This document shows, piece by piece, positions 1-53,370 of a stretch of DNA of 53,370 bases. The notes under the pieces were generated by a model, which saw only the letters and a program-made list of their open reading frames with translations, had not been told where the DNA came from and searched no databases. Source of the DNA: Candidatus Peribacteria bacterium (GTDB taxonomy: Bacteria; Patescibacteriota; Gracilibacteria; UBA1369; 2-02-FULL-48-14); the NCBI GenBank assembly GCA_943357175.1, contig CALRGE010000012.1, positions 1-53,370 on the forward strand, written 5' to 3'. Numbering within the stretch: the first letter of the stretch is position 1; each line of letters begins with the position of its first letter. The position numbers were made by a program, and so were the translations under genes.

Positions 1-218
1 ATTGCATCTCCAAGGCCAATACTTTCAAGTGCAAGTTTTTCAAAATCACGAAACTTCGCTTCCCCATCAAGCTTAAAAATTTCAGAAACACTTGCTCTAC
101 CGGAAAGTTTCAAAGTCAAATCATCGACTTCAACTAGCGGTAAATCTAAAATTGCAGAAAGTTTTTTTGAAACTTCAGTTTTTCCTGAGCCCATGAATCC
201 TATCAAAATTATTTTCAT
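1..218 (-). CDS. aroK: Shikimate kinase, 3' end cut by window edge
   Basis: Phosphorylates shikimate to shikimate-3-phosphate with ATP, the step before AroA. The visible 72 residues start MKIILIGFMGSGKTEVSK, with a P-loop GFMGSGKT at about residues 7-14. The acidic VEVDD segment (about 30-34) and KFRDFE (about 55-60) match the shikimate-binding Asp and Arg positions of the family. The ATG at 216-218 overlaps the TGA of aroA in an ATGA, so it is translationally coupled as the last visible gene of the trp/aro operon. The C-terminal half, including the lid, is outside the window. Confidence 0.9.
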   Translation of the reverse strand, partial: MKIILIGFMGSGKTEVSKKLSAILDLPLVEVDDLTLKLSGRASVSEIFKLDGEAKFRDFEKLALESIGLGDA

Positions 219-1363
219 AAAATTTTCACTTTTAATGACTTCAAAACCTCAAAAAAATCCGGAAAAGATTTACTAACAACATCAGGGTTTTGAATTAAAA
301 TTCCCGGGACTTTTAATCCGGCAATCGCAAAGGCCATAGCAATTCTATGATCACCATGTGGATCAATCAAAGCCCCATGTGCTTTTCCACCATGAATTTT
401 CATAAAATCCTTAGCAGTTTCAACTTTAATTCCCATTTTTCTAAGCTCACCGGCAACACACTCAATTCTATTCGATTCTTTAAATGCGAGAGTTTCCAAA
501 CCGTACAAATGAGTTTCACCTTTAGCAAAAGCCGCCATCACAGCAACTGTTGGAACAATATCAAGACAGTTCTTCATGTCAAAAGCGGATTCTCCGGAAT
601 TTATTATTGTCTCAAAAACAACATCGCCTTGTTTCGAATTTTTATTCAGTCCAATTATTTTCACTTTACTAGCCGTAAGCGCATTTAGTGCAATGAAATA
701 ACTAGCCGCACTTGCATCACCCTCAACAGTATAAGTTTTACAAGAGTACTCGCCACTAACCTTAAAATTCTTGTAATTTTTATTTATAACTTCCACGCCA
801 AAGTCCTTCATTATTTCAATAGTCATATCAACAAAAGGCTTCGAGGACAGTTCGCCATCAACTTCAATCTCAAAACCACATTTCGGCGCAATCATCAAAA
901 GTGCCGATAGAAATTGACTGCTCACATCACCCTTAACTCGCACAATACCGGAATTTAAAGTGGAAGATGAAACACATAGTGGTAGAAAACCATCCTTATC
1001 TAAATATTCAATCTCAGCACCCAAACTTCGAAGAGCATCTACCAAATCTGTCATAGGTCTTTTTTTGAAAGCCTCATCACAGGTTATTATTTTTTTGCTA
1101 GGCGAGATACAAGCCAAAGCCAAGATTGTTCTGGCAGTTCTACCGGACAATCGAACATTCAATTCACAATCTCCAATACTCAGTTTTTTCAAACAATCTG
1201 TCATGGCGTACGTGTCATCACATTTAGCTGAATTTAAAATTTCAACGGGGCCGTCAGTCAAAAATGCTAAAGCCAAAGCACGAGTTGTATAACTCAAACT
1301 TCCGGGCAGATTTACAATACCCTCAAGTGGAGCTGTTACCGGAATTATTTCAATTGTTTTCAT
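215..1363 (-). CDS. aroA: 3-phosphoshikimate 1-carboxyvinyltransferase (EPSP synthase), divergent
   Basis: Transfers enolpyruvate from PEP to shikimate-3-phosphate. Family motifs seen are RPMTDLVDALRSLGAEIEY, DVSSQFLSALLM, GDASAASYF, the DIVPTVAVMA Asp, FKESNRI, GDHRIAMAFAIAG and SKSFPDFFEVL. It has 382 residues, shorter than the usual 420-450. Near the N terminus the text is LPGSLSYTTRAL where the family has LPGSK-x4-RAL, so the PEP-binding Lys (Lys22 in E. coli) is Leu here. The later LGNAGT-type loop reads LSGRTART, keeping Gly and Arg but not Asn. The remaining active-site residues are kept, so it is probably a divergent enzyme rather than a decayed one. It overlaps aroB by 14 nt and aroK by 3 nt. 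Confidence 0.9.
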   Translation of the reverse strand: MKTIEIIPVTAPLEGIVNLPGSLSYTTRALALAFLTDGPVEILNSAKCDDTYAMTDCLKKLSIGDCELNVRLSGRTARTILALACISPSKKIITCDEAFKKRPMTDLVDALRSLGAEIEYLDKDGFLPLCVSSSTLNSGIVRVKGDVSSQFLSALLMIAPKCGFEIEVDGELSSKPFVDMTIEIMKDFGVEVINKNYKNFKVSGEYSCKTYTVEGDASAASYFIALNALTASKVKIIGLNKNSKQGDVVFETIINSGESAFDMKNCLDIVPTVAVMAAFAKGETHLYGLETLAFKESNRIECVAGELRKMGIKVETAKDFMKIHGGKAHGALIDPHGDHRIAMAFAIAGLKVPGILIQNPDVVSKSFPDFFEVLKSLKVKIL

Positions 1364-2396
1364 AATTCAATGCTTCAATTATTATTTTTTCATCAACTTC
1401 CATGTTGTAAATCGCTCGGCCCAAGGCTTTAAGTAAAGTGAAATTAATTCGACCAGATTCATTTTTTTTATCAAATAGAATTTTTTTTAAGATTCTTTCT
1501 GTATCTAACTGAACAGGTTTTACTATTTTTCTTAAAAATCCATCAATAATCAAAAAATCTTTTTTATTAAGTAAACCGGAAATATAAGAAATCCTATTTT
1601 CAACAATCATTCCAAGAAAAATAGCTTCACCGTGTAAGAGTGGTTTTGGATTCTCCAAACTCAAAGCCTCAATTGCATGACCAATCGTATGCCCAAAATT
1701 TAAAATCTTCCTTACATTTTTTTCTTGCGGATCAGCGGCAACAATTTTTGCTTTAATTTGGCAAGATCTTTCAATTATTTTTTCCAATTCAGAATCGGAA
1801 AATTTCAAAGTCGACCTTAAGGTCGAAAAATATTTTTTATCAAAAATTAATCCGTGTTTAATTATTTCTGCAAATCCGGAAAGATATTCTCTCTCCGGCA
1901 AAGTCTTCAAAAGATCTACATCAATAATCACTCCGATTGGATTTTTAAAAGTTCCAACAAGATTTTTCACACCTGCAAAATTAATACCTGTTTTGCCTCC
2001 AATACTCGCATCAACTTGCGCGAGCAGAGTTGTGGGAATCTGCAACACATCGAGGCCGCGCATATAAATCGATGCCGCAAACGACGATGTGTCGCAAATA
2101 TTTCCACCTCCCAAATTCACAACAAGCGTTTTTCTATCCGCCTTCATATCATGCAATTTATTCAGAATTAATTCAACACTTTGAAAGTTTTTATGATTCT
2201 CGCCTGAAGGCAATGAAATATGAGAAGCTTCAAGTTTAAGATTGAAAAGTTTGGAAGTATTTTCATCACTAACAATTAAAATTTGACTATATCCGGCCAG
2301 ATCAATTAGCTTAGGAATTTTCCCAATCAAAGCACGGCCGATAAAAATCGGATATTCTTTTACTGTACGCCGAGTTGGTATAATTAATTTTTTCAT
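1350..2396 (-). CDS. aroB: 3-dehydroquinate synthase
   Basis: Cyclises DAHP to 3-dehydroquinate, using NAD and a divalent metal. It has 348 residues, the normal length. Visible motifs are GGGNICDTSSFAASIYMRG (NAD site), PTTLLAQVDASIGGKTGIN, KNPIGVIIDVDLLKTLP, and the metal ligands in SGFAEIIKHGLI (Glu), NFGHTIGHAIEAL (His) and LLHGEAIFLG (His). It starts 4 nt after the DAHP-synthase stop and overlaps aroA by 14 nt. It uses the product of the DAHP synthase encoded just upstream in the same operon. Confidence 0.95.
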   Translation of the reverse strand: MKKLIIPTRRTVKEYPIFIGRALIGKIPKLIDLAGYSQILIVSDENTSKLFNLKLEASHISLPSGENHKNFQSVELILNKLHDMKADRKTLVVNLGGGNICDTSSFAASIYMRGLDVLQIPTTLLAQVDASIGGKTGINFAGVKNLVGTFKNPIGVIIDVDLLKTLPEREYLSGFAEIIKHGLIFDKKYFSTLRSTLKFSDSELEKIIERSCQIKAKIVAADPQEKNVRKILNFGHTIGHAIEALSLENPKPLLHGEAIFLGMIVENRISYISGLLNKKDFLIIDGFLRKIVKPVQLDTERILKKILFDKKNESGRINFTLLKALGRAIYNMEVDEKIIIEALNYENN

Positions 2397-2399
2397 ATT

Positions 2400-3146
2400 T
2401 TATGTCTCTAATAAGTCATCAAACTGATCCCATGTCAACTGTTGCTTCGCGTCTGTAAGAGCGCATGAAGGATCGTGATGCACCTCAATGATCATACCAT
2501 CGAAGTCGAAATTTTGTGATTGCCTTGTGATTTTAAGAACATTTGGCACAGATCCGCCTGTGTGAGAAGGGTCAAACAGCATTTTCAATCCGGTAGATTT
2601 TTTTACCTCCATAGCCATATGAAAATCAGGAACATTTCTGTAATTTTCAGGGTTTTCTGGGCCTGGAGTAAAACCTCTGTGACAAACAATTAGGTTTTCT
2701 CTATCAATTCCACCTGAAAGCGCATGTTCGACTATACCTTCCCAATGCTCTTTACTAAACCAAGGTTGATTTTTGAGCATCAAAGTCACTCTTTTATTTG
2801 AAGCCGCCAATCTAGCAATTTCTCGTTGAATAAAGTGATTTTGATTTCTCGAACCAATCCATATCATGAGTTTGCCAGTTTCAGTGGCAGCCATAACCGC
2901 ATCAATAATTTTCTTCGCATCCTCAGGCGAAGTTACTTCTGTTGCAGGGTTCACTCCTCTCTTCGCGGCCTCAACCAAAATTGGAATACCGGCCTCTCCC
3001 AAACCTTCAAAACCGGGTTTTGTTCGTGGTTTATATAGTGACAAACGCACAAAATCAACTCCGCGGTCCTTAGCGTTCTGACCAGCAATCATAGCCTGCA
3101 CTTCGTTTTCAAGCGCACAAGGTCCTGCAATAATTATTTGAGGAAT
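2400..3146 (-). other. DAHP synthase domain with possible independent ATT start
   Basis: This is the C-terminal enzyme part of the 573-residue frame. If it is made separately, no ATG, GTG or TTG lies close before the essential IIIAGPC motif. An AGGAGG at 3156-3161 sits 9 nt before an in-frame ATT at 3144-3146, a rare initiator known from infC, and would give a 248-residue enzyme overlapping the end of the TrpR-like gene by 13 nt. Another choice is an in-frame ATG at 3273-3275, preceded by GGAG at tight spacing, which would add an odd 43-residue extension. Which start is used, if any, cannot be settled from sequence. Confidence 0.4.
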
Positions 3147-4121
3147 TTTAGAAATCCTCCTGTTCCGTATTTCAAAATTCTCGCTCCTCTCGAAACTTTC
3201 GCTATGCTCGTTTTGAACTCCTGAGCAACAGCTCTCTGACTCTTTCCTTCCTTTAATCCCTTCACAATTTGCCATCGCTCCGAGATTGAGTCCAATTCCT
3301 GAGGTGTCAGCAAATCCGAAAGAAGTTCTTCCGCTTCCTTGTTTGTTTTTACTTTGACGACCAAATCGTAGAGATCTTTGTGGAAATTCATGAGCAGATT
3401 CTAACATATCATCTAGAAATGCACGAACCGCATTTTCACCATCTTTATACAAGTCCAAAATCTTGCTTCCTATAACAGCGATATCCGCAAATCCATCAAT
3501 TGTCTTTAAATGATCGACAGAAGAAATGCCAAAACCAACCGCAATCGGCAACTTGCAAGTTGCATTTACTCGCTCTAAATATTTTTGCAGATTCGAATCT
3601 AGATCTTTTTTTGCACCGGTTATACCTGTTCTAGCCATACTATAAACAAAACCCCTAGCCAATTTCGCAATTTTTTTCATTCTTAAATCAGTGGTCATTG
3701 GCGAAATAACCTGAATCGAATTAAGCCCATATTTTTTGCAAAGAGAAAGATAATGTTCTTGAGACTCTTCATCAAAAGGCAAATCAGGAATAATCAATCC
3801 TTCACAAGAATATTCTGCAGCTTTTTTGCAAAAATTTTCCAATCCATAAACAAAAGGAATATTAAAATAAGTCATCAAATAAATCGGAATTTTTATTTTT
3901 CCTTTTAAGCTTCGCAGTAATTCGAAACAATCTTCAACACTAGTTCCATTCTCCAAAGAAACTCGATTCGCCTCCGCAATAGTTTTACCATCAGCAACAG
4001 GATCAGAAAAAGGAATTTGAATTTCCAAAATTGAAACTCCGGAATCCGCCATTAAAATAGCTAAATTTTCTGATGCTTTTAAGCTTGGATAGCCCGCCAC
4101 AATGTGAGTCATTAATTTCAT
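2400..4121 (-). CDS. trpA: Tryptophan synthase alpha chain in frame with a DAHP synthase domain (573 residues)
   Basis: One uninterrupted frame with two enzyme parts. Residues 1 to about 244 are TrpA, which makes indole from indole-glycerol-phosphate: ILEIQIPFSDPVADG carries the catalytic Glu, GLIIPDLPFDE the catalytic Asp, and VGFGIS is the phosphate loop. Residues about 326-573 are a type I DAHP synthase of the kind fused to chorismate mutase in Bacteroidetes: IIIAGPCALE, LYKPRTKPGFEGLGE, WIGSRNQNHF, HRGFTPG, LFDPSHTGGS and IEVHHDPSCALTDAKQQLT. The roughly 80 residues between have no recognisable fold and are read from the same DNA as the TrpR-like gene in another frame. There is no in-frame stop between the two enzymes, so translation from the trpA start gives a fusion. 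The third frame has a TGA within an ATGA at 3388-3391, exactly where TrpA should end, so a one-base indel (real or an assembly error) is the main alternative. It overlaps trpB by 4 nt. Confidence 0.8.
   Translation of the reverse strand: MKLMTHIVAGYPSLKASENLAILMADSGVSILEIQIPFSDPVADGKTIAEANRVSLENGTSVEDCFELLRSLKGKIKIPIYLMTYFNIPFVYGLENFCKKAAEYSCEGLIIPDLPFDEESQEHYLSLCKKYGLNSIQVISPMTTDLRMKKIAKLARGFVYSMARTGITGAKKDLDSNLQKYLERVNATCKLPIAVGFGISSVDHLKTIDGFADIAVIGSKILDLYKDGENAVRAFLDDMLESAHEFPQRSLRFGRQSKNKQGSGRTSFGFADTSGIGLNLGAMANCEGIKGRKESESCCSGVQNEHSESFERSENFEIRNRRISKIPQIIIAGPCALENEVQAMIAGQNAKDRGVDFVRLSLYKPRTKPGFEGLGEAGIPILVEAAKRGVNPATEVTSPEDAKKIIDAVMAATETGKLMIWIGSRNQNHFIQREIARLAASNKRVTLMLKNQPWFSKEHWEGIVEHALSGGIDRENLIVCHRGFTPGPENPENYRNVPDFHMAMEVKKSTGLKMLFDPSHTGGSVPNVLKITRQSQNFDFDGMIIEVHHDPSCALTDAKQQLTWDQFDDLLET
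3134..3391 (-). CDS. trpR: TrpR-family tryptophan repressor, nested out of frame
   Basis: It has 85 residues with the TrpR core LLTPQELDSISERWQIVKGL, then a helix-turn-helix GKSQRAVAQEFKTSIAKVSRGARILK. This follows E. coli TrpR ([45 protein letters not shown]). The residues matching E. coli Thr44, Arg54 and Arg84, which contact the tryptophan co-repressor, are kept; the Ser88 position is Ile. It starts at the ATG of an ATGA exactly at the expected end of TrpA and ends 10 nt before the conserved DAHP-synthase motif, but its frame differs from both. A TrpR-like operator lies over the operon promoter at 9650-9667, so it probably represses its own operon. The related YerC family is less similar over the helix-turn-helix. 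Confidence 0.8.
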   Translation of the reverse strand: MNFHKDLYDLVVKVKTNKEAEELLSDLLTPQELDSISERWQIVKGLKEGKSQRAVAQEFKTSIAKVSRGARILKYGTGGFLKFLK

Positions 4122-5344
4122 ATTTGTGTTTTTAAAAAGTTCTTAAAATTTTCCGAGTCCAACTCTTTAGCGACTATAAATAAATCTTTATCTCCTCTGC
4201 CAGAACAGTTGAAAACAATGATTTTTTCCTTCGGCAAAGTGGCCGCCAATCGAATTGCCTCTGCAACAGCATGAGAAGATTCCAATGCAGCAAAAATACC
4301 TTCCTCTTTTGCCAACAGTTGATAGGCATTCAATACATCAGAATCTAAAGCATAAGAAGTTTTAATTCTTCCTATATCTCGCAAATAAGAAATCTGTGGT
4401 CCTACTCCGGAATAATCTAAACCGGCTGAAATGCTGTGAGTATTTTTAATTTGACCATCTTCATTTTGAAGAAAAAACGATTTAAAACCTTCCGTAACAC
4501 CAAGAGTTCCAGTTTCAAACCTCGCCGCATGTTCACATTTTTTTGAATCTTCAGTAATGCCTCTACCTCCGGCTTCAACACCAATCATCTCTAACGATTT
4601 ATCATCAAGAAATTCATAGAATAAACCCATTGCATTACTTCCTCCACCCACGCTCGCAATCAAATAATCCGGAGTGATTTGTTTTTTAACCTCCCGCCCG
4701 ATAACACTTTGAAAATAAGCATTCATCACAGGATAAGGATGAGGTCCACAAACCGTTCCCAAAAGATAATGCGTATTTAGTGGATCACTCATTAAATCAC
4801 GAAGGGCAGCGCTAATTGCATCCTTCAAAGTTCTTCCACCTTCAAGAACCGGAATAACTTTTGCTCCAGCCCTTTCCATAAAAAATACATTTGGTTTTTG
4901 GCGTAAAAAATCTTTTTCACCCATATAAATTGTGCAAGAAAATCCCATTTTTGCAGCCACAGCCGAAACAGCCAAGCCATGCTGACCCGCGCCAGTTTCA
5001 GCAATTAATCTGGTTTTACCCAAACGCTTTGCCAAAAGTGCCTGACCAAGACAGTGATTAATTTTATGAGCACCTGTGTGCGCCAAACCTTCATTTTTAA
5101 GATAAATTTTTGCCCCACCAACCTTTTTTGTAAGATTTTCACAAAAATAAAGCGGCGTAGGTCTACCTGTATAATTCTTATTAAGATTGGACAATTCAAG
5201 CTTAAAATCTTTATCTTTTATCGCTCGATAAAACTCAAGTTCAAGGTTTTCCATAATTGGAATTAAAGTTTCAGGAATGTATCTACCTCCGTAAATTCCA
5301 AAATGACCGCTACGATTCAAAATGTATTTTTTTAATGATTTCAT
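4118..5344 (-). CDS. trpB: Tryptophan synthase beta chain
   Basis: PLP enzyme that condenses indole with serine to give tryptophan. It has 408 residues, the normal TrpB1 length. Motifs are GRPTPLYFCENL, HTGAHKINHCLGQALLAKRLGK (Schiff-base Lys in HKIN), AETGAGQHGLAVS (catalytic Glu), the phosphate loop SVGGGSNAMG, and the C-terminal FNCSGRGDKDL. The start overlaps the TrpGDCF stop by 4 nt and its stop overlaps the trpA start by 4 nt, which suits equimolar production of the alpha-2 beta-2 complex. Confidence 0.97.
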   Translation of the reverse strand: MKSLKKYILNRSGHFGIYGGRYIPETLIPIMENLELEFYRAIKDKDFKLELSNLNKNYTGRPTPLYFCENLTKKVGGAKIYLKNEGLAHTGAHKINHCLGQALLAKRLGKTRLIAETGAGQHGLAVSAVAAKMGFSCTIYMGEKDFLRQKPNVFFMERAGAKVIPVLEGGRTLKDAISAALRDLMSDPLNTHYLLGTVCGPHPYPVMNAYFQSVIGREVKKQITPDYLIASVGGGSNAMGLFYEFLDDKSLEMIGVEAGGRGITEDSKKCEHAARFETGTLGVTEGFKSFFLQNEDGQIKNTHSISAGLDYSGVGPQISYLRDIGRIKTSYALDSDVLNAYQLLAKEEGIFAALESSHAVAEAIRLAATLPKEKIIVFNCSGRGDKDLFIVAKELDSENFKNFLKTQI

Positions 5345-8145
5345 ATTTTTAGAATTGATAATAATTTTTTCCTGTCAAAAACTCCGTCAGTCTCAACCCC
5401 ACTTGCAATGTCGATTCCCATTGGACCTACTTCTTCAACAATTTTTTTAAAATTAGAGGGATTAATTCCACCGGCCAAGAAAAATGGTTTTTTAAAATTT
5501 CTCAAAAATTTATGATTAAATAATTTTCCGGAACCAGGCTCTTCACCATCAAAAAGTACGACAGACCCGGCATCATAAAATTTCGCTGCCAATTTCACAT
5601 CATCACGAATAGTTTTTATAACCGGTCGAACACACTTCCTTACAAAATCTAAACTTTCATTTCCGGATAACTGAATAAAATCAAGGTTTAAAACCTTCGC
5701 AATTTCATTCACATATTTCAAACTTTGGTTCTGAAAAACTCCGACACATTTTGTTTTTTTTAACTTTTTTCTAATTTTAATTGCAGACTTTAAATCAATA
5801 CATCTTTTCGATTTCCGCACAAAATTAAGTCCCACAAAATCCACTCCGTTTTTTTCACAAAATGCAGCATCTTCCACCTTGCGAATACCGCAAATCTTTA
5901 TACTCAAACCACGAAGTTCTTTCATTTTCTCCTCAGGATTTTCCGAAGTCATCAATGTAGTGCCAACTAAAATAGCATTTATATTTGCCGGCATCGCAAT
6001 AATATCTTCACGCGATTTAACTCCACTTTCCGAAATTATAATTTTATCATTCGGAATCATTGATGCTAATCGATCAACTGTGCTCAAATCTATCTTAAAA
6101 GTTTTTAAATCTCGATTATTTATTCCTATAATTTTTGCATTACATCTCAAAACCTTCTTAATCTCCACTTCGTTATGAACTTCACAAATTGCCTCCATCC
6201 CTAAATCTTCGGCAATGCTTAAAAACCGTTGAATTTGTTTCTCCGTTAGAATCGATGCAATTAGTAAAACTAGATCTGCATTATTCTTGCGAGCTTCAAA
6301 AATCTGGTATTCATCAATAATAAAACCCTTGCAAAGCACTGGAAGATCACCGGCCAACTTACTAACTTTTTTAAGATCAACAATCGAACCAGCAAAATGT
6401 TTTTCATTTGTGAGTACAGAAATAGACGAAGCTCCACCTTTAATATATGCAGTAACTTGATTTTTAAGTGAAAAATCTAGACCTGTCAAAATTCCTTCTG
6501 AAGGAGATTTTCTTTTTATTTCTGCAATAATTGCTTTCTTAGAAATAGCTAATGCTTTTGAAAAACTTTTATTACCAGGAGAAAGATCTTTTAATAAAAC
6601 TTTTCTCTTATCCAAAGATTTCTTCTCTTCACTCAGTATATTTAAATAAGCCGGATTCAAATCTGACAGCAACTTAAATTGATCAAATGTTTCTTGCGCC
6701 AAAACTCCCTTTGCAAGTTTGTATCCGTCCTTCAAGGTTTTAGCATTTCCTGCAAGTTTCAAAGCTAAAGCTGTATTTATCAAAACCAAATCAAGATGTC
6801 CTGATTTACATTTACCACTCAAAATTTCCTTAGCAATACGCGTATTAATGTTTACATCTCCACCTGCAATTTCTTCAAAATTCGCCGGTTTAACTCCGAA
6901 ATCTTCAGGTGAAATGGTATATTTCTTGATTTGTCCATTAAGCAACTCAACAACATATGTTTTACCGGTTAATGTAACTTCATCTAAACCATCCTCACCA
7001 CAAACAATAAACACATGTTTTTTTCCTAAAAGTTTACAAGTTTCAGCAATTAGTTCCATTTTTTCACGGAAAGCCGTACCTATAATTTGAGTATCAATTT
7101 CGATAGGATTCAAAAGTGGGCCGAGCAGATTAAAAAAAGTAGGAACCGCAATTTTTTTTCTTATTTCTGCAAACTCTTTAAGTAAAGGGTGAAAATTCTT
7201 CGCAAAAATAAAACAAAGATTTTTAAGTTCGAAAATCGATTCCAAGCCTTCCCTATTCAAATCGAAACTAATTCCTAATCCCTCCAAAAGATCAAAACTT
7301 CCACACCTTCCACTCGCCGCTCTGTTCCCATGCTTTGCAACTTTCACACCCAATGCAGCTAAAATAAAGGCTGAAATAGTTGAGGTATTAATTCGATTCA
7401 AACCTGATCCACCCGTCCCACAAATATCAATTGCATTCTTAATTTCAATTTTTTCGGAAATTTTACCGCGCAAAAACTGCACCGCTTCAAATAATTCTTT
7501 CGCAGTAAAATCTTGTTTATTTCTTAAAAATCTTTCCTGTTCCGGCACATTCCCCTCCAAAAAATCTTTAAGTGTAAAAACATATTTTTCAAGAAAATTC
7601 ATTATGATTTTATAACCGGCATTATCTCTCATTGTAAGTACAGATTCAGGATGGAACTGAACTCCCTCGATCGGCAAAGTCTTGTGCCTCATAGCCATAA
7701 CAAGATCACCATGCGTAGCCGAAACCTCAAAACAATTCGGTGCGATTTCCGCTGCTAAAGAATGATAACGACCGGCAAAAAAATCTTGTGGAATATCCTT
7801 AAAAATTGATTTTCCATCATGATGAATTGGAGAAGCCATTCCATGAACAGGTTCAACAAATTTCAAATTAGCTCCAAAAAATTCAACAAATGCCTGATGC
7901 CCAAGACAAATCCCAAGCATCGGATATTTTTTATAATATAAGCCAATAATTTTAAGCATATTACCTGCATTTTTTGGAATTGATGGCCCGGGTGAGAATA
8001 CAATCGCATCAGGTTTAATTTCATCAATTTTTTCAAAATTAACTGTATTGCGACAAACCAGAACCTCACATCCGGCCTTCTTAAAATATTCAACCAGATT
8101 GAATGTGAATGAATCGAAATTATCAATAATTAATATTTTTTTCAT
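5341..8145 (-). CDS. trpGDCF: Four-enzyme fusion TrpG-TrpD-TrpC-TrpF
   Basis: A single 934-residue frame carries four steps of tryptophan synthesis. Residues about 1-192 are the glutamine amidotransferase TrpG: IDNFDSFT, nucleophile Cys in GICLGHQA, and His/Glu in GVQFHPES. About 193-512 are anthranilate phosphoribosyltransferase TrpD: DICGTGGSG, NRINTSTISA and KHGNRAASGRCGSFDLLE. About 515-758 are indole-glycerol-phosphate synthase TrpC: IIAEIKRKSPSEG, SVLTNEKHFAGS, IIGINNRDLKTF and IISESGV. About 759-934 are phosphoribosylanthranilate isomerase TrpF: IKICGIRK (general-base Cys), the LFDG Asp, FFLAGGINPSN and GIDIASGVE. The order follows the pathway, apart from F acting before C. G-D and C-F pairs are common, and fungi have G-C-F; all four in this order is unusual. 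It overlaps trpE and trpB by 4 nt each, and no domain looks broken. Confidence 0.95.
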   Translation of the reverse strand: MKKILIIDNFDSFTFNLVEYFKKAGCEVLVCRNTVNFEKIDEIKPDAIVFSPGPSIPKNAGNMLKIIGLYYKKYPMLGICLGHQAFVEFFGANLKFVEPVHGMASPIHHDGKSIFKDIPQDFFAGRYHSLAAEIAPNCFEVSATHGDLVMAMRHKTLPIEGVQFHPESVLTMRDNAGYKIIMNFLEKYVFTLKDFLEGNVPEQERFLRNKQDFTAKELFEAVQFLRGKISEKIEIKNAIDICGTGGSGLNRINTSTISAFILAALGVKVAKHGNRAASGRCGSFDLLEGLGISFDLNREGLESIFELKNLCFIFAKNFHPLLKEFAEIRKKIAVPTFFNLLGPLLNPIEIDTQIIGTAFREKMELIAETCKLLGKKHVFIVCGEDGLDEVTLTGKTYVVELLNGQIKKYTISPEDFGVKPANFEEIAGGDVNINTRIAKEILSGKCKSGHLDLVLINTALALKLAGNAKTLKDGYKLAKGVLAQETFDQFKLLSDLNPAYLNILSEEKKSLDKRKVLLKDLSPGNKSFSKALAISKKAIIAEIKRKSPSEGILTGLDFSLKNQVTAYIKGGASSISVLTNEKHFAGSIVDLKKVSKLAGDLPVLCKGFIIDEYQIFEARKNNADLVLLIASILTEKQIQRFLSIAEDLGMEAICEVHNEVEIKKVLRCNAKIIGINNRDLKTFKIDLSTVDRLASMIPNDKIIISESGVKSREDIIAMPANINAILVGTTLMTSENPEEKMKELRGLSIKICGIRKVEDAAFCEKNGVDFVGLNFVRKSKRCIDLKSAIKIRKKLKKTKCVGVFQNQSLKYVNEIAKVLNLDFIQLSGNESLDFVRKCVRPVIKTIRDDVKLAAKFYDAGSVVLFDGEEPGSGKLFNHKFLRNFKKPFFLAGGINPSNFKKIVEEVGPMGIDIASGVETDGVFDRKKLLSILKI

Positions 8146-9530
8146 ATAGGCTGTTTTAAAATTGAAGTAAAAGCTGCGGCTTTATTAATTATTTCTTCAT
8201 ATTCAGCGGATGGATTCGACTGATTCAACAAAGTCGCGCCGACTCTAAACTTCAAATGTCCATTTTTTATATGGGCAGTTCTGATCAAAATCGCAGTATC
8301 CATTTCACCGGAAAAAGTGAGATATCCAATAGTTCCACCGTAATAACCCCTTCTTTCTGTTTCATATTTTTCAATCAGATTCATAGCGGCTACTTTAGGT
8401 GCTCCTGTTAATGTTCCGGCATTCAAACATGCAAACAGAGCATCTAAAGCCGTAAATTCATCAGCTAACTCACCTTCAAGATGAGCGATTGTATGCATTA
8501 CCTTCGAATATTTTTCAACAAATCGATAATCACTAATTTTAATGTCCGGTTTACAAACCTTACTCAAATCATTACGACCAAGGTCAATTAACATATCTAA
8601 TTCAGACCTTTCTTTAGGATCACACAAAAGTTTTAACATGTTTTCATGATCTTCAATCAAATCATTTCCACGCTTTGCAGTACCTGAAATCGGCCTCATT
8701 TGAACTCGTTTTCCTTCAACTTTAAGCATCATTTCAGGAGAAGCTCCAACTAATTGTTGATCAACAAAATCAAAATAAAACATGTACGGAGAAGGGCTGG
8801 CCTCACGATAAGTCTCATATAAAGCATAAGGATCTCCAAGAAACTCAGCAGTCAATAAATTTGAAAAAACCACCTCAACAATCTCACCACGTTTACAATA
8901 ATCTTTGGCAACTTCCACAAGAGCTTCATATTTCTCACGTGATAATTCAAATTGAACATTTTTTAGCTCAAAACTTTTTGATTCAATCTTTAAATACTTT
9001 TTAACAGACTTTAAGTCTTTAACAATTTCCTCCTTATCTTCTCTATATAAAATAAGCTCATTATCAAATAAAAACGTGTCGAAAAGGAAAAAATCAAAAT
9101 CATTTACATCATTCTCAGGCAAAATCTTCAGAATACTTTCAAAGTGCCTGACAAAATCATAACTAAAGGCGCCATACAAACCAAAAAGTACTTTCTTTTC
9201 CTGCTTGAAAAGCTCTAAAACTTTCCTAAGCACAAAGGAAATATTTTTCTGTTTATATCTGTCTTTCTCTTCAAAGGCAAAATTAGATTCTAAACTTTCG
9301 CCAGCCAAAGCCACATCAATAATATCTTTAAATCTCTTCCCTCGTTCATTTAAAATTTCTATAATAAAATCATTATTTTTGCCTGTGATTCTCAAAACAG
9401 GATCAATGCCCTTCATGCAATTTCCCTTGAACTCATAAATAAATTGACCTTTTAAAGATTGAAAAAACTTATTTGTATCTTGAAATCGCGCCTCTATATA
9501 ACCTTGAATCTTTTCGTATTTGACTTTCAT
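8142..9530 (-). CDS. trpE: Anthranilate synthase component I
   Basis: Converts chorismate to anthranilate with ammonia from the TrpG domain of the next gene. It has 462 residues. The chorismate-binding domain shows VGASPEMMLKVEG, MRPISGTAKRG, DPKERSELDMLIDLGRNDL, KVMHTIAHLEGEL, NAGTLTGAPKVAAMNLIE, RRGYYGGTIGYL and the C-terminal EYEEIINKAAA. The pairing with TrpG in one operon favours TrpE over PabB. No Shine-Dalgarno sequence is visible before the ATG at 9528-9530, which lies just downstream of the attenuator U-tract. Its stop overlaps the trpGDCF start by 4 nt. Confidence 0.95.
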   Translation of the reverse strand: MKVKYEKIQGYIEARFQDTNKFFQSLKGQFIYEFKGNCMKGIDPVLRITGKNNDFIIEILNERGKRFKDIIDVALAGESLESNFAFEEKDRYKQKNISFVLRKVLELFKQEKKVLFGLYGAFSYDFVRHFESILKILPENDVNDFDFFLFDTFLFDNELILYREDKEEIVKDLKSVKKYLKIESKSFELKNVQFELSREKYEALVEVAKDYCKRGEIVEVVFSNLLTAEFLGDPYALYETYREASPSPYMFYFDFVDQQLVGASPEMMLKVEGKRVQMRPISGTAKRGNDLIEDHENMLKLLCDPKERSELDMLIDLGRNDLSKVCKPDIKISDYRFVEKYSKVMHTIAHLEGELADEFTALDALFACLNAGTLTGAPKVAAMNLIEKYETERRGYYGGTIGYLTFSGEMDTAILIRTAHIKNGHLKFRVGATLLNQSNPSAEYEEIINKAAAFTSILKQPI

Positions 9531-9549
9531 AAAATTTAATTTAAATAAA

Positions 9550-9577
9550 AAAACCTCACCAATGACGGAGAGGTTTT
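9550..9577 (-). terminator. Attenuator terminator of the trp operon
   Basis: On the minus strand AAAACCTC pairs with GAGGTTTT, extended by a CC/GG pair past a T-T mismatch, with a GTCATT loop. The T-run continues on the minus strand to 9547. It ends about 17 nt before the trpE start codon. Its 5' arm and loop (CCGTCA at 9563-9568) can instead pair with TGACGG at 9593-9598. Confidence 0.85.
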
Positions 9578-9598
9578 AAAAAAACAGCTCACCCGTCA
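9563..9598 (-). promoter_or_regulatory. Antiterminator pairing (mutually exclusive with the trp attenuator)
   Basis: On the minus strand TGACGG (9598-9593) is an exact complement of CCGTCA (9568-9563), and the following GTGAG can extend onto CTC of the terminator 5' arm. The TGA of the leader peptide is the first part of this segment. A ribosome that finishes the peptide would cover it and let the terminator form. A ribosome stalled on the two Trp codons 13 nt upstream would leave it free. Confidence 0.75.
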
Positions 9599-9637
9599 CT
9601 CAATTTTTGTCCACCAAATTGTTGTTTTCTTGTTCAT
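9596..9637 (-). CDS. trpL: trp leader peptide MNKKTTIWWTKIE
   Basis: A 13-codon frame with tandem Trp codons at positions 8-9, ending TGA. It lies between the trp promoter and the trpE attenuator. It closely parallels E. coli TrpL (14 residues, WW at 10-11). Its role would be to sense charged tRNA-Trp by ribosome stalling rather than to make a functional protein. There is no Shine-Dalgarno sequence; from the inferred promoter the 5' leader would be only about 14 nt. Confidence 0.88.
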   Translation of the reverse strand: MNKKTTIWWTKIE

Positions 9638-9649
9638 AAGGATTATTAT

Positions 9650-9667
9650 GTACTAGTACATTAGTAC
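9650..9667 (-). promoter_or_regulatory. Putative TrpR operator over the -10 box
   Basis: The minus-strand sequence GTACTAATGTACTAGTAC has perfect outer arms GTACTA/TAGTAC and matches 14 of 18 positions of the E. coli trp operator GAACTAGTTAACTAGTAC, including a full ACTAGTAC half-site. It covers the -10 hexamer at 9658-9663, as in E. coli. A TrpR-like gene is encoded in the operon it would control. Confidence 0.78.
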
Positions 9668-9686
9668 AGCTGAATTAAAAAGTCAA
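9658..9686 (-). promoter_or_regulatory. trp operon promoter
   Basis: TTGACT (9681-9686) and TAATGT (9658-9663) are separated by 17 nt on the minus strand, directly downstream of the previous gene's terminator. The same -10 hexamer and spacing occur before the gene at 38066. Predicted transcription start is near 9651. Confidence 0.75.
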
Positions 9687-9689
9687 CAC

Positions 9690-9715
9690 AAAAAAGCCGC
9701 CCGGTTAAAGGCGGC
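9690..9715 (-). terminator. Intrinsic terminator of the SLH protein gene
   Basis: Minus-strand GCCGCC-(8 nt)-GGCGGC stem followed by TTTTTT. It lies just after the stop of the 484-residue protein and immediately before the trp promoter. Confidence 0.9.
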
Positions 9716-9733
9716 TCATATTCTCAAACCAAA

Positions 9734-11188
9734 TTACATTGCATATGCCTCGTAAAATAATGACACGATTTTGAACATTTCAGCTCTGTTAACAGTTTTT
9801 CCAGGCTTAAAAGTGCCATCGGAATATCCGCTGATAATTTCAAGTTCAACTGATGTATTAACCATTGATTCAACTTCATCACTCAAATCAGCCAAATCAC
9901 TTAAATCGGATGTAGCACTTGAACTCACCTCAAGATCAAGCATTTCAAAAACAGTCGCTATAACCTCCCATCTAAAAGTTGCTGTGTTTGCCGCACTAAG
10001 GTCAGAATTTATAACTAAAGACAAAAGTGTAATATCCAAATCTGAATCATAAATACACTGAACATAGCCCCTTGCCCAGTTATCTCCAAGCCAAGTTACT
10101 TCATCTGTTATTGTAACTGTTTTTGGGTCACAACTTGCGACTGCATATGCACCAATGTTTAACTTCTTTGAAAGTTCATAAGATACTTTCAAAAGTTGAA
10201 GTCTTGTTAATGTGTCACTAGGTCCAATCTTTCCGCTCAATTTACCATGTTTATCTTTATATCCACTAAAGAATCCGCCATCAACTGCTACATTCATATA
10301 TTTTACATACCAAGATCCATTTTCAGCATCAGAAGCTACATCATTACCTACCTTAGTTTTATCAGATTTTTCAGAAATCCAGTCCTCACGAGACCATAGT
10401 TTAAATTTCAAATCATAAGCTCCCAAATCAATAATTGTCTCACCTCCTGCATCACTTAAAGACTTAAGTGAAACTGATTGGTCAGAAGATGTTTGAGCAT
10501 TACTAAATACCACAGTTGCTAAATCTGAACCTGTGGCATCAATATCAGCTTTTACTTTGAAGAATATCCCATCATTTGCCCCGACGATTGTAGAATTAAA
10601 AATCAGTGTATCCACATCAGAATCATCAAAATCAATTGAGTCTTCATCCTTTTCAAATTTTACTATCTTAATTGGTTTGGTAATCATCTTACCTTCAAAG
10701 AAAATAGTACCATCTGAGTCATATGTAGTACCTGTAGAGCCTGTTCTTTCAGTACCAAAGAAGCCCCACTGCACGCTTAAGAAATAAGTTTGAGGAAATT
10801 CAAGTGAGGACCAATCCTTTTCCAGCTCCGCCAATACTTCTTCAGCAATATCAGAATCTGAAACTTCTTCTGTTACCGTCTCCGAATCTCCCTCTGAATC
10901 ATCTGAACTAGAATCTTCTGAAACTGACTCATCATCAGACACAAGATCGCTAATTAGATCTTCAGACTCGAGCTCTTCATCTTCATCTTCATCTTCATCT
11001 TCATCTTCATCTTCGTCTTCGTCTTCGTCTTCGTCTTCTACTTCTGCCTCATCTTCAGATTCTGTTGACTCCTCAATTTGAGTCGTTGAATCTACTGAGT
11101 CATCAGTTGATTCGTCAGCTAATGCCGCTAAGGGTAATAAACTGGCTATTATGGCGGAGGCCATAACTAGTGACATATACTTTTTCAT
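9734..11188 (-). CDS. Secreted acidic protein with C-terminal SLH domains
   Basis: It has 484 residues, with an N-terminal signal peptide (MKKYMSLVMASAIIASLLPLAALA) and cleavage after ALA likely. A very acidic low-complexity stretch follows (about residues 30-125, including an Asp/Glu run). A middle domain of about 200 residues has no recognised fold. The C-terminal third looks like two or three S-layer homology domains, the last reading GYSDGTFKPGKTVNRAEMFKIV. SLH domains bind secondary cell-wall polymers, so it probably sits on the cell surface. It is monocistronic, with its own terminator. The Asp/Glu run comes from near-perfect hexamer repeats. Confidence 0.75.
   Translation of the reverse strand: MKKYMSLVMASAIIASLLPLAALADESTDDSVDSTTQIEESTESEDEAEVEDEDEDEDEDEDEDEDEDEDEELESEDLISDLVSDDESVSEDSSSDDSEGDSETVTEEVSDSDIAEEVLAELEKDWSSLEFPQTYFLSVQWGFFGTERTGSTGTTYDSDGTIFFEGKMITKPIKIVKFEKDEDSIDFDDSDVDTLIFNSTIVGANDGIFFKVKADIDATGSDLATVVFSNAQTSSDQSVSLKSLSDAGGETIIDLGAYDLKFKLWSREDWISEKSDKTKVGNDVASDAENGSWYVKYMNVAVDGGFFSGYKDKHGKLSGKIGPSDTLTRLQLLKVSYELSKKLNIGAYAVASCDPKTVTITDEVTWLGDNWARGYVQCIYDSDLDITLLSLVINSDLSAANTATFRWEVIATVFEMLDLEVSSSATSDLSDLADLSDEVESMVNTSVELEIISGYSDGTFKPGKTVNRAEMFKIVSLFYEAYAM
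10976..11037 (+). repeat. Tandem hexamer repeat (cttcat/cttcgt)
   Basis: About ten copies of a 6-bp unit encode Glu-Asp dipeptides on the minus strand within the SLH protein. The unit is a multiple of three, so slippage would change the length of the acidic linker without shifting the frame. Confidence 0.85.
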
Positions 11189-11292
11189 GTGATTATGGTT
11201 GTTAAATTATTCACATAAACAGTACAGAACTTAAGAAGTTTCGCAAAAAAAACTTATTGCATTGATACTAATAAGTTGCATTAGAGTTTCAC

Positions 11293-11317
11293 AAAAAAAC
11301 CGTCCAATTTAGGACGG
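11293..11317 (-). terminator. Terminator downstream of 16S rRNA
   Basis: Minus-strand CCGTCC-TAAATT-GGACGG stem followed by TTTTTTT. It closes the rRNA transcription unit about 120 nt after the 16S end; no tRNA, 23S or 5S lies between. Confidence 0.85.
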
Positions 11318-11344
11318 CCTTTAAATTCTTTAGAATTGATAACC

Positions 11345-13007
<1,663 letters not shown>

Positions 13008-13060
13008 AACTGTCAAAGGTCTAAAGAAGAAAACAAACCGCAAAAGCAATTTGCCTACGC

Positions 13061-13088
13061 ATTTTAAAGATTCGCAAAACAAAGTCAA
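13061..13088 (-). promoter_or_regulatory. 16S rRNA promoter
   Basis: Minus-strand TTGACT (13083-13088), 16-nt spacer, TAAAAT (13061-13066), upstream of the processing stem. This is the strongest match between the 16S gene and the 143-residue gene. Confidence 0.65.
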
Positions 13089-13105
13089 GAGAATATTTAA
13101 GGAAT

Positions 13106-13537
13106 TTATAAATACCTCCCCCACCAATCTTTCAGGTTAGCTTTTGCTGTTTCGTGATGTTTCGACGCAAAAGCAATCTCAATTGCCTCATCAATTGCAA
13201 ATGGAGTTGCAGACTTTCTTGCGCCATAAACATATGTAGGAAGTCTTTCAAAATCCGCTTTTAAATGCTGAATAATAATTTCCGGATCCTCTCTAAGAAA
13301 CAAAACTCCGGCATTTGGAATAAACTTCATTATATAGTTTTCGAAGATTCTCATAGCAAACGGCCTCTGAGCATCAACAAAAACAAGCTTTATAGATTTC
13401 CTAATAATCTCACTTTGCTGTCTTATTAATAATGCTTCACCAAAAGTTGGTACACCTATAGCTGTGAAATCCGCTCTTGATAGCTGTTCCTTATACAACC
13501 ATTCATCTCTATCGATAAATAAAACAGATTTTTCCAT
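13106..13537 (-). CDS. Unknown protein, possibly receiver-like
   Basis: It has 143 residues, soluble, with no signal peptide. The pattern loosely follows a response-regulator receiver fold: VLFIDRDE near the start (acidic pair), LVFVDAQRPF at about 49-58 (phosphoacceptor-like Asp) and RKSATPFAIDEAIEIAF at about 107-123 (Lys-x-x-x-PF). The match is weak, no output domain follows and no kinase lies nearby, so the function is open. It is divergent from clpP, and the 16S gene follows it on the same strand. Confidence 0.5.
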   Translation of the reverse strand: MEKSVLFIDRDEWLYKEQLSRADFTAIGVPTFGEALLIRQQSEIIRKSIKLVFVDAQRPFAMRIFENYIMKFIPNAGVLFLREDPEIIIQHLKADFERLPTYVYGARKSATPFAIDEAIEIAFASKHHETAKANLKDWWGRYL

Positions 13538-13607
13538 AAATGAGCAGGAATTCTACCACTAATGTTATTTTCTGCAATACAGACAGGAAGCCCGACAACA
13601 AATTTCA

Positions 13608-13616
13608 TGATATAAT
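13608..13616 (+). promoter_or_regulatory. Extended -10 promoter of clpP
   Basis: TGATATAAT is a full extended -10. A start near 13623 would give a leader of about 19 nt to the ATG at 13642 and exclude the longer open frame from 13540. Confidence 0.5.
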
Positions 13617-13641
13617 AAGAAAAGTAAATTTAATCCACGCT

Positions 13642-14319
13642 ATGAATCAATTCTATCAATTCACAAAAAGCTCTCTACTAAGCGATCAGATCCGATCAAT
13701 CAAAAATAACGGTTCATTTGCTTCAAAAGAAGTTAGTGACATGCTAGTTCCTACTGTACTTGAAAAAACAGTAAACGGTGAACGGGCTTACGATATTTTC
13801 TCAAGACTTTTGAAAGACCGATTAATTATGTTAAGCGACGGAATCGACTCTCACATTTCAAATTTGATTGTAGCTCAACTGCTATTCCTAGAAGCTGAAG
13901 ATCCAAAAAAAGACATTATAATGTATGTGAATTCTCCGGGAGGTCATGTTACTGCCGGTTTGGCAATTTACGACACTATGCAATATGTAAAACCTGACGT
14001 TTCAACAGTTTGTATGGGTATGGCCGCTTCAATGGGAGCAGTTTTGTTGACTGCAGGTGCAGCCGGAAAACGTTTCATTCTACCAAATGCAGAAGTGATG
14101 ATTCACCAACCACTCGGAGGAACTGAAGGTCAGGCGACAGATATCGCAATTCACGCCGAGCACATTCTTAGAACAAAAAAGAATCTCAATACGATTATTG
14201 CCAAGCATTGTAACCAGAAATTGGCCAAAGTTGAGAATGATACCGAACGAGATTACTTTATGAGCGCTGATGAAGCCAAGAAATATGGCATCATCGACAA
14301 AATTATTGATAAAAGATAA
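13642..14319 (+). CDS. clpP: ATP-dependent Clp protease proteolytic subunit
   Basis: Serine protease that forms a tetradecameric chamber fed by ClpX, ClpA or ClpC. The core starts at [30 protein letters not shown] and shows [28 protein letters not shown] (Ser), VMIHQPLGG (His) and [21 protein letters not shown] (Asp region). The frame is open from 13540; 13642 is chosen because of the extended -10 just before it, giving 225 residues with a 33-residue N-terminal extension that may be a propeptide. An ATG at 13741 would give the usual 192-residue length and has weak purine-rich sequence before it. The stop abuts the stop of the convergent gene with no spacer. Confidence 0.93.
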
Positions 14320-14619
14320 TTATAGCTCGATTGTTGGCCTGTCATTTTCAGATAGCGCAGAAGAAACCTGTCCTTTTGTTCCAAAATGAATTTCTGCAAA
14401 CTCTTTTGTAACACCCGATTGTACGGCCTCTTCAACAGAAGTACATTTTGAAAGTATTCGACCAACAGAAGCATGAATGCTGTCCATACCGTTGCCGGCA
14501 GGTTTTCGAGATACATCAAATCTTCCTTTTGGATGTGCCTCTCCTAAACCTGCATTTGAAATCGGCGCCCCAATTCTTGTAACCGAACCATCTGAACATT
14601 GTGATAATTTATCACTCAT
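14320..14619 (-). CDS. Small unknown protein, probably disordered
   Basis: From MSDKLSQC it has 99 residues, rich in Gly, Ser, Lys and Ala, with no membrane segment and no recognised family. An upstream ATG at 14649 adds ten hydrophobic residues and is less likely. It faces clpP tail to tail with zero spacing. In style it resembles the small protein at 48059. Confidence 0.45.
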   Translation of the reverse strand: MSDKLSQCSDGSVTRIGAPISNAGLGEAHPKGRFDVSRKPAGNGMDSIHASVGRILSKCTSVEEAVQSGVTKEFAEIHFGTKGQVSSALSENDRPTIEL

Positions 14620-14649
14620 AAATAAAAAATTTAAAAAATAAAAACTCAT

Positions 14650-14895
14650 CTGTACAAAATGAGAATGCTTTCTTTCTTGTGTCTGTCAGTGAGATTTATT
14701 TTGACGAAAAATAAACTCTGAGAACTCAGACCTTCAAAGTGAAACTTCTCGCGCACGAGAATGTACCATATTTGAGTTTCTGAATTAGCTACCCCACTTA
14801 ACAGAAGCTCGGTGAGCTTCCTATACGTGAAGAAAAAGAGGATTCTAATTTTGTTTTTTCTGCCGTTTTTTCAATGAGCAATTTCTTGTCGAGAG
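14650..14895 (-). ncRNA. Candidate structured RNA or long structured leader
   Basis: An intergenic stretch of about 300 nt without a convincing gene holds four strong hairpins: 14691-14718 (TTTATTTT/AAAATAAA plus GAG/CTC), 14718-14729 (CTGAG-AA-CTCAG), 14746-14761 (TTCTCG/CGAGAA) and 14804-14820 (GAAGCTC/GAGCTTC). A weak minus-strand promoter lies before it (TTGACT 14920-14925, 17 nt, TAAATA). I looked for and did not find tmRNA, RNase P or SRP signatures. Strand, ends and function are inferred. Confidence 0.35.
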
Positions 14896-14971
14896 ATATT
14901 TAATACAAGGAGGTCCGGAAGTCAAGACTCAAAAATAGCAAAATATATTAAATTAATATAAATTGATGCAG

Positions 14972-15532
14972 ATGAAAAAAATATTGTCTGTCATTTTTGG
15001 GTCAATTCTCCTCACAGCCTGCGGTGCAACTAGCATAGGCGGCACGGACGATAATCCAACTTTTTATACTTACGAAACCAGCTCATACCAAATTGATATT
15101 CCGGACACTTGGGAAATAATCACAGATTTTGATTCAAGTTACACAGACGGAATTGAAATCGCCTTCAAAAACAACTTAAAAGACCAGAAGTTCATCGCGA
15201 ATGTGAGCATAATTCATGAAAGAGATGACAAAAGCTTAACAAATGCAGATATTTCTCAAGAAAAACTGAAAAATAATTCAGGAACTCTTATAAATTACAA
15301 CCTTGATTCACAAACTGAAATCGATTTGAAAATTGGTTCAAATGAGACTGCCACTTTTCTGAATAGATTTTCAGGAAAAAATAAAAGTGATGGATATACA
15401 TTCAATTTCATACAAACTTACCTCACAAAAGGCAACGATATATGGATAGTAACAGCCACAAATCTCACAGATGAAGATGAGTTCGTGGTTGAACGAATGG
15501 AAAAAATGCTTACTACTTTTGCCCTAAAATAA
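14972..15532 (+). CDS. Lipoprotein of unknown function
   Basis: A signal peptide MKKILSVIFGSILLTAC has a clear lipobox (LTAC) with Cys at about residue 17, so it would be lipidated and membrane-anchored. The remaining roughly 170 residues begin TSSYQIDIPDTWEI, a pattern like PsbP/MOG1-type secreted beta domains, but the family is not certain. ATG codons at 14966 and 14972 are both possible; the second gives the more typical signal peptide. Its stop shares a base with the start of lgt, the enzyme that would lipidate it. Confidence 0.75.
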   Translation: MKKILSVIFGSILLTACGATSIGGTDDNPTFYTYETSSYQIDIPDTWEIITDFDSSYTDGIEIAFKNNLKDQKFIANVSIIHERDDKSLTNADISQEKLKNNSGTLINYNLDSQTEIDLKIGSNETATFLNRFSGKNKSDGYTFNFIQTYLTKGNDIWIVTATNLTDEDEFVVERMEKMLTTFALK

Positions 15533-16308
15533 TGTTCAATTGGAATATAGATCCTGTTTTATTTAGTATTGGTCCTCTGGAAATCAGATACTACGGCGTG
15601 TTTTTTGCTGCCGGCCTAATGCTGGCATATTTGCTCGCTAGAAAAATGTGCAGAATAAAAAATCTCTCGGTTGATACCTTAGATGATTTATCAGTTTATT
15701 TAATAGTCGGCTTAATTGTTGGTGCGAGATTTGGCCATATTATTTTTTATGAATCTGATTATTACCTTGCCAACCCACAGCAAATTTTAAAGGTTTGGGA
15801 AGGTGGATTAGCAAGTCACGGTGCAGCAATTGGAACTCTTGTGGCTTATGGAATATTTTTACTCCGACACAAAAAAGTTCGTGTATTTGATTACGCAGAT
15901 ATTGTTGCAGTCGCAGCATGTATTCCTATTTCATTTATAAGACTTGGAAATTTCTTCAACAGTGAAATTTACGGTAGAATTACAGATTTACCTTGGGCAG
16001 TAACTTTTTCTAGAATCGACGACTTAAGCAGACATCCATCACAAATTTATGAATTCCTAATGGGGATGCTGATTCTTGCAATAATGTATCCACTTTGGAT
16101 TAGAAAAAACAAAAAAGCTTCAAGCGGCTTCTTCTTTGGCCTATTTTTTATTCTATATTTTGCAGCAAGATTTACAGTAGAATTCTTCAAAGAATATCCG
16201 CTACACGAAAATTTTTTCAACCTCACAACAGGTCAAATTTTGAGCCTTCCATTTTTCCTTTTCGGTTGCATTATTTTCTTCAAATCTACTCATGAAAATA
16301 ATCGATAG
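15532..16308 (+). CDS. lgt: Prolipoprotein diacylglyceryl transferase
   Basis: Membrane enzyme that attaches diacylglycerol to the lipobox Cys of prolipoproteins. It has 258 residues and about seven hydrophobic segments. Motifs are YYGVFFAAGLMLAY, VGARFGHIIFYE, WEGGLASHGA (essential His) and RLGNFFNSEIYG (the Lgt signature). It follows a lipoprotein gene and overlaps the next membrane-protein gene by 17 nt. Confidence 0.96.
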   Translation: MFNWNIDPVLFSIGPLEIRYYGVFFAAGLMLAYLLARKMCRIKNLSVDTLDDLSVYLIVGLIVGARFGHIIFYESDYYLANPQQILKVWEGGLASHGAAIGTLVAYGIFLLRHKKVRVFDYADIVAVAACIPISFIRLGNFFNSEIYGRITDLPWAVTFSRIDDLSRHPSQIYEFLMGMLILAIMYPLWIRKNKKASSGFFFGLFFILYFAARFTVEFFKEYPLHENFFNLTTGQILSLPFFLFGCIIFFKSTHENNR

Positions 16309-16834
16309 AGATTTTGACGATATTTTCTTTTCTCAATTTAGAGGAATCTTGGGTGGAATTATCGTCGGATTAATAATTGCTCTACACAAAGGAAATCTTT
16401 TCGAAATTCCGGGAATGCTGATTCTAATTCCAGGCTTACTCGAAATGCGTGGAAGCATTGGAGGAACATTCGCCTCAAGAATTTGCTCCGGGCTTTATTT
16501 AGGAATAATTAAACCTGATAAACTATTCACAAAACTAATTCGCGAAAATTTTTTAGCTACTTTAATTTTGACAGCAACTAGCTCAACTGTAATTGGACTC
16601 GTTGCATTTTTGGTGAATTTTTTTATATTAAATAATCTTAATCCTGATTTAATTTTAATAGCAGTTCTTTCAGGAATAATTGGCAATTTAATTGAAATAC
16701 CACTCACACTATTCGTAACTATTTTCTACTTCAAAAGAGGAGATGATCCAAATAATAGTATCGGGCCATTTGTCTCAACAACAGGTGACATTGTGAATAT
16801 TTTAGCACTCTTAATTGCCATTAAATTAGTATGA
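16292..16834 (+). CDS. MgtE/SLC41-like membrane protein, first half
   Basis: It has 180 residues and about five transmembrane segments. GLLEMRGSIGGTFASRI and GDDPNNSIGPFVSTTGDIVNILAL match the MgtE membrane-domain signature (Asp-Pro before Gly-Pro-x-x-x-Thr-Thr-x-Asp). It lacks the cytoplasmic N and CBS domains of true MgtE, as in the domain-only MgtE-like proteins of archaea. It overlaps its likely partner by 4 nt. Divalent cation transport is inferred. Confidence 0.72.
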   Translation: MKIIDRDFDDIFFSQFRGILGGIIVGLIIALHKGNLFEIPGMLILIPGLLEMRGSIGGTFASRICSGLYLGIIKPDKLFTKLIRENFLATLILTATSSTVIGLVAFLVNFFILNNLNPDLILIAVLSGIIGNLIEIPLTLFVTIFYFKRGDDPNNSIGPFVSTTGDIVNILALLIAIKLV

Positions 16835-17442
16835 AAGAATTATCAAAAAAAACTCGATTTTACATGAAGGAATATGGGCCTCATTCCCATGTTTCTTATA
16901 AAATCGTGAAGGAAAGTATGAAAATTTTAATTTTCGCTTCGATAATGAGTTCTCTTGGTGGTCTATTTATTGAAAGAATTAAAGTGCTGATTTTCAGTGT
17001 GATTCCAATGATTATTCTCCTTCCCTATCTGAATCATATGATAGGAAATTTTGGCACAATCATTGCAACAAAATTTTCAACTTATTTACACGAAGGAAAA
17101 ATCGACAAGAAATGGTGGAGATCTAAAGCATTAATCAGATTATTCATTCAAATTCTGATTATAGCTTTGTTTATGAGCACAGTTTCTGCACTCGTGGCAT
17201 TACTTGTTACAAGCGCCAAATACCCAGTTGAACCGGATTTTGCTTATAAAATCTTCGCAATTGCAATTTTAGACGTTCTAATTTTAGTAAACATAATGTT
17301 TTTCACTTCAATCTTTGCGGGTTTCCATTTCTACAAGAAGAAGGAAGATCCGAACAATTTCCTTATACCAATAATAACCTCCATTTCCGATTTCGGAAAC
17401 ATGCTGGTATTGAGTTTATTGGTTATTTACTTTTTTAAGTAG
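16831..17442 (+). CDS. MgtE/SLC41-like membrane protein, second half
   Basis: It has 203 residues and about five transmembrane segments. It repeats the first protein's layout, ending KKEDPNNFLIPIITSISDFGNML, which parallels DDPNN...TTGDIVN in its neighbour but is more degenerate. Coupled by ATGA overlap, the two probably form a heterodimer equal to one two-domain SLC41-type transporter. Confidence 0.65.
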   Translation: MKELSKKTRFYMKEYGPHSHVSYKIVKESMKILIFASIMSSLGGLFIERIKVLIFSVIPMIILLPYLNHMIGNFGTIIATKFSTYLHEGKIDKKWWRSKALIRLFIQILIIALFMSTVSALVALLVTSAKYPVEPDFAYKIFAIAILDVLILVNIMFFTSIFAGFHFYKKKEDPNNFLIPIITSISDFGNMLVLSLLVIYFFK

Positions 17443-17537
17443 AGCGACTTTAGTCGCAAATTCGAACACCCGAAAACTTCGCCTACGGCGTAGTTCGGAT
17501 AGCTGCACTTTGCACCCTACGGGGTACAGGTGCAGTA

Positions 17538-17623
17538 TGGTGCCTGAGGAGGGACTTGAACCCTCAAACCCTTACGGGTACAAGATTTTAAGTCTCGCGT
17601 GTATACCATTTCACCACCCAGGC
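17538..17623 (-). tRNA. tRNA-Leu (UAA)
   Basis: Minus strand GCCTGGG... with anticodon loop CTTAAAA (TAA), a long variable arm (ACCCGTAAGGGT), T-loop GGTTCAAGTCC and an encoded CCA. The acceptor pairs with one G-T. The stretch between the MgtE-like gene and this tRNA (17443-17537) holds only short hairpins such as GCGACT-TT-AGTCGC. Confidence 0.97.
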
Positions 17624-17686
17624 TTGGGGATAGTTTCCGAAGGAAACATTTTTAGTGTAGCACATTTCGCTTTCGCTCATGTGTAT

Positions 17687-17761
17687 TGGAGGCGAGGATG
17701 AGAGTCGAACTCATTTGGTACGGTTTTGCAAACCGCTGCGTGACCGTTCCGCCACCTCGCC
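17687..17761 (-). tRNA. tRNA-Cys (GCA)
   Basis: Minus strand GGCGAGG...CCTCGCC acceptor, anticodon loop TTGCAAA (GCA), T-loop AGTTCGACTC, discriminator U typical of Cys, and encoded CCA. Confidence 0.97.
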
Positions 17762-17853
17762 GTGCGGAGATATTTTTAACATAAGTCGGAAAAGAATGGA
17801 ATCAAAAAAACTAGAAAAACAAACGGACCGGAATGCTCGCCTTCAGCGAGTGA

Positions 17854-17929
17854 TGGTGGATCGGGCGGGATTCGAACCCGCGACCAAAAGATTAAGAGTC
17901 TTCTGCTCTACCAACTGAGCTACCGATCC
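17854..17929 (-). tRNA. tRNA-Lys (CUU)
   Basis: Minus strand GGATCGGTAGCTCAGTTGG..., anticodon loop CTCTTAA (CTT), T-loop GGTTCGAATCC, acceptor CCGATCC, discriminator A and encoded CCA. Confidence 0.97.
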
Positions 17930-17973
17930 ACGGCTAGCGGATATTAGCAAAACAAGAGAACGAATGCAATTTT

Positions 17974-19500
17974 TTACTCAATCTTAAACATAGCCTTGTA
18001 AAGTTCATCTTTTTGGCATGAAACTTTTAAAGCATCAAAGTCACGTTTTTGATGATCTATTAATATAATCCATTCTCTCAACCTCTCTAAATTTTGCAGG
18101 GCTTTTTTCTTATCTTCACTGTTAGTTCCGATTAATTCCAAAAAATCATCTTTTATAACTTGCCACAAACTGAAGTATTTCAAAATTTCACTCTCAACAA
18201 AATTAAGTCTGTCAATCGTTTGGCTTAATGCAGTTTCAATATCGACCGTGTATCCACTTCTATCACTCATTGTTAAAATATAACTACATAGCGTTTCAAG
18301 CTTATCGTTCTTTCTTTGATCAAAAAGTTTCCATGCAATCAACTTCTGTTCATAACTTAAATTACAATTCCATTTGATGTTTAATTTATCCAAATCAAAC
18401 AAAAATTCGTGAATTTCTACATTATTCTCGATCACTTTTTGAGCAAATATAGCGACATCAGTCATTACTGCAGCCAGAACAGGTGAACTTACTTTCTTGT
18501 CTTCAAGACTTGGAGAAGTGGCATTCATAGATAGTAAGTCTTGACCGACTCCACCAGCACATCTATCTGAAAATCTATAACTAAATGCAGTAATAGCTCT
18601 ATTGTCGTCAACAATTTTCAAATCATTTTTCCACATTGCAGTTGATAAATCTTCATCTTCACTTATTCCTCTAAATGAGAAATGTGCTTTATCATAAGCT
18701 GATGCTCTAAAATTTGAATCACAACCCCAGAATGAAAGTTTACCATTTACAAAAACTTGATTATGAAATTCATTTTTTACAATTTTTTTGATATCTAAAC
18801 CTCTATACAAGAAATAAAGCATATAATAAGTTTCATAAAGATCCCTCTCAATTTTTGCTAAATATGAAGTTAACAAAGTTGCATTCACATCATGAATATC
18901 ATCTCCGGGATCCATAGCCCAAAATTTCAATTTCTTTCCCATCACACCATGTACATCAGTTTCTTTTTCTAGAGTATGCATTATTGCGGAAATTTTCGCA
19001 TGATTAAAATAGATATCAGCATCCGTATTCAGTACAGCACAAGATTCATCTGCTAAACTTGGAATCGCCTTCCTCACACCCACATGCCTCGCAAGCCCTA
19101 CATTACAGTGCCACCTTGCCGCATTTCCCTCCCACAAATTTACTTCCTCAATTTGCATTCCGGAATCTAAAAATTCTCCTGCCGCCTCCTCTTGCGATAT
19201 GATCACATTTCCAAAATAAGATTTAAAGTGCTTTCCACCTATCTCACTTGCAAGGCTTCTTTTTTCCTTTGAAAGGAATTTCGGCATTTTTCTCTCCTGC
19301 AAACTTCTAATCATCCCGGCAGTTTCTCTATTTGAACTCGTGACCGCCTCAAGTGCATCTCTTGTTTGATTCACAACCACAAAAATCCCAATTTTACTAT
19401 GATCGACACCAGCAGATCTACTTATTGAAGCTAATGTATGCAGAATATCTTTACCTTCTTTCCTTGCAGGAATAACCACAGCCGCCTCAAGATTTTTCAT
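17974..19500 (-). CDS. GT-A type glycosyltransferase, cytoplasmic
   Basis: It has 508 residues with no membrane segment. The N-terminal EAAVVIPARKEGKDILHTLASI is the usual start of a family 2-like nucleotide-sugar-binding domain. AVLNTDADIYF (about residue 160) holds a DxD-type metal site, and FRGISEDEDLSTAMWKND (about 285) the acidic acceptor-side motif with a following Trp. The last 170 residues are helical and unassigned. Sugar donor and acceptor cannot be told. It is alone between the tRNAs and the HEPN-like cassette. Confidence 0.65.
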   Translation of the reverse strand: MKNLEAAVVIPARKEGKDILHTLASISRSAGVDHSKIGIFVVVNQTRDALEAVTSSNRETAGMIRSLQERKMPKFLSKEKRSLASEIGGKHFKSYFGNVIISQEEAAGEFLDSGMQIEEVNLWEGNAARWHCNVGLARHVGVRKAIPSLADESCAVLNTDADIYFNHAKISAIMHTLEKETDVHGVMGKKLKFWAMDPGDDIHDVNATLLTSYLAKIERDLYETYYMLYFLYRGLDIKKIVKNEFHNQVFVNGKLSFWGCDSNFRASAYDKAHFSFRGISEDEDLSTAMWKNDLKIVDDNRAITAFSYRFSDRCAGGVGQDLLSMNATSPSLEDKKVSSPVLAAVMTDVAIFAQKVIENNVEIHEFLFDLDKLNIKWNCNLSYEQKLIAWKLFDQRKNDKLETLCSYILTMSDRSGYTVDIETALSQTIDRLNFVESEILKYFSLWQVIKDDFLELIGTNSEDKKKALQNLERLREWIILIDHQKRDFDALKVSCQKDELYKAMFKIE

Positions 19501-19587
19501 AATTCAAAAAAGAAGATGGCAATTTAACATATCCGGACAAAAACACAAGAGCGTGAAGCGACTTTTACAGGTTTGCGTGGGCAGACC

Positions 19588-20133
19588 TCAAGAAAGTTTC
19601 ACCAAATCTTTCACTTCTTTCGCCACAGAAAATGCAAATTCCAAATCTTTTTTAGTATAATCATTTTCTAGATTTTTTAAATCACCAATGTGGAGTTTAT
19701 TTCTTAATTTTCGCATCACATCTACCCTTTTGGAGAGTTCTGAAGATATCAATTTGTGTTCTTTACAAAGCGTATTAATTTGACTCAAGTTGATTTTATC
19801 AAACTTAAATTTTTCAGTCTCTTCTACATTTTTACCTAGTACAATTTTTTCTAAATTATTTATTTTATAAATTTCCTTTGTAATTCTAAAAATCATGTTT
19901 GTTCTTGCCAAATCTTTTTCATTTTTATGTTTCTTGAGTAAGCATAATAAAAGTGCCTCTATGATTGATGCAGTATAAATTGTTGTAGTTTTTCTAAAAC
20001 TACTTTTGAGTACATCGTTATATTTTATGGATTCGGAGAGATATATTAACTCAAGGATATGATCAAAAATAATTCCCAAATTTCCACGCAAGATTTCATT
20101 ATCAATAAAAGAAAACTTTGATTCTTGTGTCAT
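19588..20133 (-). CDS. HEPN-like helical protein, possible toxin
   Basis: It has 181 residues, nearly all alpha-helical. Near the C terminus MRKLRNKLHIGD resembles the Arg-Asn-x-x-(x)-His ribonuclease motif of HEPN domains, although the Arg-to-His spacing is one residue short if counted from RN. It lies 3 nt after a 56-residue gene, the layout of many toxin-antitoxin pairs. Other HEPN roles or an unrelated helical protein are possible. Confidence 0.45.
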   Translation of the reverse strand: MTQESKFSFIDNEILRGNLGIIFDHILELIYLSESIKYNDVLKSSFRKTTTIYTASIIEALLLCLLKKHKNEKDLARTNMIFRITKEIYKINNLEKIVLGKNVEETEKFKFDKINLSQINTLCKEHKLISSELSKRVDVMRKLRNKLHIGDLKNLENDYTKKDLEFAFSVAKEVKDLVKLS

Positions 20134-20136
20134 AAA

Positions 20137-20307
20137 TCATGATTTAAGCATTTCAGCAAGTGACTTGAAACCTATTTCCTCAAGATAATTGCCAAGTTTT
20201 TTATCTGAATTCGTATTTGGATCAATACCATATTTTTTTTCGATAACAGAAACTTTTGTATCAAAGCTTTTTGCAACAAACCGATCTTTTTTATAATCAT
20301 TTTTCAT
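20137..20307 (-). CDS. Small 56-residue protein, possible antitoxin
   Basis: It reads MKNDYKKDRFVAKSFDTKVS..., ends EEIGFKSLAEMLKS, and is basic at the N terminus and acidic/helical at the C terminus. It ends TGATTT immediately before the ATG of the HEPN-like gene (3-nt gap), so the two are co-transcribed. No family recognised. It has no recognisable DNA-binding motif. Confidence 0.55.
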   Translation of the reverse strand: MKNDYKKDRFVAKSFDTKVSVIEKKYGIDPNTNSDKKLGNYLEEIGFKSLAEMLKS

Positions 20308-20422
20308 GATTCGATTTTATCATCGAAGCATTTATTTACAATTCAAAACTTAAATTTTCTGTTGTCAGAAAACGGCAACAGGAAAATTATGTTGACTAAA
20401 ATTTCTATGCTAAACTCTAGCC

Positions 20423-21727
20423 ATGAAATTAAAAACACTCTACGTCTGCTCCAACTGCGCCTATCAGGCTACAAAATGGATGGGAAAGTGCCCGGAATGT
20501 GAGGCATGGAATAGCTTCGCGGAAGAGACAGTTAACGTTGGAAAAACTGATAAAATTTCAAGTGTTGCCCGACGTCTGACAACAGAAAAAGCAGTATCAA
20601 TTTTGAATGTTGGAGCAATTAAAGAACGAGCAAAAACGGGAATTGAAGAATTCGATTTAGTTGCCGGCGGCGGGATTGTGGACGGTAGTTTAATTCTACT
20701 TTCAGGTGAACCGGGCATAGGAAAATCGACTCTCACAATGCAGATTTTAGATAAAATGGCTGCCCAAAAAGGATCTGTTCTATATGTGACCGGTGAAGAA
20801 TCAGTAGAACAAGTTTCTGCTCGCGCAAAAAGATTAGGTGCGGCTCACGAAAATATCAAACTCCTCTACGAAACAAATCTCGAAAACATAATTGCAGCAG
20901 TTGAAAGTGAAAAACCGGAATTTCTAGTTTTGGACTCGATTCAAGTTATGGCATCCGAGGCGATTCCGGGAATGGCAGGTGCAATTTCTCAGGTTAGATA
21001 TGTCACAGAAAGTATAATGTCACTAATAAAAACAAAGAAAATTTCCACGCTTTTAATCGGTCATGTAAATAAAGAAGGAAATCTTGCCGGCCCAAAAGTT
21101 CTCGAGCATTTAGTTGATGCAGTTTTTCTACTCGAAGGCGAGCGAGATCAAAGTTTGCGTCTTTTGCGTTCTGTAAAAAACAGATATGGAACAGTGAACG
21201 AAGTTGGAATGTTTGAGATGGATTCTAACGGACTTCAAGAGCTACGAAATCCTGCTGAAAAAATTCTCCAAAATCGACCTGTAAATTCTTTCGGTTCATG
21301 CCTCACAATCACAATGGAAGGAAACCGTCCGATTCTGATGGAAGTTCAGGCGCTCGTTAACACCTCACCTTTTGGCTATCCAAAACGTGCTGCCAGTGGT
21401 TTTGACAGAAATCGACTTGAACTTTTGATTGCCGTAATCGAAAAACATACAGATCTAAGTTTGAGTGATAAAGACGTTTACATCAACATTACTGGAGGAC
21501 TTCACCTGAAAGATCCAGCTGCAGATTTGGCTGTTTGTATGGCGATTGCTTCAAGTTTGAAGAAAAAGCCACTTGCCGAAAATTTAGTATTTTTTGGTGA
21601 AATCGGCCTCGCCGGAGAAATCAGAAAAACTGTACAAGAAGATAGCCGCAGAAAAGCTATAAAGAAAATCGCAATGTTGCCAGCTGAAAACACTAAGTTT
21701 TTGAGAAATTCTATCGCACAAATTTAA
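20423..21727 (+). CDS. radA: DNA repair protein RadA (Sms)
   Basis: RecA-like helicase that promotes branch migration during recombination. It has 434 residues. It has an N-terminal C4 zinc finger (CSNCAY...CPECEAW), Walker A GEPGIGKST, Walker B LVLDSI, the RadA-specific KNRYG (usually KNRFG) and a C-terminal Lon-like domain (GGLHLKDPAADLAVCMAIASS). Upstream (20308-20422) lies an imperfect dyad TTTTCTGTTG/CAACAGGAAAA around 20357-20386. Confidence 0.96.
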   Translation: MKLKTLYVCSNCAYQATKWMGKCPECEAWNSFAEETVNVGKTDKISSVARRLTTEKAVSILNVGAIKERAKTGIEEFDLVAGGGIVDGSLILLSGEPGIGKSTLTMQILDKMAAQKGSVLYVTGEESVEQVSARAKRLGAAHENIKLLYETNLENIIAAVESEKPEFLVLDSIQVMASEAIPGMAGAISQVRYVTESIMSLIKTKKISTLLIGHVNKEGNLAGPKVLEHLVDAVFLLEGERDQSLRLLRSVKNRYGTVNEVGMFEMDSNGLQELRNPAEKILQNRPVNSFGSCLTITMEGNRPILMEVQALVNTSPFGYPKRAASGFDRNRLELLIAVIEKHTDLSLSDKDVYINITGGLHLKDPAADLAVCMAIASSLKKKPLAENLVFFGEIGLAGEIRKTVQEDSRRKAIKKIAMLPAENTKFLRNSIAQI

Positions 21728-21730
21728 ACA

Positions 21731-21759
21731 TTGACGAATCTTATAAATTATTATACAAA
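21731..21759 (+). promoter_or_regulatory. Promoter of the 599-residue protein gene
   Basis: TTGACG (21731-21736), 17 nt, TACAAA (21754-21759), in the 51-nt gap after radA. Confidence 0.5.
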
Positions 21760-21778
21760 TAAGGCTTAAAAATAAATT

Positions 21779-23578
21779 ATGCCGATTTTTATATCTGATC
21801 TCGCAGGCAGCGAACTATCAAAATTTGAAGTTGATGATAATTTAAAAATCAGCAAGCCTGAAACTGATGGTTATTTTGTAAATTATGAAAATTTTGAATT
21901 CGAAAGAGAAATAATTCGATCCAGAATTGATACTCTTTTGAGACAAGACAGAAAGCGAAGAAAAAAAGAGGATAAAATTATTCCAGAATTAGAAAAAACT
22001 CCGTACGCTACTCTCATTACAAAAATGTGTAGCCCAAAATTCAAACCGGAAGATTTAAGTGAATCTGAGAGAGCCATAATGGGCTTCCTACCAATCGATA
22101 TAGATAAGAAAAGAGTCGGTGCCTTGATGGAAGTTGTCGCTGAAAAAGTAGCAGCAACATATGCACTAAATGATGAAGAAATAAAATCTGAAATTTTTGA
22201 AAAGGCAAAACAATCCGTATTTGTCGTACTGAGTATGAATTTAAAAGAAGCACTAAAAAAAAGTTTTTATGAGACGCCATTAAATTTTTCATTCCTGAAT
22301 TCGGATATTTCACAAATCACTCCTAAAAAATTACAATCTCTAATTGAAAAACTAAAAATCGAAGAAAAAACTACAACAGAAGATTTATTAAAAGAACTTG
22401 GTATTGAAGAACAAAAGATTCCTTACCTCAATGAACAAATTATGGAGGCAGGAAAGGAAGCCATAAGATTTTATAGAAGAGTAAGCTCAGAAGTTGCAAA
22501 AGGGCAAATTAGATTCGCTGCAGATGATAAAAAGGGTATTTTAAGTGGAGAATTAGCACAAATTGACCCTTACATAGAAGATTCACAAGCAGATCTTTTT
22601 ACCCTTTTAGACAGAGCCTTTTCTAAAGAAAAAGAAGATAGTCTCGACAAAGGTTTCAGCAGAAAATATGAGGCTCAAATATTATTACAAATTAGATATC
22701 TCTATTTAATTATTACGAGTCAACCTGAATACAAAACTTTAATGGACTCCACAAGTGGATTAAGTGCTTTTACAAAAAATTTATTGGGTAATACTACAAT
22801 GAAAATTGTTAATGAGCCACTATTTGAAGAGCATCCTGATCCTCAAGATGAAACGAAAAAACCAAAAATAAATATGTACAAAAAATATACATTAAGAGTA
22901 TTTGAAGAAGGAATGCCACCAATTTATATGGATGACGAGATGAGAGAAAAAGCTTGGGAATCAATCATGCTAAAAATTATTACTGGTGAGTCAGCATCAG
23001 ATAAAGTCGTTGATATGATAGCGGGACAAGGTGCTATTTATGGAATCAATACTGAAGATTTGATTGGTGATTTAGAATCATCCGATTATAACAGACTGGA
23101 ACGAGTTGAAATAAATACTGCATATATTACAAGAATATGTATAAAAACAGCTCAGGCGATGGGCTGTAATGAAGATCTTTCTGATGAGGAACTTTCGGAT
23201 AAAGGAAGCGATTATCATTTTCTTCAACCCGGTCAATTTAAGATTGTGAAAAGAATTCATGGTAATGCTAAAAATGAAAAAACTCATGATTTTTCCGCAT
23301 TTAAAGTATACATGGCAGTTGCTGCAAAAAATGGAAGTACACAAAGAATTGAATTTAGATATTTACCATGGGACACATACAAAAGCAGTAAATCAAAAGA
23401 ATCATTAAGTGGAGATTCAACATATTCACTAAAAAAGAAATTGCAGTTTTCTAAATATGCAATTCGCAAAAGTCAAAATGAAAGATTCATTGAAGTTGTT
23501 GAGAGATTACTTGAAGTGCTAGCCGATCTTGAAGAGACTGAAACTGTTAACCGCAAGAGTACTCGCAAGCAGAGTTAA
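21779..23578 (+). CDS. Large soluble protein of unknown function
   Basis: It has 599 residues, with no signal peptide or membrane segment and many charged residues. The N-terminal 65 residues include a basic stretch (RQDRKRRKKEDK). Helix-rich segments follow, including EVVAEKVAATYALNDEEIKSE and KKLQSLIEKLKIEEKTTTEDLL. The last 150 residues contain a short mixed stretch, KVYMAVAAKNGSTQRIEFRYLPWDT. No catalytic motif is recognised. It has its own promoter after radA. Its last 20 codons overlap the convergent tatD gene by 60 nt. Confidence 0.6.
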   Translation: MPIFISDLAGSELSKFEVDDNLKISKPETDGYFVNYENFEFEREIIRSRIDTLLRQDRKRRKKEDKIIPELEKTPYATLITKMCSPKFKPEDLSESERAIMGFLPIDIDKKRVGALMEVVAEKVAATYALNDEEIKSEIFEKAKQSVFVVLSMNLKEALKKSFYETPLNFSFLNSDISQITPKKLQSLIEKLKIEEKTTTEDLLKELGIEEQKIPYLNEQIMEAGKEAIRFYRRVSSEVAKGQIRFAADDKKGILSGELAQIDPYIEDSQADLFTLLDRAFSKEKEDSLDKGFSRKYEAQILLQIRYLYLIITSQPEYKTLMDSTSGLSAFTKNLLGNTTMKIVNEPLFEEHPDPQDETKKPKINMYKKYTLRVFEEGMPPIYMDDEMREKAWESIMLKIITGESASDKVVDMIAGQGAIYGINTEDLIGDLESSDYNRLERVEINTAYITRICIKTAQAMGCNEDLSDEELSDKGSDYHFLQPGQFKIVKRIHGNAKNEKTHDFSAFKVYMAVAAKNGSTQRIEFRYLPWDTYKSSKSKESLSGDSTYSLKKKLQFSKYAIRKSQNERFIEVVERLLEVLADLEETETVNRKSTRKQS

Positions 23579-24274
23579 ATCCATCTTCCTCAACTCAGCA
23601 ATTTTTTCTGCTACTTCTTTAACGTAACTCATATCATTTCTTTTTCCTCGGATTGAAGCCGGAGGCAGAAATGGGCAATCGGTTTCAACCAGAAATAAAT
23701 CGAGTGGTCCCTTAGCCGCAGCTTCTTGAACTTCCTTCGCGTTATCATAAGTTACAACACCGCTAAATGAAGTGTAATAACCGGCAGTCCAAACTTTTTT
23801 AGCAAATTCATAGTCATAAGAATAACAGTGAAAAACAACTTTTTTCGCTTTTTCATCGAGCAAAATTCGCAGTGTATCTTCCGCAGCGTTCCGCGAATGA
23901 ACTATACAAGGTAAATCAAATTCATTCGCCAGTCTAATTTGTTTTCTGAAAGTTTCTTCCTGAATTTCTTTTGAGAATTTGTTGTGATGATAATCTAAAC
24001 CAGTCTCGCCTATCGCTACAAATCGGCTTGCATTCGCTCGAATGAAAGCGATTTCCTCATCTGTTAAATCGTCACATTCTGTTGGATGAATACCCAAAGC
24101 CGGAAACATAAAATCGTATTTATCAGCAAGCTCAAGTGCTTTTCGATTTGTCTCAATATCACAACCCACAACAATCATTTTCTCAACTCCGGAATCAAAA
24201 GCACGCTTAATAAGTTCATCTCTATCAGCATCAAAGTGCTTAAAATAAGGATGGCAATGTGTATCTACAAACAT
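23519..24274 (-). CDS. tatD: TatD-family metal-dependent DNase
   Basis: It has 251 residues in a TIM-barrel amidohydrolase fold. Metal-site motifs are DTHCHPY (HxH), GETGLDYHH (Glu), CIVHSRNA (His), VVFHCYSYD (His) and VETDCPFLPP (Asp). The C-terminal IAELRKMDLTLLASTLAVNSFSLF matches the family's final helix, so the 60-nt overlap with the convergent unknown gene is probably real. The start ATG is 36 nt from the start of the divergent DAHP synthase. Confidence 0.93.
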   Translation of the reverse strand: MFVDTHCHPYFKHFDADRDELIKRAFDSGVEKMIVVGCDIETNRKALELADKYDFMFPALGIHPTECDDLTDEEIAFIRANASRFVAIGETGLDYHHNKFSKEIQEETFRKQIRLANEFDLPCIVHSRNAAEDTLRILLDEKAKKVVFHCYSYDYEFAKKVWTAGYYTSFSGVVTYDNAKEVQEAAAKGPLDLFLVETDCPFLPPASIRGKRNDMSYVKEVAEKIAELRKMDLTLLASTLAVNSFSLFKIG

Positions 24275-24309
24275 TTTATGATATTATGGCGCGGCAATCT
24301 TATGCGAAT

Positions 24310-25017
24310 ATGAAAGAAATTACAATAATTGCCGGTCCGTGCGCAGTAGAAAGTAAGGATCAAATTGAAAAAACTGCCGAATTCTTGGCAAAATTAGGCG
24401 TGAAAATTTTACGCGGAGGAGCGTTCAAACCTCGTACAAATCCCGATGATTTTCAAGGACTCGGTGAAGAAGGATTGAAATTATTGCGAGCAGCTGCAGA
24501 TAAATTTGGAATGCAAGTAATTACTGAAGTTATGGATCCGCGAGATATCGAAATGGTCAGTAAATACGCAGACATCCTACAAATCGGTTCACGAAATATG
24601 CACAACAGTCCTTTTCTCGCAGAACTCGGAAAACAGAAAAAACCTCTACTTTTGAAACGTGGAATGAGTGCTACTTTAAATGAATTTTTACAAGCGGTTC
24701 GATACATTGAAAAAGCAGGCAACAAGAATATTTTACTCTGTGAAAGAGGTGAAAGAACATTTCATGATGAAACAAGATTCACTCTAAATTTAGGCTCAAT
24801 TCCCGCAATAAAATCAAAATCAAATTACCCACTAATTGTTGATCCAAGTCATGCTGCAGGCAATCGAGATTACGTAATTGCGATGGCAAAAGGAGCAATT
24901 GCAGCAGGAGCAGACGGACTCATGATTGAAGTTCATCCGGATCCCGAAAAAGCCTTGTGCGACGGACCTCAAGCGCTTACATTTACAATGTTCGAGCAAT
25001 TAATGAATGAAATATGA
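24310..25017 (+). CDS. aroF: 3-deoxy-7-phosphoheptulonate (DAHP) synthase, second paralogue
   Basis: Condenses PEP with erythrose-4-phosphate. It has 235 residues from MKEITIIAGPC, a type I-beta enzyme without an ACT or chorismate-mutase domain. Motifs are IIAGPCAVES, GGAFKPRTNPDDFQGLGEEG, LQIGSRNMHN, LLKRGMSAT, LLCERGERTF, VDPSHAAGN and IEVHPDPEKALCDGPQAL. The frame is open from 24259, but that start would overlap tatD and add a non-conserved extension. It differs in subtype from the DAHP synthase domain at 2400-3146. It overlaps the next gene by 4 nt. Confidence 0.93.
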   Translation: MKEITIIAGPCAVESKDQIEKTAEFLAKLGVKILRGGAFKPRTNPDDFQGLGEEGLKLLRAAADKFGMQVITEVMDPRDIEMVSKYADILQIGSRNMHNSPFLAELGKQKKPLLLKRGMSATLNEFLQAVRYIEKAGNKNILLCERGERTFHDETRFTLNLGSIPAIKSKSNYPLIVDPSHAAGNRDYVIAMAKGAIAAGADGLMIEVHPDPEKALCDGPQALTFTMFEQLMNEI

Positions 25018-25268
25018 ACAAAACCGAAGAACTTCTACAGGAGCTAGTTGATATGCAAAGAAAGGAGTTCAAAAGAATGAAAACTGCAAGAATTTTGCAT
25101 TTCATTTTCGTTACTTTACCAACTCTAACGCTAGTACTAATATCAATAGTCGGATCTGTAATTCTTTTCCAAAAAACAGAGGAGTTATTAAAGAATTTCC
25201 CTCAATCCGCCCAAGAATACCAAAAGAGTTTTTTTGAAAACTTCAAATCAAAAATTACAGGTAATTAG
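25014..25268 (+). CDS. Small single-span membrane protein
   Basis: It has 84 residues: a charged N-terminal helix (ELLQELVDMQRKEFKRMK), one transmembrane segment (about 28-51) and a charged C-terminal helix. No known family. It overlaps aroF by 4 nt (ATGA), so it is co-translated with the DAHP synthase. Its stop overlaps that of the tautomerase gene by 4 nt. Confidence 0.6.
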   Translation: MNKTEELLQELVDMQRKEFKRMKTARILHFIFVTLPTLTLVLISIVGSVILFQKTEELLKNFPQSAQEYQKSFFENFKSKITGN

Positions 25269-25444
25269 GAATGCTGCAATCCGGCAGTCCCCCAGTTTTC
25301 TTTTGGAACTTCTTGAATTGTCATTGTCACAGCTGCAATCGGACATTTTGCTACTTCCGCAACGGTTTGACTCATCTTTTCGATAAGTTCTTTTTTCTGG
25401 TCGAGACTGCGCCCCTCAAGCATTTGTAGAGTTATATGTGGCAT
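25265..25444 (-). CDS. 4-oxalocrotonate tautomerase-family enzyme
   Basis: It has 59 residues starting MPHITLQMLEG, so Pro becomes the N-terminal residue after Met removal, as required for catalysis in this family. RSLDQKKELIEKMSQTVAEV and the C-terminal half match the small hexameric 4-OT fold; these enzymes tautomerise enol acids. The substrate is unknown. It starts 3 nt after the prfA stop, so it belongs to the prmC-prfA unit. Confidence 0.82.
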   Translation of the reverse strand: MPHITLQMLEGRSLDQKKELIEKMSQTVAEVAKCPIAAVTMTIQEVPKENWGTAGLQHS

Positions 25445-25447
25445 ATT

Positions 25448-26509
25448 TTATTTGTCAGCGGCTAATTTTCTTGTTTGATCTTCCAAAATCAAGGAATCGA
25501 CAATTTGATCTAAATCGCCATCCATAATTCCTGGTAAATTACTAAAGTTTTTCCCAATTCTGTGATCAGTAACTCGGTCTTGTGGAAAGTTATAAGTCCG
25601 AATTTTATCAGATCTATCTCCACTTCCAATTTGTGAAAGTCTCGCCTCTCCCAAAGCCTTTGCTCGTTTATCTTCCTCCAAAGCATATAAACGCGAGCGC
25701 AAAACTCCCATCGCTTTTATCTTATTTTTGAGCTGAGATTTTTCATCCTGACAAGAGACAACCGTATTCGTCGGCAAGTGAGTAATTCGCACAGCCGAAT
25801 CTGTTGTATTAACGCTCTGTCCACCGTTTCCACTTGATCGATAAACGTCAATTCTCAACTCATTCTCAGCAATTCTCAACTCAAATTCCTCAATTTCTGG
25901 CAAAACCACAACCGAAGCCGCAGAAGTATGAACTCTTCCCTTCGACTCAGTTTCCGGAATCCTCTGAACACGATGCACTCCACTTTCGTATCTCATTCTT
26001 CCATATGCACCTGGCCCAATAACCTTAAAAATCATTTCCTTCATTCCCTTTTCACCAGGACTTTGACTAATAATTTCAGCCTTATATTTTTTTTCTTCCA
26101 CATATCTTAGATACATTCTATCTAGCTCCTCCGCAAAAAGATTTGCCTCTTCCCCACCTGTTCCAGCACGAATTTCCATAATACAATTTCCGGAATCTTT
26201 TGGATCTTTCGGCACCAATTCAATTTTCAATTCTTCAGTAATTCTTTCAAGTTGTTCGGTGGAAGCTTTCAATTCTTCTTTTGCCATTTCTCTAAGCTCA
26301 TCATCATCACCTGTCATAATTTCTCTACTTTCCTCAACAGACTTTTCATATTTTTTCATCTCCCTAAAAAGGCGCACCGCTCCTTCAATTTCCCTTCTAC
26401 GAGCCAACATTTTTTGATATTTCGGCTGGTCAGAAATCACTTCCGACTTCATCATTTCTTCTTCTAAAACGCTGAATTCTTCTTCTAATTTTGCTAACTT
26501 TTCATTCAT
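25448..26509 (-). CDS. prfA: Peptide chain release factor 1
   Basis: It has 353 residues. It has the GGQ motif in [20 protein letters not shown] (peptidyl-tRNA hydrolysis) and the stop-recognition tripeptide region [19 protein letters not shown], where PET stands for the usual PAT and defines RF1 (UAA/UAG). It starts 1 nt after the stop of prmC, whose product methylates the GGQ Gln. Confidence 0.96.
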
Positions 26510-26510
26510 G

Positions 26511-27311
26511 TCAGAATTTTAATATAAAATGACGATCTAATCCACTGTAATCTTGTCTAAGTTCAAATTTTGCCTCTGGAAAGACAGAAAAGCACAAATC
26601 TTCGACTTGCTTGCCTTGCGAAAATCCAATCTCTCCCAAGATATATTTAAATCTTCCCCTCGCCTGCTGAAACATTTTTTCATATAGACGCAAGCCATCA
26701 TCACCTCCAAAAAGCGCCAAAGCCGGTTCATATTTTCTAACATTTTCAGCAAGAAAATCATTTGTAAGTTCACCGATATAAGGCAAATTCGCTACCAAAA
26801 CATCAAAATCACCCTCAACATTGCTCAACAAATCAGATTCAATCAACTTGATATCTAAATCATATTTATCAATATTTAGCCGAGCAACTTTCAAAGCTTC
26901 AGAACTCACATCAGTTGCAAGTATCTGAAAATCTGGACAAGTTTTCTTCAATGCAATCGAAATTGCGCCGCTCCCAGTGCCAATCTCTAAAACCCTCGCA
27001 CCCTCGCTAGCAATCTCCTTCACATGATCCACCAAAAGTTCAGTTTCTGGCCTAGGCACGAGCACATTTTCATTCACAAAAAGCGGAATCCCATAAAACT
27101 CTTTCTCTCCTGTTAAATAAGCAACAGGACAGCCATCCAAAATTTTCAGCCAAGCCTTCTGAATTTCTGCCATTTTCTCTATCGGGACCTCGAATTCTCC
27201 GTTACGCACAAAATCCAATCTCGACTTTTCCAAAAGCCAAGCAAGATAAACTTCCATCTCAGTCCTGAAACCTGCCTTCTGTGCTGACTGTAATAGTTTT
27301 GCAATTGTCAT
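26511..27311 (-). CDS. prmC: Release factor glutamine methyltransferase
   Basis: SAM-dependent enzyme that methylates the GGQ Gln of release factors. From MTIAKLLQ it has 266 residues. Motifs are [24 protein letters not shown], the SAM loop [14 protein letters not shown] and a C-terminal [10 protein letters not shown]. The substrate motif NPPY reads NLPY here (ANLPYIG). An upstream ATG at 27341 would begin inside the terminator hairpin of rpsU, so 27311 is preferred. The ATG directly follows the terminator T-run. Confidence 0.92.
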
Positions 27312-27312
27312 G

Positions 27313-27340
27313 AAAAAAAAGCCCCCGCTGAGCAGGGGCA
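27313..27340 (-). terminator. Terminator of rpsU abutting prmC
   Basis: Minus-strand GCCCCTGCTCAGCGGGGGC followed by TTTTTTTT and then C-ATG of prmC. No room is left for a prmC promoter after it, so prmC-prfA expression may depend on readthrough. Confidence 0.85.
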
Positions 27341-27345
27341 TATTT

Positions 27346-27564
27346 TTAGGAGTAAAATTTACTCTTTTCTTTCGCTTCTCTATATTTTTCTCTAAACATA
27401 GCAGCGATTCTAATTTCTCGTTTTGTTACTCTATCCTTTCTGTATCGAGAATCTTTAACAATTTGCCCGACACGGCTTCTTGTAAACCATTTCTTGAAAC
27501 GGTTCACTCTTTTTTCTGATGACTCCTTGTCATCCGGATTAACGTAAAAATTTGATTTCTTCAT
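27346..27564 (-). CDS. rpsU: Ribosomal protein bS21-like
   Basis: It has 72 residues, very basic. KRVNRFKKWFTRSRV then a Tyr/Arg/Lys-rich helix resembles bS21 (RRFKRK...EVRRREYYEKPSEKRRRK). A strong AGGAGG lies about 11 nt upstream, rare in this window. The terminator directly follows. bS21 is the best fit, but it is short and low in complexity. Confidence 0.62.
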   Translation of the reverse strand: MKKSNFYVNPDDKESSEKRVNRFKKWFTRSRVGQIVKDSRYRKDRVTKREIRIAAMFREKYREAKEKSKFYS

Positions 27565-27638
27565 ATCGACTTTAAACCTCCTTTTTCGTTATTAAATAAA
27601 GCTAGTTGAGTATAAATTGAAATAACCTGAAGTCAAGC

Positions 27639-27935
27639 TCAGTTAATCGCCCCGAAATCTTGAACATACTGCTCATATGCCGACATAATCATCTTATGAA
27701 CTGCAGGTGAGAAAGCAATCGCCTTTTTCCCCTTTCTCGTCACAATTCCACACTCATAGTCATCTTCATTCAAAACATCTTCAATAAAAACATAAGTATC
27801 TTTCTCGCCTTCGAGCTCTTCTAGCCTATATTCAAGGCCATCCCAAGCATAAGCAATTTTGCTCACAAGATAGACTAAGTCGGAAAATTGTCCGATCTCC
27901 ATCTCTCCATTTTCGAATTCAATTTCGATATTCAT
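27639..27935 (-). CDS. Small acidic protein of unknown function
   Basis: It has 98 residues, acidic (MNIEIEFENGEMEIGQFSDLV...), mixed alpha/beta, with no signal peptide or membrane span. No recognised family. It lies upstream of rpsU on the same strand with 74 nt between. Confidence 0.5.
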   Translation of the reverse strand: MNIEIEFENGEMEIGQFSDLVYLVSKIAYAWDGLEYRLEELEGEKDTYVFIEDVLNEDDYECGIVTRKGKKAIAFSPAVHKMIMSAYEQYVQDFGAIN

Positions 27936-28010
27936 ATGTTTTTACTTATCTATTAATAATAGCACATTTTAGGGTGAATTTCAAGGTTTTTAACCTGTTA
28001 ATAAAAATGG

Positions 28011-28547
28011 CTACAGATAGACCAAATCTCCATTTTCATCTAAATAATATTGCAACGAAGTATCATAAGAAGTGGCATTTGGAGTGAAAAGATAGCCTGC
28101 ATAGCCATATAGGGTTTCACAAGTATCATCAGTTATCAAAATATCCGCAATTGTATTGGATATACCAGGAACCACTCCTAAATTCGCAATAACCTGAAAA
28201 TCACCATTTTCGTACTGAATATTCGCAGTGGCAAAATCGATATCATTTATCGCACTTGCAATGTCCGTATCGTAAAATGAGTATGAATCATCAACATTTT
28301 TAACTGTGGTTACTGCGTAAATATCATCTCTAAATCCCTCAAAAATCTCCTTGAAAATTCCCACGTCGTTAATTGCTGAAACATCCAGAGGAAAAGCCGA
28401 AGGATCAACATTGTTATAAGAAATCACATCACCTGAAAGGTTCTCAACACAAGTTTCCTCGTGATAAGTTGGCGATTGAGCAGTAATTCCGTTATCCATC
28501 GTGCAAGCCGCCAAAGCCGCACTTAATAGAGTTGTAGATTGTTTCAT
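28011..28547 (-). CDS. Small putative lipoprotein A
   Basis: It has 178 residues with a very short signal peptide ending in lipobox LAAC (Cys at about 15). The body is acidic, with two Cys-containing segments (EETCVENL and DDTCETLYGYAG). No known family. Its layout (one Cys near the start, a Thr-Cys near the end, Tyr-rich tail) resembles the gene at 28754, so the two may be diverged paralogues. Confidence 0.55.
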   Translation of the reverse strand: MKQSTTLLSAALAACTMDNGITAQSPTYHEETCVENLSGDVISYNNVDPSAFPLDVSAINDVGIFKEIFEGFRDDIYAVTTVKNVDDSYSFYDTDIASAINDIDFATANIQYENGDFQVIANLGVVPGISNTIADILITDDTCETLYGYAGYLFTPNATSYDTSLQYYLDENGDLVYL

Positions 28548-28559
28548 ATCTTTTGGGTT

Positions 28560-28708
28560 AATGTATAAAACAATCTCACGCTAAACCCCAAAGCTGAATA
28601 AGTCCTGAATTATTCCTGCAATCGCTCAACAAAGTTGAGCAAAATTTACAGGTTAGAATTTACCGGCATCGGTAACTTTACAGGTCGCAGATGTACCGAA
28701 AGACTTAC
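28560..28708 (-). other. Hairpin-rich intergenic stretch
   Basis: Between the two lipoprotein genes lie GCTCAAC-AAA-GTTGAGC (near 28626) and TTACCG-GCAT-CGGTAA (near 28660), plus two copies of TTTACAGGT. No gene seen. The TTTACAGGT word also occurs near 19566. Confidence 0.5.
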
Positions 28709-28737
28709 AAAAAAAAGACCCCACAATGGAGGCCTTT
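28709..28737 (-). terminator. Terminator of lipoprotein B gene
   Basis: Minus-strand AAAGGCCTCC with GGGGTCTTT (9 bp with G-T pairs) followed by a T-run. Confidence 0.75.
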
Positions 28738-28753
28738 TAGAGTTTTCTAGAAA

Positions 28754-29317
28754 TTATTCTTCTGAAACAACTTGATAAAATGGTTTTTCATCATCTTCAC
28801 CTCTTTGATCTTCAATATAGTAATTAAAAACATCTCCATTTTTATTATAATTCATAGTACAAGTAGGATCTGTAGCTAAAACATCAATTCGAGTCATATC
28901 TAAAGAGGGAGCAATGAAATCAAAAGTTACAAAAAGCTCATCAGAAGAATCTGAAGTAGTAGCATTACCAAATTCCTGCTCAACAATTCCTGTAACTGTT
29001 GAAGCAATATCAAGGGTATTTGTCTCCTCATCAAGGTTGCCAATTGCTGCAAGGACAACTACATCAACACCCTCTCTAAGCAATTTTAATTCATCGTGAA
29101 ACTCACCATCTGAATACATATAAGCATCATTTCTGTCAGGATTTGAAACTACATCAGTCTGATCTTCTGCATCTCTTGTACGAGTAGTTAAATTTTTGAA
29201 ACATTGTGTAGCAGAAATATCAGAGTTTAAATCATGTCCAACGTCAATTCTGCCTTCAGCACAACCAGCCTCTAAAGCCATTCCTAGTATTAACCCTCCT
29301 GTAGATAAATTTTTCAT
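28754..29317 (-). CDS. Small putative lipoprotein B
   Basis: It has 187 residues, with signal peptide MKNLSTGGLILGMALEAGC and lipobox EAGC (Cys about 19). The body is acidic; a Cys in QCFKNLTTRT and another in PTCTMNYNK resemble the Cys pair of the gene downstream. Secreted or membrane-anchored; function unknown. The gap to gyrB (29318-29452) holds nothing recognisable. Confidence 0.55.
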   Translation of the reverse strand: MKNLSTGGLILGMALEAGCAEGRIDVGHDLNSDISATQCFKNLTTRTRDAEDQTDVVSNPDRNDAYMYSDGEFHDELKLLREGVDVVVLAAIGNLDEETNTLDIASTVTGIVEQEFGNATTSDSSDELFVTFDFIAPSLDMTRIDVLATDPTCTMNYNKNGDVFNYYIEDQRGEDDEKPFYQVVSEE

Positions 29318-29452
29318 ATGATTATTTTGTTAATCGTTAAAACAGCGAAATAATACAGCGAATTGATTATTTGTCAAGTAAATCATCTAAAATACGGTTT
29401 TACAGGAAATAAACGTAAGCCAAAAGCACCTAACTCTAACACTTACAAAACA

Positions 29453-31381
<1,929 letters not shown>

Positions 31382-31407
31382 TTAGCAGACCCACATTTTA
31401 ATGTCAC

Positions 31408-33618
31408 TTAGATTTTTGATAAAGCAGCGTATGTTGCCTCCAAAGCAGATTCAAGCGATTCTAAATCTAAATTCGGTAGTGTTTGTGGTGAACCGTTATA
31501 ATACCAAACAATTTCTGATGCTTCGTTCGATTTAGCATCATATGTACCTGAAATTGAAATATTTTCAGCACCTGCAATACCATCAAATGTGAAAAGATTC
31601 TTCTCAAGATCAACTAATTTAAATGTGAATTTTGAGCTATCAAAACCAGCCGCATCAAATTGAGATTCTGCATAGCTCAATGCAACTTCTTCAACTGAAG
31701 TATTCGAATCCTGCGTCACTGGAACTGTTTCTAAATCAGCAACCTCAACAAGTGCAGTCGCATTTTTCACAACATCTCTGAATTTCTCAACAGCTAGACC
31801 CGTAGAAAACTTCAAATCTCCAACTGTGACATCATATAAAATCTTAGTCTCTCTATCATATTTTCCAAGGAACTCTTTGCCTGAAACCCTTCCGCCATGA
31901 ACTTCAAATAGTCTATTTGCGGCATCTCCCAAGCTCGATAGCTCTGCATATTGAATACCGTTAGAAGAGAAATCATCCTCAACCTCAAGTGTTGCCTTCT
32001 CTAAAGATACGACTTCAATATCTTCCACTTTTCCACTCCTCAAACTTTGAAGGTAAGCATTTAACTGATCCAAATCTACTGATTTTTGCTTAAAAGCGGC
32101 TAGGCCTTCTGTGAAATCTGTATAAGAAGAAAATTCTGGTGAAGAAATAAAAGCCAAAGATGTATCGTAATCCACAAGTTTAGTTTCAAAATATGACTTC
32201 ACAGCAACCTGAGCTGAAATTGCATTTAAATAATCTTCAGCATCACTCAAAAGTTGAGCGGCAACTTTTCCACCTGTATCCACGGAAACCTTTTTTTGTT
32301 GAACAAAATTGAATAGATTATCTAAAAATCTTATTTTACTCTGAACAAATGCAAGTTTTTCCTCATCTAAATCTTGATAAGAACTCGCCAAAGCCAAAAT
32401 AGAAGTTTCAACTTCCTTTAAAAGTTTCACCGAATCGGCAGTATAAAAAATTGAATTACTTCTCAAAAGGAGTTCAGTTAGAACATATCTTCTGCTTAAC
32501 TCAGCTAATCCCGGAGCAGCAGTAAATGTTGAGTTAGCTAAGCTCTCTTCGAATGATTTTTTATAATCCTGAAATGTTTGCGAAGCATCAACATTATCTG
32601 ATTTCTGTAAGAGACTCTCAATTTCGTTAAACTTTTCATAAATAGAATTTTCATCAACCGCAGATTTCAAATTATAAAGACTAGTACCTGGCAAAACAAA
32701 AAACATATCAGAATTAATTTTAGCTTTTTCTTCTATAGCTATGTCTGTAGCAAGCCATTTTTGAAGCCAAATTTCAGAAACATCAATTTTAGATGCTAAA
32801 TCATTAGCAAGTGCATAATTCAAATAATTTTCCTGCTCCGATTTTTCTAATCTTTCCTGAGCATAAGGCAAAAATGTAAGTAATTTTCTACCCTGAGCCA
32901 AATAAGAATTAATATTTGAAGAAAATCCATCTAAGCCCGGACCCAAATCAATATTTGAATTCAAACTGTTCATATAATCATTTGCTGCCTTTTCATATGC
33001 GGTTTCAATTCCCACCAATTCATTCTGAATATCCGCAGAAAATTCTGTATTTTTAAACTCAAATAACTGGAATTCTTTCAAAAGTTTAGTCAGTCGTAAT
33101 TTAGCTATCGATGCTCCAACTTTAGATTTTTGAATTTCAGTTCTATAATTTTTAGGAACATAGAAAGAGTTAAGATCTTTTGAATCTGCCAAAAGAGTTA
33201 AAAGAACAGGATGATCAATGCTGTAAACTTTCAGAGATGTATCAGAAACGGCAAGATATGTTATTGAATTTTTCAGATCTACTTTCGCAAATCCTGATGA
33301 AACAGTAGCGTCAAGATCACCAGCTAAAGTCGCAGCTATAATTCCACCTTTTTTTAAATCAAAATCAAAGTGATTGTTAATGTCATCAAATTTCACATCG
33401 AGCTCAGAGCCTGGCAAAATTACAATTTGGTCACGATTATTTAAACTAACATAGGCCTTTTCTTCAGCCTTAATTGTACCTTCAAAAACAAAATTTTCAC
33501 TCTGACTCCAGTCCGACTCAACAGTTTTTGCATGGGTGTAAGCCAAAAATGACCATACGGCAGTTACCGCAGAAATTGCCACCACAATTACAAGATTTAT
33601 AAGTTCCGCTTTTTTCAT
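31408..33618 (-). CDS. Membrane-anchored extracytoplasmic protein with FecR-like domain
   Basis: It has 736 residues, with one N-terminal transmembrane segment (about 6-28), the rest probably outside. Residues about 60-150 (NRDQIVILPGSELDVKFDD...GGIIAATL...AKVDLKNSITYLAVSDTSLKVYS) resemble a FecR beta domain. A long helical region follows (about 170-560), then a beta-rich C-terminal third. No catalytic motif. It is convergent with nothing and divergent from the S41 protease, with a 101-nt gap. Confidence 0.6.
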   Translation of the reverse strand: MKKAELINLVIVVAISAVTAVWSFLAYTHAKTVESDWSQSENFVFEGTIKAEEKAYVSLNNRDQIVILPGSELDVKFDDINNHFDFDLKKGGIIAATLAGDLDATVSSGFAKVDLKNSITYLAVSDTSLKVYSIDHPVLLTLLADSKDLNSFYVPKNYRTEIQKSKVGASIAKLRLTKLLKEFQLFEFKNTEFSADIQNELVGIETAYEKAANDYMNSLNSNIDLGPGLDGFSSNINSYLAQGRKLLTFLPYAQERLEKSEQENYLNYALANDLASKIDVSEIWLQKWLATDIAIEEKAKINSDMFFVLPGTSLYNLKSAVDENSIYEKFNEIESLLQKSDNVDASQTFQDYKKSFEESLANSTFTAAPGLAELSRRYVLTELLLRSNSIFYTADSVKLLKEVETSILALASSYQDLDEEKLAFVQSKIRFLDNLFNFVQQKKVSVDTGGKVAAQLLSDAEDYLNAISAQVAVKSYFETKLVDYDTSLAFISSPEFSSYTDFTEGLAAFKQKSVDLDQLNAYLQSLRSGKVEDIEVVSLEKATLEVEDDFSSNGIQYAELSSLGDAANRLFEVHGGRVSGKEFLGKYDRETKILYDVTVGDLKFSTGLAVEKFRDVVKNATALVEVADLETVPVTQDSNTSVEEVALSYAESQFDAAGFDSSKFTFKLVDLEKNLFTFDGIAGAENISISGTYDAKSNEASEIVWYYNGSPQTLPNLDLESLESALEATYAALSKI

Positions 33619-33719
33619 GTTTTATTTATGTTTCAATCTGTATATTATACCAGATTTAGAGGCTTTTTAAAAGAGAGAAAAATGGATTTTTCAGATTTTT
33701 CGAGGAAAATGCTAAGGCT

Positions 33720-35411
33720 ATGAAAATTCAAGAAAAATTTATCGTTTTAGGTCTACTATTTTTTGCTTCAACGCAAGCGGCTTTTGCGTCATATTCAGAT
33801 ATAAATGAGCAAAGTACATATTACCGTTCTGTAAGTTACCTTGAACTACAAGGCGCAACAGATAACAGCAATTCATTCCGGCCAGATGACTTAATTAATA
33901 AAGCTGAGCTTTTCAAAATTCTATTCAAAATTTTCGCTGAAACACCACAAGCTTTAGATCCTAGATCTCAATTCACAGATGTAAATAAATCGGATTGGTA
34001 TGCCGGTTACGCACAACTCGCGGTGAAATACGGAATTATTGATAAATCAGAAAAAGAATTTGCCGCCTCTACTGCTGTGAGCAAAGTAGATGCAATGGAC
34101 TACCTATATAAGATATATGGAATTTCCGCTGCACGACTAACAAGAGATGAAAAAGAAAATCTCTTTAAAGATGTTTCAGCCGACCATCCATATAATACCT
34201 TCATCAAAAAAGCCGTAGATTTAGAAATAATCGAAAGTTCAACTGCAAAGAAATTTGAACCATACAAAAAAATTACTCGTGGTGAATTTGCAGATCTACT
34301 TTTCAAGTTTGATCAGTGGTACACGAACGAAAGTGGCGGTAAAATACAAACAATATCAAGTATTCACAAAGCCGATATTCTCGCAAGCATTTGGGACAAA
34401 ATTTTAGGCAGTTTCTATTTAAAAGACGGCGAAAAAATTGATGAAGAAGCACTTTATCAAGCCGCAATTAAAGGAATGGTTGCAAGTTTAAACGATCCTT
34501 ATTCCACATTTTTATCAGGCAACAGTTCTACCGAATTAACAGATACGCTTTCAGGTGATTTTGAAGGAATCGGAGTTTACCTAATGGAAGATGAAATAAC
34601 AAAAAAAATACATATTACAGATTTTGTTCCGGGTACAAACGCAAGCGAAGTTGGATTACTCGTGGGAGATCAAATTGAAGAAGTAAATGATGAAGATATC
34701 GCAGGTCTAAGCTATGCCGAAATCGTGAAAAAAATTAAAGGCCCAGCGGGCACAACTGTAAAATTAAAAGTACGTCGTGGCACTCAAAGTTTCACTTATG
34801 AGGTACAAAGACGTGCACTAAAACTCGTTCTTCAAACTGGAAAAATCATTTACGACGACGTTTGGTACATCGATATAAATCTTTTCACAGATGTTAGTTA
34901 TGTTGATGTAAACATAATTATGAAAGATCTCGCCTCTCAGGTGGCAAATCCTAAAGCAATTGTAATCGATCTTCGCAGTAACTCCGGCGGTTACCTCAAC
35001 TCTGCAATTTCAATTGCTGGCCATTTTATTCCAAATAATCAAACAATCGTACAACTCGATTACGGTAGTTTCATTGAAGAAATTCAAAATGGCGGAAGTG
35101 GCGAATATGTTGACATACCTCTTTATGTTTTAATCGACAAATACTCTGCCTCAGCCTCTGAAATTCTTGCCGCAGCGCTCAACGAAGCCGCAGATGCCGT
35201 CTTGATTGGTCAAAAATCTTTTGGAAAAGGCACAGCCCAACAAATCAATCAATATTGGGACGGCTCAATCTTAAAACTCACAATCGCCCAATGGCTCACT
35301 CCAGACGGCAACACAATCCAAGGTTTCGGCCTCGAACCAGACATAAAAATCACACAATCCAGCAAAACAGTAGATTTGTGGATGGTGGAAGTGGAGAGGT
35401 TGTTGAAGTAA
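33720..35411 (+). CDS. SLH-anchored S41 (C-terminal processing) protease
   Basis: It has 563 residues. A signal peptide ending AAFA (about 1-23) is followed by three SLH domains (about 24-80, 85-140 and 145-200; SFRPDDLINKAELFKILFKIF, KKITRGEFADLLFKF). Then comes a CTP core: PDZ (GIGVYLMEDEITKKIHI...VGDQIEEVNDEDI, about 280-360) and the protease with DLRSNSGGYLNSA, YSASASEI (Ser) and SFGKGTAQ (Lys). It would cleave exported proteins at the cell surface, held by the SLH domains. Its stop adjoins the stop of the convergent VirB4-like gene. Confidence 0.93.
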   Translation: MKIQEKFIVLGLLFFASTQAAFASYSDINEQSTYYRSVSYLELQGATDNSNSFRPDDLINKAELFKILFKIFAETPQALDPRSQFTDVNKSDWYAGYAQLAVKYGIIDKSEKEFAASTAVSKVDAMDYLYKIYGISAARLTRDEKENLFKDVSADHPYNTFIKKAVDLEIIESSTAKKFEPYKKITRGEFADLLFKFDQWYTNESGGKIQTISSIHKADILASIWDKILGSFYLKDGEKIDEEALYQAAIKGMVASLNDPYSTFLSGNSSTELTDTLSGDFEGIGVYLMEDEITKKIHITDFVPGTNASEVGLLVGDQIEEVNDEDIAGLSYAEIVKKIKGPAGTTVKLKVRRGTQSFTYEVQRRALKLVLQTGKIIYDDVWYIDINLFTDVSYVDVNIIMKDLASQVANPKAIVIDLRSNSGGYLNSAISIAGHFIPNNQTIVQLDYGSFIEEIQNGGSGEYVDIPLYVLIDKYSASASEILAAALNEAADAVLIGQKSFGKGTAQQINQYWDGSILKLTIAQWLTPDGNTIQGFGLEPDIKITQSSKTVDLWMVEVERLLK

Positions 35412-37871
35412 TTATTTTTTCTCCTCAAACACCACAGGCACATTTTGTACCGCAGGAGTTTCTGGTGCTTTCACCTCAGCAGGTTTAGGATCAACAACTA
35501 CTGGAGTGACTGGCGCTGTAACTTGAACAACAGGAGTAGGAATTATAGCTGGTTCAGGTGTTACAACCGGAACTGGAGCTGGAATCACAACTGGTTCAAC
35601 AACTGCCGTCGACGGCACAATTACCACAGGTGCTACAGTTTCAATCGCGGGCACCGCTGCCACAATTGGCGTCACCGCGACTTCTGCAACAGGTTGAGCC
35701 AAAACCGCATCAGAATTTTCAGTGAAACCTTTTGCGAGTTCTTCCTCTTCTTTACTTTGTTCGGAAATTCCCAAGACAGGTGCGACAACTGGGGCCAGAG
35801 CCGGAGCAGCTTCAACTACTGGAGCTGCTAATGGCTCCACTTTCGCTTGAGTAGGCTCAGTTTCTGTACTAGTTTCAAATTCTTGATTAACCGCAGATTG
35901 GGCCAAAAGTTCTTCAGGATTAGTAGTAACAATTTTATCTTCGCTGAATGAAGCGATAACCTGAATTGCAACGTGTTTAAGACCGGCAAAGAATAGACCT
36001 TGTCCGACTCCGGAATTCAAAAGCATGTATTTTTCACCCTCGGTAAGATTGAAAATTTTCGTCAACGGTTCAATAGATGAAGGCGATTGTTTAAGCAAAA
36101 CCTGCATCGACGAGTTGGTAATAATCGGTTTTCCGTATTCCGACTTAACGAAATCCTCAACGTCCTGAGTAATCGTCGTCACTCCCAAATAATATTTTCG
36201 GGCTCGCTTCACCAATCCAAACAAAAACTTCGCGGAATCTTCATGCTGCATCAAAGACCATGCCTCATCAATAACCAAAAGTCGTTTTTTTAAGGTAGAT
36301 CGAACACGATTCCAAATGTAATTCAAAATAATATACATCGCAATTGGTCGAAGTTCATCCTCCAAATCACGCACTGAGAAAACCATCAAACCAGTATCCA
36401 AAGTAACGTTCGTTTCTTTATTAAATACACCTGAATAAGTTCCTGTCACAAACTTAGAAATTCTCTGAGACATATCTGCAGCGCCATCCATTGATGAAAG
36501 TACAGAATAAAAATCCTCCATCGTCGGCACCTTAAATGTCGACGGATCAATCACATCCATAGTGATACCCTTTGTTGAATATGTATCAATCAGCGCTTTA
36601 TCCAAAATTCCTTCTTCTTGCGCGCTCATTGTTCCAAGCATCAATCTCATTAAACCCGTTAAATTTATTACCGAACTTCGCAAAAGATCACCAGGTTTGA
36701 TTTCCTCTCCCTCAAGCGGAGTTGGCAAATCAAATGGATTAATACGTCTGTCAGAATTCAAAGATACATTCAAATAAGTTCCACCCACAGTTTCACAAAG
36801 CGGCTTATATTCATTTTCCGGATCGATAACAATCACATCTGTTCCAAGCATCAAATAACGCAAAATTTCCAATTTGATTGTGTAAGATTTACCAGCTCCG
36901 GACTTAGCAAACACTACAGAATTCGCATTTTCCAAACTGAATCGATCAAAAATAATCAAAGATTCATTATGCCTATTCAAACCATATAAAATTCCGTCGT
37001 TTGAAGTAAGTTCAGAAGAAATAAATGGAAAAGTTGTGGAAAGTGGTGAAGTATTCATATTTCGCATTGTCTCAAGCTCGTCCAAACAAATTGGAATCGT
37101 GGAATTGAATCCGCGCTCCATCTGTAAATCTGCCTTTTTCGAAAGCACCAATTTACCTGCAAGCAAACTTTCCAACTGCTTCGTGATCTTCTTCAATTCA
37201 TCTAAAGTTTTTGTGTAAACCGTAAAATAAAGACCGAACTGGAAAAATTTCTCTTGGCCTCTTTGCAGATCAGTTCTTAAAGATTCCGCATCTTCCAAAG
37301 CAGTTTCTAAAACCGGATCACGCACATTGCCCTTCTCTGTTGAGATTCTAATTGACGACTGAATTTGCGCTACTTTTGTTCGCAAAACTTTCATGATCGC
37401 CTCTGAAGAAATCGGGTAAACGAATTGAGAGATATCCATTGTCACATCATAATTCACAATCGGTGAAAGCCAGTTTGTGTCGATGTAACGAGGATACGTA
37501 TAAACAAAATAAGTCTGACAAAACATTCCGTCGATCTTGATGTGGTCATAATTTACCTCAAAAGACGATGGCGCAATCAAATCTCGAATTGATGCAATTC
37601 CCTCTTGAAACAGTTTTTCTGCTTCCAAAACCTTCTTTCTTTCCGCAGCTTCAACAGTTTTCGTATCTACTTTCGAAGCAGCCGAAGCTGCCTTCCCTTT
37701 CGCTTCCACAGAAATATCTGACTTCGCTTTCGACTCCAAAATCGCAGCAACTTGATCTTTTGCCGGTGGCAAAGTTCCTGCTGGAGCGCTTACCGCAGCC
37801 GTTTGTGGCGGCATAGCCGGACTTCCCGCCATCGTGGCATTTATCGGTGCTGTTGTTTTATCGTCTGCCAT
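35412..37871 (-). CDS. VirB4/TraC-like ATPase with Pro/Ala/Val-rich tail
   Basis: It has 819 residues. Walker A VFAKSGAGKSYTIKLE is near residue 324 and Walker B LLVIDEAWSLMQ near 534. IDPENEYKPLCETVGGTYLNV and TITQDVEDFVKSEYGKPIITNSS are typical of VirB4 T4SS/conjugation ATPases. A Cys-free, Ala/Ser-rich N-terminal extension of about 85 residues and a C-terminal tail of about 160 residues made of PVV, APV and PEP units flank the ATPase. No other T4SS gene lies in the window. In CPR such VirB4-like proteins accompany type IV pilus/DNA transfer loci; its role here is inferred. Confidence 0.85.
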   Translation of the reverse strand: MADDKTTAPINATMAGSPAMPPQTAAVSAPAGTLPPAKDQVAAILESKAKSDISVEAKGKAASAASKVDTKTVEAAERKKVLEAEKLFQEGIASIRDLIAPSSFEVNYDHIKIDGMFCQTYFVYTYPRYIDTNWLSPIVNYDVTMDISQFVYPISSEAIMKVLRTKVAQIQSSIRISTEKGNVRDPVLETALEDAESLRTDLQRGQEKFFQFGLYFTVYTKTLDELKKITKQLESLLAGKLVLSKKADLQMERGFNSTIPICLDELETMRNMNTSPLSTTFPFISSELTSNDGILYGLNRHNESLIIFDRFSLENANSVVFAKSGAGKSYTIKLEILRYLMLGTDVIVIDPENEYKPLCETVGGTYLNVSLNSDRRINPFDLPTPLEGEEIKPGDLLRSSVINLTGLMRLMLGTMSAQEEGILDKALIDTYSTKGITMDVIDPSTFKVPTMEDFYSVLSSMDGAADMSQRISKFVTGTYSGVFNKETNVTLDTGLMVFSVRDLEDELRPIAMYIILNYIWNRVRSTLKKRLLVIDEAWSLMQHEDSAKFLFGLVKRARKYYLGVTTITQDVEDFVKSEYGKPIITNSSMQVLLKQSPSSIEPLTKIFNLTEGEKYMLLNSGVGQGLFFAGLKHVAIQVIASFSEDKIVTTNPEELLAQSAVNQEFETSTETEPTQAKVEPLAAPVVEAAPALAPVVAPVLGISEQSKEEEELAKGFTENSDAVLAQPVAEVAVTPIVAAVPAIETVAPVVIVPSTAVVEPVVIPAPVPVVTPEPAIIPTPVVQVTAPVTPVVVDPKPAEVKAPETPAVQNVPVVFEEKK

Positions 37872-38008
37872 AGGTTTTGATATTCATATTATTATATCAG
37901 AAAACCCACTTAGCAACAAGTAGAGTTACAGGTGTGTTGACAGGAAGATGATGTGGGTGCTGATTATTACTTTGTTTGACATCCGATGTAATCGCCGAGT
38001 ATACCTAC

Positions 38009-38037
38009 TTGACAAAATTACTTTTTTATCTTAATGT
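38009..38037 (+). promoter_or_regulatory. Promoter of the 146-residue gene
   Basis: TTGACA (38009-38014), 17 nt, TAATGT (38032-38037); the -10 is identical to that of the trp promoter. Start ATG follows at 38066. Confidence 0.7.
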
Positions 38038-38065
38038 GCAATCACTAACCATTTTATTTTACTTT

Positions 38066-38506
38066 ATGGAAAGAAAGGATAATGACTGCCAAGGAGATGA
38101 AAACGTATTTGAATCGATCGATTTTTTAACTTCGTCGGAGTCAGATGGTGCGAATACTGCAGGTGAAGCTTCTGAAGAAAACCATCCGATTACAAAAGAT
38201 ACAAATGATTTATTAGAACTCATTGCTACCTGCGGTAGAGAAAATGTGCACTCTATATTAAATATCGGCTATGTTAGAAACTACGATGGATCTGGACACT
38301 TAATTACCGTGGCAAAAAAAGTAGGATTAGAAAAAGCCGTAATAACGACTAGCCATAGTGAACATGGGGGTGGATGTACAAGTTCTACGAAAAGCTATAC
38401 GCATAATATAAATCCAGATTTCAAAGATGAATGGAACGTAGCTACTACTGGTTTAAAAAAAGCTGCTTCTGCTTTTCCGGATGGAAGGGAAGACAACTGT
38501 AAATAA
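38066..38506 (+). CDS. Unknown protein
   Basis: From MERKDNDC it has 146 residues; the frame upstream is open but the promoter at 38009-38037 favours this start. It is acidic, with no signal peptide. HSEHGGGCTS in the C-terminal half has His and Cys that could bind metal, but no family is recognised. It lies between virB4 and a region with a virB4 remnant and an HNH gene, so it is probably accessory. Confidence 0.5.
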   Translation: MERKDNDCQGDENVFESIDFLTSSESDGANTAGEASEENHPITKDTNDLLELIATCGRENVHSILNIGYVRNYDGSGHLITVAKKVGLEKAVITTSHSEHGGGCTSSTKSYTHNINPDFKDEWNVATTGLKKAASAFPDGREDNCK

Positions 38507-38522
38507 TTCTTGGCCTGATTTA

Positions 38523-38590
38523 TTTAAAGTTAAATTGAAACCTAGTTCGATTTATAAATATGCTTTTTTTGAAAGCACCAATTTACCGAC
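38523..38590 (-). pseudogene. virB4 gene fragment (remnant)
   Basis: This stretch matches 37095-37165 inside the intact virB4-like gene at roughly three quarters of positions, including AAAGCACCAATTTACC. Translated on the minus strand it reads VGKLVLSKKAYL-stop-IELGFNL against LAGKLVLSKKADLQMERGFNS in the intact protein. It is a decayed piece of a second virB4, cut off at the end of the HNH gene. Confidence 0.7.
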
Positions 38591-39491
38591 ATGCGAACCT
38601 CTTTTCCCTCACCTTCAAGTTAATAGCGTGCGCAATTTCGTGGTGTTCTTTGCAGAGTGGCGCGAGGTAGTTTGGGTCATGCCTCTGTGAAAGCGCGAAA
38701 GTTTGAGTGTGGTGGATAACTTCAGATGGTTTTTTACAGGTGGGGATGGAGCATTTTGTGCCAAATTCTTTCTTGTTTAATTTCTTTGTTTTTGCTGGAA
38801 CAGGTCGTGACTTTGCTGGTCCAACCGGTTGTGCTTTCTCTTCTGCTATTTCTTCTTCACGTTTGTTAAGCGCGGCGCTGATTAACTCGTTGATGTCGAT
38901 TCCTTTTTCTTGTAACTCCGCGAGACGTTTTGTAACCTCTTCACTAATGTGCACGTGCACGGATTTTACTTCGATTTGTGGCTTAAATAAGCCATTCTCT
39001 TTTTCATCACGTACAAAAGTTTCAATTGCTCGGTTACTTAAAATCTTAGCAGCACTCACAAGTTTTTCTTCATTCTCTAGTGTTGCAATCGCAGCAACTC
39101 TCAACAGCTTATTAATACTAACTTCGCCGTTTACAAATGCGGCATGAAGATTTGGTAGTTCCTCAAACTTCTTGTCTAAATTTAGCGCTCTTCTAACCTG
39201 TTCTTCAGATAATCCTCCAAACTTCGCCGCGAACTCAAAGATAGAACTGCAGTTTTTCTTCTCGTATAACTTACGTTTGTTAATTTCTGCAAGAAGACCG
39301 GTAAATTTATATCTCCAATACAATAATTTTTTGCCATAAAATTCCGCAGTCTCCAATAGTGCTTTATCATTCATTTTGGGTGGGGTTAAATCGAGAAAAT
39401 CATAGCAGAAAACCGCACGATTTGCAGGTTTAAACGCCCAACTCGACTGGACAAATTCAGGGGTGAGTGTGTGCTTGTATTTCGCCAGCAA
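38583..39491 (-). CDS. HNH endonuclease with DUF222-like N-terminal region
   Basis: It has 302 residues. The last 55 hold an HNH nuclease domain: CSIPTCKKPSEVIHHTQTFA (zinc CxxxxC and catalytic His-His) and LAPLCKEHHEIAHA. The N-terminal part is helical, like the DUF222-type region of HNH proteins common in Gram-positives. The linker is Lys/Pro-rich. Its 3' end runs into a virB4 remnant, so it may have arrived with a mobile element. Biological role unknown. Confidence 0.85.
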   Translation of the reverse strand: MLAKYKHTLTPEFVQSSWAFKPANRAVFCYDFLDLTPPKMNDKALLETAEFYGKKLLYWRYKFTGLLAEINKRKLYEKKNCSSIFEFAAKFGGLSEEQVRRALNLDKKFEELPNLHAAFVNGEVSINKLLRVAAIATLENEEKLVSAAKILSNRAIETFVRDEKENGLFKPQIEVKSVHVHISEEVTKRLAELQEKGIDINELISAALNKREEEIAEEKAQPVGPAKSRPVPAKTKKLNKKEFGTKCSIPTCKKPSEVIHHTQTFALSQRHDPNYLAPLCKEHHEIAHAINLKVREKRFACR

Positions 39492-39627
39492 AACTTACAA
39501 ATAACATATGCCCATTGTAAAAACACCACCCGAAATCAGAAACAAAAATACCACACAAATTAAATTCTTTTCCAATTCCAAAACATCTATGTTAAAATCA
39601 CACCGCGAAAAAAATTTATAAAAAATT

Positions 39628-42198
39628 ATGGCAGACGAAAAACCAAAAGACGAAAGTAACGACACACCAGAAGAAAAACCATTAACAGGTGAAAACTCAT
39701 CGCTGTTTGACGGAAAACTTCAACTAAGATCGATTACAACAGAAATTGAAGAATCATATTTGGATTATGCCATGAGCGTTATCGTTTCACGTGCTCTTCC
39801 TGATGTTCGAGATGGAATGAAGCCGGTTCACAGAAGAATTCTTTTCGCGATGCATGAAATTGGACTTCGATCCAGCGCCGGGTTCAGAAAATCTGCGGCG
39901 GTAGTCGGAGAGGTTTTGGCAAAATACCATCCTCATGGAGACACTGCAGTTTATGATTCAATGGTGCGTATGGCTCAAGAATTTTCTTTGAGATATCCAC
40001 TAATTAGAGGCCAGGGTAACTTTGGTTCGATCGACGGAGACAACGCGGCGGCCATGCGTTATACAGAAGCGAAAATGGAAAAGATTTCAGATGAAATGCT
40101 TGCGGATATCGATAAAGAAACTGTAGATTTTGCAGATAACTATGATGGACGTCACAGAGAGCCTCGTGTTTTACCTTCAAAAATCCCACAGCTCCTATTA
40201 AATGGAACGATGGGTATCGCGGTTGGTATGGCAACAAATATTCCACCACACAATCTTAAAGAGGTTATGGAGGCTTTGGAGCATCTTGCTGAGAATCCTG
40301 AGGCGGAAATTGACGATTTGATGAAGTATATAAAGGGCCCAGATTTTCCAACTTCAGGAATTATTTACGATACGGAAGCAATCAAAACAATGTATACGAC
40401 AGGTAGAGGCGGAGTAACAATGCGAGCTCGTGCAACAATCGAAGAAGATAAAGGTAAATCAAAAATTATTATTACGGAAATTCCTTATCAGCTTAATAAA
40501 TCTTCATTAGTAGAGAAAATTGCAGATCTTGTTCGTGACAAAAAAATCACCGGAATTTCAGATTTGCGTGACGAATCAAACAGAGAAGGAATTCGAGTTG
40601 TAATCGAATTAAAGCGAGATTCATACCCAAACAAAGTTTTGAATCAGCTCTTCAAAATGAGCCCGATGCAGCAGAACTTCAACATGAATATGATTGCGCT
40701 TGTTGACGGAATTCAACCTCGCCTACTTAACTTAAAGCAGGTTCTTGAATATTTCTTGATCCACAGAAAAGAAGTAATTACAAAACGAACAATTTACGAA
40801 TTGAAAGTTGCAAAGGCTCGAGCACATATTTTGGAAGGATTAAAAATTGCGCTTGATCATATCGACGAAGTAATCGCAACAATTAGAAAATCAGACACTA
40901 AAGAAGAGGCACATACTGCACTTATCAAGAAATTCGCTCTAAGCGATCTTCAGGCAACTGCAATTCTCGAAATGAGATTGCAAACTTTAGCTGGCTTGGA
41001 AAGATCTAAAATCGAAGAAGAATTAAAAGAAAAAATGAAACTTATTGGAGAACTAGAAGCGATTCTTGAAGATCCAAAGAAAGTTGTAAAAATAATGAAA
41101 ACGGAATTTGCTGAAATTAAGAAAGCCTACGGTGATGAAAGAAGAACTGAAATTGTTCCAACCGCTCTCGGAAAATTCGTTGTAAAAGATACGATCCCAA
41201 ATGAAGAGATGGTGGTGATGCTCACAACTGATAATTACATTAAGCGTGTTCACCCTTCAGCATTCAGAAGACAAGGCCGTGGCGGACAGGGGAAAATTGC
41301 CATGGGCACGAAAGAAGAAGATGAGATCGCAATCGTTCGTCACAGTAAAAATCACGATAAACTATTGTTCTTCACAAACACAGGACGAGTTTTCCAATTA
41401 CCTGTTTTCGAACTTCCTCAGACTTCAAGGCAAGCAAAAGGAATTCCACTTGTGAACCTTATACAGCTTTCGAAAAATGAAATAGTTACAGCCATGTTGG
41501 TTGTTACAAATGAACAATTTAAAGGCGATTTCCTATTCATGGCGACAAAACATGGAACAGTGAAAAAAACTCCAGTTGCGGCATTTTCAAATGTTAGGAA
41601 AAGTGGATTAATTGCAATCAAACTTAGAGAAAATGATTCACTTTCTTGGGTAAAACAAAGCAGCCCAGGAAATCATGCAATGATTGTTACAAGAGAAGGT
41701 AAATGTATTCAATTTGATGAAGCAGACGTTCGACCAATGGGCCGATCATCAGTTGGAGTTCGTGGAATTAAATTAAAAACAGGAGATGAAGTAGTAGAAA
41801 TGGATATGGTTAGAGATAAAGACGCTGAACTTTTCGTACTTATGGAAAACGGTCTTGGAAAAAGAACTTGCGTGGAAGATTATAGATTCCAAACAAGAGG
41901 TGGAAGCGGAGTAAAAACTGCAAATTTAAATGCAAAAACAGGTAAGCTAGTTGGAGCAAAAGTTCTTGAACCAGGAACACTTGGTGATCTGATAATCGTT
42001 TCAAAAGGAGGAGTAATGATTAGAACTTCCATCGATAGCATTCCTTCACGTGGACGAGCAACACAGGGTGTGTATATAATGAGAGTAAAGAATGACGATA
42101 AAGTTGCATCACTTTCATTCATCAAAAAGTCTGATGAAGAAATTGCATCTGACGCAGCAGGAGAAATTGAAACCGAGGAGGAACCTGCATTAGTCTAA
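39628..42198 (+). CDS. gyrA: DNA gyrase subunit A
   Basis: It has 856 residues. Catalytic Tyr145 is in [11 protein letters not shown]. The quinolone region reads [19 protein letters not shown], with Thr106 at the E. coli Ser83 position and Asp at 87. The C-terminal beta-pinwheel is present, including the GyrA box QGRGGQGK (gyrase rather than topo IV). A Glu/Lys-rich 30-residue N-terminal extension precedes the core. Upstream 39492-39627 contains TGTTAAAAT, a likely extended -10. Confidence 0.97.
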
Positions 42199-42209
42199 CC
42201 CCCACCACC

Positions 42210-43478
42210 ATGAAAATGCGCCGAAATCTTTCATTATTAGCTCTATCCACATTATTAATACCAGTGGGTATTGCAAACGCAGCAAGCGGAGATTTAGTAC
42301 TTTATGAAAACGGTATAACTTTTGACAGCACATTTTTCACGGAAGGCACAAATATCAGAATCAAGGCTACGGTTCAAAACCATAGTCCGAATGATCTTCT
42401 TGGAAGTGTGCGTTTTCAAACTCAAGATGGTGTTTTTGGTTCTGATCAACCAATTTCAGCATTAGGAGGAAGAAGCGATGATGTTTTTATTGATTTCACT
42501 CCAGGTTCATTTGGTTATTACGATCTTACAATTACTCTGATTCCTTGGGACGCTTCAGATGACAATCCAAATAACAATACAGCAACAAAGCGTATTTACG
42601 TTGAACAAGATACAGATCTTGACGGACGACCAAATAGCTCAGATCCAGATATAGACGGTGATGGAGTTTTAAATGGAGACGATGCATTCCCAGTTTATTT
42701 AGCTGAGAGTTTAGATAGCGATGGAGATGGAACAGGCAATAATGCTGATACAGATGACGACAATGACAGCTTCGAAGATAACGCTGATGCAATGCCACTT
42801 GACCCAAATTTCTCAAAAGATATGGATAGTGATGGTACGGCTGATGAAAAAGATGATGACGTAGATGGAGACGGAGTAGAAAACAATCAAGAAGTATTTT
42901 TAGCAACCGATGCTCTGAATGCAGATACAGATAGCGATAATGTAAATGATAAGAATGATGCCTTCCCATTAGACTCAAATGAAACAATCGACAGTGATGG
43001 AGATGGAGTTGGTGACAATGCAGATGATGATATTGATGGCGACGGTATTCCAAACTCAAGTGATAGATTTCCATATGATAACACTCCAATTGCTTTAGCA
43101 TCAGAAGATACCTACTACGTTGATGTGGGTGAAACAGTGAAGCTTGATGCATCAGGTTCTAAAGATTCTGAAGGTAAAATTGTAAAATATCTATGGTCAT
43201 TTGGAGCAAATGATGAATTAGAAGGTGCAACTGTTGAAAAAGAATTCGATACAAAGGGAATTCAAACCGCAGTTTTAAGTGTTACTGATGAGAAAGGTCA
43301 GACCAGTTCAACAGAAGTAAAAATCAGAGTTATGGATTATAAATTCATCTTCTGGTCCATTATGTTCTCATTGATACTGATTTCTATTGCCTTCTATGTT
43401 ATCTATCGCTATAATTCGCGGGCTACCGAGCCTGGACAGGCTGGAGCAACACATTTAAAACGAAAGAAAACATCATGA
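42210..43478 (+). CDS. Surface protein with TSP3 calcium-binding repeats and PKD domain
   Basis: It has 422 residues. It has a signal peptide (to about 25, ANA), then a CARDB-like beta domain (about 30-130), a thrombospondin type 3 stretch of DxDxDG units (about 132-285), a PKD domain (about 290-378; [20 protein letters not shown] and [13 protein letters not shown]) and one transmembrane segment near 382-402 with a basic tail. The N-terminal region is outside, and the protein is anchored by its C terminus. It sits 12 nt after gyrA and overlaps bL31 by 4 nt. Confidence 0.85.
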
Positions 43479-43828
43479 AGACTGATATACACCCAAAATA
43501 TTTCGATGAAGCGGTAGTAAAATGCGCTAACTGTAAGAATGAATTCAAAACAGGAGCGACAATTGAAGAAATTCATATTGAAATCTGTAGCAAATGTCAC
43601 CCATTCTATACAGGTGGTAAAAATGTACTTCTAGATGTAGAAGGTCGTGTAGATAAATTCAGACAGAAGATTTCTGGAGCAAAAGGACGAGTTAAGAAAG
43701 AAAAATCTAAGAAGACTCTTGAACAAAAAGTAAACGAAGAAATTTCACTTCAGTTGAAAAAAGCTGAGGAGAAAGAAGAAAAAGCTGAGGCTAAAAGAAT
43801 TGCAAAGAAAACTAAAAAGGAAGAATAA
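43475..43828 (+). CDS. rpmE: Ribosomal protein bL31 with charged C-terminal extension
   Basis: It starts [20 protein letters not shown], and [10 protein letters not shown] completes the four-Cys zinc form; GRVDKFRQK is also typical. The normal length is about 70; the remaining 45 residues are Lys/Glu-rich and probably helical. The ATGA overlap with the surface protein upstream suggests coupling. Confidence 0.94.
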
Positions 43829-43837
43829 TCCTTTATC

Positions 43838-44641
43838 TTGAAAAGAGCTAAAATCTACATCAAGCAGGCACAAATGATGCTACAAGATGTTATGATTTAT
43901 AGGGCAGATTTTATGAGTCGCAGTATCTCTTGGATAGTGCGATTTTTGATTTCCGCCTATTTATGGATTTCAATTTTAAATTCTCAAGGCACATTGCTTG
44001 GTTATGACATACCAAGAATGCTCAGTTATTTCCTTCTAATACAAATTGTTTTTAGTTTTGTAAGTTCAGGAGCTGGATTTCAAGTCGCGAATGACATCCA
44101 ATCTGGTGAACTTTCCACAAAAATGGTTATGCCGGTTGATTACATACTTCTATACATGTCAAAAGAAATAGGTAGAAATATTTTCTTTTTCATTTTTAAT
44201 CTATTTTTATACGTAGGAACAATTGTACTTTTTCCAGATTATTTCCAAATAAATACATCGATTATTCATATTGCACTCGGAATGATCAGTATGTTTTTCG
44301 GATTTTTAATAATTTTTTCTATGACTTTTATGATCGGGATGCTGGCTTTTTGGATAAGCCACGCTTCTCGACTAATTTTCACATTTTTTGCACTCATTAC
44401 TTTTCTCTCAGGTTTAATAATTCCATTAGAATTTTTCCCAGAAAATTTCAAAAAAATCCTCGATCTTAGCCCATTCCCATATCTGTTTTACTTTCCTACA
44501 CATATAATGCAGGTTGAAGTGATTAATTATGAAATATATAAGGGTTTCCTGACTCAGATATTCTATGTAATTTTTCTCATATCAAGCACATATTTTATAT
44601 TTAACACAGGTTTAAAAAAATACGAAGCTGTTGGACGATGA
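43838..44641 (+). CDS. ABC-2 type permease subunit 1
   Basis: It has 267 residues and about six transmembrane segments. YRADFMSRSISWIVRFL and IQSGELSTKMVMPVDYILLYMSKEIGRN fit the paired DUF990-type exporter permeases. The start codon is TTG at 43838-43840; an ATG at 43874 would cut the N terminus. It overlaps permease 2 by 4 nt. The exported substrate is unknown. Confidence 0.82.
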   Translation: MKRAKIYIKQAQMMLQDVMIYRADFMSRSISWIVRFLISAYLWISILNSQGTLLGYDIPRMLSYFLLIQIVFSFVSSGAGFQVANDIQSGELSTKMVMPVDYILLYMSKEIGRNIFFFIFNLFLYVGTIVLFPDYFQINTSIIHIALGMISMFFGFLIIFSMTFMIGMLAFWISHASRLIFTFFALITFLSGLIIPLEFFPENFKKILDLSPFPYLFYFPTHIMQVEVINYEIYKGFLTQIFYVIFLISSTYFIFNTGLKKYEAVGR

Positions 44642-45423
44642 AAAAAAACTTAAAAATATTTTGGCAGTTATTCAGAATAAACTTGAAGCAAAGCATGATT
44701 TATCGAATAAATTTTTTGATCACTATATTATCAATGGGAATGTGGATTTTTATTTATGTTGGATTTTTTGAAGTACTATTTCTAAAAATAGACAATCTGG
44801 CAGGTTGGGCTAAAGATGAGATTTTAATTTTCTTGGCATTTTATTATTTACTTCAAGGTGTTGGTAATATTTTATATAGAGAAAGCTTCGAAGAATTCAG
44901 CAATCAAGTAATTTATGGATTATTAGATAATACATTGGTAAAACCTGCCTCAGCTCAAGTTCTACTTTTCTTTAGAACAATTCGTTTTGATCATATAATT
45001 GATCTTTTGCTAACAATTCTCTTAATTATATACATTCTTTTAACGACAAATATAAATTTAAATCCAATCAGCCTGATTTTAGGCATCATTTTAGGTATTT
45101 TTGGAAATCTGCTTTTTTACGGAATACTTTTACTCTTCGCCTCAATTGTCTTCTATGTTGATAAATTTGACTCCATACCTTCCCTTTTATGGCACGTGAG
45201 CCAAATTTCAAGATACCCAAGACAAATCTTCACAGGCTTTGGTAAATTGCTATTTCAATTCATTTTACCTGTTACTTTAATCGTTTCTGTACCCGCAGAA
45301 GTTGCCCTGGAGAGATCAAATTATCAAATCATTCTTTACTTTATTGGAATAAGCTTTATCTTCTTTTTGATAGGAAACATTACATTCAAAATTGGCCTTA
45401 AAAAATACACATCCTCAAATTAA
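44638..45423 (+). CDS. ABC-2 type permease subunit 2
   Basis: It has 261 residues and about six transmembrane segments. It has the same layout as subunit 1 (FWQLFRINLKQSMIYRINFLI, YGLLDNTLVKPASAQVLLFFRTI). It shares a base with the ATPase gene start. Together the three form a complete exporter. Confidence 0.82.
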   Translation: MKKNLKIFWQLFRINLKQSMIYRINFLITILSMGMWIFIYVGFFEVLFLKIDNLAGWAKDEILIFLAFYYLLQGVGNILYRESFEEFSNQVIYGLLDNTLVKPASAQVLLFFRTIRFDHIIDLLLTILLIIYILLTTNINLNPISLILGIILGIFGNLLFYGILLLFASIVFYVDKFDSIPSLLWHVSQISRYPRQIFTGFGKLLFQFILPVTLIVSVPAEVALERSNYQIILYFIGISFIFFLIGNITFKIGLKKYTSSN

Positions 45424-46409
45424 TGAACAATAAAATTATACAAGTTATAGACCTTAAAAAAACCTTTACAAGTTTTAAGAAAAAAGAAGGGCTTAAAGCA
45501 TCATTTAAAGATTTCTTTAAGCGTGAAAAAATAAGTACAGATGCCTTAAAAGGTGTTTCTTTTGAAATAGAAAAGGGAGAGTTTGTTGGATTTCTCGGGC
45601 CAAACGGAGCCGGAAAAACTACGACACTAAAAATGCTAACAGGCATTCTAACTCCAAGCTCAGGTGAAGCAAAAATTCTTGGATACACACCTTGGAAAAG
45701 AGAAAATGCCTTTAAGAAAAAATTCTCGTTTATTATGGGGCAAAAAAGTCAACTTTGGTGGGATCTACCTCCACTCGACAGTTATGAGCTATTCAGACAC
45801 ATTTATGAGATTCCTGATGAAAAATATAAAAAAAATCTAAAATTCCTCACGGAATTACTGCAAATTGAAGATATTATTGAGGTTCAAACAAGAAAATTGA
45901 GTCTAGGCCAAAGAATGAAAGCCGAACTTGTGGGCGCACTCATTCACAGTCCAGAAATATTATTTTTAGATGAACCTACAATTGGCTTAGATGTTGTTGC
46001 TCAACACTCAATTCGAGAGTTCCTTAAAACTTATAATAAAGAAACAAATGCCACAATAATTCTAACATCTCATTACATGGAAGACATAAAGCGTCTCTGT
46101 GAAAGAGTTTTAATTATAGATCACGGTAGCTTAATTTATGACGGAACATATCAACATCTGACTAAAAAATTTGCTCAAGATAAAACTGTTGAGCTGACTT
46201 TGAACAAAAAAGTTGATCAAATTGATTTGGCAAAATTTGGAAAAATTCTTGAAATGAGTGAAGATAGCGTAACTTTAAGCGTTCCCAGAGAGAAAAGTAC
46301 AAAACTAATTGCAGAAATGATGGAAAAACTTCCGATTGAAGATATTTCCGTGCATGAACGTACGATGGAAGATATAGTTAGTGAAATTTTTCAAAATAAA
46401 CATGTTTGA
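45423..46409 (+). CDS. ABC transporter ATPase
   Basis: It has 328 residues. Walker A LGPNGAGKTTTLKML, Q-loop MGQKSQLWWDLPPLDSYEL, signature LSLGQRMKAEL, Walker B ILFLDEPTIGLD, switch His TSHYM. The C-terminal 90 residues follow the DrrA/YhaQ-like pattern. It powers the two permeases just upstream. It overlaps tgt by 8 nt. Confidence 0.93.
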   Translation: MNNKIIQVIDLKKTFTSFKKKEGLKASFKDFFKREKISTDALKGVSFEIEKGEFVGFLGPNGAGKTTTLKMLTGILTPSSGEAKILGYTPWKRENAFKKKFSFIMGQKSQLWWDLPPLDSYELFRHIYEIPDEKYKKNLKFLTELLQIEDIIEVQTRKLSLGQRMKAELVGALIHSPEILFLDEPTIGLDVVAQHSIREFLKTYNKETNATIILTSHYMEDIKRLCERVLIIDHGSLIYDGTYQHLTKKFAQDKTVELTLNKKVDQIDLAKFGKILEMSEDSVTLSVPREKSTKLIAEMMEKLPIEDISVHERTMEDIVSEIFQNKHV

Positions 46410-47499
46410 TTTTCAAATTACATCCAAATGCAATAATGCCAGGAATGGTATTTTCACAACACCTCATGGTGAGATTCACACACCAGTTTTTATGCCTGTT
46501 GGAACAAAGGCAACGGTAAAATCTCTCGATTACAAAGACCTAGAAAGTCTAAATACTGAAATAATCCTTAGCAACACTTATCATCTTGAAATGCGCCCGG
46601 GCTCAGATCTTGTTAAAAAAATGGGTGGCCTCCACAAATGGATGAATTGGAATAAACCGATTCTAACTGATTCCGGAGGATTTCAAGTTTTCTCTCTAAG
46701 TAAAAGCAATAAAATCACTGAAGAAGGCGTTGAATTCCAATCTCATATAAACGGAGATAAATACTTTTTCACGCCTGAATATGCAATAGACGTTCAAGAA
46801 AAACTTGGCGCAGATATTATAATGGCATTCGATGAATGCGCTCCCGCCGGAGTTGACGAAACATATGCGAGAAATGCAATGCAAAGAACTCACAATTGGC
46901 TAGAACGTTGCATTAAAGCTAAAACAAGAACAGATCAAGCTCTCTTCCCTATTATTCAAGGAAGTTATTTCAAAAATCTTCGCGAAGAATCTGCAAAATT
47001 CTCTAGCCAATTCGATCTACCAGGAATAGCAATTGGAGGTGTAAGTGTAGGTGAATCATTTGAACAAAAATTTTATGCAATTGACTCTGTAATTCCTCAC
47101 CTGCCAGAAGAAAAACCAAGATATCTAATGGGGGTTGGTACTCCTGATGATATTCTCAACGCAGTCGAAAGAGGAATTGATATGTTTGATTGTGTTTTAG
47201 CAACCCGTTTAGCAAGGCATGCATCATTCTGGACACTTGAAGGACGCAAAGATATTACGAACGAAGCATACAAATATGATGACTCTCCTCTAGAAACTTG
47301 GGTTCCCCACTATGCCTCAAATGAATTTTCAAAAAGTTATATTCGACACCTTATTACAGAGAATGAAATGCTGGGAATTCGCTTACTTACAATGCATAAT
47401 ATCGCATTTTTATTTCATTTAATGGAAGAAATTCGCTATCATATCTCACAAGGAAGCTTCGACGGCTTCAAAAAAGATTTCCTCGCCAAATTCAAATGA
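46402..47499 (+). CDS. tgt: tRNA-guanine transglycosylase, zinc motif absent
   Basis: Exchanges guanine-34 for preQ1 in GUN-anticodon tRNAs. From MFDFQITSKC it has 365 residues. Motifs are TYHLEMRPG, ILTDSGGFQVFSLS (catalytic Asp), GGVSVGE and DMFDCVLATRLARH (nucleophile Asp). The C-terminal zinc site CxCxxC, followed by Asn/Tyr-Ser-Arg-x-Tyr-Ile-Arg-His, reads TWVPHYASNEFSKSYIRHL, with no Cys; only the later His (LTMHN) remains. The PTRNARNG motif reads ATRLARHA. It overlaps ruvA by 4 nt. Confidence 0.9.
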   Translation: MFDFQITSKCNNARNGIFTTPHGEIHTPVFMPVGTKATVKSLDYKDLESLNTEIILSNTYHLEMRPGSDLVKKMGGLHKWMNWNKPILTDSGGFQVFSLSKSNKITEEGVEFQSHINGDKYFFTPEYAIDVQEKLGADIIMAFDECAPAGVDETYARNAMQRTHNWLERCIKAKTRTDQALFPIIQGSYFKNLREESAKFSSQFDLPGIAIGGVSVGESFEQKFYAIDSVIPHLPEEKPRYLMGVGTPDDILNAVERGIDMFDCVLATRLARHASFWTLEGRKDITNEAYKYDDSPLETWVPHYASNEFSKSYIRHLITENEMLGIRLLTMHNIAFLFHLMEEIRYHISQGSFDGFKKDFLAKFK

Positions 47500-48062
47500 T
47501 CAGATTGTTAAAAGGTTCAGTTGTAGACAAAGAGGATCGAGCAATTATTTTGTTCGTAAATGGAGTTGGCTATCATGTTTTAGCATCTAGCGACCTCATT
47601 GCAACAACTGAAACAGAGCTTACATTACATATTCACACTCATGTTCGTGAAGATGCACTAACACTTTACGGATTCCGAACGAAAAAAGAGCTTAACTTTT
47701 TCGAATTACTGCTAACAATAAACGGAATTGGACCAAAAATGGCGCTAGCAATTATCAACGAGCCAACTGAAATAATTCAAAATGCAATTTTTACAGGAGA
47801 TATAACAAAGCTTACAAAAATTTCTGGTGTAGGTAGAAAAATCGCTGAAAGATTAATACTTGAGTTAAAAGGAAAAGTTGAACCTTCAAACGATGCAAGA
47901 ACACAAAGAAAAATTGAGCCAAAAACAATCGATCAAGATGCAATCAGCGCCCTTGAAGGCCTTGGTTATAAAAAATCACAGATCGAAAAAGTCCTCTCCG
48001 AGATGGAAGAGGACTTTACTGAAGTTGAATCTATTATCAGATACTTTTTACAGAGGGCTTAA
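47496..48062 (+). CDS. ruvA: Holliday junction helicase subunit RuvA
   Basis: It has 188 residues. An OB fold N terminus (MIRLLKGSVVDKEDRAIILFVNGVGY) is followed by helix-hairpin-helix LLLTINGIGPKMALAI and ISGVGRKIAERLILELK, then the C-terminal RuvB-binding domain (AISALEGLGYKKSQIEKVL). RuvB is not in the window. Its stop overlaps the stop of a convergent small gene by 4 nt. Confidence 0.96.
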   Translation: MIRLLKGSVVDKEDRAIILFVNGVGYHVLASSDLIATTETELTLHIHTHVREDALTLYGFRTKKELNFFELLLTINGIGPKMALAIINEPTEIIQNAIFTGDITKLTKISGVGRKIAERLILELKGKVEPSNDARTQRKIEPKTIDQDAISALEGLGYKKSQIEKVLSEMEEDFTEVESIIRYFLQRA

Positions 48063-48463
48063 GCACCCATTGAATCTGACTTTGTACCTGCAGATTTTCG
48101 TTGTGCCCATGCATTTCCATAAATCGAAACGTCTTTTGCTTTTGTCTTCCCACTTGGAGAAAATTGAGGAGATGTTAATTCATTCTTTACTTTATCATCT
48201 GCCCCAGAAACTTCATGAGTCGTTCCATTGTCATGAATTAAAACTGCAGTTTCGTCATCAAGATTAAGAGCAGGAAGCAAAGCTTCACCAACTCTCACAC
48301 GTACTGCTTTTGCTTTATTTAAAACTTCTAAACTTAACGGTGAGTCATTCTTATCACTTAATTTTAACCCATCAACTTCCGGCCATTCACTAATTGGCTT
48401 CTCTACTTCACCCCTTCCTGTAGGCTCTACATTTATTGGTAGACCTTTTGTTGCAATACTCAT
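48059..48463 (-). CDS. Small unknown protein, probably disordered
   Basis: It has 134 residues: an acidic/polar N-terminal half with a possible beta segment (AKAVRVRVGEALLPALNLDDETAVLIHDNG) and a Ser/Lys/Ala-rich C terminus. No recognised family. Like the gene at 14320 it lies tail to tail with a housekeeping gene. Confidence 0.5.
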   Translation of the reverse strand: MSIATKGLPINVEPTGRGEVEKPISEWPEVDGLKLSDKNDSPLSLEVLNKAKAVRVRVGEALLPALNLDDETAVLIHDNGTTHEVSGADDKVKNELTSPQFSPSGKTKAKDVSIYGNAWAQRKSAGTKSDSMGA

Positions 48464-48488
48464 ATAATTTAATTAAATATTAAATTGC

Positions 48489-49499
48489 ATGGCCACCCTA
48501 ATAAATAATCTGCAGAATGTCAAGTATTTGGCTCGCTTTAGCGGTTCAAACGGTTTTTTAATACTTGGAAAGAAGAATTATTTCTTCACAGATTTCAGAT
48601 ATAAAGATATTGCGAAGGAATTAGAGAAGTCAAAAACTCGAATTAAGTTTGAATTTATCGAAATTGATAAGAATTTGACTGAAAATCTGAAAAAAGTACT
48701 TGGGAATTCCAAAAATGTCTCGTTTGAATCAAATAATATGACAGTTGACGAGCTTTCGCTCTGGAAGAAGCGACTCAAAGGCTTTAAATTTACAAAACTT
48801 GAGAATACGATTGAAGATTTTAGAAAAGTAAAAGATAAAGAGGAAATTGAAAAATTAAAAACTTCTCAAAGAATAAATGAAGAAGTTTTGGAAGAAGTAA
48901 AAAAACTATTAAAACCAGGAATATCAGAACTCGAAGTCGCTTGGAAAATCAAATCGATAGGACATGATTTAGGTGCACAGGATATTTCATTTGAACCGAT
49001 TGTGGGTTTTCAGGAACATTCTGCAGTACCGCATCACCAAAATACAGATAGGAAACTAAAAAATAACGAGCTTGTATTAATTGATATGGGAATGAAATAT
49101 CAAGAATATTGTAGTGATATGACCAGAACTTTTTTCTTCGGCAAAGGTACAAATGAACAACAGACAATTTACAATCTGGTACTTGAATCACAATTAGCAG
49201 GAATAAAAGCTATAAAAGCTGGCGTGAAAGCTCAAAAAGTAGATGAAATTTCTCGAGAAGTTATGGGTGAATTTGCAGAGCATTTCGGGCACTCTCTAGG
49301 TCATGGAATTGGTCTTGATGTACACGAAGCACCAAGTCTTAGCTCTCGATCAAAAGACACTCTTGAAGAAAATATGATTGTAACCGTGGAACCGGGAATT
49401 TATCTAACAGGAAAATTCGGCGTGCGCATTGAAGACATGGGAAGAGTTACAAAAACAGGATATGAGAATTTTACCAAGTTCGAAAAGTTGACGATTTAG
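48489..49499 (+). CDS. M24-family aminopeptidase (Xaa-Pro type)
   Basis: It has 336 residues. It has a short creatinase-like N domain (about 1-105), then a pita-bread metallopeptidase with the five metal ligands in LVLIDMGMKYQEYCSDMTRTF (two Asp), HSLGHGIGL (His), VTVEPGIYL (Glu) and VRIEDMGRV (Glu). Cleavage after Xaa-Pro is expected. The start ATG is preceded by no clear Shine-Dalgarno sequence. Confidence 0.92.
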   Translation: MATLINNLQNVKYLARFSGSNGFLILGKKNYFFTDFRYKDIAKELEKSKTRIKFEFIEIDKNLTENLKKVLGNSKNVSFESNNMTVDELSLWKKRLKGFKFTKLENTIEDFRKVKDKEEIEKLKTSQRINEEVLEEVKKLLKPGISELEVAWKIKSIGHDLGAQDISFEPIVGFQEHSAVPHHQNTDRKLKNNELVLIDMGMKYQEYCSDMTRTFFFGKGTNEQQTIYNLVLESQLAGIKAIKAGVKAQKVDEISREVMGEFAEHFGHSLGHGIGLDVHEAPSLSSRSKDTLEENMIVTVEPGIYLTGKFGVRIEDMGRVTKTGYENFTKFEKLTI

Positions 49500-49534
49500 T
49501 TAAATTCGTAATAAACTTCTGTCTTCTATTCATT

Positions 49535-49558
49535 CTAAGTTAAAACTTAGATTTTTTA
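49535..49558 (+). terminator. Terminator after the M24 peptidase gene
   Basis: TCTAAGTT-AA-AACTTAGA perfect stem followed by TTTTTT. Confidence 0.8.
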
Positions 49559-49570
49559 ATTGAGTTAAAA

Positions 49571-51010
49571 ATGGCAATTCTTGAAAACGGACTAAATCTT
49601 CAACCTGATCCAGTAAATATTGCGATTGCAGAGGATGTGGATAAAAAAAAGGGTTTAGATAGATTATTAACAGCAAGAGGTTTAAATCCTGTTAGGATTG
49701 AAAATTCTAAAGATCCAAAAGTGCTGATTAGATCTCTTCGGGATGTTGATGCACATGCTGCGGTAACACGAACTTCTTCAACTTTTGATTGTGAAGTATT
49801 AGAAACAGCAAAATTAAGTGTCGTTCAAGGTGCTTGCAAAGGCCCGCATGTAGATGTTGCTGCTGCACAAGAATTAGGAACAGAGGTACTAAAGGTAGAT
49901 ACAAATCGCCAACAAGTCATTGATCTTGTATATGCCTGCCTTCATTCTGCAGCAAGTGGTCTAGCAATTGGAAATAATTTTGGACGTAAAAATCAATGGT
50001 CAAAGAGTGAAACCTCAAGAGGTATTTTACCAAGAGATGAAATGCGTGTAGGAATTGTTGGATATGGGGATATAGGTCAAGGAGTAACAGAAAGATTGAG
50101 CGATGAAGTGGAAGGTGTTGGGGCATATAACCATCAATTTGAATTGGAAAGGCCATATGATAGAAGAATCAAATCTCATGCGGAACAACATGGGACAAGA
50201 TGGTTTTCATCAGTCGAAGCCATGCTCGAATGGGCTAATGTATTAAGCCTTCACGTTGATGAAGTGGATGCGATGGGAAATAAAAATAAAGGTTTAATGA
50301 GTATGGAAACACTCAGAGAATGGGGGCTAAGAAATATTGTTGATGGAGTACCAAGGGGTATTCTTCTCAATATTGCTCGTGGCTCACTAACACCTTCTCT
50401 AGAAGATTTGAATACTTTACTTGAAGAAGGCCTTTTACATTCAGCATTTGTTGATGCTCACGATAAAAATATTGAAGTAAAAGGCGCCTTTAAACTTCCA
50501 GATAATGCACATCCAGGCTTGGTTACAACTCCTCATATAGGTGGATCAGGCAGCCGAATAGAAATAAATACAGGAAGAGACGTCGACAAAGTATTATCTG
50601 CATGGATAAATGAAGGAAGTTTTACAGGTTCCCGCGTTTTCCAGCATGAGGTAATGGATGCCGCTTCACTAAATACAGAAGGCAATATGTTGCTTCGAAT
50701 CGCAAGAAGCACTCAAAAAGGAAGTTCTGATGCTGTTGAACAAGCAATCATGAGAGCAGGTCTTGAAAATCTTGGAGGAGATATTTCACTAACAGATCGT
50801 ATTGCGGGAAGTAGAACAAAAACTTGGTCTGTAGTTCCACATCTTATTGCTATGAGCGGATTCAACGGAAATTACGGAGATAAAGTACAAGCTCTAGCTA
50901 GAGAGTTAGATGCCATCAATGGTGAGGGACGAGGACGTATGGTGGTAGCAGCTAGATTTATACCAACAACACAGGTTCAAAGAGCCACTTTGCGGGAAAT
51001 GATAAAATAG
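49571..51010 (+). CDS. D-isomer-specific 2-hydroxyacid dehydrogenase (SerA-like)
   Basis: It has 479 residues. NAD-binding VGIVGYGDIGQGV is near 160, LNIARGSLT carries the catalytic Arg, and TTPHIGGSGSR the catalytic His. The Glu of the Arg-Glu-His triad usually follows DVFxxE; here the text is FVDAHDKNIEVKG and no clear equivalent sits at the expected spacing. The C-terminal 110 residues do not look like a standard ACT domain. A phosphoglycerate dehydrogenase role is possible, but no other serine gene is near. Confidence 0.75.
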   Translation: MAILENGLNLQPDPVNIAIAEDVDKKKGLDRLLTARGLNPVRIENSKDPKVLIRSLRDVDAHAAVTRTSSTFDCEVLETAKLSVVQGACKGPHVDVAAAQELGTEVLKVDTNRQQVIDLVYACLHSAASGLAIGNNFGRKNQWSKSETSRGILPRDEMRVGIVGYGDIGQGVTERLSDEVEGVGAYNHQFELERPYDRRIKSHAEQHGTRWFSSVEAMLEWANVLSLHVDEVDAMGNKNKGLMSMETLREWGLRNIVDGVPRGILLNIARGSLTPSLEDLNTLLEEGLLHSAFVDAHDKNIEVKGAFKLPDNAHPGLVTTPHIGGSGSRIEINTGRDVDKVLSAWINEGSFTGSRVFQHEVMDAASLNTEGNMLLRIARSTQKGSSDAVEQAIMRAGLENLGGDISLTDRIAGSRTKTWSVVPHLIAMSGFNGNYGDKVQALARELDAINGEGRGRMVVAARFIPTTQVQRATLREMIK

Positions 51011-51018
51011 TCTACAAT
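50990..51018 (+). promoter_or_regulatory. glmS promoter
   Basis: TTGCGG (50990-50995), 17 nt, TACAAT (51013-51018), spanning the stop of the dehydrogenase gene. The start codon is 22 nt downstream. Confidence 0.6.
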
Positions 51019-51039
51019 GAGCCCACTTAATTGATTTAT

Positions 51040-52818
51040 ATGTGTGGAATATTTTCCTATTTCGGACCAAGTGATAAAGCAGCTGAAATCGTTTTAAAAG
51101 GATTAAAAAAACTTGAATACAGAGGTTATGATTCTTGGGGAATCGCGGCAAAAAGCGCTTCCGGTGATATCAAAATAGAAAAGCATGTTGGAAAAATTTC
51201 AGAAGTAATTTCCCTCAATTCAGAAATGATGATGCCATCACATTTGGCACTTGGTCATTCAAGATGGGCAACTCATGGTGGAGTAACTCAATACAACGCA
51301 CACCCACACAGCACAGAAAATCAAGATATCATTGTTGTTCACAACGGAATTTTTGAAAACTATCTTGAGTTAAAACAAAGCCTAATAGAAAAAGGGCACC
51401 AATTTAGATCTGAAACTGACTCAGAAGTTTTCGCACATCTTATTGAAGAAAATATAAAATTAGGACTTGAAAAAGCCTTCAAAATGGCCTGTGATATGGT
51501 AACCGGAAGATACGCAATTCTTGCGATGAGCAAATATGAAAATAAAATTATCGCAGCTCGCCGAGGCTCGCCGCTTATTATCGGTAAAGCACAAGATGGC
51601 GCTCACTTCATTGCCTCAGATGTTCCTGCATTTTTGGAATACACAAAAGATGTGATGTATCTCGACGATAATCAAATGGTTGTTATCAGCGATGAAGGAG
51701 CTAATTTCTTTGATCTTGCATCAGAAAAACAAATCGAAAAAAGAGTTATATCTATAGATTGGAAAGAAGAAATGGCTGACAAAGGAGATTACCAACATTT
51801 CATGATGAAAGAAATCATGGAACAGAAGGAAACAATAACAAAGGCAATCAATTTGGATACGGAAAAAATCATGGAAGTTGCAAAGAAAATCAAGGGTGCC
51901 TACGGAACATATTTTGTGGGCTGTGGAACGGCAGGAAAAGTTGCAATGGTTGGAGAATATTTGTTTAGCGAAATTGCAAAAAAACATGTGAATGTGAAAT
52001 TCGGTTCTGAATTTAAAAGTGCAAAAAACTTCTTAACAGACAGGTCACTCGTGATTGCAATTTCACAATCTGGTGAAACTGCAGATACTCTAGAAGCACT
52101 TGAAATGGCAAAATCAAAAGGAGCAACAATTGTTTCGATTGTGAATGTTGAAACCTCAACAATGGCGAGATATTCAGATATTGTTTTACCATTAAAAGCC
52201 GGGCCTGAAAAAGCCGTGGCATCTACAAAAGCAACAACTTCTCAAATTGCCATTTTAACTCTTTTGGCATATGCAGTTGCAGACAAACTTGATGAAGGCA
52301 GACAAATGCTGATTGCAATTGAAGGTCAAATAAATGACATGTTAAATCCTAGATATGAAGAGCGAATAAATTCGCTGAGTGAAGAAATCAAAGATTCAAA
52401 AGATATAGTAATTATTGGAAGAGGTGCAAATTTCCCAATTGCGCTTGAGGCTGCAATAAAACTACAAGAAGTTTCTTATATTCATGCCGAAGGGTTTGCT
52501 GGTGGAGAGCTGAAACATGGCCCTATTGCCCTTATTTCAGAAGGCACCCCTTGCATTGTGCTAGTTTCAAACGATGAATCAAAACAAGAAATACTATCAA
52601 ATGCAATGGAAGTGAAATCAAGAGGTGGCTTTATTGTGGGAATTTCTCCTGAAAATGCCGAGGTATTTGATATTTGGATAAAAGTGCCAGATGCAGGCTT
52701 TGCCTCACCTATTGTTAACATCATTCCAATTCAAATTCTCGCCTATAAACTTGCGCTTGCAAGACAAAATAATCCGGACATGCCAAGAAATTTGGCAAAA
52801 TCCGTAACAGTAAAATAA
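51040..52818 (+). CDS. glmS: Glucosamine-fructose-6-phosphate aminotransferase
   Basis: Makes glucosamine-6-phosphate for peptidoglycan and glycans. It starts MCGIFSYFG, leaving Cys1 as the amidotransferase nucleophile; the frame is open to 51031 but this ATG fits. Motifs are LEYRGYDSWGIA, HSRWATHGGVT, two SIS domains (ISQSGETADTLEAL; GRGANFPIALEAAIKLQEVSYIHAEGF) and the C-terminal NLAKSVTVK. It has 592 residues, slightly shorter than E. coli. Confidence 0.97.
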   Translation: MCGIFSYFGPSDKAAEIVLKGLKKLEYRGYDSWGIAAKSASGDIKIEKHVGKISEVISLNSEMMMPSHLALGHSRWATHGGVTQYNAHPHSTENQDIIVVHNGIFENYLELKQSLIEKGHQFRSETDSEVFAHLIEENIKLGLEKAFKMACDMVTGRYAILAMSKYENKIIAARRGSPLIIGKAQDGAHFIASDVPAFLEYTKDVMYLDDNQMVVISDEGANFFDLASEKQIEKRVISIDWKEEMADKGDYQHFMMKEIMEQKETITKAINLDTEKIMEVAKKIKGAYGTYFVGCGTAGKVAMVGEYLFSEIAKKHVNVKFGSEFKSAKNFLTDRSLVIAISQSGETADTLEALEMAKSKGATIVSIVNVETSTMARYSDIVLPLKAGPEKAVASTKATTSQIAILTLLAYAVADKLDEGRQMLIAIEGQINDMLNPRYEERINSLSEEIKDSKDIVIIGRGANFPIALEAAIKLQEVSYIHAEGFAGGELKHGPIALISEGTPCIVLVSNDESKQEILSNAMEVKSRGGFIVGISPENAEVFDIWIKVPDAGFASPIVNIIPIQILAYKLALARQNNPDMPRNLAKSVTVK

Positions 52819-52822
52819 CAGG

Positions 52823-52851
52823 TTGAAGAATTGCCGAAAGTCTGCTATAAT
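52823..52851 (+). promoter_or_regulatory. Promoter of the beta-helix protein
   Basis: TTGAAG (52823-52828), 17 nt, TATAAT (52846-52851), a near-consensus promoter 31 nt before the ATG. Confidence 0.8.
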
Positions 52852-52881
52852 ATTTTGATATACAAAAACTAATATCAACGT

Positions 52882-53370
52882 ATGGCAATACGAGGCATCA
52901 AAAGATATCTATCTGGATTGATAACACTAATCCTTTCAATAGGAATAGTTATTCCATCTACATATCTTTCTAATATTCCGCTTACAAAAGCGCTAACTTA
53001 CGATGTTTCAAATACAAATGATTCAGGTGCAGGTTCTTTTAGACAAGCAATTATTGATGCGAATGCAAACCCAGGCTCAGATACAATTTCATTCAGTGCC
53101 ACAGGAACAATTGCTGTGAATTCCACAATGGACGCAATCACAAGTGACATCATAATTGATGGTACAACAACTCCAGATTGGACAGCTGGCCCAGACATTA
53201 CACTTCAAGGCGATTTATCTGTGGACTGTTTAGTATATGGCAGTGGTGGCGCAGGATTAGTAAAAGGAATAAATATACATGGATGCCGAAAAAATATTCA
53301 AATTCAAGGCGGTGCAGATGGAATTACAATTGGAGGCACAGCAGGAAATGAGAATTTAAACATTACCGGA
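52882..53370 (+). CDS. Surface/secreted parallel beta-helix protein, 5' part
   Basis: An N-terminal signal or anchor segment (about 10-37) is followed by TNDSGAGSFRQAIIDANANPGSDTI, the standard opening of CSLREA-type right-handed beta-helix surface proteins, then repeats such as ITIGGT. The frame is open to the window edge, so full length and C-terminal anchor are unknown. A strong promoter precedes it. Confidence 0.8.
   Translation, partial: MAIRGIKRYLSGLITLILSIGIVIPSTYLSNIPLTKALTYDVSNTNDSGAGSFRQAIIDANANPGSDTISFSATGTIAVNSTMDAITSDIIIDGTTTPDWTAGPDITLQGDLSVDCLVYGSGGAGLVKGINIHGCRKNIQIQGGADGITIGGTAGNENLNITG

Follow-up and report, generated by a model that had tools for sequence, protein, structure and literature searches.

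A complete trp/aro operon was found on the minus strand of the window (the whole 53,370-nucleotide stretch of Candidatus Peribacteria DNA that was analysed), with the gene order trpE, trpG-D-C-F, trpB, trpA-DAHP synthase, aroB and aroA. The trp leader element is located on the same strand in front of trpE, where the features follow each other 5' to 3' on the minus strand in the order SLH-gene terminator, TTGACT, operator-like site, leader ORF, antiterminator arm, terminator hairpin with its T-run, and trpE. The annotated features are the following.

9717-9694, minus strand: terminator of the upstream SLH-domain gene, separate and strong
9681..9686, minus strand: possible -35 box TTGACT; TAATGT, 17 nt on and inside the operator, would be a weak -10 box
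9650..9667, minus strand: TrpR operator-like site GTACTAATGTACTAGTAC, the sole exact GTACTANNNNNNTAGTAC in the 1.23-Mb genome
9596..9637, minus strand: leader peptide ORF encoding MNKKTTIWWTKIE, with tandem Trp codons TGGTGG at 9616-9611 and stop codon TGA at 9598-9596; counterparts occupy the same place in 15 relatives
9588..9600, minus strand: antiterminator 5' arm AGTGACGGGTGAG, which includes the leader stop codon and has its core in common with the terminator 3' arm
9560..9572, minus strand: antiterminator 3' arm CTCTCCGTCATT(G), overlapping the terminator 5' arm and loop
9552..9575, minus strand: intrinsic terminator hairpin AACCTCTCCGTCATTGGTGAGGTT, read as AACCTC t CCG TCAT TGG t GAGGTT, with 9 pairs and -10.6 kcal/mol
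9547..9551, minus strand: T-run TTTTT of the terminator, continuous with the TT that closes the 3' arm and followed by ATTT
8142..9530, minus strand: trpE, anthranilate synthase component I, the first structural gene (Pfam Chorismate_bind, Anth_synt_I_N)
5341..8145, minus strand: fused trpG-trpD-trpC-trpF, a single ORF of 934 aa carrying four enzyme domains (Pfam GATase, Glycos_transf_3, IGPS, PRAI)
4118..5344, minus strand: trpB-type gene for a PLP-dependent enzyme (Pfam PALP), assigned by its operon position between trpF and trpA
2400..4121, minus strand: trpA and a DAHP synthase domain in one ORF (Pfam Trp_syntA, DAHP_synth_1)
3134..3391, minus strand: trpR, 85 aa (Pfam match), in another frame within the trpA-DAHP synthase ORF
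1350..2396, minus strand: aroB, 3-dehydroquinate synthase
215..1363, minus strand: aroA, EPSP synthase

The ORF that wholly encloses trpR is free of stop codons over 573 aa. Either trpR is a true overlapping gene within a fused enzyme gene, or the trpA stop codon was lost or an indel is present in the assembly.

The initial annotation had described a complete trp attenuator, and every part that it claimed was found on the minus strand. The 13-codon frame with tandem Trp codons is present at 9637-9596 (ATG AAC AAG AAA ACA ACA ATT TGG TGG ACA AAA ATT GAG TGA), although inspection of the window sequence revealed no Shine-Dalgarno sequence ahead of its start. The leader stop codon indeed lies within the antiterminator 5' arm, as TGACGG (9598-9593) begins with it, and the hairpin is followed by TTTTT and by the trpE start at 9530. 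UGA recoding, which occurs in some Gracilibacteria and would abolish the leader stop, was considered and rejected, as RF2 (prfB) is present in the genome and genes of the operon end in TGA, so that TGA is read as a stop. A prfB-family release factor gene at 25448-26509 on the minus strand scored below the RF2 cutoff and is possibly prfA.

Upstream of the leader, a consensus scan found no promoter and the hexamers are weak; the position of the transcription start is one that we infer from the sequence. The operator pattern GTACTA-N6-TAGTAC occurs at the promoter, and its half-sites are almost those of the E. coli trp operator, GAACTAGTTAACTAGTAC in the E. coli locus (L159). Related palindromes are located 5' of trpR in most relatives and are exact in two of them (G018 and G047). 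In the alignment, the ligand-contact residues T44, R54, R84 and G85 of E. coli TrpR have their equivalents in the window protein; positions T81 and S88 differ. Since a unique perfect operator overlaps the promoter and trpR is part of the operon, TrpR-Trp likely represses the promoter through this operator beside attenuation, which would amount to dual control. The genome also has a second Trp_repressor-family gene (C2:83112), which was rejected as the TrpR of the operon because it is presumably of the YerC type, judging from its sequence.

Competing helices in the window leader

The antiterminator and the terminator of the window are mutually exclusive as they compete for the same bases, with the 5' bases of all nine terminator pairs being shared with the antiterminator. 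Two details of the initial annotation had to be redrawn. CCGTCA, which had been placed within the terminator 5' arm, is inside the hairpin, but its CCG forms the upper stem and its TCA belongs to the loop. The proposed pairing of TGACGG with CCGTCA exists but is longer, joining AGTGACGGG.GAG with CTC(T)CCGTCATT and thereby also taking the CTC of the lower 5' arm. The resulting antiterminator of 16 bp is tied for the most pairs among the 16 leaders described below.

Statistics from the window by itself are borderline, both for the antiterminator duplex (-15.9 kcal/mol; shuffle p = 0.06) and for the fold (z = -1.6). Among 222 ordinary terminators from fetched loci, about 7% have an upstream duplex that is equally strong, mostly in GC-rich genomes. 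The window sequence alone thus makes a case for more than chance that is suggestive at most.

The part of the leader ahead of the terminator has a folding energy of only -5.6 kcal/mol, and the protector pairing has a mean probability of 0.31. A strong protector (1:2) hairpin was not found on folding the window leader, where it is absent or weak. The earlier description of three RNA segments thus holds for the window, whereas two relatives (L078 and L079) do carry strong protector hairpins.

The effect of ribosome position was modelled at equilibrium by keeping the bases under a ribosome footprint unpaired and stepping the footprint through the codons one by one. With this masked folding, the terminator probability is about 0-0.3 at the Trp codons and 0.46-1.0 past them in 11-12 of the 16 leaders, with L062 reaching only 0.46-0.69 past its Trp codons. 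In the window the values are 0.81-0.87 with the ribosome on Trp and 0.97 when it has moved on to the stop codon, and L004, L061 and L080 are likewise without a clean equilibrium switch. The E. coli trp leader, run as a control in the same crude model, gave 0.95 and 0.96; as this leader is also unswitched at equilibrium, the masked-folding test does not discriminate. Since the completed terminator of the window is the favoured structure even while the ribosome occupies the Trp codons, switching there must be kinetic, and the reading of the window is based on folding of the growing transcript and on the comparison with relatives. When the growing transcript was folded with a ribosome placed on the second of the Trp codons, a 15-bp antiterminator formed once CCGTCA was made, and this helix lasted until the terminator 3' arm was nearly complete. 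No comparable antiterminator was observed in the growing window transcript when the ribosome had reached the stop codon.

Conservation in relatives and linkage to trpR

Orthologous trpE was found in 24 of the 353 genomes of the class, and also in records named as Peregrinibacteria, Gracilibacteria and other Patescibacteria, which agrees with the earlier view of the source as a CPR-like genome. A total of sixteen leaders (window included) have Trp codons directly 5' of an antiterminator, followed by a terminator, a T-run and trpE; the set represents 15 of the 24 class genomes and one more, all of the Peregrinibacteria/Gracilibacteria type. The leaders were picked manually from the regions 5' of trpE and their terminators were placed by eye, and all the relatives compared are metagenome assemblies.

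Trp codons occur in all sixteen leaders, with one to four per leader, and are located in short ORFs or in TrpR tails. Examples of the leader peptides are MIRTNTTWWNWNQKSRF (L061), MTRNNKNWWWINTSEQLRR (L063), MNWWWEDHMIRRF (L070), MIKNLRKNWWNNLIALL (L069) and MNIASKMWWWNEDLM (L083), and a single Trp codon was observed in L065, L075 and L080. An intrinsic terminator with a U-run precedes the first structural gene in every case. The terminator 5'-arm cores are distinct in each of the sixteen leaders without the loss of either helix in any of them, as within a leader the terminator 3' arm is near-identical to the antiterminator arm and each is complementary to the terminator 5' arm (GAGTCG/CGACTC/GAGTCG in L061; GAGGT/ACCTC/GAGGT in L069). 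The number of nucleotides common to both hairpins ranges from 4 to 9 per leader, with 9 in the window. Many of the cores keep GAGG-CCTC-GAGG, a recurrence that points to common descent of the leaders.

As the leaders are too divergent for column alignment, the arms were swapped among species in a permutation test. The duplexes formed by the leaders' own arms total -226.7 kcal/mol, compared with -197.4 kcal/mol for the best of 200,000 random re-pairings (0/200,000 match), in a test which assumes that related sequences are exchangeable and which is conservative because leaders share cores. The mean duplex energy is -14.2 kcal/mol for own arms and -8.2 kcal/mol for foreign arms, and the window's own partner ranks first of 16 in both directions. 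Judged from these sequences, the comparison at the family level puts the switch far beyond chance. The conserved Trp codons and compensatory changes that the initial annotation had proposed to look for in relatives keeping trpE were thus both found, across the sixteen leaders, and they support its reading of a ribosome-stalling attenuator.

Nine of the 24 class orthologs of trpE showed no leader on inspection of their upstream regions, and in most of these trpR abuts or overlaps trpE. Seven such genomes (L066, L068, L072, L073, L076, L077 and L082), with trpR directly abutting or overlapping trpE, seem to rely on TrpR alone. In a more distant Patescibacteria trpE locus that surfaced in the null scan (L094:4671-4739), an upstream ORF encoding MQNLTNKIWPSFYFTDYSSRRA, with one Trp and several aromatic codons, precedes a GCCGGCG/CGCCGGC antiterminator and a terminator. 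No trp-type leader was seen at the TrpRS/TyrRS-family tRNA synthetases of the window's genome in the stretches inspected.

The initial annotation had recognised the attenuator but not the TrpR operator located at the promoter, the presence of trpR in the operon or the linkage of trpR to the leader in relatives. In these relatives trpR is located at the operon head, behind the related palindromes. In nine of the 16 leaders (ATGA type) the trpR stop codon and the leader ATG overlap by 4 or 8 nt, and in two the stop codon lies 5-10 nt ahead of the ATG, whereas the leader stands alone in the window and in L079. In the remaining three (L062, L065 and L075), the Trp codons are found in a C-terminal extension of TrpR, with the antiterminator and terminator next, so that the repressor gene appears to serve as its own leader peptide; this fused type requires three separate changes on the TrpE tree. 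A common plan of TrpR, sensor ORF, attenuator and trpE, with repeated loss and fusion, seems to underlie these arrangements. We consider it fairly probable that repressor and attenuator sensor form one translational unit in this class, either by re-starting after trpR (nine leaders) or through the Trp codons in the TrpR tail (three fused leaders). If so, read-through into trpE would depend on tryptophan being sensed by the translation of TrpR itself. Among the features of the system this coupling, with its putative function, is the most unusual, and no published precedent for it, fusions included, was found in the open-access literature searched.

Proposed mechanism and comparison with known systems

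We interpret the element in the window as a ribosome-mediated transcription attenuator of the trp operon that works together with TrpR repression, with an estimated probability of about 0.9. The ribosome would follow RNA polymerase along the leader during transcription and, when charged tRNA-Trp is scarce, would stall at the two Trp codons. The stall would leave the arm AGTGACGGGTGAG free to pair with CTCTCCGTCATT once this is made, taking the terminator 5' arm, and with the antiterminator formed transcription would enter trpE. When Trp is plentiful, the ribosome would instead reach the TGA inside the arm AGTGACGGGTGAG and cover the arm, thus allowing the terminator to form. This scheme presumes translation of the leader peptide, a working terminator and Trp as the signal. 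TrpR-Trp at the operator probably represses the promoter at initiation. In most relatives the sensor ORF would be translationally coupled to trpR or is the TrpR C-terminus itself, whereas the window has a detached leader with trpR downstream in the operon.

The hairpin could alternatively be constitutive, terminating part of the transcription that starts at a leaky promoter, with the Trp ORF and the antiterminator pairing having arisen by chance, and the borderline statistics of the window (p = 0.06, z = -1.6, about 7% of ordinary terminators equal) would permit this. However, sixteen leaders keep their Trp codons and both pairings in different sequences, none of the 200,000 permutations equals the observed pairing, and the upstream gene is already closed by the strong terminator at 9717-9694. 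At the family level we regard this explanation as refuted by the cross-species test, and we give it almost no credence for the window. A switch operating without ribosome stalling, through a riboswitch ligand, a tRNA (T-box) or a TRAP-like protein, is very improbable. Pairs of antiterminators and terminators are common to all such mechanisms and the leaders of the relatives are more structured, but no Rfam riboswitch or T-box was found in the stretch, either at the gathering cutoffs or up to E = 10, and no aptamer sequence is conserved across the sixteen leaders. In addition, Trp codons are kept just 5' of the antiterminator arm in all of them and the masked folding turns within a few codons.

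It is also conceivable that the RNA switch is real but decaying in the window, where TrpR repression alone would now control the operon. The relocation of trpR downstream, a TrpE branch length of 1.01 that is among the longest, an equilibrium switch weaker than that of most relatives and the nine orthologs without a leader, most having only trpR and the operator, would be consistent with such a decay. All the window elements are nevertheless intact, including the 16-bp antiterminator and the -10.6 kcal/mol terminator, and we consider this outcome unlikely.

None of the Rfam leader families (Trp_leader, Phe_leader and others) reached its gathering score, the best being Phe_leader with 18.2 bits against a cutoff of 55, and the Trp_leader covariance model gave no match at the gathering cutoff or up to E = 10. 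A survey from 2010 described leader-peptide attenuation, to its authors' knowledge, as recorded only in Proteobacteria and Actinobacteria and added one case from bacilli (PMC2965389), and we found no earlier report of amino acid attenuators in Patescibacteria in the open-access literature searched. The element in the window would be a known kind of attenuator in an unexpected lineage, and the form fused to trpR in the relatives would be a new variant.

In Chlamydia trachomatis, trpR is also located at the head of the trp operon (trpR-IGR-trpBA) and a trpL was once proposed behind it. However, the TrpL proposed there is considered doubtful (PMC7755916). It is described as a 59-aa peptide that lacks tandem Trp codons and attenuates poorly, with YtgR acting in its place, whereas the tandem codons, antiterminator and terminator are clear here. 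The trp attenuators of actinobacteria (Corynebacterium, Streptomyces) contain Trp codons in doublets or triplets, and their three-way core reads gGCC-rGCy-GGCC (PMC1262725). They resemble the present leaders in having multiple Trp codons and a three-way complementary core common to both hairpins, but the core here is often GAGG-CCTC-GAGG and varies by genome with compensation, and TrpR and an operator are present.

The E. coli trpL region (NC_000913.3) shares with the window the tandem Trp codons in a short ORF, one arm common to antiterminator and terminator, a T-run, trpE as the first gene of the operon and a TrpR operator that overlaps the promoter with nearly the same half-sites. The window differs in being without a strong 1:2 protector, its leader folding at -5.6 compared with -22.7 kcal/mol in E. 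coli, and in having the stop codon inside the antiterminator arm. Its trpR is in the operon, whereas that of E. coli is elsewhere, and a sequence relation between the two leaders is not detectable. An E. coli-like dual control in Patescibacteria, which are streamlined and for the most part uncultivated, suggests that tryptophan is made and finely regulated in some of these cells. The sixteen leaders also amount to natural rewrites of a single RNA switch in which the changes are compensatory.

Follow-up and report, generated by a model that had tools for sequence, protein, structure and literature searches.

The described systems that come closest to the element reported here are the transcription units of ribosomal RNA (rrn) and the boxA-bearing leaders of some protein-coding genes. 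In the E. coli rrn units a promoter and a 5' boxA are soon followed by the leader strand of a long helix, which closes a looped-out RNA; this leader-trailer helix must exceed 17 bp, and in the Enterobacteriaceae boxC lies 18-19 nt past boxA in 98% of cases (PMC10250234). Upstream of non-rRNA genes boxA exists and works too, as in the leaders of suhB and of a Citrobacter toxin-antitoxin system; the survey of such targets, in the sections used here, dealt with sites up to 50 nt from gene starts, left non-coding RNAs unconsidered and does not mention a large conserved structure (PMC5725501). A literature search combining Peregrinibacteria and noncoding RNA found no paper.

By comparing genomes we show a conserved, predicted structured element on the minus strand, with a putative promoter and a terminator-like hairpin, in one family so far. 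The successive parts appear to be a sigma70-type promoter, a boxA-like motif, the 5' strand of a long-range helix (P1), a core containing a hairpin (P3), the 3' strand of P1, the terminator-like hairpin and a small ORF. The order of promoter, boxA, leader strand and closing helix is that of the E. coli rrn units; unlike them, the element encloses a core of 116-150 nt which is not rRNA, and the terminator-like hairpin and the small ORF come directly after it. As in the leaders of suhB and of the toxin-antitoxin system, the boxA precedes a protein-coding gene rather than an rRNA gene, but here an RNA of about 190-250 nt and a terminator-like hairpin separate it from the ORF. With moderate confidence, we read the element as an RNA gene of the minus strand whose layout is that of an rRNA transcription unit in miniature.

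A structured element between clpP and lgt

The window (the whole stretch of 53,370 nucleotides that was analysed) corresponds to contig 12 of the 20 into which a 1.23-Mb genome, called G000 below, is assembled. The first-pass annotation had pointed to a gene-free stretch between the clpP and lgt regions, in a genome where most intergenic gaps are under 100 nt, and both statements are borne out by the ORF count, the former also by Pfam. When gaps are counted roughly, between non-overlapping ORFs of at least 80 aa and without a gene caller, 72% of the 43 gaps in the window are shorter than 100 nt, while the gap at 14650-14962 has 313 nt (about 350 nt with the likelier start codons at 14619 and 14972). 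By this rough count no gap lacking a known RNA gene is longer in the window; the only two that exceed it hold the 16S rRNA (1917 nt) and tRNAs (531 nt). The element spans about 14925-14634 (Table 1). Folding of 14620-14980 gives -80.7 kcal/mol on the plus strand (z -3.40) and -79.1 kcal/mol on the minus strand (z -2.82), and on each strand none of 100 shuffled sequences folds as well.

Table 1. Features of the element and of its surroundings, in window coordinates
Feature	Positions	Strand	Basis or remark
16S rRNA unit	11280-13090	-	apparent promoter, leader-trailer complementarity and terminator
clpP	13540-14319	+	Pfam
Small ORF, 99 aa	14320..14619	-	no Pfam match; start 25 nt past terminator-like hairpin
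Terminator-like hairpin CTCAT...ATGAG, then TTTTTATTTTTT	14634..14663	-	hairpin and U-rich tail
P1 3' arm (trailer strand) AAGAAAGAAAGCATTCTCA	14660..14678	-	helix partner, covariation
P4 hairpin AGAGTTTATTTTTCGTCAAAATAAATCTC	14691..14719	-	folding; length of region varies among relatives
P3 hairpin ATTCAGAAACTCAAATATGG ... CTTTGAAGGTCTGAG	14725..14786	-	best conserved part; 20 pairs
P2 local hairpin GGAAGCTCACCGAGCTTC	14804..14821	-	folding; not conserved as such
P1 5' arm (leader strand) TTAGAATCCTCTTTTTCTTC	14829..14848	-	long-range helix, covariation
boxA-like motif GCTCATTGAAAA	14868..14879	-	16 nt past -10 region
Putative promoter	14896..14925	-	-35 TTGACT 14925-14920, 17-nt spacer, -10 region TAAATAT 14902-14896
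Lipoprotein-like gene	14972-15532	+	named by eye; no Pfam match
lgt	15532-16308	+	Pfam

A DNA search with the region in 59 genomes gave no convincing match outside the genome itself: three genomes matched, including its own, and the other two matches, of 23 nt and 26 nt, include one in G021 that was inspected and falls in a coding ORF. The lipoprotein-like gene, which is present in 52 of the 59 genomes, led to the homologous loci. By synteny and a covariance model we found homologues of the element in three of the five other genomes of the family, namely MaH-04nov19-42 (G002) and Ike-50m-54 (G005), both Candidatus Peribacteria, and Candidatus Peregrinibacteria RIFCSPLOWO2_01_FULL_48_20 (G003). 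In these three a gap of about 500-600 nt before the lipoprotein-like gene holds the element and a small ORF. Of 19 listed loci, 12, all from other families, have a minus-strand ORF of 296-329 aa between clpP and the lipoprotein-like gene, at 24-169 nt from the latter; in the one case tested (L022) it is RimK-like.

In each of the six pairwise comparisons, the likeness between the elements surpasses that of all 200 shuffles. A model built from these same four (R1) gives them 190-218 bits, and its matches on the opposite strand, present in three of the four, are far weaker (39, 31 and 22 bits). Across 89 genomes of the order, R1 matched 14 at E <=0.5 and strongly in the four alone; at most 24 candidates per genome were scored in this search, and with this limit weak homologues could go unnoticed. 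Neither copy of the region in G004 has the element, and a RimK-like gene adjoins; R1 gives there 34 weak matches up to E 10, the best (0.22) inside a 649-aa ORF. The 810,063 bases of G001 that were searched are without the element and give 13 weak matches up to E 1, the best (0.03) inside an open 468-codon frame. In a tree of the lipoprotein with two outgroup sequences G000 branches first in the family and G004 lies inside it (support 0.93, then 0.89), which makes a loss in G004 the simpler history; a tree of the M50 protease is poorly resolved. The similar lipoprotein/RimK regions of G004 lie on small contigs (L037 and L008, on G004:C12 and C6) and are perhaps strain variants or a duplication. 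The pattern of P3, looked for in the whole collection with the own genome perhaps excluded, occurs on five contigs, those of G002, G003 and G005 and two of Proteobacteria (L057 and L059). The latter two carry the exact pattern, yet R1 finds nothing in them up to E 1, and their P3 pattern is most likely due to chance.

The first-pass annotation had seen four strong hairpins in a row. Several hairpins are indeed present; the main feature, which it lacked, is the long-range helix P1 around them, and neither the boxA-like motif nor the likeness to an rRNA unit had been part of that annotation. In the common structure of the four sequences, 94.0% of the cells are paired (87.7% in shuffled alignments) and the covariation score is 0.320 (0.188 when shuffled), two values which none of 500 shuffles reaches. 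Seven pairs are changed on both sides against 3.7 in shuffles (11 of 500 do as well), 10 cells against 4.3 (1 of 500), and there are 18 further pair types against 14.9 (27 of 500). Sliding the structure by 1-3 columns lowers the pairing to 42-62%. P1 is paired in 94.4% of its cells, with two pairs changed on both sides; in P3, 93.7% of the cells are paired and five pairs are changed on both sides. With four sequences from draft assemblies, and a structure derived from the same four, this covariation is good but not final evidence for the structure.

The proposed promoter, which the first-pass annotation had suspected on the minus strand, recurs with its 17-nt spacer and TAAATAT in all four genomes, the -35 region being TTGATT in G003. 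The boxA-like motif lies 15-18 nt past the -10 region in the four, and the 5' arm of P1 comes 10-21 nt past the motif. The terminator-like hairpin with its U-rich tail is found in all four as well; its fold energies, from -4.7 (G000) to -8.0 kcal/mol, are weak. Counted by hand, the ATG of the ORF comes 22-29 nt past this hairpin in each case. A generic scanner listed neither the proposed promoter nor the terminator-like hairpin of G000; its totals are not above chance (7 promoters against 8.2 expected, 3 terminators against 1.9), and one of the listed terminators corresponds to a different hairpin of the element, at 14761-14746 on the minus strand.

P1 has 17 pairs in G002, 18 in G005, 18 in G003 and 15, interrupted, in G000. 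The duplex energies are -19.6, -22.9 and -23.9 kcal/mol in the group of the three relatives, where P1 thus exceeds the local fold of a 53-nt stretch (-12.6 to -17.5 kcal/mol). G000 reverses this order: its local fold (-16.7 kcal/mol) beats a P1 of -10.1 kcal/mol, a weak helix which 2 of 500 shuffles equal. In the three relatives, the region of P2 can alternatively pair with the 5' arm of P1.

Comparison with known RNA families

No Rfam family matches the element at gathering level; over 801 nt there are three weak, unrelated matches up to E 10. The absence of tmRNA, RNase P and SRP RNA signatures, already remarked upon, is confirmed: ARAGORN lists only tRNAs in the window, three of them, and finds no tmRNA, and the Rfam models of RNase P RNA and SRP RNA do not match the element. 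Together with the conservation in three relatives of the hairpins, the promoter and the terminator-like hairpin, and with the compensatory changes seen between genera in the four sequences, this upholds the proposal of a candidate new structured RNA. A short stretch resembles 5S rRNA by eye; 5S rRNA was rejected, as it lies elsewhere in five of six genomes and the element gives no match to Rfam 5S. A phage origin was rejected too, with no match in phages or viral contigs.

A 6S-like RNA, which the first-pass annotation had kept as an option, is not supported. Rfam 6S (RF00013) is found in 27 of the 59 genomes at E <=1, 12 of them above the cut-off, and in none of the six genomes of the family. 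This gap in the family could leave room for the element as a divergent 6S RNA, all the more as G000 has no short 6S-like gene at the place described below (by eye); like 6S RNA the element is non-coding with a closing helix. RF00013 does not match it, however, and neither does an order-specific model (R2) built from 20 of the 27 matches, those given as loci. R2 finds 6S RNA in four further genomes; within the family it gives weak matches elsewhere (E 2.2 in G002, 6.3 in G003 and 1.1 in G004) and none in G000, G001 and G005, and nothing convincing appears in G010 and G025. Moreover G002, G003 and G005 carry, by eye, both the element and a separate short 6S-like gene. A divergent 6S RNA is therefore, in our judgement, highly improbable.

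The 6S loci of the order have a recurrent neighbour. As read from the listed starts, an M50-like protease gene (its identity is Pfam-confirmed in the one gene tested) immediately precedes the 6S gene, in the same orientation, at 15 of 24 6S loci; it is nearby in another arrangement in three, and absent in six. At this place the usual 6S RNA of the order has about 150-170 nt. In G001-G005 we noted by eye, after the M50 protease gene, a short RNA-like gene of about 110-130 nt with its own promoter (L092 and L095-L098, in G005, G004, G003, G002 and G001, respectively). It shares 6S-like end motifs, for example GATGT and ACGGCA; it gets no score from the 6S model, so that its 6S identity rests on place and motifs. 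It is possibly a shortened 6S RNA missed both by Rfam and by the order-specific model.

Likeness to rRNA transcription units

The letters of the boxA-like motif resemble those of the boxA of E. coli and B. subtilis. In the relatives the motif reads GCTCTTTGAAAA in two genomes and GCCCTTTGAAAA in the third. We scored it with a matrix of 13 hand-chosen sites from rRNA leaders (ten 16S, three 23S), the elements themselves being left out, as were G010, where the pattern expression has no match, and the 23S leaders of G005 and G004; for the 16S leader of G000, one of two matches was used. Of 11 genomes whose 16S leaders were scanned with that expression, 10 have a boxA-like site there, and G010 shows a related sequence by eye. 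The elements score 8.0 (G000), 12.7 (G002), 14.9 (G005) and 14.6 (G003). Among the 106,716 positions of the window, 14 reach the score of G000 and one reaches each of the three others, the background being the G000 window, one training site included, and not the genomes of the relatives. The core in G000 is CATT, against CTTT or CCTT in the 13 training sites and in the three other elements, and the plain boxA consensus with two mismatches is not in excess in the window, with 10 occurrences against 15 expected. As a sequence, then, boxA is clear in three elements and weaker in G000; what counts for the motif, as we see it, is its near-fixed place in four genomes, and a boxA-like motif in the position it has in rRNA leaders appears well supported. 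A NusB gene is present in all six genomes of the family, which makes NusB-S10 binding and Nus-dependent expression possible.

P1 encloses the core in the manner of a leader-trailer helix, and Rfam finds no 16S, 23S or 5S rRNA inside the element. As it encloses no rRNA we do not file it as an rrn unit, although the rrn leader-trailer unit is the closest kind. The 16S gene lies downstream on the same strand in all four genomes, at about 1.7 kb in G000, 3.1 kb in G003, 3.8 kb in G002 and 3.9 kb in G005; in G000 clpP, on the opposite strand, stands between the two, so that it would be too simple to take the element for the 16S leader. The 16S rRNA of G000 is seemingly a lone unit, with the 23S-5S on another contig (G000:C3); by eye a promoter and a boxA of its own can be made out, along with a 15-mer in the leader that is perfectly complementary to one in the trailer.

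This proximity of the 16S unit, with the rRNA-like promoter and boxA, would fit a degenerate relic of an rRNA leader or trailer left beside that unit by a rearrangement. Beyond the boxA-like motif, however, the element has no significant likeness to the rRNA leaders of its own genome: shuffled sequences score as high in 185, 242, 127 and 237 of 300 cases for the 16S leaders and in 86, 22, 148 and 257 of 300 for the 23S leaders (G000, G002, G005 and G003, in this order). For the 16S trailer of G000, 26 of 300 shuffles are as good. Descent from an rRNA leader is hence without sequence support, and the structure has been kept with compensatory changes between genera, which makes a relic very unlikely. 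A homology of P3 to a hairpin of the 23S leader, good by eye, was rejected as not significant by shuffles. In the 23S leaders of G000, G002, G005 and G003 (L105, L106, L107 and L108, all but L106 in reverse) we noticed by eye that promoter and boxA are separated by a terminator-like hairpin and its U-run; the 5' arm of this hairpin can pair upstream instead, in the manner of an attenuator, and the letters vary while the layout recurs in the four genomes.

The small ORF and a possible role

The codon usage of the small ORF of G000 scores 0.227 per codon, against a median of 0.222 for long ORFs, and 1.4% of 71 noise ORFs are as good. The counterparts at the same place in the relatives have 64, 73 and 73 aa. 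That of G002 does worse than the median noise ORF (77% of 13 such ORFs are as good); for G005 and G003, 30% and 50% of 10 noise ORFs do as well. The training sets of the relatives were small. Coding is clear in G000 only. The four proteins are hardly alike, the best BLAST E between two of them being 0.14, and a search of the 59 genomes returned the ORF itself and a weak match (E 5.8e-4) to a 272-aa ORF of G054. What follows the small ORF differs: a RimK-like gene in G002 and G005, a Mur ligase gene in G003, the convergent clpP in G000.

These observations bear on a stand-alone, trans-acting sRNA ending at the terminator, the ORF being separate or spurious and the boxA-like motif incidental or an aid to elongation. 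The putative promoter of its own, the terminator-like hairpin, the conserved core and the unclear coding signal in three of the four ORFs all suit such an sRNA; the near-constant start of the ORF in the four genomes does not, nor does a motif of nearly constant position which agrees with the rRNA leaders of the same organisms, and we hold this reading to be rather improbable. That the small gene at 14320 has a long regulatory leader, as suggested earlier, is possible, and this idea forms part of our preferred explanation. In its purely cis-acting form, an attenuator or riboswitch-like leader in which P1 and P3 would sense something and decide the fate of the terminator while the boxA-like motif stays idle, it draws on the terminator-like hairpin placed directly before the ORF start in all four genomes, and on folds of G000 in which P1 can extend into the 5' arm of the terminator. 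In G002, G003 and G005, however, P1 and the terminator are adjacent and not clearly exclusive, the competing pairing being seen only in G000, and the ORFs are barely alike, with different genes downstream. Such an attenuator seems to us possible, though on the unlikely side.

Under our preferred reading of a miniature rRNA-like unit, NusB-S10 would bind the boxA on the nascent RNA and stay with the RNA polymerase, and the 5' strand of P1 would be held until the 3' strand emerges, which would let the long-range helix win over local pairing. Once P1 has formed, a double-strand RNase may release the core. The modified polymerase could pass the weak terminator into the small ORF, and expression of the ORF would then depend on the Nus factors left free by rRNA synthesis; boxA-dependent read-through perhaps gates the small ORF in this way. 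A bolder version, which we regard as speculative and unlikely, is that the antitermination machinery of rRNA has been co-opted for a dedicated structured RNA, whose core is released by an RNase III-type enzyme, and that read-through makes the locus a sensor of how fast ribosomes are produced, a fast-evolving small protein being made only when the Nus factors are unoccupied by rRNA synthesis.

Antitermination by boxA is known so far for rRNA and for the leaders of some genes. The layout of the element suggests that in this family the rRNA transcription machinery may serve another RNA too; if this is true, a boxA-headed, helix-closed RNA near the 16S gene would extend the boxA machinery to a new RNA. 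The element also offers a compact test object for the question of whether tethering by boxA promotes the formation of a long-range helix.
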